Source: Thamnidium elegans
Lineage: Eukaryota > Mucoromycota > Mucoromycetes > Mucorales > Mucoraceae
Length of the DNA stretch: 64,000 bases
Reading direction: 5' to 3'
Assembly: GCA_025201345.1 (NCBI GenBank)
Contig: JAIXMG010000027.1
Span: 399,501-463,500, forward strand
Of this stretch, positions 1 to 64,000 are shown piece after piece. The notes under the pieces are model-generated. The model was not told where the DNA came from, searched no databases, and was given only the letters and a program-made list of their open reading frames with translations. The position numbers and the translations under genes are program-made. The stretch's first letter is position 1; every line of letters starts with the position of its first letter.

Positions 1-450
1 ACGTACAATGATGAGGAATATTGCAAGTTATCTGGTAAATGGGCTAGTGAATCATTTTATACTAAATCTGGATCTTCATCGAAAGAATTACTATTTGACG
101 CTGGAGCTGAAGCTATGGCAGAGCGTAAGACACCTCCATTAGAACAACAAAAAGAAATAGAATCTCACCGAGTCTGGGGTCCTGTGACCGAAGCACTTAA
201 AACAAAGAACTATTCTGTAGCAAATGCTGAAAAATCAAAGATCGAGGACTGGCAGAGAAAGATTAGAAAGGAGCGTGAGATGAAGGTAATTGAAGAATTC
301 AAACCCGAACTCTTTACTTTCACAAAAGATTCCGAAGCTTCTGATGACTACTCCAAGCGCACTGTGTCTTTATTGAGCAGTATCATTGGTAAGCCTTTAC
401 TTGATGAAGGTGCTTGGACATACAATCATTCTCTCCATAAGCTTAACTAG
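1..450 (+). CDS. Oxysterol-binding protein-related protein, C-terminal part (5' end outside window)
   Basis: The frame is open from base 1 to the TAG at 448-450. The roughly 149 visible residues match the C-terminus of the OSBP/ORP/Osh lipid-transfer family. Seen in order are a conserved SRV/HRVW-type segment (ESHRVWGPVTEALK), the NAEKSKIEDWQRKIRKERE helix typical of the Kes1/Osh4 end, and a short divergent tail. Family knowledge: ORPs carry sterol or PI4P between membranes at contact sites. The lid, the EQVSHHPP signature and any PH or ankyrin part lie outside the window, so the subfamily cannot be told. No intron is seen in this part. The tail after residue 105 is not family-conserved and I cannot interpret it. 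Confidence 0.85.
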   Translation, partial: TYNDEEYCKLSGKWASESFYTKSGSSSKELLFDAGAEAMAERKTPPLEQQKEIESHRVWGPVTEALKTKNYSVANAEKSKIEDWQRKIRKEREMKVIEEFKPELFTFTKDSEASDDYSKRTVSLLSSIIGKPLLDEGAWTYNHSLHKLN

Positions 451-1144
451 ACCCTTTTTTTTTTTTTATTCCTTTCTCTCTTTTTTATAGGCATATATTG
501 CTTCATCTGTTGTTTTTTTCTTTCGTAGCTCCCCATAGAAGTATACAGAATAAATCCCTAAATATTTTTTTTTTCTTGATAAACTGACGGAATAGAGTCT
601 AATTACGAATTCTTGTGTCAATAATGATTTAGCGTATTGTCATTAACAATGCCACTAACCAAAATAAAACTAGATTGTAATTCCGTAATAAAAATCCGCT
701 CGTTTTCCGTTACGAAGACAACTTCTATGATCAATGATACTGCTATTATAATAAAACGTCAAAGAAAAAATCCTTTGATATCATCTTTCCTTTTTTGTTT
801 TATTAATTGTGTATACTCAAGCAGTTGTATTTAACTTTAATTGTTAGTTTATAAAAAGTGAAGATAAAGCTTTAAACTCTGATAATAAGAAAATAAAAAG
901 AAGAAGGATAAAATGTAACTAATATGGGAATTGCAAAAGTATGCAATGTATAAACAACTAATACAATTTTCTGCAAGTACAAGTTGCTTTTTTGGTCATT
1001 TTAATTACTATCGGATAACTGGGGAGTCTACTGAAACAATTCATAAAAAGAAAAAATATATATAAAACGAATAATTTTTCCCTTTTGGTCATTTGTTTTC
1101 TTTTTCTTTTTCAAAAATATATAATATAAAAAATAAAAAATAAA
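451..1144. other. Intergenic spacer, no gene seen
   Basis: About 700 bp of AT-rich DNA lie between the ORP stop and the kinase start. It starts with T-rich tracts (452-470) that could serve 3'-end formation of the upstream gene and ends in an A/T-rich leader just before the kinase ATG at 1145. The open frame at 637-834 has no recognisable composition or domain and is treated as chance. Confidence 0.6.
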
Positions 1145-2794
1145 ATGCCAAACATGATAAGTAAATTTATAGATAAAGCAAAACCTAGGTTTTCCTTTCA
1201 CCATAATAATGACGAAAATAATAACAGTAAAATTAACGGCGCCGAGCATCATCACAAAATGTTTCATTTGAGTAACAATTTAGCTGCCACATCTATTTCA
1301 ACGCATGTATTTGGGTATAGAGACGATATAAGAGATACTTATATTGAACCTCCAGCAAGTAGGATAATATCAATTTAATTTATTTGATTTATTGACTAAT
1401 ACATATATATTAGTTGCTCCTACAGAAATCGAACCAACAAAACCTGTAAATATTAATCAAATCAAACCTCCTAGTCCTACCACTATCAGCAATGCGCAAT
1501 CGCTCAAAGAATCTAATAGAAAAGAATCAAATACGACGCATTATTGTAAGTATAATATCTATATAAAAATAAATTACTGACAAATAAACTTTATTACGTA
1601 GCGCCATTTTATCCCGAGCATATTCCTTCAACGCCACCAAAAACTCCGGGAGGATCATTTCTAGTATCAAACGCACAAGCATCAGCAGACCATACATCAC
1701 CTGCAGGAATTGACCATTCAGACGTGACACGTCCACACTGCGAGCTTAAGCTAACCCAGTTTAAGTTAGAACGAACTTTGGGTACAGGATCATTTGGTAG
1801 AGTTCACCTGGTGCAATCGAAAATCAACAATCGCTTCTATGCTCTTAAAGTACTGAAAAAGGCCGAAATTGTGCAATTAAAGCAAGTGGAACATACCAAC
1901 AATGAACGTGCCGTTTTAACTAATATTCAACATCCATTCCTTGTAAATTTTTGGGGAAGTTTTCAAGACAGCCTTAATTTATACATGGTTCTGGATTATG
2001 TACCTGGTGGTGAGCTATTTTCATTATTACGAAAGTCAAAGGTAATCCATAAACACTAGATTTTGTTTACCTTGCTAACCATTTACGAAATAGAAATTCA
2101 CTAATGATATTGCAAGATTTTACGCCGGTGAAGTACTACTAGCTATTGCTTATTTACACGGTAAAGATATAATTTACCGCGATCTGAAGCCTGAGAACGT
2201 GTTATTAGATGCACACGGACATGTAAAAATTACCGATTTTGGGTTTGCTAAACTAGTACCAGATATCACTTGGACGTTATGCGGTACACCCGATTACCTT
2301 GCACCCGAAATTATTCAAACCAAAGGATATAGCAAAGCAGCCGATTATTGGGCATTTGGTGTACTTATTTACGAAATGTTAGCAGGGTAATATACAAATA
2401 AATACGATTCTACCGTCATAATAATCATAATTTTAGTTACCCACCCTACTATGACGATAATCAATTCAAGTTGTACGAAAAAATATTGACAACAGCACCA
2501 AAATATCCTTCATCTATTGATGCTACTGCAAGAGACTTGCTACAGCATCTGTTAACTACTGATTTAACACATAGATACGGAAACTTGAAAAATGGTTATC
2601 GAGACATTACAGATCATAAATGGTTTGCATCCCTAGATTTTAATTTGTTGCTTCAGCGTAAAATTAGGCCTCCTCATATTCCTCATTTGAAGAGTGAAGG
2701 CGATACAAGTCATTTTGATAAATATCCCGAAGAAATTTATCCATATGGTTTGAAGCAAGAAGATCCTTACCGTGATCAGTTCCCTGGATTTTAG
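1145..2794 (+). CDS. cAMP-dependent protein kinase catalytic subunit (AGC kinase)
   Basis: Five exons: 1145-1358, 1414-1545, 1602-2041, 2094-2386 and 2437-2794, giving 478 residues. All introns are GT-AG, 50-56 bp, with CTAAC/CTGAC-like branch sites. The first about 170 residues are Asn/His/Ser/Pro-rich and not conserved. The kinase domain follows: Gly-loop GTGSFGRV, Lys of [11 protein letters not shown]-type [11 protein letters not shown] in ITDFGFAK, and activation-loop [14 protein letters not shown] with the phosphorylatable Thr. The AGC C-tail ends in the hydrophobic motif FPGF at the very C-terminus, as in PKA-C. Family role: effector kinase of cAMP signalling, normally held by a regulatory subunit through that activation segment. 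The HRD histidine is Tyr, as is usual in PKA. The start was chosen as the first ATG of the only frame that splices into the kinase. Other AGC kinases are less likely because the C-tail stops at FxxF. Confidence 0.93.
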
Positions 2795-3329
2795 TCTCGT
2801 ATATTTCCCAATTTTTGATCTGTTGATTTATCCAAATATAAATAAATGAGACAACTGTATATACACATGCATTGCGGTGTTTTAGAGTTGCATAGGAATT
2901 CAATGACTAGAAAGTAACATATACTTCACTTATTTTGTCTCTAACGTATAGCCTTTTTAATCTGAAATCAAGGCTTGAATAATGATACAGAGAAAGAAGA
3001 AATAAAAGAATATGAATACATTTTTTATTTGTTGTTTAATGATGTCCCTCTTCTATTAAGAAACTTACACGTCCTCTCTAATTCTATCCAATCATTTGAT
3101 GTTACCTATTCTACACAAATCGCATATTCAAAATTTTAAAAGGTCGCGTAAAAAAAAGTACAAGCAAAGAAACGTGGAAACCCCTTTACTTTGGACTGCT
3201 GCCCTTTTTTCCCTCATCATTTCACAAATCGAAGTGGAACGAAAAAGTACAAACATAAACAGCATTCCAATAATATTTCAATAAACCAAACTTTTTTTTT
3301 TTTTTTTTTAATGTAGAAATTAAAATAGA
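2795..3329. other. Intergenic spacer
   Basis: This 535-bp AT-rich spacer lies between the kinase stop and the ALG8 start. It has a T tract at about 3291-3309, only 20-40 bp before the ALG8 ATG, that may be a pyrimidine-type leader. The small frame at 3096-3284 is low complexity and not supported as a gene. Confidence 0.5.
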
Positions 3330-5441
3330 ATGCGAGATTTACTCATCGTCAGTACTTTTATTAAGTTACTCTTGATACCAGCCTAGTACGTTTATGTATA
3401 CTTTTCTTTATGAAAAGAGAGCAAGAGCTGAAAATTTATTTTATTTTATTAGTCGATCGACTGATTTCGAAGTTCACCGTAACTGGTTAGCCATTACACA
3501 TAGTCTTCCTATAGATCAATGGTACATAGAAGTAGGTGCCCAAAATAATAATAGAAATAAAGATATCAAAACATTTACCCATATCATTTTAGAAAACATC
3601 AGAATGGACCTTAGATTATCCTCCATTTTTCGCTTGGTTCGAGAAATTTTTAAGCATGTTTGCGGCCTTAGTAGATCCTGAAATGCTTAAAATAGATAAC
3701 CTCGGATACGCTAGCACAGAAACTATTATTTTTCAACGAATGACTGTAATTGTCAGTGAATTAGTACTCTTTTGGGCATTATCAAGGTAATAATTAATTG
3801 ACATTTCTTCTTTTTTTTCAATTCAACAAACAATAGAATATGTGCTTAGGTATGCCAAATATTTTGGAAACAAATATGTCAATTGGGTGCTCGTTGGTTC
3901 CTTATTTTTGCACCCAGGCCTTATTATTGTTGATCACATTCATTTTCAATATAATGGTTTACTCTATGGTATCTTGATCTTATCCATAGTAGAGGCAAAA
4001 AGAGTGAGTTATGAAAGAAAAAAGAAGATACTATCAAAACTAATATATATATATATATATATTTGCAGGACAATTTACTCGTATCTGGTATACTTTTCGC
4101 TGTGTTACTCAACTTCAAACACATTTATCTGTACATGGCACCTGCTTATTTTGTTTATTTACTGCAAGCATATTGTTTCGTCCAAACTAACAATGGTATA
4201 CTTAACTAAATACGTACCATTATTTTTTACCTAACCTAGCTAAAATAGGACGCCATTTCTCTTTCCAAAGACTGGTAGTTTTGGGAGGATCGGTTGCAAC
4301 TGTATTTGCAATTTCATTTGGTCCTTTCATACATCAACTGCCTGCTGTTTTCGGTCGTTTGTTTCCTTTTACTCGTGGCCTTTGTCATGCATACTGGGCC
4401 CCAAACTTCTGGGCGCTTTATTCCGGAGCCGATAGAGTTTTAATTATTGGTAAGTATTTATGCTAAAGAGAAAAAAGAAAAAGAAAGAAATACTCATCAT
4501 GAAATAGTCGCAAAACGGTTTGGTTGGAGTTTAAATGAAGCAGCTATTAGCTCTATGACAAGAGGATACGTTGGTGATACTCAATTTGCTGTGTTACCTA
4601 CGATTGAAGCAATTCATACAATGATCATTACAGTGGTCGTGCAATTGGTATACTATACTCTGAACTATATACAGGATAAACATTTAATCCTTATTTTTTC
4701 GTAGATTGTATTACAAAAATTATGGAGAAAACCCACTTTTGATAACTTTTTGTCTTCATTAACATTATGTGCATTTGCTTCTTATTTATTTGGGTGGCAT
4801 GTTCATGAAAAAGCCATTATGATTGTCTTGATTCCTTATGGGTTTGTAGCACTTTTTTATTATTATAACTATGTTGATATATCCGAAGTACGGCTTTACT
4901 CACTTCCGCTATACCTATAGATTAATGGCAGCCAATAGTAAGGCCAATTTACGTGTTTTGATCATTTTGAGCGCCGCAGGCATTGTATCTTTATATCCTT
5001 TACTATTTCAGCCTACAGGTAAAGAGGATAATAATTCTAAGCTCTTATTTGGTGATACACTGATAGTGATTTGAACTCAATCTCCTTTTTTATTTTATAG
5101 AAACGCCTATCAAGATCACACTGACTTTATTATGGTTTTGTGCAGTCATACCGGCCTTGGCATACCATGTCCAAACGTAAGTTTTATATTAATTATAAAG
5201 AAAAAAAAAAGTCCTAAAAGAAGGTATATTATGTAGACCATTAAAGAATTTACTGTCCGCCATTGAGGTCAACTATTTATATGGATTGATATTTCTTCAA
5301 TTTTATACCGGGTTTGTCCATGATATGATGTTTGGTTCAGGGCAATTACCTTTCTTACCATTAATGATCACAAGTTTATACTGCAGTGTTGGTATATTAT
5401 ACGGCTGGGGTTACTTTATGTTAAACTACTTGCTCGCTTAA
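3330..5441 (+). CDS. ALG8: Dol-P-Glc:Glc1Man9GlcNAc2-PP-dolichol alpha-1,3-glucosyltransferase
   Basis: Eleven exons: 3330-3385, 3453-3531, 3593-3786, 3850-4003, 4069-4195, 4249-4449, 4508-4647, 4705-4841, 4921-5018, 5101-5176 and 5237-5441, giving 488 residues with all phases consistent. Diagnostic ALG6/ALG8 blocks occur in order: [18 protein letters not shown] with the Asp-Phe-Glu-Val-His-Arg luminal loop; [75 protein letters not shown]. The protein is a polytopic ER-membrane GT-C enzyme. By family knowledge it adds the second glucose to the lipid-linked oligosaccharide for N-glycosylation. The [21 protein letters not shown] block and overall match favour ALG8 over ALG6. One donor is GTTTGT (4842) and one intron carries a TA microsatellite. 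The CDS is densely split; exon 1 encodes only 18 residues of the first membrane helix. Confidence 0.93.
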
Positions 5442-5722
5442 ATACACTTCCATTTTTTTTTTATAATAATAAAAACTTATATAATTGAACCCTGTGATCA
5501 AAAACGGGTTTTACGTCCCCCCACACTTATATCCCATATCAGGAAAACGGGATAAAAAGAGTTCACGTACCTGGGAAGAAAAGAAACACAAAACCTGGGA
5601 AAAGATGGGAATTAGAGTTGATCTCCATCTATATATTTAAAGGTTTAATATAACGTACCTTTTTTTTTCTTATCTTTCCCTCTCTCTCTCTCTCTCTCTC
5701 TTGTTATTATTATTTCGAAATA
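5442..5722 (+). promoter_or_regulatory. Probable promoter/leader of the sugar transporter
   Basis: This 281-bp gap holds two similar short motifs (GGGTTTTACGTCCCCCC at about 5505-5521 and AAAACGGGATAAAAAG at about 5543-5558), a TATATATTTAAA box at about 5630-5641, then a (CT)n tract at 5683-5701 directly before the ATG at 5723. CT-rich stretches between TATA and ATG are common in strongly expressed fungal genes. The regulatory reading is inferred; no transcription start is visible. Confidence 0.4.
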
Positions 5723-7273
5723 ATGGATTCTCTTGAGGCAAAGTTTCCTAAATACATGGTTTACTGTGTATTTATTGCATGTATAGAAGCTTTTTGTAAT
5801 GGCTGGGTTATTGGCTCCCCCAATGTTCCCGGAACTGTTACTCATATTTGCGAAAACGGGTTAAATCATGTCACAAGCAAAGGACTTCCCGATTGTTTAC
5901 CAATGAATACAGCGCTATGGTATAAAAAAAAAACCAGAAAAAACTAAGCGTTCATTTCTTTAATAAATAACTAAAATAAAAATAGGGGGTTTGCTGTCTC
6001 TTCTTTCTGTGTCGGTGGTCTTATTGCTGCTTTATTTGGCGGTAATATCCAAGAAAAATATGGTCGTAGATTTACCATGATTGTAAACAATATGGGATTT
6101 GTTATAGGTTCTTTACTCTGTGCAGTATCTGTACACCAAGCCATGTTTATTATTGGCCGTATCTTGTGCGGTCTTTCATGCGGCCTTGGATCCCTTGTGG
6201 TTCCTACCTATATTGGTGAAGTATCTACAATTAAAGGCCGCGGCACAATGGGTTCTTGTAATCAGTTCTTAGTCGTGATTGGTATTTTGTTGTCATCCGT
6301 TATTGGTCTTCCGCTTGCTAAGGTTCCACTCTGGCGTATTAACTATGCTATCCCTGCCTTCCCTGCCATCATACAAGTCTTGTTGATGCCAACCTGTGTC
6401 GAGTCTCCTCGTTGGTTAGTTTCTAAAAGTCGTATTGAAGAAGCACGACAATCGTTGCAACAACTTCGTGGTACCTGTAACATTAACCAAGAATTCTATG
6501 AAATTGTTGAAGGTCAATTAGGTACAAAATCCGCCAATATGATTTTAAGAGACGGCAGCTCGGAAGAAAAAGTCGTCAAAGCCTCAGATAATCTCAGTTT
6601 ACCAGAAAGTTCAGAGGGCGGCGTACGTCCTGCTATGTCCATGTTGGAAGTTATGCGTGACCCTGTCACACGTAGAATTGGTTTTACCGTGCTTGTACAC
6701 CATATGATTCAACAACTTTCCGGTATGAACGCCGTCATGTATTACTCCACCTCTATTTTTAAGATTGCATTTGACGAAGATTTTGCTCAAATTATGGCCA
6801 TTGTAACTACTGTTGTTAACTTTATTTCTACAATCGCTGCCATCTCTGTTATTGATCGTTTCGGTCGCCGCCCCTTATTATTGATAGCTGAAGCCGGTAC
6901 CTGCATCTTTTCCGTGCTATTGGTAATCGGTTACAAAACAAACACCCCTGGCCTCTTAGTTGCCTCTGTCTTTTTATATGTTGCTTCATTTGCAGTAGGT
7001 ATTGGACCTATTCCTTGGTTAATTACCTCTGAAATGACTCCTACTGCGGCTGCCTCTTCTGTTGGCGCAGCTTCTACCTGTATTAACTGGTGCATGAATT
7101 TCTTAATTGGTCAAGTATTCCCCGTAATTTTTGCTGCCATTGAGGGTTGGTCCTTCTTGATTTTTGCAGCTATCTGTTTGCTTGCCTTTGTATTTACCTT
7201 CTTTACTCTTCCCGAGACTAAAGGCCGTTCATTAGAGAGCATTGTTAGAGGATATGAAAAGTATAGAGCATAA
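5723..7273 (+). CDS. MFS sugar (hexose) transporter
   Basis: Two exons, 5723-5919 and 5986-7273, give 494 residues. The protein has 12 hydrophobic segments with the sugar-porter signatures: EKYGRR between TM2 and TM3, RILCGL..G and GEVS(T) near TM4-5, VESPRWLV before the central loop, QQLSGMNAVMYYS in TM7, DRFGRRPLL between TM8 and TM9, and PETKGRSLE after TM12. It belongs to the GLUT/HXT branch and moves hexoses across the plasma membrane, probably by facilitated diffusion or H+ symport; the substrate cannot be read from sequence. The central loop is hydrophilic with charged and Ser-rich stretches (DGSSEEKVVKASDNLS). The single 66-bp intron interrupts the Trp codon after the first luminal loop. 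The gene sits head-to-tail 282 bp after ALG8 with no evident functional link. Confidence 0.92.
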
Positions 7274-7456
7274 ACTATATATCATAATAATAAATGTTGT
7301 ATTTTTATTTTATTTTTGTATTGAATATGATAACTATCTACATGTCGGACTGGCTTTACCGGACCTACGCATCTCTTTTTTTTTTCGCCGTAATAAAACT
7401 ATTGAACTTATAGCGCAATTTCTTAACTGTTTTCTATCTACTTTGATTTTATAGTT

Positions 7457-7706
7457 ATGGTGAAAGTGTATACTATCGGTATTGGGTAAATAAATAAATA
7501 AATAAATAACAGTAAAGTTTTGCTAAATAAAGTTGATAAACAAAAGTGGCCCTTCTTGCTCTGGTAAAACTGTATGGTATTTATTCGAAACTATTATTTT
7601 AAATACTAATCCTTGAATGTAGACGGTTACGCGTATATTAAAACAAATTCTTAAAAACACTGTTGTTATCTACCAAGATGACTACTACAAGGTATTTCAA
7701 ATATAC

Positions 7707-7747
<41 letters not shown>

Positions 7748-8324
7748 TAAAAGAAATATTATCATGTAGCCAGAAGATGAAGTACCTATTGATGAAACAA
7801 CGCAATTAGCTAATTGGGATTGCCCTGAATCGGTAGATTTCAAACAGTTTTCAGAAAAGATTAAGTACGCTCGTACTCATGAAGGAAAGTTGCCTGAAGG
7901 ATTTAAATCTAATGAAGAAAGTAATGTGCATGATGGTTCCAACCTATTAAGTCCTGAAGCAGCAGAAAAGTTAAAGCAAATACTGGAACCATTTGTGAAA
8001 GATCCGGAAGCTATGTTTGTTATAGTTGATGGGTTTATGCTGTATTGGGATCAAGGTGTATCAGAGCAATTGGATTGTAAGATTACGTTTACAGCTTCTT
8101 TTGAAACGCTGAAAATGAGACGAGACAAACGTCAAGGATATCATACGTTAGAAGGATATTGGGTAGATCCACCTCAATATTTCGAAAAGATTGTATGGCC
8201 TGAATACTTGCGATTAAATCAGCATAATGTTACGGTAAAGGACGTATTAATGATTGATACGGATAAGAATTCAATTGATGAAACAGCATTGAAAGTTGCC
8301 AATAAACTATGCGAAATGCTATGA
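7457..8324 (+). CDS. NRK1: Nicotinamide riboside kinase
   Basis: Four exons, 7457-7485, 7547-7571, 7623-7691 and 7770-8324, give 225 residues. The P-loop GGPSCSGKT is split over exons 1-2. It is followed by VIYQDDYYKPEDE, where the Asp-Asp-x-Tyr-Lys-Pro matches the substrate-binding segment of NRK, then WDCPESVDF, an IVDGF strand (Walker-B-like), MRRDKR lid arginines and WVDPPQYFEKIVWPEYL, the typical NRK C-terminal helix. Family role: phosphorylation of nicotinamide riboside to NMN in NAD salvage. Exon 2 is only 25 bp. Intron 3 contains an uninterrupted A tract of about 37 bp (7709-7745), likely length-variable. Uridine kinase-like P-loop enzymes are the alternative, but the QDDYYKPED and WP.YL blocks favour NRK. 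Confidence 0.88.
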
Positions 8325-8419
8325 TAATTTTTTTTTTCTTTTTAAAAAAAGGGAGTCTATTATACTTTATTTATGATACAGTGAAAAAACAAAAAAAAAA
8401 CAAAAAAAAAAAAAAGATA

Positions 8420-9937
8420 TTAAATTACAGATTTTGTTACTACACCATTAAGCCTTTCTAATAACTCAGGATAAGGTTGTATCTTTGATGGGTCCTTATT
8501 TTGAATAAATAGACGTTCTTTAGCTAGAGACGCAACTGAATTAGAGTGTATACTTTTTCTTGAGGGTTGTTCCAAAAGGGTTTGATTTACATTGCTTAGG
8601 GATACAAAGGTTTCTAGTGCAGATTTGGTATCACCTAAATCAAGAAAAGCTGATACGAGGGTATACATAGTTTCAGAATTCGGCTTCACTTGAGTATCTT
8701 TCATGGATTTATATAATTGTTTTACTGTATTCAATTTGGTTTCTCTATCCGGATCTTCTTCGATATCGTCAAATCGAGTTCGTTTCATAAATGATCCAAA
8801 CAGTGTATTATATATAGTGATTGTTGGTTTTATACCAAATTTATCCATACCATAAAGTACCGCAATTGCTTTGTCTCGTTTATTATCGTGAACCATTAAA
8901 TCGATATAAATTCTATAGCTTTCTACGTCGGCTATTGGTACTTGACTTAACGCCGCCGTCGCTTTGACTTTTTGTTTACGATTTTTACTTTTCTTTTTGG
9001 CTATATCGCTCGATTTTACCATTTCCTCAAACATGGCGTATGCTCTATCTTTATATCCGTTACATGCATACCCGGACATCACTATATTCCACATTACTGT
9101 ATTATTTGACATCACATTTAATCCGTTATCTCTGATATCCTTCAACATGTGGTCCATACCGCCCACATCGCCCATTTTACCCATAGAATATAGCAAAGTA
9201 GAATAAGTATATGAATCAGGCTGTAATCCACGAGACACCATATCGTGATATAATTTTTGTGCAGTGCGAATATCTGATAGTTGTACTGCAATATCAATTA
9301 AGGTATTGAAGGTAGCCACTGAAGGTTGTACAGGCTCATTAGCCACCACTTGTCCTTGTTCATCTATAATTTCTGATTTTTGCATATCTTCAAATATTTG
9401 TAACGCGTCTAATAAATGATGTGGATGTGTATGAGGTACAGCTTTACCACCTACCCAATGTATTAAAGCATTGTATTCATTTAGTCGTAAATGGAACCCC
9501 CGTTTTCGCATGTCTTCTGCCAACGCCGTTAATCGATGTAGATTTTTTTGACACGCACGAGCTCGAATAGTGTATAGAAATAACTGGTGGAAGTTTTTAC
9601 GGGTCAAGATAGATAGTAAATCGTTGGTGTAAAAGTAGGTATACAAGGGCCAAATTCGATCAATGTCTTGTGTTGCAAGCGATCGGTAAAAATCTGCCAT
9701 GAGTGCAGGTTTATTGGTATTTCGAGTATAGTTTTCCAAAAGTCCTGTTTCGCTTCGAATGTCAATAGGTTGGTGAGAGAACAGGGTACTTGTTTGGTAT
9801 GATTTAAAATGTCCAAAGATGACAGGTGTTGTTCTGGGTAGCGAGGGGGGGGAAAGTGCAACTCTCGAGTGCGTGGTACAATATATACATTGTGTTTGAC
9901 TAGGCACGGTATTCAGTCGATGCCAAAGTCTTCGCAT
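8420..9937 (-). CDS. Pentatricopeptide-repeat (PPR) protein, probably mitochondrial
   Basis: Intronless, 505 residues. The N-terminus (MRRLWHRLNTVPS...) is basic, Ser/Thr-rich and free of acids, like a mitochondrial presequence. From about residue 95 onward there are helical-hairpin repeats. The clearest are at 210-245 (PSVATFNTLIDIAVQLSDI), 245-280 (PDSYTYSTLLYSMGKMGDV), 285-325 (NTVMWNIVMSGYACNGYKD) and 370-440. A short Lys-rich insert (SDIAKKKSKNRKQKVK) breaks the array. PPR proteins bind organellar RNA and act in its processing, stability or translation; the target cannot be read. It is transcribed toward NRK1, with tail-to-tail spacing of about 95 bp filled by A tracts. Confidence 0.85.
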   Translation of the reverse strand: MRRLWHRLNTVPSQTQCIYCTTHSRVALSPPSLPRTTPVIFGHFKSYQTSTLFSHQPIDIRSETGLLENYTRNTNKPALMADFYRSLATQDIDRIWPLYTYFYTNDLLSILTRKNFHQLFLYTIRARACQKNLHRLTALAEDMRKRGFHLRLNEYNALIHWVGGKAVPHTHPHHLLDALQIFEDMQKSEIIDEQGQVVANEPVQPSVATFNTLIDIAVQLSDIRTAQKLYHDMVSRGLQPDSYTYSTLLYSMGKMGDVGGMDHMLKDIRDNGLNVMSNNTVMWNIVMSGYACNGYKDRAYAMFEEMVKSSDIAKKKSKNRKQKVKATAALSQVPIADVESYRIYIDLMVHDNKRDKAIAVLYGMDKFGIKPTITIYNTLFGSFMKRTRFDDIEEDPDRETKLNTVKQLYKSMKDTQVKPNSETMYTLVSAFLDLGDTKSALETFVSLSNVNQTLLEQPSRKSIHSNSVASLAKERLFIQNKDPSKIQPYPELLERLNGVVTKSVI

Positions 9938-10345
9938 AGTGGAAAAAAGAGTGGGGAGGAGAGGGAAGGTACCTGAGGTTTGATTTTTAAGGTGAATAAA
10001 CTACAAGAAAGGGGGTCTACAATAATAATAAAAAAATTACCACCGTGGACGTCACAATTTTTTGTGACTTTGAGCCCCTACTTGTAATTTTCTAATCTTG
10101 CCGTGACAGGTCTTTTCGTCGCAGTGAACAAAAAAAAAAAAAAAAAAAAAAAGATGAGAAAGGAAGCGTTTCTTATTCCATAATTAATGTCGAAACAGGC
10201 ACATATTTTAGGCTTTTTTTACCCTATGCGCTTCCTTAATGGACTGTCATTTTTTCCACTACCATAATATAATGTTATTTTACAAACTTCCAATTATGCA
10301 AAAAAAAAAAAATAATCATTATATCTAATATCATCAATTAAATCA
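9938..10345. other. Intergenic spacer
   Basis: This is the upstream region of the PPR gene (which reads leftward) and the left edge of a decayed dehydrogenase cluster. It contains an A tract at about 10131-10152 and nothing coding. Confidence 0.5.
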
Positions 10346-10349
10346 GTTT

Positions 10350-10760
10350 TGCAGCCATTTCTTGATCTTGATCTTCCACTTCATATCAACAATGGTAAAA
10401 AGAAAAAAATGGATGCGGAACTAGGACAGGCTACGCACACAGTATTTATCACACCAAGGTATTACAACGCCCGTTTGATACAGATGTAGTAAAATGTTAC
10501 TGTTGTTAGGATTCGTACCGGTAACGTCATGTTAGATACTAGTTTAATTCCCAATCTTTCAATTGCGATGGTTTGGGATACACTTAGTCATATGAGACAT
10601 TATGTATACGTTAAATGCTCTCACGAAATAATGTGGCGGCTGGTGCATCAACAGGAGACCTTTTGCTCTATCTCTGACGATATTAATATTGACTTTTTTT
10701 TTTTTACAAGAGGAAGCGGGAGAAATGAAAAGACGCCGAGATATCTCTGAATGTTTATTA
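10350..10760 (+). pseudogene. Decayed short-chain dehydrogenase/reductase, copy 1 (C-terminal half only)
   Basis: Fragments of an SDR of the retinol-dehydrogenase-like type survive in shifting frames. FLDLDLPLHINNG (about 10359-10397) matches the strand that ends in the INNAG motif. A GYAHSIYHTKVLQRPF stretch (about 10429-10476) retains the YxxxK catalytic spacing. A GASTG...LCSISDDI block (about 10640-10690) matches the C-terminal region. Stops and frame changes separate them, and the NAD-binding half is absent. The order and spacing match copies 2 and 3 downstream, so this is the most decayed member of a tandem array. Confidence 0.6.
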
Positions 10761-11174
10761 GCAGAAAAAACGTAAATAATGTAAAATAAGGCATAGTTTA
10801 GTATTTTTAAATTTGTCTTTGAACGTTTTATTTTTATTATCAAAAAATAATCTCTTGAATATAAAGTCACCTCACACGAGAGGCTTTTTGATCATTATGT
10901 CTAATTACATATTTGGCTTCATGCGTATTCTTACCGAATATCAACAAAGCCGAAACTTTAAAAAATCATATCGAGATTCTAATAAGTTTGGAAATACTTC
11001 ATTTACGATTTAAACACATGTCTTTTTTTTTTTTTTTTTTTTTTTGAAGTTTCATCTTTAGCTATGCTCTTCATTTGAAAGTACAAATACGGTCTTATAT
11101 GACAAAACTACTAATTTTGAATTCTATGTACTTGAACTACAAAGTTTCGATATGTATTCCATTAGTATAAATAC

Positions 11175-12115
11175 TTGACCTTTTACAGTTATTATCTTTT
11201 AAGAAACTACAACACGAACAGTACGATATCAAACACACAAATCAAATGGAACGAACTTGTTAAAATCCCCCGCTCCAATTTGACGGGCAAAGTTGTTATT
11301 GTTACTGGTCCCAGCACTGGTGCAAAGATCATCATCCTCCTGTCGTACACTCAAAAAAGCGCACGGAGCCATTGGCCACATGAAACAAACCATACCTAAG
11401 GCATCCCTATGCAATTAGACCTATCTGATATTGCATCCCATCAAGTCATTTTTTCAAATCATTTCTCGAGCTTGACCTTCCGCTCCATATTTTTTTTATC
11501 AACAACGCCGAAACCAAAACATTTACGGGTTTGAAAAAAAACATTTGGCGTAAGCTATTTAGACCATTTTCTTCTCGTTCAACCTTTTTGAACCGAAAAG
11601 ATCAAGGCGAGTGCGCCTTCTCGTATGATCAATGTTAGTTCATGTGCTAACTCTCAGTTATTGCCAAAGGAAGGAATCGTCTTTGATAACTTGAATGGAG
11701 AAAAGGATGGATACAGTCCAATGCGAATGTATTCTCAGGGAAAACTTACTAACATCCATCATGTCAAGGAGTTGTAGCGTCGTTTTGATGCTGAGGGAGT
11801 AGATGTAATGGTCGCTAATACTCATCCTGGTAACTCCATGTTCATCTCCAGCTTGCTTCGTACTAGCTCAGTCGCAGCCGCTTGTTGGGATGCCCGCTGG
11901 AGTACGAGAAATTATAGGCTCCTTGTACGTGAAGCAATGACACTGAAGGATTTGGAGACGAGTGCCTCCACTGGTGCACTTTGCTCCGTCTCTAATGATA
12001 TTGTGAGTTCTATAGTGATAACGCCATCAATACTGATTTAGTCCATGAGGAAGCTGATAACAAGAAACTGACTAAGAAACTATGGGTTGTCTCTGAACGT
12101 TCATCAGTTAATAAA
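11175..12115 (+). pseudogene. Decayed short-chain dehydrogenase/reductase, copy 2
   Basis: The NAD-binding start survives (LTGKVVIVTGPSTG at about 11278-11320), but the GxG helix is deleted: the sequence jumps straight to AKIIIL, then shifts frame. Further blocks follow: MQLDLSDIASHQ (about 11411), LELDLPLHI...INNAE (about 11470-11515), INVSSCA (about 11628) with the catalytic Ser strand, GYSPMRMYSQGKLTN (about 11710-11756) with Tyr-x3-Lys changed to Tyr-x3-Gly-Lys spacing, then EL-stop-RRFDAEGVDVMVANTHPGN (about 11767-11835). The end is LTKKLWVVSE at about 12073. At least one in-frame stop and several frameshifts make it non-functional as a single product. Confidence 0.72.
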
Positions 12116-12320
12116 ATGTGTTTTTTTTTCTTAAATTACGAACCCCCCCCCTTTTTTTTTGCTATTGAATCTATCGCGATTCTTTTGTTATTACTTCTAT
12201 TAATAAGTATCGATTCACGTTCAAAAAAAAAGAAAAAAAAAGATGTGTTTGATTATGTCATGGCGTACCATATAAGTCCCCTCACAAAACCGTGAATTAA
12301 TTTTTCTTCATTATCTTACA

Positions 12321-13222
12321 ATGTATTTTACAAAACTTTCTTCTAAATCCACTGTAGAAAAGGTAGTTCGACACTTTCCAACGGACCTAACGGGAAAAGT
12401 AGTCACTGTAACCGGTTCCAATACGGGTATGGGTACGGAGACAGCGCGCGTGTTAAGTTCAGCGGGCGCCAAAGTGATTATTCCCTGTCGCCCATTAGAT
12501 CTATCCAACGAAGCCATAACCCAAATCAAGCACACAATTTCTTAACGCAGACTCTGGTGCCAATACAACTTAACCTATCGAATTTTGCATCTGTGCGATC
12601 TTTTGCACAGTCGTTTCTATCACTTGGCATAACCGCTCCCTATTCTGGTCAATCACGCCGGCTTAAATTGCAAGCGAGCGAACAGTAACTGCAGATGGAT
12701 GCGAAACAGCCTTCCAAGTAAACCACCTCAACCATTTCCCGCTGGTCGACTTATTTACCGAGAGACTCGAGTAAGGGGCCATCACGCATCATCATTGTGA
12801 GCTCCAGCGGCCAGTCTACATTTTTGCCTGGCACAGGCCTAAGTTTTAACGGCCTGAACAGCGACACTAAATACAGTGCTATGGAAGTTTACGGCCCAGT
12901 CCAAGCTGGGACAAGATCTATCACGCCAACGAGCTGCGGCTTCAAGACACAGAATGTAAAAAGTAGCTTGTGTGCATCCTGGATGTATTGTGACAAAACT
13001 AGGCAGACAGTTTAGGTATGCAGAGGTGTGGGATTTTATAGGGTGCATTGAAGGAGGGGGGGTGCTTTAACAGTGTAATTGCGCGGTTGCACCCGACTTG
13101 GAAAAAGGGAAATTTTACATGAATAAATAATGTCAGTACACGGTTCTTGAACAAACAAGCGGAAAATACTGAACTTGCAAAGAAATTATGGCTTCTTTCG
13201 ATTAATATGACTCGAATCAAAT
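12321..13222 (+). pseudogene. Decayed short-chain dehydrogenase/reductase, copy 3
   Basis: This copy has the best-kept N-terminus: LTGKVVTVTGSNTGMGTETARVLSSAGAKVII (from about 12385) with an intact TGxxxGxG dinucleotide motif. The frame then breaks at the TAA after KHTIS (12543). Downstream, in other frames, lie VPIQLNLSNFASVRSFAQSFLSL (about 12556-12626), a TADGCETAFQVNHLNHFPLVDLF block (about 12688-12760), SRIIIVSSSGQS (about 12784-12819) and the C-terminal ENTELAKKLWLLS (about 13162-13200). The block order is that of the retinol-dehydrogenase/WWOX-like SDRs. Copies 2 and 3 are about 200 bp apart and in the same orientation. Confidence 0.75.
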
Positions 13223-13455
13223 AAATATTTGTAACTGGAAATAAATAAGTAAAGTAGTGTGTAAAATATATTTCGATATAAAAAAAAAAAAAAAAAAAAA
13301 AAAAAGAAAAGCAAATAAAAAAAAAAAAAAAAAGATAAAAAAAAATAAATAAATAAAAGGGTTACGGTTAGTATGAAAATAGTACTAGTAAAATAGTAGA
13401 AACCAGCTAAAAATAATGACTCTTCATACAACGGGGAGGGAATACAATGAACAAA
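13223..13455. repeat. A-tract-rich spacer
   Basis: Long A runs at about 13280-13307 and 13317-13333 lie between the SDR relics and the 3' end of the VTS1-like gene. No gene is seen. Confidence 0.5.
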
Positions 13456-15313
13456 TTAATAAGTAATATTCTACACACACACAAAAAAAAGGGGGGGGGA
13501 GGAAAGGAGGCGTTAAGTTTTTTTTTTTTTTTTTAAATAAACAACGAAAAGAAAGAGCAACTTACATTGGCTAAACAGTGAGCTTTAACCTGATCAAAAA
13601 CTTTTAGCAATTTGCGTCTAGCGCCTAAAGCTGCAACACCCTTTCCAAGCAAGGCTTCATCATCCATCTTCAGCATCTCTTGCCACTTCATTGTTTCAAA
13701 TATAGGATTATATTTATGTAATCTTAGACTCCTGAGCCAAGCAGGAACATCTAAATGGGATCCATGTTAGTACGTAACACCTTTTTATATAAATATATAT
13801 ATCAGTTACCTTCTAATAATTTCATATCAACAGTATCTGAATTATTTTTATTTTCCTTGCGAAACACAAACTTTTTTTTGGACCCATTACTTCTGTTTGA
13901 AGCATCGCTATGATCGCTAAAATACCCGTTTTCATCCATCACACGGTTAGGGTTCAAGAATTGGCCGTACTGATTTGGTTTTGTAGGCGACGTCGGTTGA
14001 TCTTGAAAGACCGTGTTTTTATCATCGTACATGGACAACACGATATTAGCAGGAGGAGGAGGAGGAGGTGATTGCATGCTAGTTTTCAGCTCGTCGGCTT
14101 CAACCACCGTACCTGGGATACGATTCATACCTCTACGTCTAAACCCCTTTGTATCATCCGTTAATATAACCGAAGGCCTATTATTATTCAACTGCCAATT
14201 ATTAGACATGAATGGTTGATCTTCTTTGGGCTCCGTAAAAGCAGGCACGGTAGGAGAAATAGCCGACCACGGATCTTCACGTACGCTTTTGGAGCTAACA
14301 GAGGTACCAAATGACCAGTTTGAAATATCAGCTGATTTGGGTCTGCTACTGGCCATAGCACTTTGACGATGACCTACTAAACCAGCGCCATACGACCAGT
14401 CATTGCTAAAAATGGACGAGATATCACCCTCAATCACGGACTTGGGCCTGCTGGTAGGCTCAAACATGGTATGCTGCTGTAACCGCGGTGGCAGCTCACC
14501 AAACCGAGGAGTTAAAAAATCACCTGTGGTCGGTCTTGCAAACAAACGATCATATTCTTCTGTATCTCCCAACGCAAACGAGTGTCGATCAATGTTGTTT
14601 CTTCTCCCTATATTTGATCGGTTATGAACTTGGCCTGTTTGGTAAGGTAAAACCGAAAGCAGTTTTTGACTGGCGTCTAGTTCAGCTTTTACCATAGCAC
14701 CAGCCAATTGAGCTTGCATATCCACTAATATATATATATATATATTTAAGTTTTAAAATAAAGAGCGACATGATATATAAATATACCTTTTTCAGGGTGA
14801 GCAGGTGATAATAATGCTGCAAGAGGGTCTTTTTTACTCATCTGCTGTAATACCGTGATGAAAAATCGGATTTGAACCTGAGTTGAATGCTGAAGCAAAG
14901 TGTAAATTGTTGCAGTACGCTCCGCTTCATTCAGGTACCGAAACCATTGATCAACGTGCTGTACTTCTTCCTTGTATTTTGGGTCTAGACTGGCTGAAGC
15001 CATTGATTCCAAACTACTTTCATACTGTTGCAAGTCTTCAAACCATTTATCTAATACTTGCGCTGTCCAAAAAAAATTAATAAGTCTTTTTTTATATACA
15101 TAAACACCTGGATATATATATATTACTTTCTGCAGACTTGAAATTTTCTGGTTTCAAAATCTCGGACACAGGTCTTTGATGACGATGACCGTCAGATGAA
15201 AGACTACGTAAAGGACCTGTATACCCAGGTGCTAAACTAGAAGGATCGGTATTCAATAAAGAAGAGAACCTTTCATTCATTGGACCCCTTTGAAAAGAAG
15301 ATTGGGCCGACAT
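13456..15313 (-). CDS. VTS1: Vts1/Smaug-type SAM-domain RNA-binding protein
   Basis: Five exons on the minus strand, read from 15313: 15127-15313, 14787-15062, 13810-14724, 13566-13750 and 13456-13470, giving 525 residues. The N-terminal conserved region has [25 protein letters not shown] and [30 protein letters not shown], the fungal Vts1 block, then [10 protein letters not shown] low-complexity middle (residues about 170-440) holds a Pro run (PPPPPP, encoded by a GGA repeat near 14049-14069). The SAM domain comes last: [50 protein letters not shown], with the GARRK basic patch that binds Smaug-recognition hairpins. Family role: post-transcriptional repression and deadenylation of hairpin-bearing mRNAs. 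The last exon adds only four residues; reading through its GTAAGT donor would instead add a short Phe/Ser-rich tail. Confidence 0.9.
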
Positions 15314-16203
15314 TTAAAAAAAAAAAAAAAAAAAAAAAAAGGATTAAAAGATAAAGAGAAAGAAAAAAGCGAGGTATTTTATTTTTATTTTTTTTTACCC
15401 AGGACAAACGTAAACCAACTCCTGCTTGTCTCCTCTCCCCCCCCCCCTTTTTTTTTCTTGGTAATACAGCGCTGAAACGATCATGGCTAGTAGTGCGTGA
15501 TATGTAAGGTCTCATTACTTAAAAATCGGATGCAGGCCCTAGCCAGTCGTGTGTCAGCAGGTGCTATTAAAATTACTAGTCTAATATCTCATCAATTGGT
15601 AGTTGCAACGTCATCAGGAACACGAAAAAAATAAGCATATAATTATGCAAAGTTTTTTTTAAAAAAAAGAAAAACACGTTAATGTTGTTTCTGTTTTTCG
15701 CAATACTGTATAATATGTTGTGTCCACAACTAACGCTTAAAAAAAACTGGGGCAACCCATGGAAGTATATTTTGTTGTTGTTGTTGTTGCGTTGTACTCA
15801 TTTCGGTTTACCAAAGTAATCACGATTACCTACATGAGAATTATATAATAAACTTTAAAAAAAAAAAGAAGGTAGTGCATGAAATTACTTTTAAAGTTGA
15901 AATTGTATTCTATCAAAAGGTAAAAACTGGATCGATAATGTTTAAATATGGGAAGGCCGTATTTAGGCTTATCAAAAAACTGATGTTATACACATCAAAA
16001 ATGAAAAGAGCGGGTTTTATTATGTGGGAAGTAGGGGGAGCACTTGACAGGCAGAGTTTCATTCCTTAGGCACGAATCGTGCTGGGTACCGTTTCACAAA
16101 ACCAAAATAAAAAAGGGTTTATATATTTATTTTATTACAAACCCATTTTTTCCTTTTCTCTCTCTCTCTTTTTTTTTTTTGTGATACAAATTTTTTTAAT
16201 TGT
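15314..16203. promoter_or_regulatory. Divergent intergenic region (VTS1-like / PH gene)
   Basis: These 890 bp separate two divergently transcribed genes, so they should hold both promoters. Visible features are an A run at 15316-15340 just before the VTS1 ATG, a (TTG)n microsatellite at about 15771-15788, and a pyrimidine tract (CTCTCTCTC plus T10) at about 16158-16182 just before the PH-gene ATG at 16204. No coding signal is convincing. Confidence 0.45.
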
Positions 16204-17082
16204 ATGAAAAACTTGTCCAACTCACTTTATATCACTTCGCCCATGTCTATACCTTTCCCAGTTGATGAAATGAGAGTACGCCAACCCAAAAATACAGGAC
16301 AATTTGATATGAATGATCCGTCATCTTATAAGCCAAGAGCAAACGGTGTCAATGTTGGGTTGATTTTACAGCAAGCTATTCATTCTGGCTGGATGACAAA
16401 GCACAGAACGCCTACTTTTTCATTTATGAAAAATTCCAAGCCTCGGTTGGTTGTCCTGGTTGATCGCATGTTGTACACATTTAAATCGAATACACCCGAG
16501 ACATACCGCGAATTTTATGAATTGACTGCCAATACCAATGCATATGTTACAGATCAAATATCAGGCGTCTTGTTTTGTATTGAAATTAAAAAGAAGGGAC
16601 AGGAAGAAGCGTGGTATTTACAAGCTGAAGATGCAGAGTCGATGAAAGTTTGGTTAGATCGAATTAAACGAACCATTTCATGTGTCCGTGCAAGTAATAA
16701 TAATACAGATACAATTACCAATGCTAGTTTATTAAATATAACTACTGAGGAAGAAGAATATACAATGGCCACAAATAACAAATTGTATGAATCACCTGTA
16801 TCAAGTAAAAGTGAATTATCATTGGATACTATACTCTTTCATTCACATAATAGTCAGCCTTCTTCTCCAGTATCATCCATCATTTATGAAAATGAATCTG
16901 TTTCTTCATTTCAATCATCGATCGGCGCCATATCAGATTATTCGCTCGAATGCCCTCGCCGAAAATCATCACAGAGAGTTTCAAGGCCAAGTATAAGTTA
17001 CTCGCTCTCCACTGTACCACCACCTCAATTACCTCCGCCAAAAACCCAACCTCCCCCCATTCCATCCTATGCTTATCTATAA
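16204..17082 (+). CDS. PH-domain protein
   Basis: Intronless, 292 residues. A pleckstrin-homology domain spans about residues 57-160: it opens with SGWMTKHR, continues with SKPRLVVLVDRMLYTFKS, has an FCIEIKKKGQEEAWYLQAEDAESMKVWLDRIKRTI end, and keeps the invariant Trp of the final helix. The N-terminal 50 residues and the Ser/Pro-rich C-terminus (ending in PPPQLPPPKTQPPPIPS) look disordered; the Pro-rich tail is a plausible SH3 or profilin ligand. PH domains bind phosphoinositides or proteins at membranes; the partner is unknown. An internal ATG at 16243 is an alternative start. No close named family is recognised. Confidence 0.8.
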   Translation: MKNLSNSLYITSPMSIPFPVDEMRVRQPKNTGQFDMNDPSSYKPRANGVNVGLILQQAIHSGWMTKHRTPTFSFMKNSKPRLVVLVDRMLYTFKSNTPETYREFYELTANTNAYVTDQISGVLFCIEIKKKGQEEAWYLQAEDAESMKVWLDRIKRTISCVRASNNNTDTITNASLLNITTEEEEYTMATNNKLYESPVSSKSELSLDTILFHSHNSQPSSPVSSIIYENESVSSFQSSIGAISDYSLECPRRKSSQRVSRPSISYSLSTVPPPQLPPPKTQPPPIPSYAYL

Positions 17083-18850
17083 TTTATTCTTTCTCCTAAA
17101 AAACACACACCCACACATATACGCATAACAAATCATTTTACATTTATATAGCACACATTTTTATTTTATTTTTTTACTGCATAATTTTAATATTAAAAAA
17201 AACAACCTCAATTACAAACAAAACAAAAAAAGGCTTTTTTCTTAAAAAAAAAAAAAAAAATAAGGAAAATAGTTAGTTTTATAGTCTGTGCTGATATAAA
17301 AAAAAAAGTAAATTATAAGTTTCCTTTTTAAGAACCAATTTATTTTTATAGAAAAAGGACTAAAAATAAACGCCATCCGACGAATCCTGTTTGCAAAAAA
17401 AAAAAAATAGGAGTAATAACGTGAACTAGAGTGTTGTTTGTATATATATCCGCTAACAAAAACCCCTATTTTACAAAAAGGAATAGTTTTTAAAAGACTG
17501 AGCAGTAAAAAAAAAAGAAAGAAAAAAAAACGTAAAAGGTCATAAAACGTCAAAAAACTGCTTGCGGGAGACTACTTTCATGGTTTCCTTTTTTAAGAAG
17601 CTAAAGTTCATGTTATAACGCTATAGAACCTCTAGAAGCTTTGAAACAAAAACAAAAAAACAAAAACAAAAAAAGAGTACTGATTAAATCACAGCGAATC
17701 TAGTTTCAGTAAAAAAAAAAGAGGGGGCAGAAGAAATGATTATTTGTGTGGCGAAAAAAGGCACTAAAAAAAAACGGAAAATTACATTGACAGGGAACTA
17801 GATTTGTATAAAAGTACAAAAGGAAAACGTGACAAAAAGGAGTATGTAAGCGTTCCTGGGGGAATATTTTTTTTTGGTTCCGACTCTAAAAAAAAAAAAA
17901 AGGTACAGTTCCGGGCATATGCAGTAAAGGGTATATTTTTTTATTTTTTTTGCAACGAATTCACGGTACTATTTTTCTTTTTTTAGGCCCTCATTCTTCC
18001 GAAGTGCGCGCAAGAATAAAAAGTCTCGGAACAAACACTTTAATTATAAATACAACAGTAAAATTAACAAGTTATCAGTGAAAAAAAAAAAAAAAAAAGG
18101 TCACGTAAATTAGAGTTTTGGATCCAATAAAAAAGCGTGCCACTTTTTTCTATTTTACCTTTTTACTTCAAAATGACATTTTTTTATGCAAAAAAAGAGA
18201 AGGGAACAGGAACTAGTGTAACTTGATTTCTATTCTTATTAAAGACTCGAGAACAAACAAAAAAAAAAAACCTTTTTTCTTGTGACATGCCAGTTATCAA
18301 AGCAGGGGTTAACAACTTTTTTTTAAAAAACTATTTATGGAAAAAGATCTTCCCAGTTTGATTGAGATTGAAAAAGAAAAAAAAAAGCACAACGTGCTTC
18401 AACGACAAATTAAGACATTTTTGTGCTTGTGACTTTTTTATGCGCGTGTGAAGACAGTTGAAGATTACTTTTTATTTCTGCCGTATTATACTTGTTTCCA
18501 TCTATTTGTTTAAACTAAAGATTAAATACTAATTGGACGACTCATTATACTCTCTTTTTATTATTATTAAAAAGTAAATCATTTAGATACACTGATAAAA
18601 AAAGAAACTCAAGCTGTTTGTGAAAAAAAAAAAAAAGTAAGCTGAGAAGAAAAAAAAGTCAGCAGACACTTTAAAAGTAATTAAGGTCAAACCCGAAAAA
18701 AAAAAAAAAAAAAAAAAAAAGTATACTATGTAAAAAAAGTAAAAAGTAAAAAAATGGAACGCGTATTTTTTTGGTTTATTTAGTTTTTATGAATAAAGAA
18801 AGTAAATATAAAATTGTGAAAGGCCTTTTTTTATCTTTTTAGTTATGCGG

Positions 18851-18882
<32 letters not shown>

Positions 18883-19063
18883 GGAGAGAAGTTTTGTTTG
18901 GTTATAAGAAAAGAGAGAGAGAGAGTAAGCAAGTAAGTGAGTGAGTGAGCGTTGAGGCGGAAACAGAAAAGTTCGTGTACCTTTTCCAAAATAAAACAAC
19001 TCCTATCGTTACTGTCTCGCTAAAAACGGTTAAGGCTTTTTTTTTTTTTTTCTTTTTTTAACA

Positions 19064-19102
<39 letters not shown>

Positions 19103-19236
19103 CCCTTTCTTCTTTATCCTTTCCTTTTAAAACTTGACTAAAAATAAAAAAAAAAAACTTTTTTTTTTTTTTTATATATATTCTTTCACCTTCATTTTAC
19201 AAAAAAAAAAAACACACTTCTTTACAAAAAATAAAA
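17083..19236. other. Long homopolymer-rich leader upstream of the homeobox gene
   Basis: About 2.15 kb hold no supportable gene. The DNA has dozens of A or T runs of 8-36 bp (for example 18697-18720, 18853-18880 and 19067-19102), a (GAGA)/(AGTG) purine stretch at 18914-18948 and a T-rich 100 bp before the ATG at 19237. This is by far the longest gene-free upstream region among the conserved genes here, which suggests extended regulatory sequence for the transcription factor. That is inference only. Confidence 0.5.
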
Positions 19237-19566
19237 ATGACATCTTTATTAAATAAACATCAAACTTGGCCTCAAAATCAATTATCTGAAGAAGAAGAAG
19301 GATCAGGAGAAACATCAACTGCGCCAGTTCGTAAAAGAACAAGAGCTACAGCCGATCAATTATCCGTGCTAGAAGACACATTTGCAGTAAACGTTAGTCC
19401 CAACTCAAAATTAAGAAAGCAGCTTGCTGAGCAACTTCAAATGAGTGAACGCTCAATTCAAATTTGGTTTCAAAACAGAAGAGCAAAAGTAAAGCATATG
19501 CAAAAGAGAGCTCAAATGCAAATGCACCAAGCTTCTATTCGAGCTCAATTATATCAATATCATCAA

Positions 19567-19603
<37 letters not shown>

Positions 19604-20890
19604 ATCAACAACCTCCCATCTTACCAATGCAACCTTATCCTTATTATTATAATAATCGTTTAGCCGCTAGTAATACCCCAAGAGCTCAAAGTGTAGATGC
19701 TGTTCACTTTCAAAATAATAATAGACCCATGATACATCAACCTGTATTACAACAACAATTATTTACTCCCGCTTCTTCTGTTCCTCCTCCCATGTATCCT
19801 TATTCTAATTCTTGGCTTCAACTCGATGATATGCCATTAACAAGACAAAGTATGCCACCACAAGTCTATCCTTATGATTTTACTCATGATCAAAACGGTT
19901 TAGACTTTCCAGAGTATTTACATGGTCAAGCATCTCCTTCTCCAAGTCCTCTTCATAAACAACAACAAAACATACCCACTTTGATATCTGTACCTGATGC
20001 TGGCCCTACTGCTATCTTAGCCACCTCTACTAACTCAAATACTCAATCTACTAGTCCAACTCCTTCCTCACCTGGTAAGTTTTTATTTTTTATTTTTTAT
20101 TTTTTACTCCTTTCTCTGTCCCGCCCCCTCTTTTTTTTCATTGTGTAATTTTCTTTCTATTAACACACATATATATCTAGATTCTACACGTCAAAATACT
20201 ATTGACCCTTCCAATCTAATGATTGGTAAAGAAGAACTAGTAGTAAAATCTGAACATAATCCCCTCATCACCACCACCACCACCACCACCCACTCAATAA
20301 AAGAACAAGAAGATGAAGATGAAGAACCAAAAGACTTGTATCTTAGTGCGACTACTTTAACCATTGGTACCTGGCACAGACTAAAGATGCACGAAACTGA
20401 TCTTGTATGTGTTTACAGACCAGACACCAGAACATTTGCCTGGCACATCGTAGACGGAGGTTGCCACTTTAAAATGGAAGTAACTCAAGACGCAGTTTCA
20501 AGTATTGAATTTATACTGGATGAAAATGAAGCTTTAGCTGACGTTCATTTCGATATAAGTGAACCCCCCTTGTTTTATATGGAATCTACAACCACCATGA
20601 AACAAAAGAAGGACGATCAAGAGGTGACAACTCCTGTTTGGGTTCAGTGTTCCGATTTCACTGAAGGCAAACAAGCTTCTCGCTTCTTTAGACATACTTT
20701 AAAAGGCTTATCTCATCATATGAAGCAAGAGCTGTTGGCTTTGATTCATAACCATGAAGAAACCAGACGTCTTGTTCATTTTATTGCGCCTACTTATCCT
20801 ATTCAAGGTACTTTTATGAACCCAAACATGTATTGGCCTACACAACCTCATGTTGTTGACTCATTACCATGTGAATTATACATGAGTTAA
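19237..20890 (+). CDS. Homeodomain transcription factor
   Basis: Two exons, 19237-20074 and 20181-20890, give 515 residues. The homeodomain (about residues 31-92) has the Arg-rich N-terminal arm RKRTRATADQLSVLEDTF and recognition helix RSIQIWFQNRRAKVKHMQ with the WFQNRR core. A Gln/His-rich stretch follows (about 108-125), then Pro/Tyr-rich linker. The second exon has poly-Thr (TTTTTTTH), an acidic patch (EQEDEDEEPKD) and a conserved-looking globular region (LTIGTWHRLKMHETDLVCVYRPDTRTFAWHI...), reminiscent of the C-terminal region of fungal Phx1/Pho2-like homeodomain factors; that link is from memory and tentative. It probably acts as a sequence-specific nuclear regulator. The 106-bp intron is GT-AG. 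Confidence 0.87.
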
Positions 20891-21140
20891 ATCTATCTTT
20901 ATACATATTTCCTCTCACTTTTTTTTTTTTTATTATTATTCCTTTTCTCTCTTTTTTTTTCTTTCTTTCTATTATTTTATCAAATGTATTATATCTCTTC
21001 TATCTTTTTTTTTTTTTTTTTTTTTTTTTATTAAAACCACTTTGTAACTTGACCATAAAAAAAAAAAACTGAGTTTTTATATTTTTTTTTCTTTATTTTC
21101 TTTTATTTTCTTTTTTTATACACATAAAAAAAAAAGCATA

Positions 21141-22397
21141 ATGAGCAACGAAACGGAGTACATGGACATTGATGGTCCTGAATTCTTATCGACTATCAAC
21201 AGCGAAATTGCTACCATACGTACCAATGCCAGAACTAACACTTCAGCAACAGACATATTCGATTCATACGTGGGAGATAAAGTTGGCAAGTAGTAGATCT
21301 TATAAAAACTAAACTAAAAACTAAACAACGAAATATAATACAGCTTTGGAAGCATACAACGAAATGTGTGTACTGGATACCAATTTCTTAATTTCAAAAC
21401 TAGGTTATCTAGATACTGTTTTAAGCTTAGCAGAAGAGAATCCGGGAAATCTACTAATTATCATACCTTGGGTGGTTATACGAGAACTTGACGGTTTAAA
21501 GGTAAAAAAAAAAAAACACGCGCAAACACAAACAAACAAACAAAAAACCTCATCAAAGTGAAATATATAGAGCGTGAAAAAAAGAAAGGACGGAGAAGAT
21601 GTTGCTGTTCGTGCTAGACAAGCAATGCGATTCATAGAGTTACGACTAAGAGAAAAATATAATTCGCTACGAGGACAAAAAATGGACGAAATTTTCAGTC
21701 AAAGTATGACACAGGTAAAAACAAAAAAATTACCAAAAAAAAAAAAAGAAAAGGAAGGAACTGAATCATTTTTTTGAGTAGAAGCAACAAAAAGGCGATG
21801 ATAGAATTTTAGATTGTTGCATGTACTTTCAACACCTGACAGGCAAAAAGGTTACTTTACTTTCTAATGATAGGAACCTGTGTATCAAAGTGATGGTGCA
21901 CGACATTGAACCCATCTCTTCAGAATATGTGCCAAAAATGGAAGCCTTGTTGAATAGAATCGGAGGAAAACACCATAAAACATTAACTAAAAAATGGACT
22001 GTGCCACAACAACCGGAGCCAGTTATAAATACAGATGATTATGTAAATTTTTTATTATTACAACATGTATATATATATCTAACTCTTTTTAACTGTTTAG
22101 GTAATGGAAATAGATGAGTTTTATCCTAGTAATACCATGGACGAAGAAGATTATGATATGATGATCGATGATGAAGATGCTATATTATCTGAACTGTCCA
22201 AAGGAACCAGCGATAGTCGGTGGGCAAAACACGAACCAACAATACACGAGCCTATACCCGAACCGGTTGCTTACCTTGATAACGATCCTGCGCTTGTCGC
22301 ACCTAAAAAACCTCGCCGAAAATTAACTTATTCTAACAGTAACAATGTACCAATCAAAAACGATGCATCTTGGACATCTATTTATTCCCCTAGATGA
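21141..22397 (+). CDS. SWT1: Swt1-type PIN-domain endoribonuclease
   Basis: Five exons, 21141-21285, 21344-21501, 21571-21714, 21782-22042 and 22101-22397, give 334 residues. A PIN domain spans about residues 50-215: MCVLDTNFLISKL (first metal-binding Asp in LDTN), IIPWVVIRELDGLK (conserved Glu), ARQAMRFIELRL, then KGDDRILDCCMYFQHL and TLLSNDRNLCIKVMV with the later acidic residues (DD, SNDRN). The DDRI..CC..Y and LL(S/T)NDRNL pairs match Swt1, a nuclear mRNA quality-control nuclease. An acidic C-terminal segment (MDEEDYDMMIDDEDAI) ends in a basic RRK. The first intron uses a GC donor (GCAAGT at 21286) if the model is right. Without it the protein would start at the in-frame ATG 21364. Confidence 0.8.
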
Positions 22398-22561
22398 TAA
22401 AATATTTTTTTTTTTTAATTATTATATATTACAAGAAAGAAAAAAAAAAGGTAAATAAAAAAATGTGTGTGAGGGACAGAGTGAGTAAAAAAAAAAAAAT
22501 AGAGAGAGAGAGAGAGAAAAAGAGAGACAGGGAGAGAGAGAGAGGGTATGCATTTTTTTTT
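22398..22561. repeat. Tail-to-tail spacer with purine microsatellite
   Basis: This 164-bp gap between convergent genes is dominated by A runs and a (GA)n-type tract at about 22501-22545. Confidence 0.5.
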
Positions 22562-25008
22562 TTAAACTTCCATAGTTTGTTGTAATGTAAATGTACGATT
22601 ATTCAATTGATGTACACTATAAAGTTCATAATAATTTACACTAGCATTCTTTCCTTGCGTTGACTCTGTCCAAAAATCGAGACAGTTATTCCAACATCCA
22701 TGATCAAACACGTTTCCCTTGGTCACGCTACCACGTCGATTACGTGCTTTGTGTAAGGCTCGCGCACCTGCAACTAATTGAAGACAAGGGCAGAACCCGC
22801 CCGAGTGTCCATGGCCGTGATGTCCCTCTCCTGTGGTTGGTCCATCTGTGCCCTCTGTACCGCCTGCAACTGTAGATATCAATCCAGTAGGATTACTTGC
22901 ATTCATGTACGAGTAACGGTTTGCGTTAGCGCTTTCATTTGTCGTCATGGCAATCGCCACTTGGTATAACTGAACACCAAGTAAAAACATCGACCAAGTT
23001 AATTGAAACACAGTCCAGATTGTTAATGCAAGTGTCCACGTATCGAAATTAAAGTAACCGCATACGGTTGATCCCAATAAACAAGTACTGTCTGGTCCTT
23101 GGTCGTAAATAGGCGATTCCTTTGTTAAATCTATTTTTTTTTTTTCATCATTAGCTCTTGGGTACAGCTATAAATTGTATATATAAACTTACAGGCAATA
23201 GATAATAAAGTGAATGCAATAATAGCAACAACCATATTAATCAAGAACATCAAGAAAGGGCGATGATTATTAACACCAATACAATTGAAGATCCAAGGAC
23301 AATGACTAGATACACATATTCACTTAGTTTATTTTTCTTTCCTCTCTCTCTCTCTCTTTGTTACTTACTGGTCAAATTTAGCAACACATCGGTTACAGAC
23401 TTTACAATGTTTGGAACGTAAAGGCTTTTTGATCTATAAAAAAAATAAAATACATTAGTCTTTTTACACGTAAATATCCCTTCTAAATCCAACTAACTAA
23501 GCACGTTAAACAAAAGTGTCGAACATCCAAAACATTATTTTCGGCCAATTCTTGCACACAACCATGTTGCTTTTCCCTTGAAAGGTCGTTTTTAATAAAC
23601 CCTGGATCTGCAGCCACTGCTTTAAAGAACGAAAACATGGCAGTAAAGAACGAAGAAACAAAGATCAAATGAGTAAACAACAATTGCGAAGTAGCTGGTA
23701 TAAAAAAAAAAATTTGATTAGCGCAAGAACAAACTAGTACCGAATATACTTTACATGGTAACAGAATAAAGGCCCAGGTGACAAGCACCCAAAACGCCGA
23801 AGATTGAAAGATACTTGAGAAATATGGTGTTTTCCAAACAGCGTCATTACTAGGAACTTGAATTAAATACTTTACGATTGAAATATGCATCAACGCAAAA
23901 GACGCAAGGGCTAAAGGCAACCCGGCGTACCACGGAAACATGGCCAAACACTTTAACGCAAACCCCAGTGCGACAAAAGGGGCCAAATAAGCAAATGTAT
24001 TCACCACACGTTTCGGTACTGGTTTGCCTATAGAACCAGGGTATTTACCTATACGTGTTTGTTGCACCGGGTTTCCTTCTGCCAACACATCAAACTCCAA
24101 TACGGCTCTATCCCACGTACGTTCAAATTTCTTTTCGTGCACGAAATCCATGACCGATTTCCCGCTTTGATCCACAGCATTTACATCCGCGTCGTACTCC
24201 AGCATCTTTCGAATGCACATTTTATTACCCCGTACCACTGCCCAATGCAACGGTGTCAACTGCGAATGGTCTGTAGCTGTAACACTAGCTCCGAATTTCA
24301 GCAGCAAGTCAACAGATTGCGCGTGTCCTTGATACGCTGCCCACATTAACGGTGTGTGTCCGCCGACACTATCGCACACATCAATTTCAATATCAAGATA
24401 AAGCAAATATAAAACAAGCATCGCATGAGACGAATGCACTGCTAAATGAAGTGCATTGAACCCTTGTCCGTCTTTTAACGAAGGATTAGCTCCTTCCTTA
24501 ATTAAACGATGTACTGCTGGCAATCGTCCTTGTCTTTATATATATACATGTTAGTATACCCAAGAAAGAATAATAATGCTAACCCCCCCCCCTCTTTACC
24601 TGCTAGCCCAATGTAAAGGTGTGGCCTTTAAATCACCTGCAGGTGCGTCAACAATAGCACCTTTATCAATTAAATATTTTACACACACATCATTATTGGC
24701 CAAAGTGGCATAATGTAAAGCAGTAGCGCCTTGAGCATCTGCATCGTTTACATCGGCCAATTTGTTGTCTAATAAATATCGAATCGTCTGAAACGAGCCT
24801 TTTTGTGCAGCATCGAAAATAGTAGTAGCTTTTTTGTATGTTAATAAAGAAAGTCAGAAGAAGAAAAAAAAAGAGACTTACAATCTTCTGTTCTTATTTC
24901 GGCTGTAGCTATATCAGTAGAAACGGCTAATGTAGGTTCTGCTGGAGAAAAAGAATGAACTTCGTTTTCTGACAACAAAGGTTGCTTATCTTCGTGTTGT
25001 TCTGCCAT
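22562..25008 (-). CDS. AKR1: Ankyrin-repeat DHHC palmitoyltransferase (Akr1-type)
   Basis: Seven exons read from 25008: 24882-25008, 24600-24828, 23755-24533, 23498-23694, 23369-23433, 23193-23305 and 22562-23130, giving 692 residues. Ankyrin repeats run over about residues 45-215 (IFDAAQKGSFQTIRYLL, GATALHYATLANN, ATPLHWASRQGRL, FNALHLAVHSSHA, HTPLMWAAYQGHA, LTPLHWAVVRGNK). Membrane segments follow, then the Cys-rich catalytic domain: [44 protein letters not shown], with DHHC split over an intron. More membrane segments lie after it. Family role: Golgi/endosomal S-acyltransferase, as yeast Akr1 and animal HIP14. The C-terminus has a Gly/His stretch (GHHGHGHSGG). Yeast Akr1 has DHYC; here it is DHHC. 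A 60-bp in-frame intron (23695-23754) could be retained without a stop. Confidence 0.92.
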
Positions 25009-26717
25009 TCAAAAAAAAAAATAAAAATAAAAAAAAAAAGGTACAGAATAGACGGAAAGAGGGAAAAGCGGAAGGAAAAAAAAGGCCTTGGCACGATATC
25101 AAAAAGGACTTTTAAAAACAACAACAAAAAGCTCAGCAATATAAAAAAAACACAGTGTGTAACTGTCCGTATAAACGGGATGTCTGTCTCTGTTGTATGG
25201 TTGGGATTATGCTACTGATGTTATAGAAAAGGGAGAGATTATTTGTTATTACCTAAGTTCGCAGTAATCTTTAAACATAATAAAGTTTAATGTATGTTCC
25301 CCCCAATCATGTCTAAATTCTGCATTTGACGTTACACCTTATATATATCGTCGATGCTTAAATGGTAGAATTACATCTCGCTTATAGACTATTTATCTAG
25401 CATATTTTATATATATTATGACACGACAAATAAAGCTTCATTTAATTTTTTATATCACCATTCACACCTGAATGTATATGTGGCAAAGTTCCCTTTCTGA
25501 CCAAAAGAGCCCCCTCTCTTATTCGCTATAAAAATCACTGGCTCAGCAATGTACTGCACTGTCATTCTTTCTAAACGTGAACACGCTTAATATGAGTATA
25601 TATCCCTGGTTAAATCTTATATTATTTACCTACATGTTATATTCCCTTTTTTTATTTAAATAAAACAACATAGTTAATTGGTCATGATACAGTAGACTAT
25701 CTAGAAATAAACAGATGTGTCAGATGTACTATTCTTTCTATTGTTTGTTCTTGTCACCTGAATTTTAGCTGTAAGTTACGAGCTTTTTTTTTTTTTTTTG
25801 TATAGTTTCGAAAAGTTTAAACCAAGTTCTTTCATATAGTACAAGTGCGAAGTTCACAGAAATTAATTATTGAAGAATAGTTATTTATATTTAATACCAC
25901 AAAAAAAAAAAAAAAGCGGAGGGGGAGAAATAATCCAATTCTTTCTAGGTGTTTTTTTTTGTCGGGAAACCTGACAAGACGATACTATTGGCTCATAACT
26001 TTTGGTGCCACGCGAAAATAGACTTTTTGCTTTTGTTTTTTTTTACATTATTCTATAACATAACAGTTGTAATACATTGTGTACATGATTTAATAGAATT
26101 AGTACAAATAATGGCCCCAAATTCTTTATATATTCTAATGGATAGTGGTACTATATTTTTTAGAGAAGTTTATCTTTAAAATTTAACAATGCTCATAAAT
26201 GATGTACAGTCAGGCTGCTTTCCCGTTTGCTCCCGCCCCTCTCATTATGGCATTTGAGTTTCCTAAGCTCTTTCAAAAACGGCATTAATTTTAACAAGAG
26301 AGAATGTATCGTTTGGTTTACTCTCTGCTATACTTAAATCTAATACGTATGTATCAAGATGAAAGATCCATTTGATGGTAGTGTCAGCTTGAAATCATTA
26401 ATCTTTGGGGGTGTTCCTTAATGCGCGTTCTATTTACGGGTTCAGAAAAATGGGAGACTTCTTTTTTCCTGCGCCAATCTGTAGATATAGTTGTATGAAC
26501 AGTGTTTGAATGAGGGCTCAAATATCTTCTTTTTTTTTATTCTGTACGTATGGTATCTTTACAAAACTACGTTTGGGCCTTGTTATTGAGAAGAACAAAG
26601 TCGAAGAAGTTGACATGCAAACTCGATACTACGAAATCTTACTATCACAGATGTTAGCAGACACTACCAAGATGATCTAAGAGCTCAACCAGGGCCTCCT
26701 CATCAAAACAAGAGAGT
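25009..26717. other. Gene-free AT-rich region
   Basis: No coding signal, RNA gene or repeat family is recognised apart from A/T runs (for example 25782-25799 and 25901-25915). The frames at 24982-25218 and 25949-26179 are low-complexity and unsupported. Confidence 0.5.
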
Positions 26718-27064
26718 TTAATCTTGCTGTGTTGGTTTTTCGCCAAGTATAAAAACATCTCCTAAGGCCAACAATTCTTGAATATTTTCTTCTAATGTAA
26801 CAGGTTTACAAATAGTATCAGCAGTATATTGATAATGTTTAAAAAGTTCGACGATACCAAGTTTATTATTCGAAAATCCAGTCGTAAAAGCAGATGGTGT
26901 CTTGGTAATTGTTGAAGATAATGATGAGGGTATTTCAGAAGATGATGCTGCTATGGCTGTTGATGATAATGCTGCATTGTTTGATGTAGTTGGTTCACAG
27001 GAAGCTATTAGCCTTCTCTCTTCCCAAAATTCAGTACAAGAAAGAGTTTTCTCCAGTTGTTAAG
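26718..27064 (-). pseudogene. Coding-like open stretch without start codon (terminal exon or gene relic)
   Basis: The minus strand is open for about 115 codons, from near 27064 down to the TAA at 26718-26720, with no ATG in frame. The composition is protein-like: an N-terminal KTLSCTEFWEERRLIAS, a Ser/Thr/Ala-rich linker, then an ordered-looking GIVELFKHYQYTADTIC.PVTLEENIQELLALGDVFILGE. I do not recognise the family. It could be the last exon of a gene whose upstream exons I cannot find in 27,065-28,200, or a fossil. The region is otherwise non-coding. Confidence 0.4.
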
Positions 27065-28228
27065 CTCACTATTAAGCTGAACCCGCTCACTTTCTGGAAT
27101 GTAATTACTCAGAATACTCTTATGGGTTATACGATCGCCCCATTGAAAAGAAAGCAGTAATAAAATGATTTAATGATGAGAACCATGCCTTGCACAAAAC
27201 CGGTATCCGTCCCAATAGAACTGCTCCAAGTAAAGTGCACTTTTCTCCAATCATTTACCATAAATCAATATTGATTTGTATTACTTTTTTTTAGAACAAC
27301 GTCAATATTTACCTTTTGAAGCTGGAAATGATTCCAACCAATAAGCACATAATACAATCCTTTTCATGCAAACTTTCTCGTTCTGGGACTGGAGTAACCA
27401 TAAAATATTTAAACCCCGAAATAAAGCTTGCTTGAGAAGGCTCTAACACAGACATATTTTATTAGTATTGGAACAGAGATGTCAACGCAGCTGCTGACAT
27501 GAAACTAATTCTCACGACATATGTTTATCAAGGATTTTACACGGGTTCTAGACCGTAGTAACTGCCCAGAGGCAGAAGAGAAGAAAACGAAGAAGAAGAC
27601 GCTTACATTATTTCACATCTCGCGTGCTGTAATAGCCTAACTTCACGGTTATTTAAACAGATTTATTCTCCCCTTTTCATATTTCTTTATCATTATTTTC
27701 TTTTCTTTCTCTTGTGTTACTTTACTTTTCTTATAAATAGAGTCAATATTTTCCTCACTTAAAAAGCTATCTTCGATTTTATTACTTTGAAGCATTAGTT
27801 GCTCAAGTTCTTTTTTTGTTATTTTTATTTTTCTAGTGAATAGAAATCATCTTTAAAATAAATATTCGTCCACTTTGTAGTTCTTGTGTAAGTAAACGTC
27901 CTTAAAGGAAACATAATACACTTCAAATAAACTATCCAAAAACGTTTTGACTTGTAATAAAAACATTTAAAAGAACCTTGCAACTGTAAAATAGATCACA
28001 CATAAATTTGCAGTTGCGACCGACCTTTTCGAAATCAAGCGCTTGCAAAACCAGTCGCTATAAAATAATTCTATTAAAAAAAGGGAAATCATTTTTTTAT
28101 TACATTTTGTTTCGAGTGAAGCGATATTATTTTTAAAATCGTTAAAGATGTTGTTTTTAGCCGTATAAAAAAACGATTAAGTTTAAAGGACTCTTTAAGG
28201 AGCGCATTAGCCAAATGCAAGAGTTCTA
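27065..28228. other. Gene-free AT-rich region
   Basis: About 1.16 kb hold nothing supportable. A short plus-strand open stretch near 27,055-27,165 has some protein-like composition but no recognisable motif. Confidence 0.45.
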
Positions 28229-28401
28229 CAGTAGCGGCTCTATTTAAGGGTGGCCAAAATTCTCAGAAAATCCACCCTTAAATCGATTATTAGCGATAAT
28301 AGTGGTGTTAAAGCGGGGGACGGAAGAAGGTGTCCTGGAGAAATCCACCCTTAAATAGAGCCTACCCTTAAATCGAACACCCTTAAATAGAGCCGCTACT
28401 G
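28229..28401. mobile_element. Small MITE (Tc1/mariner-pogo type), 173 bp
   Basis: The ends are perfect inverted repeats of 24 bp beginning CAGTAGCGGCTCTATTTAAG. The element is flanked by TA on both sides (28227-28228 and 28402-28403), the target duplication of Tc1/mariner-pogo elements. Inside, the motif TTTAAGGGTG or its complement recurs several times next to the right end, so subterminal repeats are stacked there. No coding capacity. A CAGTA start is typical of pogo/Fot1-like ends. Confidence 0.8.
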
Positions 28402-28403
28402 TA

Positions 28404-31400
28404 GTTCAAATCTAGGTATAATCTATGTTTATTGATAATGTAGTACTGTCTTTCCTGCTTACCTCACTAGTATTAGTAAATTTATTCATTCCTCACTTAA
28501 TTTAAAATTATCTTATTCCCATTCATGTTTTCCTCAGGTCCCACCATAGTCTTCCCCTTCCCTCATTAAGACATTTAGAGATTTCACATGTAACAGTACG
28601 AGCTCAATTTATTTGTAAAGTCTCACTTAACCGGTTAGGTGACGTATACATGTTTGTTTTTTAGCACCTTCAAGTTTCGAATTTAGGAAGAATTTCATGT
28701 ACTGTACATAAAAGATTTTTATGATTGCGAACTAACACTACAAGCAGCATTAAACCGGTCTTGCACTCATTTTGATTTGTTTGTAATAGATGTAATTATA
28801 AGATAGTACACCGAGCGATGCATCCCCTTTGTTAAAAGAAATACCGGTTTTGAAGAATTTAGGAAATACAAATATCATACTGGCGGGCGCGATTTGGAAT
28901 TAAAACAAAAATAGAAAATTACAAGCGCAATAGAATCGCCAAATAGATTGAGGAACCTTGAAGACTAGAAGTTGAAGACTAGATAGATTGTGTTCAAAAA
29001 CAAACGCAGCAATAGCAGAAAAGAGAACGAGAGACAGGAGGGTACAAACAGGAAAGTATTTGTGTTTTGCTTTTTATTCTACAAAAAAACTTATTTGCAA
29101 GAGATGCTTGAGTCAGTAATCCATACTTTAAATGGAAGAACCTCTCTTGACACCGATCCTTGAAGCTATATCATAATTTATGATACCTGAATGCTTCCTG
29201 AACTTGGGTTCTCTTTTCGTTTTGGACTTGGGCTTGGGTTTTGCTCTACGTAATCTCTGTTTTTAATAAATATAACACTAGCAGTATTATTTTTCTACAA
29301 CCAATTTCAACAATATGACAGCTTATCTTGAAACAATCACCGCCATACACCTTTCGCTATAAATAGTTAGTAAAGTAACAACGAGGACAAAGAGAAGATA
29401 ATGCAACGCAAAAGCAACTCAATTTTCTCACCGCAGCTAGCATTAAAAACTAACATTGTGCCTTTATTCGTATTAGTAGGATTCGAGATATTTGTCTGTT
29501 ATCAAATCTACGGAAGTTTATCAATGCCAATTGTTGCCTTTATGTCCAGAAAATTCAATTCAAAAAGTATTGTTTTGCAAAAAAAAAAAAAAAAAAAAAA
29601 AAAGTAGAATAAAAAATACGTTCGTTACGGGAGATGATACTCATGTTTAGTATTGTTTCCAGATATTTGGTCATTGTGCGCTTTACTAAAAGTATTTTTT
29701 ATTTTGTTATTGTGCCTTTTTTTTTATTGAATATCTACTAACGGGAAAAGTGTCAGGTGAGGAAAGAATGTATATTATAACCCTTTAAATTAGGCACTAT
29801 AAACTTTTTTTTTGTATTAAAGCCATTGCATATATACACACTTTATTAAAATGTACGCCTGACACACGCTAAATCAATAAATTACTATCATGTAATTAGT
29901 AAATTATAGGATAAAAGGATAAACTATTTGGTACCTCCTAAAAAGAAATAAACCCAGTAAATAGTCCACTAACCTTTTAAATGTTTCGGCGTATAGCGAA
30001 AACCTTTTTTTTTTCTATTAACCTATCTCTGGATTCCTCTTTTTTAAACTTCTGATACTTCCCCAGGACACTAAAATATTATGCTTTTTGATAGGATTAA
30101 CTTTATTAAGCTTATTTTTTTTTTTTGACGTGTTGGATCTCAGATATCGAGAGGCCTGAAACAGCCAATGTTACACGTATGCAGGAACAACTTTTTTTTT
30201 ATATAAAGTAAACTTGAAGCGTTTTATCCCAAGTAAATATATATATATATATGGATGTTAATTTTAAAAATTAAATAAAGATATACCCGAAAGTGTAAAT
30301 ATACTAGTGAGAGGAAGGCAGGAGATATAAAGAGTAAAAATAAATTACGTGTCAGTAAATGACCGGAACTCGGATGAGTGATACAACAATCACCCGTTCA
30401 AATGTACACACAAAATCGGAAAGAGAAAGCAAGGGTACTCGAAGAAAAAATAAGATCATGTTGATTTACTTTCAAGTTACTCTACATCTTTTTGCAATAC
30501 CAATGTTTACTACATTAAACAACCTTTTCATTTTCCAGAAAGTCGTTAACTTAAAAATTTACAGCAGTCTTTTAAACAGTCCTTTTTCGTGATTCACCGC
30601 GGAGACAAAAAAAAAAAAGTTAAAAAGCCGTGAAAAATTTTCAAATTTTGTTTTTTTCTTTAACACAACGAGACTCTTTAACTATTTGTACTTTATCTCA
30701 TGGTACCTTCAGTCACTCAGTACTCGGATAAAAACTATGTTTTGTCAGACAACGGATCATGACTCCCTTTTTCTCTTTTGAGAAAGGGACAGTGAGTGTT
30801 CTGTTCACAGATGAAACTTTATTTTTTTATATATGTACAAAAATGAAAATGAAAAAATGGTATGGGGGGAGGCTGTGTTTTTTTAATACACAAGGGTCTC
30901 GCACATAAAAAAGGGAGTAATAACTAGTTCGATTTGATAGGATCATTCAAACAAAAACTATATTATTCTCGACAAAACTAGAATATATATATCCCTGATC
31001 AACATGGGAGTTGCCACAAACTAGTTTTTTTTTTCTACCCGCATCAAACGTAGCGATTTTAGTAAGATTTTACATATAGATTTATACGGAGAACATACGC
31101 CCTTTTTTTTTAAAAAAGAAAAGAAAAAAAGGGCTTATCAATTAGCTTATTCTAATTGTTACTGTTTGCGTTACAATAAGGTTGAGTAAAAAAAAGGATG
31201 CTATTTAAGTTGAGGGGGCTAAACGCACGCGAGATATACTTTTTGTTCGATCATAAAAGATACTGTTGTCAAGAGGATATCCGTTATCAAGGAAACAAAT
31301 GACCGAGTTTTGACTTAATTAAAATGCTCACATGAGCAAAAAAAAAAAAATGAAAATTTCAAAATCTGTTTATGAGAGGGAATGTAGTATGAAAAAAGAC

Positions 31401-31561
31401 CCAGGAAAAGGATCTACGCACAATCACGTGTAAAAATAAATAAAACATTTCTATAACCCGGGTCGTCACAACTTAATTATTACTACAGCTCCCCCTTTTT
31501 TTTTATTTTTACTTTTTGTTCTTCTTTATTTTATATATTTCAATCCTTTCCTTTTTGAATA
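28404..31561. other. Gene-free AT-rich region upstream of SEY1
   Basis: About 3.2 kb have no supportable gene. A runs occur at 29580-29603 and elsewhere, and a (TA)n tract at about 30237-30251. Open frames at 29401-29607 and 30359-30592 look like chance. Confidence 0.5.
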
Positions 31562-34500
31562 ATGTAAGTTATATGTATATATAAAAAAGCAACAACAGTA
31601 ATTATAGAAACTAAAGCGTATAAATAAAAGGACCCTTAACGAGACACTCGTCGAACAAGATGTAAACCATCTTACCCCACCTGCTTCCAAAGGTTCTATC
31701 TCAACCACAAGTTGGGAGAAGGACACTCAGCCCATTCCTCGTCTTCAAATTGTAGATGAGCACCAAAAGTTTACGTAAGAAAAACTAAAAAGAAAAAGAA
31801 AGAAAAAAATATAGTTTTTTTTTTTATTAAATACGAAAAAAAAATATATATATATATATTAGTCAGGACTTGCCTGCTTATCTTGAAAAGTGGAACTTGG
31901 GAGATGCCGGATTTAAATATAATGTAGTTGCAGTATTCGGTTCTCAAAGTACCGGTAAAAGTAAGTATTATTCTAACAAACGAAAATCTTTTTTATAGAA
32001 TTTATTAACGCGTATATTTCTTTAAAAAAGGTACGTTATTGAACGGTTTGTTTGGTACATCGTTTGATGTTATGGATGAAAATCAAAGAAGTCAAACAAC
32101 AAAAGGTATTTGGATGTCCCGTGGTAGAGGAATGCATGTTCTCGTGATGGACGTAGAAGGTACAGATGGTCGTGAACGAGGCGAAGATCAAGACTTTGAA
32201 CGTAAATCTGCTCTCTTTTCTATGGCTACTAGTGAAGTCATCATTTTGAATTTATGGGAACACCAAGTTGGTCTTTATCAAGGTGCTAATATGGGTTTGT
32301 TAAAGACTGTTTTTGAAGTCAATTTAACTTTATTCCAAACTCAAAAAAGGTATATTTTTTATTTTATTTTATTTTTATTTTGAAACGCTAAACAAAAAAA
32401 CAAAAAAATATATATATATTCTTGTTAAATATATAGTAAAGAAAAGACCCTTTTATTGATCGTTATCCGTGACCACGTTGGATCAACACCTTTAGCTAAC
32501 TTGGCTAGAACACTTCAAGCTGATTTAGAAAAAATTTGGGCTGGTTTATCAAAGGTAAAAAAAAAAAAACGTACTAGTTTTTTTATGCATACAATTTAAC
32601 CCTTTTTTTATTTTTTGAAGCCCGAAGGACTTGAAAATTGTAAGATTCATGATTATTTTGACTTCATGTATACTGGTTTACCTCATAAGGTTCTTTTACC
32701 TGAGAAGTTTAACGAAGAAGTTGCTAATCTCCGTTGCAGGTAATTTACCTATATTTTTTTTTATCATGTGTTAAAATAATAATACCGAAACTATTATAGA
32801 TTCAATGACCCTGCTCATCCTGATTTCGTGTTCAAACCTGAATACCATAAACGTATTCCTGCTGATGGTTACCATATTTACGCCTCCAACATTTGGGATA
32901 AAGTACTTACTAATAAGGACTTGGATCTACCTACTCAACAAGAACTTTTAGCTCAATACAGATGTGATGAAATTTCGAATGTTAGTAAAAAAAAAAAAAA
33001 ATGTTTGCGAAACCCCCCCCCCCACTAATGCGTAATTATATCTAGGTTGCGTTCGAAATTTTCTCCAAGAAACTTATTCCTTTTAGACAACCTATTCTTG
33101 AAAAGGCACAAATTATTGAAGACCTTGGTGAGCAAATGCTTTCTATTCGTAAAGAAGCCGTTGATTCATTTGATAAGAACGCATCTCGTTATCATCAAGG
33201 TGTTTATGAAAAGAAGAGATTAGAAATGATTACAAAGTTAAACATTCAATTGAACGTTTTGTTTGTTGGTCAATTAAAGAATCTTCACAAGAAGGCTATC
33301 CTTACATTTGATGAAAACCTCAAGGCCGAATTAAAGAAACCTAATTATAATTTTGCTGTTGCTGTTGAAAGTTGTTTAAAGGATTCTCAGGAGTTATTCT
33401 TAAACGGTGCTAAAGGTAGATATATATACATATATAGTATAGTAACATTATATATATTAATATAATGTAGCTCTTATTTTACCTGATACCGATTGGTCTT
33501 ATGTTAATGAACTCAACACGCTCGAAGAAGAATTCTCTCAAGCATCCACTAAAGCACGTACAGACGAATTTAAAAAGATGACTAAATCCTTGGCAGTAAG
33601 TTTTTTCTTTTTCTTTTTAGGGTATAAATATACTTATATGTATAATTTGTAATAGAAACAAGTCGAAAATGAATTATCTGAACCAGTTACCTTAGCTTTG
33701 AATGATCCTAAGCCTGATGCATGGCACAAGATCATTCAAACTTATACCAATACGGTTGAGAATGGTCAAACTACCTTGGACAAGATTGCAAAGAGTAATT
33801 ATCATGTGAATTTCAAATGTAAAAAAAAGGGTTAATTAATCATTCGATTTTAGGCTTTAATTCATCTTCAAAGGAATTGAAAGAGTCTATATCCGATCTT
33901 AGATTACAAGCTTGGCTGGTGCTTCGTAAAAAAATAGATGAAGAATTGGCTGATACCATGTTACTCTTAAAATTACGTTCAAGGTAATTGCTTACGCTAT
34001 TTATAAACAGAGTTTATGTATATACTAAATCTGTATACATATACATATATAAAGATTCGAGGAGAAGTTTAGATATGATGATCATGGACTTCCTCGTGTT
34101 TGGAAACCTGAGGATGATATTGATTCACACTTTAAACGTGCTAAAGAAGATGTAAAATACACACTTAAAAAATAGAAAAGGATTACATATCTAATTATTT
34201 TTTTATTCATATATCTATATCTAGACATTGACCTTGGTCACTTTATTCGCAAAGATCAATTTGAATGATGATGAAGGTTTTGAAATCGAATCTACAGAGG
34301 TAAAAGAAAAAAGAAACATCTAGAGTTTAGGGATACTAATTATAATATAAAATAGGACTTTGACTTTAAACAATCCCTTATTGTTCTTAGTGAAGCCAAG
34401 CAAATTGATATCTCTAACCGCTTCAAACGTGAATCAGATGCATTTTATTTAGAAGCTAAACGATCCGTAGTATCAACTACAGCCAAGATACCTACTTGGG

Positions 34501-34751
34501 CTATCCTTGCTATGGTCTTCCTTGGTTGGAACGAGTTCATGACCATCATTAAAAACCCCATCTACATGGTTTTCTTTGTATTATTTATCTCATTTGGTTA
34601 TGTTATTTTCGCTCTTAATCTCTGGGGTCCTCTTGAACGTATCATTTCCACTGTTGCAGGAGAAGCGACGAGAATTGCTAAAGAACGTATTGCTGATACT
34701 GTAGAAATTGCTAAAGAGCAAACTCACCATAAAGAGAAAAAGGATCAGTAA
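31562..34751 (+). CDS. SEY1: Sey1/RHD3-family dynamin-like GTPase (ER membrane fusion)
   Basis: Fourteen exons: 31562-31563, 31631-31774, 31863-31960, 32031-32349, 32437-32554, 32621-32739, 32800-32980, 33046-33415, 33471-33595, 33656-33794, 33854-33983, 34055-34151, 34225-34299 and 34356-34751, giving 770 residues (yeast Sey1 is of similar length). The GTPase domain has P-loop GSQSTGKS, switch motif [15 protein letters not shown] and the RDH of VIRDHVG. A long helical bundle follows, then two adjacent membrane segments ([13 protein letters not shown]...; [24 protein letters not shown]) and a short basic cytosolic tail, the atlastin/Sey1 layout. Family role: homotypic ER tubule fusion. The start ATG is apparently split AT|G by a 67-bp intron (31564-31630); no other in-frame ATG exists upstream. 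Confidence 0.92.
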
Positions 34752-35468
34752 ATACTTTTTTTTATATATAATTAAAAGAACTGTACAAATGTTTATTATT
34801 GTTGTCAAGCCCATTGACAGTGTGTTTATTATTTACATCAAAAGGGTCATGTGGATTCTTAAAAAGATCTGTATTACTTTGATTTAAATTTAACCTAATA
34901 AAAAGGGCTTATATAATTTTTTTTTACAGGTGAATACGTTATTGTGATCTTATTCAGTTTTGTGTCAGCATGTTGAGATATTTAAAAGAATAAAGACGTT
35001 ATAGGAACGTAAAGGACGTTTGAGAGACAATACATAAATTATTATTTTTCGGGGATTTACATCACTGTTTTGCAGATAAGTAAAGATCTGGAAACGCATA
35101 ATCATTACACTGTTATGTAGTGAATCTAGTCGGTCGTACTACTTGCAAAAGGCTGATTACACTTAATTTATTTTTTTTGTCATCAATAATTAAATCGTCC
35201 CTAAAAGATTAATGGTTACTGAAAGACCCATACAAAAGTTTATTTCTCTAAAAGGCTACCTCATATACAAGTAAAAAAAAAAAAAAGAACTTCGTTGGTG
35301 TTTTGAAACCAACATAAATCTTGCTGTTATATTTACGCTTAAATCCAACAATATATAATCTGACTTAGTCAAAACAAATACAGTCGAAAAAGGATTTTTT
35401 ATTTTTATATAATGTATTAAATAAATAAATGGATTTATATATCAATAAAATGGGAGTGGGGGAGGGTA
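34752..35468. other. Tail-to-tail spacer between SEY1 and the Qa-SNARE
   Basis: About 720 bp of AT-rich DNA hold no gene. Shared 3' regions of two convergent genes would lie here. Confidence 0.5.
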
Positions 35469-36620
35469 TTATTTAGGAACTACGATAATCAAAGCAAGGA
35501 CACATCCAACGATAGTGATAATCAATAACAAGCAGCACATATTTTTTCTTGCTTTCTTTTGGTGCCGATTAGCAGTTGTTAACTCATCTGCAGCTTGTTT
35601 TGTGTTTTGTGAAATATTAAGTACATTACCGTAAATACTCTCTAAAAAAAACAATGAAACAAATAAATAAAGATGTATGTATTATTGTTATTATTATGCG
35701 TGTACTTACGAATACCACTTTCTTGTTCATTGACAAGCATACCAAGATCACGGAAGATTTCATTTAATTCAGTAATACCTTGTTCAATACCTTGAATTTC
35801 TCCTTCACGCTCAGAGATTAAGGTCTCATTGTATTCAATCTCATTATCTAAGGCTTCAATCTGAATGCGTCTCTGGGTATCATCAGCCTGCAGTAACTGT
35901 TGTTGCTCTTGTTGTACGGGGTCATCTTCATCACTTTTTTTTTATGTGTATAAAGTTAATAAACCTTTGAATTAATAATAATAAAGACTTACACTTGAGA
36001 TTGAAGTATAGCGGTAGTTGCCTTCTTTTTATCTACATATTCCCGTTGCTTTGATACAGAGATTCTTTGAATCTTTTGAAACTCTGCTAAAACCTTTTGA
36101 AAATCTTTGGATAGCTTTTGTTGTTCCAGTTTCCTTTGACGCTATTTATATTTATATCAATATAAATGCAGTACATAAATAAATAAACTTACAGTCTTTT
36201 TAGGATCCGTGGTTTGATTTTGAGACAAAACTTTGATATCAGCTGTAGTATCCTTGATCAATTCTCTTGTACCTTCGGTTACGTCATGTCTACACACATA
36301 AAAAAAAAAGGCTTTGTAAATAGATAATAATGATAATAATAACGTTATTTTTTTTTACAGTTTATTTCGAATATCAGGTGTATCTCGAGCAGTTCCCAAA
36401 AATCCAACAAGTCTTTCGATACTTGTGATATTACCATTAATATGAAATACCTGTTGTGATACTCTAAGTGTCAACGTTTTGTAATCACTTTCGTTACCAT
36501 CTATCAAAAAAAATTAGCGAAATTACATTAGCTATTTCCTTAATTACCCTGTTGTTGTTGTGGTCTATTTCTCTGCGAAGTCGAGACACCAAAACCTTGC
36601 TCCAAGTCATTGAAAGACAT
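35469..36620 (-). CDS. Qa-SNARE (Pep12/syntaxin-7 type)
   Basis: Six exons read from 36620: 36548-36620, 36359-36500, 36193-36289, 35993-36141, 35710-35933 and 35469-35641, giving 285 residues. Helices of an Habc-type N-terminal domain (about 30-150) precede a t-SNARE coiled coil (about 180-250). That coil holds EREGEIQGIEQGITELNEIFRDLGMLVNEQ, where the conserved Gln of the zero layer lies in the NEQ region. It continues to NRHQKKARKN, directly followed by a single C-terminal membrane anchor (CCLLLIITIVGCVLALIIVV). Family role: vesicle fusion at endosome/vacuole. The match to syntaxin 7/12/Pep12 rests on the EIFRDLGMLVNEQ and RHQKKARKNMC blocks; plasma-membrane syntaxins are less likely. Introns are 51-76 bp and A/T-rich. 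Confidence 0.88.
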
Positions 36621-37993
36621 TATTTTATTTCACTCTAAAAAAATAAAATAACCCGAAACAAGTAGAGAGAGAAAAGTAAAAAATAAAATGTATCAGGTAC
36701 GTCAGTACTGGATGTCCCAAAAATTTAAGCATGACTTTTCAACGAAAATTATTGGAGCGTTTTTCAAAAATTAAGCTCTAAGAAAACCGTCCCTATACAA
36801 GTATTATAGCATAACGATGGATGTCTTGATTTGATTTTGTATTGTGAATTGGTAATCGGCCATTATGTCTTTGATGATATCTCTATGTTAAATTTTCTTA
36901 CCGTCTAAGCAAGTTTTGCAAACTTTTTAAACAATAAAAAAGCTTGTATAATTATTAAATGATATTAGTACATGTATATAGTTCTTAGAGGATAGCTTGG
37001 TAACTTTTTTTTGCCTTCCTTTTTTCTAACAAAAAAAGAAAAAAGAAAACGAGTAGTTAGTGTTTGGAACTGCTAAAAAAAAATAACTGTTTGTTCTTTT
37101 TATTTTCTTTTATTCTTTGATATTAAAAATCGTCTTAAAAAGAAATATTCAACCACTCGTAGTCTCTGTGTTGTCGTGATCTAGTACATAATTAGTAAAA
37201 CACACTTTACATAATTATCAATGACTAGAAAGGACTCTTATAATCATTAGATCTCTTTTGATTAATAAAAACATTTTTATCTAGTCTCACAGTATTTATA
37301 CTTGGCTCTATCTTTTATTTTTACCATTTACCACATGTGTAATTAAACATCGTAAAACGAAACCTAATACACTTTAAACAAACCGCTTAAAAAACCCTTT
37401 AACTAATGATAAAACATTTATAAATAATCTCACTGTGGAAAAATTAGCGGTTTTTTATACTACTAATAGTTTTTTTGTAGGGATTGTTTCAGATGATTTA
37501 TTACGTCTCAGGGACGAGTTTTAGGTAAAAAGGATAAATACTGAATAGTAACAATATTCTTGATCCTAAAAATGAAATAAAAAAATGTTAATCTTAAAAT
37601 TTAAACTCTTTAAATATTTCTACTTTACCAGAAGTATTCAAACCACACAGGCCGCGAAGCACAACCTGGTGCACCACCGCTTTAAAGCGTGTATTTTTCA
37701 GGTGACCAGGGGCGAAAAAGATATATATTGTTAACATTTAGAAAAAGGAAGAAAGTTTTGTTTAAATTTTTTTTTTGCCATGGCGTGTGTCCAGTAGGAA
37801 CCATTCCGATCATCAAGAGCATCAAAAGTTTAACAAGGAAGCCTCTTACGTTCTTCTTCTTCGTGATGTTTTTTTTGTTTTCTTTTACCCATTTTTAGCA
37901 GAAGTAGAGCAGTAGAAGAAAGAAAAAAGAAAACAAGTTGATAGCTTTTTATAAACATTTTTTTTATCAACTGCTAAAAATATGGATAATACA
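36621..37993. other. Repeat-border DNA, no gene
   Basis: From here the DNA turns into transposon debris. A segment near 36700-36730 (GTACTGGATGTCCCAAAAAT) resembles a Tc1/mariner terminus but has no partner that I can find. A 68-bp segment ending at about 37227 (TGTCGTGATCTAG...ATTATCAATGACTAG) recurs at about 38959-39026 and may be the end of an LTR family. No coding signal. Confidence 0.4.
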
Positions 37994-38483
37994 TGATATA
38001 TTGTTAAATATGAGTCCTATAATTTCGTTAAAAGTCAAAAATAAGATGGTTTTTATTAATTTGCAAAAGGAAGGTTATTTTGTGATATAAATATGCGAAA
38101 GCATATAGCATATTTGATATATACCAGCTATATATCTAACCTTTTGATTACTATTTAAGATCTGCTTTGGATCTTATTTGACAAGCTTAATTATTTACTC
38201 AGTGTAATAATTAAGATTCCAGCTAAAGAACCTATTTAGAATATTTGTGATACACCAGGAAAATCACCATTTTCCCTTTTACACAAATCGTCACCTATTT
38301 TACCAGGCTCAGATTATTTAATATTTTCCCAAGCACAATAAGCTATAAGCAGATATATTTAAACGGTCATTGAATTCAGATCTCACTTTTATATAAAATA
38401 ACCTTCTTTTTGCAAATTAATAAAAATCATCTTATTTTTGACTTTTAACGAAATTATAAGAACTCATATTTAACAATATATCA
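37994..38483. mobile_element. Fold-back element with about 88-bp inverted arms
   Basis: The left arm 37994-38080 (TGATATATTGTTAAATATGA...) and the right arm 38396-38483 are inverted copies with few mismatches, separated by about 315 bp of AT-rich DNA. No ORF. The structure fits a non-autonomous terminal-inverted-repeat element; no target duplication is clear. Confidence 0.6.
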
Positions 38484-38693
38484 ATATTACATGAGAGCAA
38501 GGAACTTTGTGGTTATACAATCTTTTCTTTATTTAAATTTGAATCTTGTACTACTTAATATGATAATATATATGAATAAAATTTTAAAATTATATACTTC
38601 ATCTTCGAAGTGAGAAAAACTAAGTAATAATAAAATAGACTAAAAGGGAAGAGGAGGATGGGAACCACAAAGTTCCTTGCTCTCATGTAATAT
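38484..38693. mobile_element. Small element with perfect 31-bp terminal inverted repeats
   Basis: 38484-38514 (ATATTACATGAGAGCAAGGA...) and 38663-38693 are exact inverse complements around a 148-bp AT-rich centre. It directly abuts the fold-back element to its left. Part of its arm (GGAACTTTGTGGT) occurs again at 38741-38753. Confidence 0.6.
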
Positions 38694-38719
38694 GCTATAT
38701 GCTTCCTAGCATCGCATAT

Positions 38720-38960
38720 TTACATCACATTACATTTCGAGCTGGAACTTTGTGGTATTTCCAGAGTAGAATTTGTAAAATTGGTGTTGTTAGACACGGA
38801 GATACGATAAAAATCCTCAAAGATGGCGCGGGAAGATCAATTACCATGAGCCAGAATTTGATCTACCGAAATACCATTGAGGGCTGCGAGAGTAGCACCG
38901 AGAGCCCTTGGTTTAGGGATTGGTGCTGTGGGAGGAGATCATTCAACACATGCCATAATC
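38720..38960 (-). pseudogene. Tyrosine recombinase C-terminal fragment (Crypton/DIRS-type)
   Basis: On the minus strand a block of about 75 codons reads PTAPIPKPRALGATLAALNGISVDQILAHGN, then a TGA where family members have Trp, then SSRAIFEDFYRIS. The Arg of PRALGATLA, the HGN(W) box and the Tyr of FEDFYR correspond to the conserved C-terminal R...H/W...Y residues of tyrosine recombinases found in Cryptons and DIRS elements. GC content is higher than in the surrounding DNA. The N-terminal half is missing and the Trp codon is now TGA, so it is a dead fragment. Confidence 0.55.
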
Positions 38961-39234
38961 CGCTGGCTGTCGTGATCTAGCACATAATTAGTAAAAACAT
39001 AGCTTACATCATTATCAATGACTAGTGTAAAATATACAAACTAAACAATAAAATAAAAGTCGTTTTATAAAATACATCATAAAATAATATGATGTAAGAG
39101 ACTGTGGAATCCGAGCTATGAAATAGTGAAGATTCAAAAATAAAAATAAAAACAAAAAGATACTAAAAAGTAATCAGTCGCAAAATAGGAATTATCGTTT
39201 TATTAACAAGTACTATTCTCCGCAAACGGACCAA

Positions 39235-39435
39235 ATGGTCCGTTCATAAATAATGCTTAAACTTCTCTTAAATAAACGATTTTTTTCCTGAACAATCTTC
39301 ATAGTATTTTATAGCATTTCACCTATCCCTGTATAAATTTTCAGCTTGATTGTGCTGTTTTTGCCTATATCTTGTCACTAAGCGAAAATGGTCGGTTTTT
39401 AAAAAAATGTAGCGGACCATTTGGTCCGTTACTTC
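39235..39435. repeat. Pair of GGACC(A/T)3GGTCC palindromes
   Basis: Two short palindromes (ACGGACCAAATGGTCCGT near 39235 and GCGGACCATTTGGTCCGT near 39413) are spaced about 180 bp apart. They could be transposase-binding sites belonging to the neighbouring piggyBac-like remnant, but nothing proves it. Confidence 0.4.
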
Positions 39436-39535
39436 GAAACTATTTTGTAAGGGGAGAAATGTTTATTTTACGAGAAAAAAAAGCGAGAACAGTTTAAGAA
39501 TACTTTAAAAAATAATTAGAGCTTCGTACTTTTGG

Positions 39536-39942
39536 CATACTCTTCGGAAAAGTGCTACTGATGGCATTTCTTGCACATGGCATCCAGGTTACACGCACAT
39601 CGGAATCCAACTTTTTGGCGTTTAACACCAGATTTGTGGACAAGATCTACACACTTTTCTAATGCGTTTAGTATCTTGTGAAAGAGACACATGCTTGTGA
39701 ACACTAGAAACTATTTGACTTCTAGTAGAAATACGAAAACGCAAAGGTTGAATGACTTCATGGTCATTTTTCATCTTGTTTACCTTCTCAAGAAGAGAAA
39801 ATGCAAGCCTACTTTTGAAATCAGAATGGAGAAGATCATTTCCTCCAAATGTGTCCCATATTTTAAAGCAGCTAAAAGCATTAGCCTCTGAAATACCAAA
39901 AACAAAAGCAAGAAAACGATTCTCCCATCTATAGGTTTTCAT
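39536..39942 (-). pseudogene. piggyBac-like transposase, C-terminal fragment
   Basis: From 39942 leftward the minus strand reads KTYRWENRFLAFVFGISEANAFSCFKIW, a segment like the RW...F..l..aNAf region at the end of the piggyBac DDE domain, then FKSRLAFSLL. After a frameshift near 39655 it reads VDLVHKSGVKRQKVGFRCACNLDAMCKKCH, a Cys-rich tail as in piggyBac C-terminal zinc-binding domains. A stop follows CHQ. The 5' part is cut off just before an LTR fragment at 39951. Family assignment rests on this pattern only. Confidence 0.55.
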
Positions 39943-39950
39943 GATATCAT

Positions 39951-40096
39951 TGATATATACAGACTATATATCCCTCTTCATCTTCGTTATTATTACGATA
40001 TAGCACATCAAAACTAAACATTATTAATCATCGACGATTAATAATACAATATAGAATTATCCTAAACAATCATCCACTATTATTATCAATGACAGG
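39951..40096. repeat. Truncated LTR fragment, identical to 43649-43794
   Basis: 146 bp beginning TGATATATACAGACTATATA match 43649-43794 base for base as far as I can read. The second copy starts a complete 401-bp solo LTR. Here only the left 146 bp remain, directly upstream of the broken piggyBac-like gene. Confidence 0.8.
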
Positions 40097-40422
40097 TGTG
40101 ATATTGACGGTTATAAAATAAAAGTAAATATCAAAATACAAAAAATAAAATATAATAACAGAAAATTATCAGACTTTAAAAAGGTAATGGTTTTTATTAT
40201 AAGAAAATGTGTGTGCCTTATATACATATTGGATTTAAATGGACGCTTATCATAAGATGTGAAACTTAGACAGTATTAGCAAGCCATTCAAATATGAGCC
40301 ATTTGAATATAGAAATAGTTTCTTCAGAAGGTTAATTATAATAGCAGCGATGCCTTGATGTGATCAAGCATATACAAATATATATTCTCATATATATTTA
40401 CGGGTCATTATGTATTAAGGTC

Positions 40423-41346
40423 TCACATATTTTCTATAACGTGTTTTTCTAATAAATTTATAAAATTGTCAATGGATGATTTTTTTATGCTATTAAATGT
40501 GTATAGTGGAAATACATAATTACTATTATATATTCTATCATTGGAACATATTTTAAAACTAATTTCTAAGTTTTTCATAAACCTTGATTTATTTTTATCA
40601 TAGATTTCATAAATATTATTAATATAGTCGTCCTTAATTTCTTTTTTCATGAGTTTTATATATATATCATTAAATAATTTTAATGTATTTCTATTATTTA
40701 ATTTTATATCTTCAATTAAATGATCTTTTCCATTCTTAGTTATATTAATATAGTTCTTATTTAGTTTATTTATTACTTTTATATTTTCTTCATTCTCATT
40801 TAATTTATTATAATTTTTTCTATTTTTACTTTTTTTAGATGAGTTTTCATTATAGAATTCTTCTTCCACTTCAATATCACTTAACGTATTTGACTCTTCG
40901 CACAGTTCATCTACCTCTTCATCTAATTTATTTTTACATATATTACATATTTCATTATACTCATCTTCGTCATAATTTTCACAATCTTCATTTCTACATA
41001 TATCAGGACAAATACATCCTTTTTCGTCAACTTCGAATCCACAATCTTCGCATATATCAATTTCTTTACCATCATCTATATCAATCTCTTTACTATCATC
41101 TATATCAATTTCTTTACCATCATCTATATCTGATTCTAATGTATTTATATTATTTAGTCTCTCTTCTAAATGTTTGTTTATTTTATCGTCAATATTATTA
41201 TTTATTTTTTCTTTATTTAATGATTTGTAATAAGTATTTTCTTCTTTTAATTTATTAATTCTTTTTTCTAATTTCATAACTTTAGTTACTAAATAAATAT
41301 ACTTTTGTTTTTTAATTTTAATGTACAAAGAGTTATAAGAAGGCAT
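40423..41346 (-). CDS. Uncharacterised Lys/Asn/Asp-rich protein in a TIR element
   Basis: 307 residues, extremely AT-rich codons. Layout: a basic coiled-coil start (LEKRINKLKEENTYYKSLNKEKI, about 25-60), three tandem copies of an eight-residue acidic unit (DIDDGKEI, about 73-97, encoded by a 24-bp repeat near 41050-41140), and a Cys-rich segment CEDC...CICPDIC...C...CNIC (about 98-140) that looks able to bind zinc. An acidic stretch and a Lys/Asn-rich C-terminal half with predicted helices follow. I recognise no family. Its codon use resembles the transposase at 58612-60051 and differs from host genes. It lies inside the 39101-41923 inverted-repeat element and may be its accessory DNA-binding ORF. 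Confidence 0.5.
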   Translation of the reverse strand: MPSYNSLYIKIKKQKYIYLVTKVMKLEKRINKLKEENTYYKSLNKEKINNNIDDKINKHLEERLNNINTLESDIDDGKEIDIDDSKEIDIDDGKEIDICEDCGFEVDEKGCICPDICRNEDCENYDEDEYNEICNICKNKLDEEVDELCEESNTLSDIEVEEEFYNENSSKKSKNRKNYNKLNENEENIKVINKLNKNYINITKNGKDHLIEDIKLNNRNTLKLFNDIYIKLMKKEIKDDYINNIYEIYDKNKSRFMKNLEISFKICSNDRIYNSNYVFPLYTFNSIKKSSIDNFINLLEKHVIENM

Positions 41347-41923
41347 TGTTTAATTTTTATTTATATCTGAATTCAATTTTTGATCTTTTAAAAAGATTTT
41401 CCAAATATTATATTTATTCTTTTTTCTCTTGATGTAATTTAATATATATATTTTATTTATAATATGTTTTTCAATTTTACAAGAAATTAAATTAGTCGGA
41501 ACTTAAATATAATCTGAGACCTATATGCAGATACATCCTATATTTACACATACATGATTATCTCACACGTCTTTATCCCTTTATGACTAATTCATATTTA
41601 TTTTAACTAAGCCTTACCGACATCGTCCAGTAATAACTGTTGTCTGAGTAATGATTAGAGGATTGACCATAATTATATATCTTGACCGAAGACTAGGTTA
41701 GATAAGCACGGCTCGTAATTATATAAAGAAACTGTAGCACTTATTATGATACAGCACACTACCAGAATTGTACTTAAACTCAGATATAAAAAAGCTATAT
41801 AAACAGACACCTTTTTTATTTAATAAAACGATAATTCCTATTTTGCGACTGATTGCTTTTTAGTATCTTTGTTTTTATGTTTATTTTTGAATCTTCACTA
41901 TTTCATAGCTCGGATTCCACAGT

Positions 41924-42990
41924 AAATTAATCTATTATATTTAATATGAAATTTTTCTGTTCGATATTAATTTTTATAATAAATAATCGTTTCTCATAAA
42001 TAAAATTGAAAATAAATGTAATTTTTATTTTATTTTTTATTTGTGTATTTATGGCTTTTGATGATATGTAATTATAATAAATAAAAGTAGCGAAGCTTGT
42101 TTTTATAATTATTTTAATATACATTGTAATCAAAAAAACATTTGTAACATAGACGGATATTCATATTTGGACAATCTACAATTAATTTTTTAATCGAAGC
42201 ATAAATATAATGTTGCTTCTTTATGCATAAACATGTGTTACTTTCTTGATTATTTTACAAAAATATAAACATTACAATGTTTTTAAAATAAATATAAATC
42301 AATAAAATAATTACGGATAAACTATATATTTTTAATTAAATACGTTAGCGAATATATCCGTCATAAATGTTTCTCATTTACATATAAAAAGACGGCTTAT
42401 ACAAGTATTCGATCGATCTCCCACGTTTTACGATTTATTTGACGAAATCGTAACATCAAAACTCACTTGTTTTGGCAAAGTATCCATGTAGACGATTTCT
42501 GGACTTATTTCAAGTAAGTCATGTGACTATAAACGAAAAAATTGAAATCAACCAAAAACTCTCAAAAATGATTCTGGCAGTATGTTACACTAAGGTTATA
42601 CTAACTATGTTACACAAGAAAAATCGCCTTTTATAGTAATTTTTAACCCTCTCAATTATTCCAGATCCAGCGGTGGCCATATATTAGCTCTTAACCCTAT
42701 ATTCATCAGTGGATTCATCAGCATAAGTTTCATAACCCGATGTAGTTTCACTTTCTTTCTCTTCACTGCTACTGTGAGGGGAAAAATGGTACCATCCAAT
42801 TGGGAAATTACTTGCTTTTCTTCCCATTTTTTTTGTGCTTGCTTCAAAATCTTGTAACTAATATCACATCTTCAGAATTAAAGAGGCTTTAAAGTGACAT
42901 AATATTTGTAAAAAAATATTTAGTATATTACAAAATTTTAATGAATAAAGTAAAATATTGGATTTTATTAAAATAGGAAAATATCTCAAT
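41924..42990. other. Repeat debris, no gene
   Basis: AT-rich DNA. A roughly 26-bp piece (ACTGTGAGGGGAAAAATGGT, about 42771-42796) occurs inverted at about 49759-49790, so dispersed repeat fragments are present. The frame at 42656-42847 (Lys-rich) is not recognisable. Confidence 0.4.
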
Positions 42991-43648
42991 AGCGAGTTGC
43001 TCCTCCTTTGGTCTTGATCACTGCTTGAATTCGAGCCGGCATACTGTCAATATATTTAAGACAGTCCTCTTGAGTAAATCTATATCATTCCTTCTCGATT
43101 CGATCTGCTAGTTCTTCTTTGGTTGCAGGCCTCGTTGGGTGATTATTTAACTGACGCTTTAGCTGGTACCACACATGTTCTATCGGATTCAAATCTGGAC
43201 TTTGCGCAGGCCAGTCTAGCACAGTATCTACAGAGAATCCGTTGTTTGTAAACCACTGTTTTGCGATTATAGGAGTGTGGGGTGTTGCGTTATCTTGCTG
43301 GAAACGTATGTTATTTGGGGTCATGTCAAAGTGGTCAAGTGTATCTATTAGAGATGTACCTAAAATCTTAACGTACTCCTCTGAATTAACAGCTCCCTCA
43401 ATAATTGTAGTACCATACCCAGGTCCTTTTGCTTTTATGCAACTCCAGAAAAGAACTCCTCCACCATCTCCTTGTATCTGAGGCACCATTTGATGAGGCC
43501 GTAAGATCTTACCACCATCTGACCAATAAAAAGAATTGCCATCGGAGCCCCACATATTTACCCTGGTCTCGTCAGAAAATACCCACTGACGCCACTGGTC
43601 TATTGTCAAATGCTTATGGTTTTTGGCCCACGCCAGATGAAGCTTCAT
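42991..43648 (-). pseudogene. Tc1-type transposase, C-terminal half (catalytic domain), split gene part 2
   Basis: The minus strand, from the Met codon at 43648, has the Tc1 catalytic motifs: VFSDETRVNMWG (first Asp), FQQDNATPHT (second Asp) and DWPAQSPDLNPIEHVWYQLK (Glu). A TGA at 43085-43087 replaces an expected Trp codon. Beyond it the frame continues through FTQEDCLKYIDSMPARIQAVIKTKGGATRY, the normal Tc1 C-terminus, to a stop near 42991. The N-terminal half lies at 45658-46021, separated by a 2-kb insertion. The protein is therefore dead twice over: interrupted, and carrying a nonsense codon. Confidence 0.85.
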
Positions 43649-45652
43649 TGATATATACAGACTATATATCCCTCTTCATCTTCGTTATTATTACGATATA
43701 GCACATCAAAACTAAACATTATTAATCATCGACGATTAATAATACAATATAGAATTATCCTAAACAATCATCCACTATTATTATCAATGACAGGGCAACT
43801 GCCATTTAGTAATAAGAACTACCAATTAAACACAATGCGCATACACCACGGCGAGAAATAGCGCTAAATATTAAGCACTGGTGCTTGTACAAGCACTGGA
43901 ATGCTTGGGGAAGCACTAGCGCTAATTTTAAGCAGGTGAAAAAAAAAAAAATCACTGGAAATTGGAACCCCATCTTTTCAAGCTCAGGGTTAGCTTTTTT
44001 TCACAAAAAAATAAAATAAAATAAAAAAGAAATACTAGTAAAAATTATGTTTTTGAAAAAAAAAACCATTTCAACGCTTGGTGAAGCGCTAGCGCTAAAT
44101 TTAGCACTGAATTTTTTTTTTTATGTACCGTTTGACATATTGTTATTTTATCTTCCGCTTAATAAAAGACTTTATAAACTATGCGTTTTTTTTTTCAAGC
44201 TTCACTCTATTCAACTACTTTATAACTATTTTACTTTTTTAAATGAATATTACGACCGTTAGTTACAACAATAAAAAAAGACCTTACTGCTAACTCCATA
44301 AAATATGGTAAATAATAAAGATGTAATTCTAATTTATTGTACATATACAGAATTTTTTATAATAAGTCTATCTCGTAATAATTTGCAAATCACTATCGAA
44401 GTAGAAGCTCCTTTTTTTTAAAAGGCAAAAATATATCTTTTTTTTTTTAAGACAAACAAAATAATTTACACTACTATTACAAGTCGTTTATCTTGCTGGC
44501 ATTTTTGAACATGTCTTGATCGAAAGCTGTCGAAGACAAAATGACATAGTACCAATTGGACGACCCAACTTGTTTATTTATCAAGTCAGTCTTTTGAATT
44601 AAACCAACAGTTGAAATAATGTCGGCGAATCCCGAGATTAATAACACTGGGGATTCGTTTTTTTTTTAGTATAAATATTTCGTTTTTTTTTAATTGCTTT
44701 TCCTTTCCTTTTCTTTTTTTCTTTTATCAATTTTTCTTAATAAAATAAAATAAAAGTTCTCTTGAACTTTACTTATATAGGTTTTCGCCATGTTGTAACT
44801 CATCTCATTCTTTGAAATCAGGTAATGCTATTAAGTATAAATTATGAAGACAACTACATATATCTAATATTCTATTATTTCTATTCTATATATTTTTTAT
44901 TTCTATTACTGCTTGCTTAAAGGGTATTTACTTTAATAAATTTTGCTAAAAGGTAATTATTTCATTTGATTCAAACTTAATAATAGCTTATTCTGACTCT
45001 TTTTTTTTATATAGGTATTGTCTTATTCCACAAGTGTCCATTCCCTTTTTTTTTCTTTTTTTATTATTGTCCGTATCAAAATATAATAACAAACTATAAT
45101 ATACACATATACCCTTCCATTTCTTAATATATACATTCACATATAAATAAATAATAAAAATGCTCGCTTTTTTTCAGAATCTCTCTTTTTTTATATATAT
45201 ACCTGAATATATAAATATTTATTACAAAATGTGCTATAATTATTATATTATTGAATAAATATTTTATACCATGACCTGATTAATTCCATACCGTCGTAAT
45301 GCTGTTTTTTTTTAAATGTGAGCCAACGCTTAATCTAGCGATAGTGATCAGCCAAGCGTTAGTCGTAACTGAAGCGCTAGCGCTAAACCAAGCACCAGTG
45401 CTTAGCAACAGCGCTAAATTTAGCGCTATTTCTCGCCTTGGTGATAAATGCTTAAACCAATCGGATTATCAATAAGGATTAACCATAATCCTTATGATAT
45501 TTAAAACTGACTTTTCTTACTCTACAATTAGAATGGCTAATTGTATAACCCCTTTAGTATAAATACATCCTTCTTTTTCATCTAAAATAAAAAAATCACA
45601 ATTAAGACTTTTATCAATACTTTAAAGGACTTATTTTCTATTGTATATTTCA
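43649..45652. mobile_element. Solo LTR (401 bp once a nested element is removed) inside the Tc1 gene
   Basis: The insert starts TGATATATACAG and ends GTATATTTCA, the TG...CA ends of an LTR. It is bracketed by TTCAT on both sides (43644-43648 and 45653-45657), a 5-bp target duplication. Removing it plus one TTCAT rejoins the Tc1 frame at the ATG codon shared by both halves. Its right part carries a TATAAATA box (about 45559) and an AATAAAAA-like signal. A 1,600-bp element is nested within it; without that the LTR is 401 bp. Confidence 0.78.
43844..45443. mobile_element. CACTA-like non-autonomous element, 1,600 bp
   Basis: The ends are inverted: CACCACGGCGAGAAATAGCG at 43844 and, inversely, CACCAAGGCGAGAAATAGCG at 45443. 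An ATA stands on each side (43841-43843 and 45444-45446), giving a 3-bp duplication. Subterminal regions carry repeated AGCGCTA / AGCACTGGTGCTT motifs (about 43862-43930, 44083-44108 and 45355-45430). These features match CACTA/EnSpm architecture. No transposase is seen inside; the frame at 44047-44262 is hydrophobic low-complexity. Confidence 0.68.
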
Positions 45653-45654
45653 TT

Positions 45655-46021
45655 CATGTTCTTTTTACTAACGAAATTCGTTTTGACTTTTCTTTTAGCC
45701 TTAAGACCCATTTGTCGGAGAGACTTTCGGATGCCACTCAATGACATATATACTTTCTCGGACACCTCGAGGACCATCTAGCGCACCTGTTCGAAGCTTT
45801 CTTGCGATATAAGACTTGGTTTGATTGGTAGTTTTGCTTGGTCTTCCACCATTGGTCACATGACCATCACCTAGGTAACGCTTCCTAATGCGAGTCAACG
45901 TACTTTTGGAAACTGCTGGATACATTTTCATAATGATAGAGTAAGGTACTTTACGGAACAGCAAAGACTTGATCGAATTCTTGAATTCAGAGGATAAACG
46001 GGGAACCATAATGAGTAACAT
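45655..46021 (-). pseudogene. Tc1-type transposase, N-terminal half (HTH domain), split gene part 1
   Basis: From the ATG at 46021 the minus strand encodes an HTH-type DNA-binding region: LSSEFKNSIKSLLFRKVPYSIIMKMYPAVSKSTLTRIRKRYL and a GRPSKTT hook as in Tc1 paired-like domains. A frameshift after VRESI (about 45750) moves the rest (SLSGIRKSLRQMGLKAKRKVKTNFVSKKNM) to another frame. It ends at the ATG shared with the C-terminal half, where the LTR insertion begins. Together the two halves account for a whole Tc1 transposase. Confidence 0.82.
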
Positions 46022-46308
46022 TTTCTTTTATTAAAAAGGAAAGCGACTCCCTACCTTCACGTTGCCAAGGAACACGTCACAAGCTCGTGTTGAGGCTGCA
46101 CTACGCTGGCCAACATACATTTAAACTTTTTTACATTCTTAAATATTATTTTATTATTTTTTAACAGTCATAGAAAATTTAACATTTATGTAGACTATTT
46201 ATAAATACAACTGTTTCTTAATGTAATATTCAATATAAAAGGTAAACCAAAGTAGAAATGATAGAATATGAACCGTTAAACAGTTCTTTATATACTTTTT
46301 GGGTCTGG
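46022..46308. other. Flank between Tc1 relic and TA-flanked element
   Basis: About 290 bp with no gene; they may include the 5' end of the Tc1 element, but I could not match its inverted repeats. Confidence 0.35.
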
Positions 46309-46310
46309 TA

Positions 46311-49300
46311 CAAGATAGGTTCCAGCGTGAAATACTAGATGGGAAATGAAATAATTAAAAATATGTAAGTGACAAAGTTGCAGCCGCTATTTTTACGCGT
46401 CTTTTTTACTTAATACAAAAATCCCTATAATTAAAATCCGGCCCGGAAAAGCGTTTAAACACCGAATTAAATATTAAATGGACTCCGACCCGGACAACAA
46501 ATATATCATTAGAAAGCCACAAAAAATCTGCATCGAATGATAGTTTTGTTACTTTTTTCAACAAGCTACAGCAATAACTATATGAGTATTAAAATTCTGT
46601 GTTTTCATCCGGCTTCTACTTCTCGAATATATACACATAGGACATAGTTAATACTTCATTTGAAAGACATTTAATTCTCACTAATGTGCGTAATAATAAA
46701 AATAATTTTTTCCGATTACTTAGGCCACAGTTAACCAAAAACCCAAAAGATTGTAAAAATATTGTACATAATCTGGTTAATGGGAAATACGTAATAATAA
46801 CAACTCGTCTTCCTAGTCCAACCTGTAGAGCATTAGCTCAGCATTATGATGGTCCCGGTTCATTTCCCGGAAAACGTTTTATCAATTTTTTATTTTTAAA
46901 AAATTTGCTTTTTTTTCGCATTTTTTATTTTGTTTTTTACTTATAACTTTCAATCTAAATGTACTAGAGGTATATATTTTATATATTTTAAAAGAGAAAC
47001 GTAGTATATTCTATTGAAATAAATTTTAAACATTTTTACTTAGTAGAAAAATAATTTTATAATTACAAAATAAAAATTACAACGAAGAGGTATATATCTA
47101 ATTTTGTTTATTATTACGATAAATTAAAGTATAATTTCGTAAATAGCTTTTAATAAGCATACAATAAATATATATTAAGCGGCTAGTTTTTGTCTTTTAT
47201 ATGATATAAATATTTTACATTTATATGAATTATTAACCTTGATATCGATAATTTTGTTTGTTTTTTCGCTCTCCGAAAAAATCATAACTTCGTCAAATAT
47301 GCCGATAATATTTCCAAAATACTATCATTGAAAAGGGAATAAAAAATAGCACTAATAAACTGCAGTTTATATGTCTATATCTTATGATCGGAGCTCACAG
47401 TTGACGTCTAAAATGTGTCAAAGTAAATTACTTTATTCGATATCTTTAAAACTATAGATGATACAACTATATTTTCTCTTAGAAATATACGTACTTTATG
47501 CACAGGTATATTAGAGTAAAAGCCTTACCATTTTAAATTGATTCTGGTAGCTTTTAGTGCATTTCGAATTTATTCGATTTTTACTTGATTCTAGGCATTT
47601 TGGGCGATTTAAAGTGTACTTTAATGATTTAAAATGCTGGTATAGACATCGTCTTTAGCAATTATTATGTTCAACACACTATTGTATCCATGTAGCTTCG
47701 ATAAGGCTACTATTTATATATTTTTCGTGAAATATGATATTAATATCATGTAATTTCTCTTTTGGCCGAGGACTTTGGGAATATAAGTACGTTTACTAAA
47801 GCTATTTTGTTAAATTTAATGAGTGGTTTTTTTTGTGACTTCGAAAGCTACTCATAAAAAAGGTTTTTTTATCTAAAAAGATAAAAACCCTCTTTTCTTT
47901 CATGTAAGTTTTTTTTCTACTACTATGTTTACTCGTAAAAGTAATATCTAACATAATTCCTTGTTTCTATAATAACTAAACAACACTTTCGCTTTACTAT
48001 TTCACCTTTGAAACTACTTTTAAACAACTATTCGACATTCATTTCACTCATTTGTCTAATTTAACTCAAATCTACTTACATTACTCGATTACAATTAAGA
48101 TCTTAGACAATGTCAACTCGTAATTCTAGCAGATCAGTTACACCTTATGCCTGTAGTGGTAGAAGGCAAAACTCTCTTAATAGTAGCATTATTTCAGAAG
48201 TCCCTTCTTTTACTACTATTATTGCTCGGTCCAATTATGGCTCTAGAGTACCTCGTACTGGTGATAAAAATGTCGAAGCCGTGATTTTATCTGATCCTGA
48301 CAGAACTTGGTTTTAAGTTTATATTTCAATTTGTTATATTATCGCTGTATTTTGACTATAGTTTTAGCTACCCATCTTTTTCCACATCAAGAGTTAGTGA
48401 ATTGGGTATCGAAAGACGAACAGTACCAGTTACTAGAAATATTAATCAAGCAGATCGACATATCTCAGAGGCTCCATCAACCACCCCACCTCGTCAACGT
48501 GGAAGACCAAGAGTTAATAGAGGACGAGGACGACCTTCTTCATCACGTAGACCATAAAGATCTAATCTTTTTTTGTTTGTCTTTTTTTCACTCGCTTTTT
48601 TTATTGACAACTTTTTATATTATATACTCTTTACTCTTTTCAAATAAACCAATCTTTTTAAAACATTAACTATATTTTTGTATCATTAAACAGTTATACT
48701 ATTATTCGCTTTACTGGGCTTTATAAATTGTTTTACAAGCCATTTCTTATCTAGCTTCCGATATTTACATTACACATAGTTCATTATACATGAACGATTT
48801 GCATAAATCGTCTGCATGAACAATTTGCATGAGCGATCTGCATGAAAGATTTGCATGAATGATTCAAGAGACTCTGCGATACTGTGGTACTATCAGTGTA
48901 GCACAAATATACAATATCTTGCGTACAGTTATATCATTTAACTTATTGCCCTTCAATAGATAAAGAAATATTTATTTCTATTTTTATTTTTGGGTCCTCT
49001 ATATCTCTCGTGATATACCGTTCTTTAATTCATCCTTACATTTATCTATCTAAGATATAGTAATGCGCTTTAACATTATAGAATCAGGTATTTCTACGCC
49101 CTAGGAGAGTCATTGAACTTCATATTTACCTAGACGTCATACACATGCCGCTATGAAATACCTGAGACCTATTGATCTCTCCCACGATGATTGTAATTAA
49201 TTATAAAAAAATTTAATTTTGCTATCCAATGCAGAATTTTTGTGGCTTTCCAACGATATATTTTTTGTCCGGTTCGGAGTTTATTTAGTATTTAATTCGG

Positions 49301-49451
49301 TGTTTAAATTAATTTCCGGCCCGGATTTTAATTTTAGCGATTTATGCATTAACTCAAAAAGATGCATAAAAATAGCGGCTACAACTTTGTCACTTACATA
49401 TTTTTGATTACCTCATTTCCCATCTAGTATTTCACGCTGGAACCTATCTTG
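46311..49451. mobile_element. 3.14-kb element with about 240-bp inverted repeats and TA flanks, carrying an AT-hook gene
   Basis: The left arm 46311-46550 begins CAAGATAGGTTCCAGCGTGA. The right arm, about 49212-49451, is its inverse with roughly 80-85% identity, ending exactly where the arms stop matching. TA stands on both sides (46309-46310 and 49452-49453), as after Tc1/mariner-superfamily insertion. The only supportable gene inside encodes a two-exon AT-hook protein (48110-48557); no transposase is visible. The frame at 46686-46946 is not recognisable. Confidence 0.65.
48110..48557 (+). CDS. Small AT-hook protein inside a TIR element
   Basis: Two exons, 48110-48309 and 48362-48557, with a GT-AG intron of 52 bp (donor GTTTTA, weak; acceptor CTATAG), give 131 residues. 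Skipping the intron gives an early stop at TGGTTTTAA. The product is basic and Ser/Arg-rich. Its C-terminus has two AT-hook cores, RQRGRPRVN and RGRGRPSSS, ending SSRRP. AT-hooks bind the minor groove of AT-rich DNA, so a role in binding element ends or chromatin is plausible but inferred. The leader has a T/A hairpin (GGTTTTTTTATC...GATAAAAACC, about 47864-47890) and a TA/CT-rich stretch. No homologue is known to me; it could be a captured host gene or the element's own DNA-binding ORF. Confidence 0.55.
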
Positions 49452-49453
49452 TA

Positions 49454-50252
49454 CTTCAGCCTACTTTTTTAATATTTTTAGCAAGGGCGTATATACAGCA
49501 TAACTCGGAGCAATTTTGAAATTTATTCGACATTCCAATCTAGAGGAATGCTGTTGAATTCTAATGTAACCTATTTAATTTTTTTCTTAAATTATAGACA
49601 AGGAATATTTGAGACCTGACCATTCAACTTGTAGTAAAGTTACAAGCGCATAAGTTACATCATTTATAGCCGAGGCTTTTCTCTTTAAATTAAAATACTA
49701 CTCAAGCCGATAAAATGTTTAAACACGCTTGCATTAATGTAAAACCTAATTTTTTCAATCAAACGGTACCATTTTTCCCCTCACAGTAGGAATTCAGGCT
49801 TTTATAGACCTTGTAGTTCCCTTGAATTCGAAGATAATAGAATAAAATAATGAAAAATAATATAGATGAGATGTTTTAGCATTGTATAACATCTAATAAC
49901 AAAATAATAATACTAATTAAGCCGGAATAAAACATTTGTTTTGTTGAACACGACTAAAGAAGTACGATAATAAAATAATAAAATAAAGTTAATACTAAAA
50001 TATAGTATACTGTGTTTGAAAGAATAATATTTAGGAAATAATCGATTGACGTTGAAAAATAAATTAAAAGTGGTTGGCGGATAAAATTGAGTTATAACTT
50101 GCAAGAAAATTTTCAGCACGTAACAGTAGTAAAAGATGATCTTTTATTGAGTTTATATTTTAAAGTAATTTATATCTAAATTGAAGTAGTGTCGTGCTCT
50201 CACTATAGATATAAGGGTTATATAAGTGAAGTATAATATACAGTAGTTTTGA
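49454..50252. other. AT-rich repeat debris
   Basis: About 800 bp with no gene. It contains the inverted copy of the 42771-42796 fragment at about 49759-49790, and a short palindrome AAAAGATGATCTTTTAT at about 50130-50146 that recurs in the adjoining palindrome. Confidence 0.4.
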
Positions 50253-50467
50253 TTAAAGGAATAAAAGATGATCTTTATTTATTTTGAATACAATTAATAT
50301 TTATAATATAATTTAGGTTACACTTGTGTCTGTGAACCTGACAGTAGTACACAGCTTATTCAATTTTAACTGTGTCAGGTTCTCAGACACAAGTGTAACC
50401 TCAAATTATATTATAAATATTAATTGTATACAAAATAAATAAAGATCATCTTTTATTCTCTTAATCA
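50253..50467. repeat. 215-bp near-perfect palindrome
   Basis: Left arm 50253-50345 (GATTAAAGGAATAAAAGATG...) and right arm 50374-50467 are inverted, with matching inner blocks GGTTACACTTGTGTCTG / CAGACACAAGTGTAACC. The loop is about 28 bp. It would form a long hairpin. No ORF. Confidence 0.75.
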
Positions 50468-50500
50468 AATCTATTGTATATCCTATTTCAACTATTGTAC

Positions 50501-52219
50501 TGTTACAAATGGAGTCGTGGTTATTTGTAATATAGATAATAAGTAAAGTATAAAATAAAAGATATTATTTTATAAGTTCAATAAATTGAAAGTGAGCACC
50601 AGGTTTATAGTTGTCCAACTAAGAGAATATATTATATAAAGATATAATACGTAGAGAAATAAAAATAAAAGAATAATAAGTTTTACAGAGAATTATATAA
50701 TAAAAGAATATAATTCAAGGGATCTTTATAAGTAAGAAACTGGAAAAATAGAGTATAAAATATAGGTGAAAAATAAGATAAGATTTATTTAATAAGAAAA
50801 ATTATGTGGTATTTATATTCAAAGGTGTCGGTCAGAACATCCTTTGAATCTTGTAAAATATCTTTGATATCAGGAATAAATATATTCTTTTTGATTCTAA
50901 GATGTTTGTAATGGATAAACTTTCTAAACTAAATGTGTTGTTTTTGATTTAGTTGACTAATAATATAAATAAATTGATGTTTTTACAATCAGAAAGAACT
51001 AAAAGGTATTGTAAAATAAAAATAAGTAGATGGAGTAACATATCTGATGTTAAATGAAGGATAAACTTTGAATAATAATGTAAAAATATGATATAAAAAG
51101 GATAATAAAGGATAATTGACTAGAAAGTGTAACGGAAACTGAGATTAAGAATAAAAAGTAACTAATAAACTGAAATAAAAATGGAGAATAAAATAAAGAA
51201 TAATTACACTAAAAGAAAAAGGGGTAATTTTGGTTCTGGAATTAAAAGTAATGAAAATGTGTAACAGAAGAAAATAAAAGAGACTTATTGAAAGATGATG
51301 TGATAATAAACGGAGTGAAAATAATGTTACGAACCGTTAAATCTTCACTACATAAATATCTATTTTTCCCTATTTCTTTTTATTATCACATTTCCCTGAA
51401 CAAGTTTTTATTTCTCACTTATTTTACCATATCCATTTTCAGTCCGAAAATTACCTTTTTACTTTCAGCTTATTACTTCCAAACCTCAGATTTATGTTAC
51501 ACTTCTTTTTTTTTCCGATATGTTACTTTATATATCTTTTATTCATTACATTTGATACACATTTGCTTAAGGTTTATCCTTCATTTAAATTCAGATATAT
51601 TATATTTTACTTTATAATACCTTTAATACTTACTGATTATAAAAACATCAAACTTAGTTATTCCGTTAATTAGAATAGTTTATCCCTTATCTTTATCAGA
51701 GAATCAAAAGGAACAAACTTATTCCAGATATCAAATTATTTAACAAGAATCAAAGGATGTCCAAATTGACATCTTTGAATATAAATACCACAAAAAATTA
51801 CATATTAAATAAAGATCATCTTACTTTTACCTTAAACATTATTTTCTAGATTTTTTTCATTTCTCTTATTTTACAAAAGATCCCTTGAATTATATTATTT
51901 TCTTATTTATATAATTCTCTGTAAAACTACTTTCTTTTATTTTATTTCTTACGTGTTATATCCCTTATATAAAACACATTTTAGTTGGACAACTATAAAC
52001 CTGGTGCTCACTTTCTTTTGAACTTATAAAATAATCTTCTTTTATTTTATACCTTATATTTTATCCATTCTACAAATAATTAGTACTCCATTTGTAACAA
52101 TACCTTATATTTTACCCATTCTACAAATAACTAGTACTCCATTTGTAACAATAATATTCGTTCAGGTAAAGGTTTAAAATAGGGCTTTAAACTGGTACGA
52201 TATTCTTCGATTCGTAACA
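50501..52219 (-). mobile_element. Solo LTR A (889 bp, inverted) interrupted by LTR B
   Basis: It reads TGTTACAAATGGAGT ... TTCGTAACA on the plus strand, the inverse of LTR C. Both sides have GTAC (50497-50500 and 52220-52223), a 4-bp duplication. The sequence 50501-51324 plus 52155-52219 (889 bp) matches LTR C (893 bp) almost throughout, including a CTGGTGCTCACT-type block and TTTGAATATAAATACCA, a TATA-like site. Confidence 0.8.
51325..52150 (+). mobile_element. Solo LTR B nested in LTR A
   Basis: 826 bp from TGTTACGAACC to CCATTTGTAACA, flanked by ATAA at 51321-51324 and 52151-52154. It is a diverged relative of LTR A/C in opposite orientation to A. Its 3' end carries a tandem duplication of about 50 bp (52044-52098 and 52099-52150), so two TTTGTAACA ends stand in a row. 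Confidence 0.75.
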
Positions 52220-52352
52220 GTACTTTTAACTATTGAGAAACATTTATGTTACAAATGTTTTTTTGATTTCAATGTATATAAAAATAATAATAAAAATAAG
52301 TTTCACAATTTTTATTTTATTTTAATAACATATCATCAAAAACCATAAATAT

Positions 52353-53245
52353 TGTTACGAATCGAAGATTATCGTACAAGTTTAAAGCCCTATTTTTTTT
52401 AAACCATTTACCTGAACAATTATTATTTCACTCCGTTTATTATCACATCATCTTTCAATAAGTCTCTTTTATTTTCTTCTGTTACACATTTTCATTACTT
52501 TTAATTCCAGAACCAAAATTACCCCTTTTTCTTTTAGTGTAATTATTCTTTATTTTATTCTCCATTTTTATTTCAGTTTATTAGTTACTTTTTATTCTTA
52601 ATCTCAGTTTCCGTTACACTTTCTAGTCAATTATCCTTTATTATCCTTTTTATATCATATTTTTACATTATTATTCAAAGTTTATCCTTCATTTAACATC
52701 AGATATGTTACTCCATCTACTTATTTTTATTTTACAATACCTTTTAGTTCTTTCTGATTGTAAAAACATCAATTTATTTATATTATTAGTCAACTAAATC
52801 AAAAACAACACATTTAGTTTAGAAAGTTTATCCATTACAAACATCTTAGAATCAAAAAGAATATATTTATTCCTGATATCAAAGATATTTTACAAGATTC
52901 AAAGGATGTTCTGACCGACACCTTTGAATATAAATACCACATAATTTTTCTTATTAAATAAATCTTATCTTATTTTTCACCTATATTTTATACTCTATTT
53001 TTCCAGTTTCTTACTTATAAAGATCCCTTGAATTATATTCTTTTATTATATAATTCTCTGTAAAACTTATTATTCTTTTATTTTTATTTCTCTACGTATT
53101 ATATCTTTATATAATATATTCTCTTAGTTGGACAACTATAAACCTGGTGCTCACTTTCAATTTATTGAACTTATAAAATAATATCTTTTATTTTATACCT
53201 TACTTCCTATCCATATTACAAAGAACCACAACTCCATTTGTAACA
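52353..53245 (+). mobile_element. Solo LTR C (893 bp)
   Basis: Begins TGTTACGAATCGAAG and ends CTCCATTTGTAACA. ATAT on both sides (52349-52352 and 53246-53249) is its target duplication. Inverse copy of LTR A. It carries a TATA-like TATAAATACCA and no ORF of note. Confidence 0.8.
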
Positions 53246-53301
53246 ATATATAAATAAAAAATCAAATGAAAATTAAAATTTTATTTTCTTTTTATATATT
53301 G

Positions 53302-55241
53302 TTACAAATTGAGTTATTTGTAGTGGTAAATAAAATGAAGAATGAGATAGAAATTAAATAAACAGTAAAGCTGTTATATAAAAGTTCAAATAAAAGTTTT
53401 TAGTGAGCACCAGGTTTTAAGTTGTCCAACTGAAAAAGAGATTATAAACTTAAAGGTTTATAATAAAGAAAAATAAAATAAAAAGGGAAATACAATGAAT
53501 AATAAATATATTCAAGGGATCTTAAGTATAAAATAATAATATCCTAAAGGATTATATGATAAAAGTTTAAAGGTAAAAGTGAGATAAAATGAGATAAGTT
53601 TATTTTAGGTAAGAAAATATAATGATATTTATACTAAATAAGTTCGGTAAGAATGTCCTTTGATATTTTATCAAGGAGACCTTGAAATATAATTTGAAGT
53701 ATCCGTGAAATGTTTGAAGGATATTAATAAGATGATAAAAAGTTGTGTAATAATAAATGTTTCAGTTTTCATTCTAGAATAACTGACATCTGTCGTTCTT
53801 ACATGTGTAAGTGAAATAAAATAATATAAAAGGAGAAAAAGTGACAGTACCTACATTGTAATTATGTAGTGTAGTATAAAAGGTAAAAGTAGTGGTAACA
53901 GTGCCTACATCAAATATATGTAGTACAATAAAAGATAAAAAGAATAGTTTCAATGCTTACATATGAAGATATGTAGCAAAATATAAAGGGCAAATGTAAT
54001 AGTAACGTATAAAAAGGGGTCTAAAATGACGAAAAGTGGTAGATAATTCAGGATAATAATAGATATGAAATAGTGTAACAGTAATGAATAGATTTGGTAG
54101 AATGTAGGTGACAGTACCAAGAAAGATAATTTAAATAAAATAAATAGTAAAAGAGTTAAGTACTTGAAGAGTGTAGAAAATTCAGTGCGTTGTTACAATC
54201 TGACAAATTCTGACTTTTTAATAATTCTTTTACTGTTGGAATTGAAGTAAATTAGAAGATAAATTATCGAGATAAAACTTAGAGAAATTTATTAATTAAA
54301 AATAAACTAAGGAATTCTGCTAAACTAAATAATAATCCCTTTTTATACTTCTTGACAACCGTAATCGGTACCTGATCTTATTGGATATGTTATAAGTAGG
54401 TTGATGAAACGTTCCTTATATTTTATTTATATATTTCTGACTAGAACTTTTTCCCGTATAATTATATTTTATATAATTAAAGGATTGTAATTACAAGATA
54501 TAGAGTATTATTACTGTATATTTGTTTTATTATTATAAAGGAGATATTTTCTATATGTCCTAGAGTATATTATTTATACTATATTCATATCATTGATGTG
54601 AGTTAATGTATTGCTTATAACAATGGGTGTTCCTTTCTTTTATCCACAGTAGCTAGTTCTGGATCAAGACCAATGTTATTACAATATCTCTTATCTCGCA
54701 TTAATGTTATTGGATTAAAATTTTTATATTTTAAGTCAGAAGCAGGAACCGTTTTCACTAGAAATGTCCGTATTGATTTCGGTGTTTAATAATAATGTAT
54801 CGGGATGCATTATTATTGAAATATTAGAAGTTTTTATTATTAAGCTTGTTTTTATTCATAATATGATTATTTATATGTTTTATATAAACATCAACCTCAA
54901 ATACGACAACTATAACTTGAAGTATTTTACCAAGTATACTATTATTTTTTCTTTATAATAACTTTTATAGCTTTATTTTCCCTTTGGTTCCCTTGAAAAC
55001 AAGTATATTAATACTATATTTCATTGTACTTTTATATTTTATTTTATCAATTATATTTTTTTCTTTACTATATTTTCTCTCTCTTTGGATTCGTCTCCTT
55101 ATATTTATAATATATATTTATATAAAAACGACGTGGTGCTCACTATTTAAAACTGGATATACTAGAAGACTCTCTGGCTATCTCCTCTTTTAAAAGAACT
55201 TATAAATTATCTATCACAACGGAACCACATTGTATCAGCGT
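53302..55241. repeat. Diverged relatives of the same LTR family
   Basis: At 53302 an inverted LTR end (TGTTACAAATTGAG) starts, with the shared AGTGAGCACCAGGTTTTAAG block near 53400 and a GTCCTTTGATATTT-type block near 53660. From about 54,193 onward another unit runs in the forward sense and ends GCGTAACA at 55241, with the GGTGCTCACT block near 55135. Boundaries between the two are unclear. Two short ORF-like stretches (54764-54958 and 54984-55193) are hydrophobic low complexity. Confidence 0.5.
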
Positions 55242-55360
55242 AACAATATATATTTATTAACATTTGAAACATAAATGTTTCTCATTAGCGTGAGCACGAC
55301 AACTGTGACAATAGTATTTTGTCGTGTAACAACTCCTAATAAATCTAATCAGACTCTGAC

Positions 55361-55369
55361 AAAAAAAAA
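55361..55369 (-). terminator. RNA polymerase III terminator of the tRNA
   Basis: Nine Ts on the minus strand, 10 bp beyond the tRNA 3' end. Confidence 0.7.
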
Positions 55370-55378
55370 GAGGAAATA

Positions 55379-55449
55379 TGCTGGTAGCAGGAATCGAACC
55401 TGCGTCGACGCGGCCACAACACGATGTACTGCCACTATACTATACCAGC
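55379..55449 (-). tRNA. tRNA-His (anticodon GTG)
   Basis: On the minus strand the acceptor GCTGGTA/TACCAGC is fully paired. The D arm is GTAT/GTAC (one wobble), the anticodon arm TCGTG-TTGTGGC-CGCGT with anticodon GTG, and the T arm GCAGG-TTCGATT-CCTGC. A-box-like TAGTATAGTGG and B-box GGTTCGATTCC are present, and the discriminator is A. A T9 tract terminates it. The D loop is a base shorter than in yeast tRNA-His, and pair 27-43 is a U-U mismatch. It stands about 800 bp upstream of the retrotransposon gag ORF, in the orientation opposite to gag. Confidence 0.8.
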
Positions 55450-56255
55450 GCCTTTCTTCTTTGTGACGAGGAGATTTTGGTGACGTAATTGCTTTAGTAA
55501 CACTTTCACACGTGACATTCACGTGTTTTGAATCTTTGAGTGCTATGTGGTGTATTTAGTGAATAGTTATAATAGTTTTGCCGTGGTTTATATATTCTTG
55601 TTTAAGTTCCGAACTTCTGGTCCTGTCTGTGTTTCTTTTTTTTTGATGTTCTCGGCGTTTGTATATTCGCGATTATAGATCAAATCGTGTTTACTTTGGT
55701 TCTTATCACTTCTTTTGTTACTCTTTTTTTTGTTGTCGTTTTTCTCTCGGACTTGTATTTTACTTAATTATTGATCATTTCGTGTTTACTTTGGTTCCTG
55801 TCGCTACTTGTTACTTTATTTTACTGATTCGTTGTAAATTTTTCCTGTCTTACTTTAAATAATTATGAACAACTTTAATAGATAATATAGATATTATTTT
55901 AGAATTGAAAACTATTTAAGAAAAACGCATAATTATGAAATAATAAATATATTTTTACTCTCGGGAATATAACTTTTAAATCGTAAATCGATTTTTTGTT
56001 CCTTTACCTTATTTTAATACTACTTTCGCAGATTTCGAAAGCTTACTAGTGCAAACTCCCTCTCTGTTGTCTATATTATTTATAACTTTAGTCTTACAGT
56101 CTCCTTCTGTTATTTATTTTATATTTGTTTATCCTCGTCCTCTGTATACAAGGTAAACATAAGACTCCAGACAACCTTATCAAGTGGTCCGATCAACCAG
56201 ATATAGTATACTGAACTACATACAAGTTATTTTGTTATTTAGTGTTATTTGAAAT
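55450..56255. other. Upstream region of gag (5' LTR/leader not resolved)
   Basis: No ORF of note. The retrotransposon's 5' LTR or leader should lie here, but without the 3' LTR in the window its borders cannot be set, and I found no convincing primer-binding site. ACGTG palindromes (ACACGTGACATTCACGTG, about 55509-55526) stand near the left edge. Confidence 0.4.
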
Positions 56256-57236
56256 ATGTTGTCAAAAAACGAACCTGAAGTTACTATGTTGTCCAAAAAG
56301 TTTAATTGGCGTGTTAGCGTGCCTAAGGAATTCTCTGGTGTATCCGTTGCTGGTGAAGATTTGGGAAATGAAGCCTTTGCTTGGTTAAAGAAAATGGAAC
56401 GATTGAAGGGCTCCGCTAAACTCTCGGATGAAGAAATTTTGTTCCTGGTCGGTGACCATTTAACTAAGAAGGCTGAAACCTGGTTTAACGTAGTAGGAAT
56501 TAAGGCTACCTCTTGGGATCTCTTTGTCGCTGCGTTCAAAAAGCAATACCTTGTTGACCAAGAAGATAAGTGGTGGTGGCAGCTACAAAATATGAAGCAA
56601 AAGGAAGATGACACTATCGATGATGTGGCGTTGAAGATGGAAGAATTGTTTGAACTGCTTGAAAATAGAAATGCTGCCTTCCAGGTTAGAACCTTTTTGT
56701 CTGCTATTCGTCCAAGTATCGGTTTTGAAGTTGAAAAGGAAGGTACTCCTGCTAATTTTCAAGACGCAAAGAATAAGGCCAAACAAATTGAAAAGAGCTT
56801 AAGGAAATATGAAGCTGGTAATTTTGTTGATGGTGCTGTCTATGCTGAGAAAATGAACAATTACAAGTCTGATCCGGTTGAAAAGAAGAACAGTGCTAGT
56901 TTTTCTGATGTTAATAGTATTGCTGGTTCTGAAGTTTCTTCCTTGGTTGCTAAGCTGGAACAATTGAGTATCAATTTGGTGAAACTTAATGAAGGTGTTA
57001 TTCAACAACAACGTCAAGCTGTTACAAGACCTCAGTATAATAATAATCCTGTGCCTTCTGGTCCTCGTGTGTTCACTTGTTTCTATTGTCGTGATGAAGG
57101 ACATAAGAAATATGATTGTCCCAAATTCTTACGTGATCAAGGTCAAGCTCCTTCTCCTGCTACTGGTAGTAACAATATACCGATCGGTAATGGCGCCTCT
57201 TCTAATGATTCGGGAAAAGGGAACGAGCATCAGTAA
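56256..57236 (+). CDS. Gag (capsid/nucleocapsid) of Ty3/gypsy element
   Basis: 326 residues. The middle matches the retrotransposon-gag family: AFAWLKKMERLKGSAKLSDEEILFLVGDHLTKKAETWFNVVG...WDLFVAAFKKQYL (about 40-100) and a following helical region. A CCHC zinc knuckle (CFYCRDEGHKKYDC, about 278-291) binds RNA. It ends 24 bp after a slippery heptamer at 57212 through which ribosomes could enter pol. Confidence 0.88.
   Translation: MLSKNEPEVTMLSKKFNWRVSVPKEFSGVSVAGEDLGNEAFAWLKKMERLKGSAKLSDEEILFLVGDHLTKKAETWFNVVGIKATSWDLFVAAFKKQYLVDQEDKWWWQLQNMKQKEDDTIDDVALKMEELFELLENRNAAFQVRTFLSAIRPSIGFEVEKEGTPANFQDAKNKAKQIEKSLRKYEAGNFVDGAVYAEKMNNYKSDPVEKKNSASFSDVNSIAGSEVSSLVAKLEQLSINLVKLNEGVIQQQRQAVTRPQYNNNPVPSGPRVFTCFYCRDEGHKKYDCPKFLRDQGQAPSPATGSNNIPIGNGASSNDSGKGNEHQ
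57212..57218 (+). promoter_or_regulatory. Predicted -1 ribosomal frameshift site (G GGA AAA)
   Basis: In the gag frame the bases read G GGA AAA, a canonical X XXY YYZ heptamer. A -1 slip here continues in a frame open without stops to the transposon insertion at 57857; staying in frame meets TAA at 57234. Whether a stimulatory pseudoknot follows is not visible by eye. Confidence 0.65.
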
Positions 57237-57857
57237 ATTCTGAGGTTACTGGTGTTCTCAATTTAAATAAAAATCCTCAAGAAATTAAATTGGTTGAAGT
57301 TGTAACGAATGCAGCTAATTCAGTCATTCCGAATGAAGTTTTTGCTAATGGTGTGAAAAGAAGAGCTGTTGTCTCTCCTTCTATTGAAGCTGTTTCTGGT
57401 AGTGCTGTTCCTGTCATCGTTAAAAGGAAGGTGGAAGTGAAGAAGAAACCACGTCAAAACGCTAGACGATTTCCGGTAAAGTTAAAAAGGTCAAAAATTT
57501 GGTCCCGTTTATTAAGCACTGAATCTGGTCTTTCAGTTGCTGAGTGGTTGTCTCTTGATAAAGAAGCTGCTTCTGAAGTTATTGATGGTATTCGTTTCTT
57601 AAAAGAATCAAGGATCAAGAAGGCGAGTGCTAATCTAACTGCTGGTAAAACTACTGGTGTCGGTGTTCCTGTTATTCCTGGTGCTGTTTTTAATCCTGGT
57701 TTTGGTGCTTCTAGTAGTAATGGTATTGATCCGAACGTGAACGCTGGAGATATGATGGTGAATAAGGTGATGGTTGATAGCGAAGAATCTTCTGTTGAAT
57801 CAGACAGTGAGGTTGATTCAGACTCTGAAAATGTTAGAGAATTATCATCGTTTTCTG
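57215..57857 (+). CDS. Pol N-terminal region (first part, before the insertion)
   Basis: This frame, -1 to gag, is open from the slippery site. It encodes about 214 residues up to the insertion: a basic stretch (KRKVEVKKKPRQNARRFPVKLKRSK), a Gly/Ala/Val-rich linker and an acidic segment (SEESSVESDSEVDSDSE). No domain is recognised; it is the usual poorly conserved spacer before protease. The TAA at 57878-57880 belongs to the inserted transposon. Removing the insert and one CTG joins this frame to 60365 onward. Confidence 0.75.
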
Positions 57858-58107
57858 GAAGGATATCTATGATCCCTTAATCAATTATTTTCAATAAATA
57901 TATCTTTTTATATTATCGGATATACTACATTTTTAAAATTAACATATCGTCTTTATATTCTATAGATATAAATAAATCAGAATTATATATATAAAATAAA
58001 TTATTTTATCACAAGAGCAAACCTTTTAGTTTTGGATAAAGATCAACATTTTATTTATGATGTATTTTAAATAATGTTTTAATTTATAATATAAAAGGAT
58101 ATCCGTC
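57858..58107. repeat. Left 250-bp terminal direct repeat
   Basis: Identical to 60112-60361 by eye, at a constant offset of 2,254 bp with no indel. It starts GAAGGATATC and ends GATATCCGTC, so each repeat alone has the element's own inverted ends, like a MITE. Confidence 0.88.
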
Positions 58108-58611
58108 TTACTCCAGAGAAAGAAACGAAAAAAAAGAGAAAGCTACCCGAGATAGTCTTTACTCTCTCAAAAAATTATGGAAACAATAGGTCTTTGGAAT
58201 TCTTTTAATTGGTATTTGTACAAACCCTTTATTATTATTCATTTTTTGTCTTTTTTACATACTGTTTTTCTTATTAGCATATAGTTAAATCAATATAGTT
58301 GTATCTTAGGTGATACCTTCCCCCTCTGGCCAGATGGTTTTTTTGTTTTTTTATTTATTTTATTTAGAATACTAATAGAGTAGATCTATTTAATATAATG
58401 AAAAGTTTACAAAAGGATTTCATAAATTAAATAAAACAGATTGTGTGCACTCAATCATCAATTGGTTCATATTGATTTTTATTTTAATAATTTATTTCTT
58501 TTAAAAACAAGAATATTTAAAAAATACTTTTGTTTTCCATTTATCTTTTTTTATAAATTGTAAATTCAATTATTTTCAGAAAACTATGTAATAAACTATA
58601 AATTTAATAAT

Positions 58612-60051
58612 TTATTTCTTCCAATAATCAATAATAATTTTACTTTCATTAAAACGAGAATAATGTAACCATTGATTTTCTGAATCTGGATAGTTTTTCC
58701 ATTTAACTAAATAAATACTATCTTCTACAACTAATCCTTTGTGATCAAGTATATCTTCTACTTCAAAATTATCAAGATTATTATTATCCATATTTTCTTC
58801 CATGTCCATATTATCTATTAAACTATTGATTTTTGGACTTTGAGTAATATTTTGTAATTGTAGACCAATAAACTGTTGTTGTAATAATGTCATTTTTTCT
58901 AAATTATTTATTCTTTCTGTTATTTTAGGCTGCATTATTTTTATAGAATCTAAATTATTTAAAATAATATCATTGTATTCATAATCAAATTGATCATTTA
59001 GCCAATATGCATGAAAATCAAATACATCAAGTTTGTTTAATTCTACAAATTTTTTTACATTTAACAAAACAGATGCAATTTTCATTTGAATATTAAAATT
59101 TTTTATATCTGTGGTAATAAAAGACTTCGTATTATTCAACCTTTCAAATGTATGCCCTATATCAGCGAAACATTTCTCCATTTTAGAACGAAATCCACCA
59201 AACTGATCATTATAGTTTAATTCAATTTCATTTAAATTAATACCGATCTCTTTCCTAATTGGAAATACAAAGTTGTGGTTGTTTAGATTAGAATTATTTA
59301 TTATATTATTAACAAACAATGTGTAGCCACCATCTAATGCAATACAATCCATTTCATTAATCTTGTTATATATATTCATATCTGTTAACATTGTTCCATC
59401 ATTTCCAATGCTACAAGGTTGACTTTTGGAAACAAATAGTATAAATCCATTATTATCTAGGGATACTTGTGTTCTAAATCCATTTCTTTTTAATTTGTAA
59501 CTATAAAATTGAGATTTATCTTTCGATCCATAAACAATTCCTTTTGTATCATGCCCGTCAATATGTAAAGTCACTTGATTAAATAAAGTAGGGTTGTTCA
59601 AGTGTCCATTCATAATTCTAATATTTATATTTGAAAACATATTTGATAATGAATAATCAATAACTTTATTTAATTTAGAAATTCTATCATCATTATAGAA
59701 TCTTCGATAAATATCATGAAATGTGCTTTTACTAATATATTTATCCATATCTTCAAAAGGAATACTTTTAACTATAAAATAGAGCACTAATAATCCTTTT
59801 TCTATATTATTATAAGGTCCTGGATAATCTTGATCTCCAAATAAAATTGTAAGAAAAAAATATGTAGGTATTATACCTAATCTATTCATTATTTCTGTTT
59901 TTATTTCTATATAATTATTAACACTTGACTTTTTTCTTGTATGATTTACTTTTTTATTTATCTTAGGCCATCCATAGTTTAAAAATTTCCAATATTCTTT
60001 TGTAATATTATTGTATTCTTTATTAACATTCTCTTTAATATCATAGTTCAT
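58612..60051 (-). CDS. DDE transposase with C-terminal chromodomain
   Basis: 479 residues, intronless, very AT-rich codons. The DDE core reads TLHIDGHDTKG (first Asp, about residue 168), CIALDGGYTLFV (second Asp, about 240; DxGY pattern as in Harbinger/DDE_4 enzymes) and GGFRSKMEKCFADIGHTFERL (Glu of the R..ME..F helix, about 290). After a coiled-coil-like stretch (about 375-400), the last 50 residues form a chromodomain: EVEDILDHKGLVVEDSIYLVKWKNYPDSENQWLHYSRF...IIDYWKK, with aromatic-cage positions (Tyr, Trp, Trp) present. Chromodomains bind methylated histone tails, so it could steer insertion. The ORF is intact. It lies antisense to the retrotransposon. Confidence 0.85.
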   Translation of the reverse strand: MNYDIKENVNKEYNNITKEYWKFLNYGWPKINKKVNHTRKKSSVNNYIEIKTEIMNRLGIIPTYFFLTILFGDQDYPGPYNNIEKGLLVLYFIVKSIPFEDMDKYISKSTFHDIYRRFYNDDRISKLNKVIDYSLSNMFSNINIRIMNGHLNNPTLFNQVTLHIDGHDTKGIVYGSKDKSQFYSYKLKRNGFRTQVSLDNNGFILFVSKSQPCSIGNDGTMLTDMNIYNKINEMDCIALDGGYTLFVNNIINNSNLNNHNFVFPIRKEIGINLNEIELNYNDQFGGFRSKMEKCFADIGHTFERLNNTKSFITTDIKNFNIQMKIASVLLNVKKFVELNKLDVFDFHAYWLNDQFDYEYNDIILNNLDSIKIMQPKITERINNLEKMTLLQQQFIGLQLQNITQSPKINSLIDNMDMEENMDNNNLDNFEVEDILDHKGLVVEDSIYLVKWKNYPDSENQWLHYSRFNESKIIIDYWKK

Positions 60052-60111
60052 TTATTATTGTATTTTAAAATTCAATTTATTTATAAAAATAGTTACCAAC
60101 TCTCACTAGAA

Positions 60112-60361
60112 GAAGGATATCTATGATCCCTTAATCAATTATTTTCAATAAATATATCTTTTTATATTATCGGATATACTACATTTTTAAAATTAACATA
60201 TCGTCTTTATATTCTATAGATATAAATAAATCAGAATTATATATATAAAATAAATTATTTTATCACAAGAGCAAACCTTTTAGTTTTGGATAAAGATCAA
60301 CATTTTATTTATGATGTATTTTAAATAATGTTTTAATTTATAATATAAAAGGATATCCGTC
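60112..60361. repeat. Right 250-bp terminal direct repeat
   Basis: Second copy of 57858-58107, same orientation, identical by eye. The transposase start codon lies 60 bp inside it, so this repeat may supply the promoter. Confidence 0.88.
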
Positions 60362-60364
60362 CTG

Positions 60365-62442
60365 GTGAATCTATAGGCGTGGTTGAAGAGGAAAATGAAT
60401 CTGATCTTGAGTTTAGTGATGTTGAATCAGTTTACCGATACCCGTATGACCTACAAAAAATGAAATCTGGCTCTCCTCTCCGTGGTGCTATTAGTATTAA
60501 TGGCAAAACTATTGAAGCTGTTTTCGATACTGGAGCGTCTGTCTCTATTTTAGGTTCCAAGATTTGTTCTGATTTAGGTCTGGTTCCGAATGGTGATCGT
60601 TTGCATCTTGTTGGGTTTAACCAAGATAAGGATAAACCTACTGCTTCAAGTGTTGTAATGGACGTACCTATTAATATCGGCGGTAAAATACGACCTGAAC
60701 ATATGGCTGTGCAAACGAATGGTGGTAGTGATATTTGTCTTCTTGGTATTCCTTGGTTTCAAGCGTATGGTATCTCTTTGGATCTCCAAAGGTCACAAAT
60801 TAAGGTCCCTACTTGTGATGGTATGATCAAGATCCAAGGACGTACTTCCCAAATTAGAAGGTCTCAAACTGAACAAGAAGTTTATTTGGTTTCGGCAAGC
60901 CAGAAGTTTTGTTCAAGTCTAGAAGATGATCTGATTCCTGTTGGTGAAGAAGGTGATCTTGGTTTTGACAAGTCTGAGAAATTAGAATTTAATGCTGAAA
61001 ACATTTCTGAAGGTGTTACCGATGAATTAAAGTCTGTAGTGGAAAAATATAAAAATTGTTTTTCTGAAGTCTCTGGTCTCACTTGTATCCGTGGTTACTC
61101 AGCTAAGATTAGGCTGAAGGAAGGTGCTGTTCCGGTTCGTCGTCGTCCTTTTCGTTTGGGCTGGTCTGATCAAGAACTGGTAGATGCTCATGTACAAGAA
61201 ATGCTTGATCTGGATATAATTGAACCTTCAAATGGTGAGTGGTCTAGTTGTCTTTTCTTGGTGAACAAAAAAGAGACTTCTGTAAAACGCCCAGTAGTTG
61301 ATTTTAGATCCGTGAACAAAATGATCATTCAGGAAAACTTTCCTACCGCTACCGTATCCGAATTAATTGAAACTGTTGGTAGTGCTAAGGTTTTCTCTAC
61401 CTTTGATTGTACTTCTGGGTATCATCAACTGGAATTAGACAAGGATGGTGCCGAAGTAACTGGTTTTATCACGAGTAGAGGTGCGTTTAGGTATAAACGT
61501 CTAGCTCAAGGTCTTACTATTGGTTGTGCTCAGTTCCAAAGAGTTATGTCTTCAATTTTTCAAGAATTTATTGGGAAATTTGTTTCAGTATTTTTGGATG
61601 ATATATTGGTTTTCTCTCAGAACATGAAAGAACATAAAGAACATCTAGAATTAATATTTGAAGCCTGCGTCAAGTCCAATTTAAAGCTCAAGAGAAAAAA
61701 ATGTTTCTTTGGTCAAGAAAATGTAGAATACTTAGGTCATGTCTTAGGTGCTCAAGGAAATCGCCCTGGGGATCGTAATGTGGTCAAAATACAAAACTTC
61801 CCAGAACCCCAAAATGCTACTGATGTAAGGTCTTTCCTCGGTTTAAGTGGGTACTATAGAAAATACGTGCATCGCTATGGAGAAGTGGCTGAACCTTTGA
61901 ATCGTCTAACAAGGAAAAATTGTAATTTCGTTTGGACACAAGAACAGCAAGACTCCTTTGATTATCTTAAAAATGCGCTTGCTACTGCTCCCATCTTGGC
62001 TTCTCCTTTACGATCTGCTGTACAATGTATCACTTGTGATGCTTCTAACAAAGGTATTTCTTTTATTGCGTCTCAATTTGATTCTTGGGAAGGTATGGAA
62101 AATGAACAAGTGTTGTCCTATGGTTCGCGTGGTCTACACGGTGGTGAAAGAAATTTTTCGATTCATCATTTGGAAGCGCTCAGTTTGGTATGTGGTGTTA
62201 AATACTTCAAACACTGGTTAAAAGGAAGAAAATTTCTGTTGGTTACCGACCATAGCTCGTTGGTGTATATATTTGCGAACCCTAAGGGTACTCCGAAACT
62301 ATCACGTTGGTCAGCTTGCCTAATGGAGTACGATTTTGAGGTCCGTTTTCGTCCTGGAAAAACTAATCCTGCTGATCCCTTGTCGCGGAAGTTGATTGAT
62401 CTTGAAGTTGGAAATTTAGATGACATTAGGAAGATTGTTTAA
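60365..62442 (+). CDS. Pol: protease, reverse transcriptase and RNase H of the Ty3/gypsy element
   Basis: Open from the transposon junction to the TAA at 62440. An aspartic protease has FDTGASVSIL (catalytic DTG/A, at about 60525). Reverse transcriptase spans about 61,090-61,640: PVRRRPFRLGWSDQ..., VDFRSVNKMI, FSTFDCTSGYHQLEL (first Asp), and FVSVFLDDILVFS, an F-L-D-D variant of the Y-x-D-D box. The connection region has FLGLSGYYRKYVHRYGEVAEPLNRL. RNase H begins at TCDASNKG (about 62026) and has HHLEALSLVCGVKYFKHWL and VTDHSSLVYI. The end, NPADPLSRK, is the usual RNase H/integrase linker, but the frame then stops instead of continuing into integrase. The upstream start of the protein is in the -1 frame region at 57215-57857. 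Confidence 0.9.
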
Positions 62443-62705
62443 ATTTTTTTTTTTTGTTGTTATAAAAATTTTTTTTTTTTGTGTCATAAATTTTTGGATC
62501 GTTTATAGAGATCTGAAGAAATCCTTCTAGTATAAAAATAACTCGTGCATTTTTTTTTTTAATAAAATAATCTTATTTACGTCTTTAAAATATTTGTACC
62601 CTTCATTTTATTTTCTTCTTGACGCTTATATTTATTTTATTTACTTTATTTAATTTTCCCTTTATTTAAAATTTTGACGTTTATATAATTGTATTTATTC
62701 ACAAG
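62443..62705 (+). other. AT-rich spacer between RNase H and integrase ORFs
   Basis: 263 bp with long T runs (62443-62455, 62469-62480 and 62551-62560). It has GTTTAA at 62437 and CACAAG just before the integrase ATG, so in principle a 269-bp intron (62437-62705, phase 0) could join the two ORFs. The donor is poor and the idea is speculative. Confidence 0.4.
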
Positions 62706-64000
62706 ATGGCAGTAATCTCTTTCCCTTGGTATCTTACTTTATTTAATTTCTTATCAAATGGTTCTTTACCTCTGGACGTTACGAAGGATTTCGCAAGAAG
62801 AATACGTTACCGCGCTAAATTAATAGTGTTATCCGAAGATGGTCGTGTTTTGGAGAAGAAGACTGGTCGGGAGTTGTTACATGAAGGTAACGCTCTGTCC
62901 AAGATTCAAGAAATTCATGAAGAAGGCCATATGGGTATCAATAATACACTTAACAAGGTATCTCAGTACTTCTTGGTCCATGGTGGTCGTGATTTGGTAG
63001 AAGCTGTTGTGAAATCTTGTGATACTTGTCAATTCCGTGCTCGTGCTAAGCACATAAGAAATAACCCAGGTGTTGTTTTCAAAACTCCCCGAGATCCTTT
63101 CGTGTTGCTTGGTGTTGATGCTATTGGTCCCCTCACTGAAAGCGTAAAAGGAAATCGTTATATCCTTACCGGTATCGATTACTTAACTAGATGGCCAGTT
63201 GCCGTTGCAGTACCAAATATTGATGAAATAACTACTGGTGAATTCTTATTTAGCATTGTTAAGGATTGGGGTGTACCTCAGTACATATTATCGGATCGTG
63301 GTGCAAACTTTATATCTACTTACGTTCATGAATTTTTGAAACAGCTTGGTTGTAAGAATATAATGACTACCAGTTATAGACCTCAAACGAATGGTATGAT
63401 AGAAAGACTAAATCAGACTTTGGTAGCTGTTCTAACAAAGGTTGCTCGTGACGATGAGTGTTTGGATCGTTGGGACGATTATGTTGACACTGCTCTTATG
63501 GTTATTCGCTCTACTAAGAATGCTAGTACTGGTTATACTCCTAGTTATCTTATGTTTGGTTATGAAATTAAGACTCCTGCTGTTTGGGTAGCTCCCCGTA
63601 TTGACTTTGTAATTGGTGAAGAAGAAGAAGAGGTGCGTGATCGAGTCAAGTTGGTGGAAAAGAAGATTGCAGAAATTCGTGAAATTGCTAGGCTTAAATC
63701 TGATGAAAGAAAGGTCATTGCGAAAAGGCGTTACGATAGTCGGGTGGTGTTCAAAAGAACTTTTGAAATTGGTGAAGTAGTTCTGTTGAAGGATGTGGTA
63801 GCTAAAACGAAGTTCTCTGATAAATGGTTGGGTCCTTTCACCGTCTTGAAGGTAAATAAAAATGGTACTTACCATTTAACGGGTAAAAACAGTTTAAGGT
63901 TGAAACATGCGGTAAATGGTGACATGTTGAAATTGTATAGCAAGGAAGTTGAACATATGATTCCGGAAGTTGGCGTGTCAGAAGCAAATGAAGATTTTCA
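62706..64000 (+). CDS. Integrase of the Ty3/gypsy element (runs off window end)
   Basis: From the ATG at 62706 the frame is open to the window end (431 codons). An HHCC zinc-binding domain (IHEEGHMG...SCDTCQF) is followed by the DDE core: LLGVDAIGPL (Asp), YILSDRGANFIS (Asp) and RPQTNGMIERLNQT (Glu). A GPY/F-type motif (DKWLGPFTVLKV) lies near 63,820. Expression of a separate integrase ORF needs splicing, reinitiation or a spacer-loss copy; most Ty3/gypsy elements have RT-RH-IN in one frame. Start chosen as the first ATG after the last stop. Confidence 0.85.
   Translation, partial: MAVISFPWYLTLFNFLSNGSLPLDVTKDFARRIRYRAKLIVLSEDGRVLEKKTGRELLHEGNALSKIQEIHEEGHMGINNTLNKVSQYFLVHGGRDLVEAVVKSCDTCQFRARAKHIRNNPGVVFKTPRDPFVLLGVDAIGPLTESVKGNRYILTGIDYLTRWPVAVAVPNIDEITTGEFLFSIVKDWGVPQYILSDRGANFISTYVHEFLKQLGCKNIMTTSYRPQTNGMIERLNQTLVAVLTKVARDDECLDRWDDYVDTALMVIRSTKNASTGYTPSYLMFGYEIKTPAVWVAPRIDFVIGEEEEEVRDRVKLVEKKIAEIREIARLKSDERKVIAKRRYDSRVVFKRTFEIGEVVLLKDVVAKTKFSDKWLGPFTVLKVNKNGTYHLTGKNSLRLKHAVNGDMLKLYSKEVEHMIPEVGVSEANEDF

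Follow-up and report, generated by a model that had tools for sequence, protein, structure and literature searches.

A Harbinger-like chromodomain transposase gene flanked by paired long direct repeats in the fungus Thamnidium elegans

Positions 57858-60361 of the window (the whole 64,000-nucleotide stretch of Thamnidium elegans DNA analysed here) are a 2504-bp insertion that interrupts a Ty3-type retrotransposon. A gag open reading frame (ORF) with a Pfam Retrotrans_gag match lies before the insertion (56256-57236), and the ORF that follows it (60379-62442) has, by eye, the look of a protease and reverse-transcriptase polyprotein. The insertion begins and ends with 250-bp repeats in direct orientation that are identical at 250 of 250 positions. 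Each repeat has its own short terminal inverted repeats (TIRs), starting with GAAGGATATC at one end and with GACGGATATC in the reverse complement of the other (9 of 10 bases match), and the trinucleotide CTG stands on either outer side of the element (Table 1). An earlier note on this DNA had described both the identical 250-bp repeats with inverted ends of their own (9/10) and a 3-bp CTG duplication, and our measurements agree with it on each. The internal region encodes the transposase, whose ATG is 60 bp from the inner edge of the second repeat; no other ORF of at least 60 aa lies wholly within 57858-60361, a threshold that leaves room for smaller or spliced genes. Inspection by eye found no obvious TIRs belonging to the internal region itself. 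Its 504-bp tail was considered as another dispersed repeat, and this was rejected because the two full copies of the element were the only places where it was found.

Table 1. Features of the element and its borders in the window.
Feature	Position	Strand	Remark
Left target-site duplication, CTG	57855..57857	.	Uninterrupted target copies exist
Terminal direct repeat copy 1, 250 bp, own TIRs GAAGGATATC / GACGGATATC	57858..58107	+	Solo copies exist
Subterminal block of repeat copy 1 (unit 187-246)	58044..58103	+	88% conserved in C23 repeats
Internal region, 2004 bp, holds transposase gene	58108..60111	-	
504-bp tail of internal region	58108-58611		Found only in full copies C20 and C3
Transposase ORF, 479 aa, DDE_Tnp_4 and chromodomain	58612..60051	-	
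Pfam DDE_Tnp_4 match, residues 178-331	59059..59520	-	
Pfam Chromo match, residues 429-478	58618..58767	-	Alignable with the chromodomains of SUV39H1 and HP1
Terminal direct repeat copy 2, 250 bp, same sequence as copy 1	60112..60361	+	
Subterminal block of repeat copy 2 (unit 187-246)	60298..60357	+	88% conserved in C23 repeats
Right target-site duplication, CTG	60362..60364	.	

The 479-aa ORF is matched by Pfam DDE_Tnp_4 (PF13359; 34.6 bits, cut-off 24.8) and by Pfam Chromo (32.5 bits, cut-off 25.1), and the fusion of a DDE transposase to a chromodomain seen in the earlier note is thus borne out by two domains above cut-off. Both domains are present in all nine family proteins scanned, four of which also give a weak match to DDE_Tnp_1. 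The chromodomain, which that note had called unusual on a transposase of this kind, is therefore real but not peculiar to this element, as 9/9 scanned members of the group have one. We take the DDE_Tnp_4 Pfam family to be of the Harbinger type, and to judge from its sequence the protein is a single PIF/Harbinger-like transposase with a C-terminal chromodomain. Residues D165, D240 and E292 (numbering of the window protein) are invariant in the nine aligned family members and are candidates for the catalytic triad. The chromodomain of the window protein aligns with those of SUV39H1 and HP1, and a family profile compared with the sequences of solved structures matched Chromobox protein homolog 5 (2e-11) and heterochromatin protein 1 (1e-9); in two such comparisons the matches were chromodomain proteins and a few weak others, with no transposase among the 20 of 20 matches of one or the 60 of 64 listed in the other. 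The aromatic positions with which HP1 binds methyl-lysine appear to be retained in the chromodomain. An AlphaFold model built from nine sequences had a mean pLDDT of 37.1.

The genome surveyed comprises 34.1 Mb in 64 contigs, of which C20 carries the window element, and copy counts in it are lower bounds. The full element was found twice, at C20 and at C3, with 1 difference in 2504 bases. The 250-bp unit also occurs alone, as a solo, at no fewer than 12 loci; since flanks are common to C52, C22 and C6, and also to C41 and C32, we count these as nine independent sites. Nine of the solos are intact (C52, C42, C31, C22, C18, C6, C41, C14 and C62) and each of these has a complete pair of ends, while the C9 solo has a 24-bp deletion and those at C35 and C32 are each split by a later insertion. 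The first six intact solos named are identical to the unit of the full copies, those at C41 and C14 are 1 base off, and the one at C62 is 2 bases off. Such near-identity of the copies indicates that the element has been active recently. The earlier note had advised looking for solo 250-bp copies with 3-bp duplications and for full copies with two repeats, and both were found, C3 having its two repeats; in place of a genome with no solos and only tandem artefacts as full copies, which that note had set against its own reading, there are 12 further solo loci and a second full copy.

A relative of the window family (hereafter family A) lies at C23. Its transposase, which has one in-frame stop and 75% aa identity to that of family A, stands between two identical 249-bp direct repeats (249/249) in the same relative orientation as in A. 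The C23 repeats resemble the A unit closely only at one end, at 86-88% over 60-66 bp, and align poorly with it elsewhere; the subterminal block so conserved (unit 187-246) is a candidate transposase-binding region. The ATG is 65 bp from the upstream repeat, compared with 60 bp in A, and the stop codon is close to the downstream repeat. One solo of the 249-bp unit was found, at C17, where it is flanked by a CAA duplication. That the two repeats are identical inside each element yet have diverged between A and C23 shows that the repeat pair evolves in concert.

The composite layout claimed in the earlier note is supported by its recurrence at C3 and, with another pair of repeats, at C23, and this recurrence also bears on two other explanations of it. 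One is a chance sandwich, in which two MITEs came to flank a transposase gene already without ends of its own, the resulting block moving on one or two later occasions; the lack of obvious TIRs (by eye) in the internal region would suit such a history, and bacterial composite transposons are, in the accessible passages of PMC9587614, thought to arise by sandwiching. We nevertheless regard this as improbable, as C23, at 75% aa identity, has the same order and repeat orientation, a repeat of nearly the same length (249 vs 250 bp), an ATG about as far from the repeat (65 vs 60 bp) and an identical pair of its own. Conservation of the layout there argues for a maintained structure, not a single accident. 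The other is that the element derives from an LTR retrotransposon or is an artefact of assembly, and to this we give almost no credence. Long identical direct repeats, solos, a chromodomain and insertion in a Ty3 element are LTR-like, but the sole ORF of at least 60 aa wholly inside encodes a DDE transposase, Pfam gives no match to reverse transcriptase or gag (or to a His-Me finger endonuclease) within the element, the repeats lack a TG start and CA end and have TIRs of their own, and the duplicated target is 3 bp long. An artefact is unlikely given the recurrence at C3 and C23 and the existence of solos.

Of the 13 independent insertions in families A and C23 (nine A solos, two A full copies, the C23 full copy and the C17 solo), 11 lie between exact duplications of 3 bp, whereas a control with 394 shifted offsets gave a mean of 0.27 and a maximum of 3 of 13. 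The 11 duplicated trinucleotides are TAA (three times), CAA (twice), GTA, ATG, AAG, TAG, CTG and ATA. Flush, uninterrupted copies of the target are present at C12 (99%) and C31 (97%) for the window element, at C17 for the C23 element (180/180, 100%) and twice at C56 for the C35 solo (97%). Among the sequences extracted, flush targets were also found for the solos at C31, C41, C62 and C9 (full 180-bp query) and for that at C18 (122 bp spanning the junction); no joined target for the C42, C14 and C17 sites was among these extracted sequences, a set smaller than the genome. Because a block of 2504 bp sits with a 3-bp duplication in a target that is also present in uninterrupted form, the whole element must have moved, and we conclude, with a probability of roughly 0.8, that it is a DNA transposon with a paired layout of long terminal direct repeats around an internal region (LTDR-INT-LTDR) that moves whole.

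The 3-bp duplication is missing at the C3 full copy and at the solo site shared by C52, C22 and C6. At C3 the two flanks hit separate sets of dispersed copies, and the 40 of 86 candidates scored included no uninterrupted target joining them; at the C52/C22/C6 site none was present among 5/5 candidates scored, and copies of the left flank at C2 and C64 break off at the junction. Recombination between dispersed copies is a likely cause at both sites, and such ectopic recombination would also support a recombination route for the solos.

The earlier note had proposed that the element moves either whole or as 250-bp units. Its first part stands, on the strength of the C20 target and the CTG duplication; the second is unproven, since recombination also leaves solos with duplications. 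It is quite conceivable, if somewhat short of an even chance, that the whole element alone transposes and that each solo is an immobile scar of recombination between two repeats, comparable to a solo LTR. Scars of this kind would keep the same 3-bp duplications, and the two sites with neither a duplication nor a joined target are as expected after ectopic recombination. Cutting out of solos should leave excision footprints and half elements, and neither was seen: no half element (repeat-INT) was found, all gene copies of A/C23 type (C20, C3 and C23) having both repeats. The absent half elements and the two duplication-less sites together keep recombination standing as a source of solos. Against it, nine independent A solo sites face two full copies, and with nine intact solos only 0-2 bases off the full-copy unit conversion to solos would have to be fast. 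Moreover, the solos at C14 and C62, whose targets differ, share a variant (175 T>C) that neither full copy has, and the complete end pairs of the intact solos mean that nothing known blocks their movement. The shared variant and the surplus of solos over full copies speak for movement of solos, and we lean towards transposition of solos as their main source.

Typical PIF/Harbinger elements (the PHIS group) have a second, Myb/SANT-like gene and insert at targets of TWA/TNA type. The present element is like them in its DDE_Tnp_4-type transposase and 3-bp target duplication (11/13 A/C23 sites) and unlike them in its single gene, with no Myb/SANT-like partner, in its chromodomain and in its mixed target trinucleotides, of which 3 of 11 are TAA in place of a TWA/TNA preference. 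The PIF/Harbinger group thus fits by transposase domain and 3-bp duplication, a placement made from sequence features without a tree against reference transposases. The Harbinger elements of Ectocarpus have two tail-to-tail genes and TNA or ANT targets, according to the accessible part of PMC12477816.

The layout itself is already known from KolobokP, an LTDR-INT-LTDR lineage of the Kolobok superfamily in seven animal phyla (Kojima and Bao 2022, Mob DNA 13:24, PMC9587614), so that the composite layout, said in the earlier note to be not usual in eukaryotes, is at any rate not unknown there. In the available passages of that paper, KolobokP LTDRs are about 450 or 660 bp long with short TIRs of their own, solo LTDRs with target duplications exist, and the duplications are of 3-4 or 4-5 bp. 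Its internal region encodes a DDD/E transposase, and the lineage has a His-Me finger nuclease, which, it is proposed, can offset a loss of the composite layout. Multimers, (LTDR-INT)n, and half elements are reported, excision of a single LTDR is suggested, and the lineage is called unlike any other DNA transposon. As far as those passages go, the element described here resembles KolobokP in that a transposase gene stands between long terminal direct repeats, each with TIRs of its own, and in having solos with target duplications. It differs in its DDE_Tnp_4 transposase, fungal host, 250-bp repeats, 3-bp duplication and chromodomain, in that no nuclease was seen (single ORF of at least 60 aa, Pfam), and in that none of the three full copies is a multimer, (LTDR-INT)n-LTDR. 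By Pfam type alone, DDE_Tnp_4 in 9/9 proteins, the transposase is not of Kolobok type, and with another type of transposase and no nuclease seen we do not file the element under KolobokP, whose manner of working it otherwise shares. Bacterial composite transposons (IS-gene-IS), in which whole and single units can move (PMC9587614, same passages), likewise have two complete end pairs around a gene; here, in contrast, the transposase gene lies between the repeats and not in them. Coe1 of Beta vulgaris differs in the features given for it in the accessible part of PMC2426827, namely an En/Spm-type Tnp2 transposase, eight exons and retroelement-like parts.

Several other chromodomain-DDE families are present in the same genome. 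Families C and D each consist of one plain unit with short ends; C is 1946 bp long at four loci and 2419 bp, with an extra stretch, at a fifth, and D is 1815-1832 bp long. Duplications of 3 bp were found at 4/5 loci of family C (3/4 independent ones, as L043 and L044 share flanks) and at 2/3 loci examined of family D. Family B, at C31, C10, C5 and C32 (L033, L034, L035 and L036), is built as a palindromic unit of 450-456 bp, a 61-bp linker and a 1879-bp gene unit; the gene unit has inverted repeats of about 378 bp, the palindromic unit has inverted ends of its own, and the 3-bp duplication is at the outer ends in 4/4 cases. Family B2 is assembled from parts of the same kind, its linker measuring 40 bp and its palindromic unit 581 bp; the only complete locus studied (L038, on C3) has an ATT duplication at the outer ends. 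The B palindrome occurs at six places, all beside gene-unit sequence, and comparison of coordinates with gene pieces found no solo among these six, so nothing shows a free MITE. Elements of the A/C23 and B/B2 branches thus have two complete end pairs each, differently built, and those of C and D do not. A tree of seven transposase proteins is unrooted and so does not give the direction of change between plain and paired ends. The inner flanks of the units (window 58108/60111; linkers of L033 and L038) read TTA...GAA in A and B, TTG...GAA in B2 and ATC...GTA at C23; the recurrence in A, B and B2 may be a chance coincidence.

These structures suggest how the element could work. The transposase would recognise the repeat ends and the conserved subterminal block; joining of the two outermost ends would move the whole element, and joining of the two ends of one repeat would move a 250-bp, MITE-like unit. 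Recombination between the repeats may create further solos, and gene conversion or repeat recombination could keep the two repeat copies identical. The upstream repeat would probably serve as promoter source and the downstream repeat as transcript end. A bolder reading, which we think unlikely on balance, treats paired long direct repeats as a strategy of transposition that maintains itself and has evolved convergently. In this lineage the 250-bp unit would act as the LTR of a DNA transposon, providing both ends, promoter and terminator; it would spread alone, and recombination of a solo with a circle of repeat plus gene would restore full elements with no need of a homing nuclease. The palindrome-plus-gene layout of B/B2 would then be another way of supplying an element with two complete end pairs.

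In the open-access literature searched we found no Harbinger-type element with the paired-repeat layout, and the open-access passages searched describe no chromodomain on a Harbinger-like transposase. What is new here, being in none of the papers searched as far as their accessible passages go, is the combination of paired repeats with a Harbinger-like transposase that has a chromodomain and no accompanying nuclease. The element seems to represent a second lineage of DNA transposons with paired repeats, independent of KolobokP. With a second lineage, another transposase type and no nuclease seen, the layout would become a recurring strategy, and the question arises of what keeps two long repeats identical without a nuclease. 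Sister families with plain and with paired ends in one genome can be compared within a single host.

The chromodomain probably would steer insertion to silenced, repeat-rich chromatin. Ten of 16 loci lie within 30 kb of contig ends, a zone of at most about 11% of the genome; this preference is suggestive, and as repeats also break assemblies there and the 16 loci include segmental duplicates, we do not take chromodomain targeting as proven. At C9:4627-9695 a solo 250-bp unit (L022) and a family D element (L047) lie at most a few hundred bases apart, both in the same Ty3-type gag region, a gag that also adjoins the window element.

Three further structures were noted. At L057 (C32:283181-283534) a 363-bp transposase fragment lies between inverted arms of about 500 bp that are 93% alike, which has the look of a foldback element with a captured gene piece. 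L059 (C18:19443-23030) consists of a perfect inverted repeat of 1446 bp whose arms are about 500 bp apart. Finally, a 307-aa ORF with cysteine pairs on the minus strand of the window (40423-41346) is by eye like an ORF in L050 (L050 3600-4098; L041 463-1050); the gene before that ORF in L050 looks like what we take to be an IS1595/Merlin-type transposase, and ORFs of the 307-aa type are perhaps an accessory protein of such an IS1595/Merlin-like transposase.
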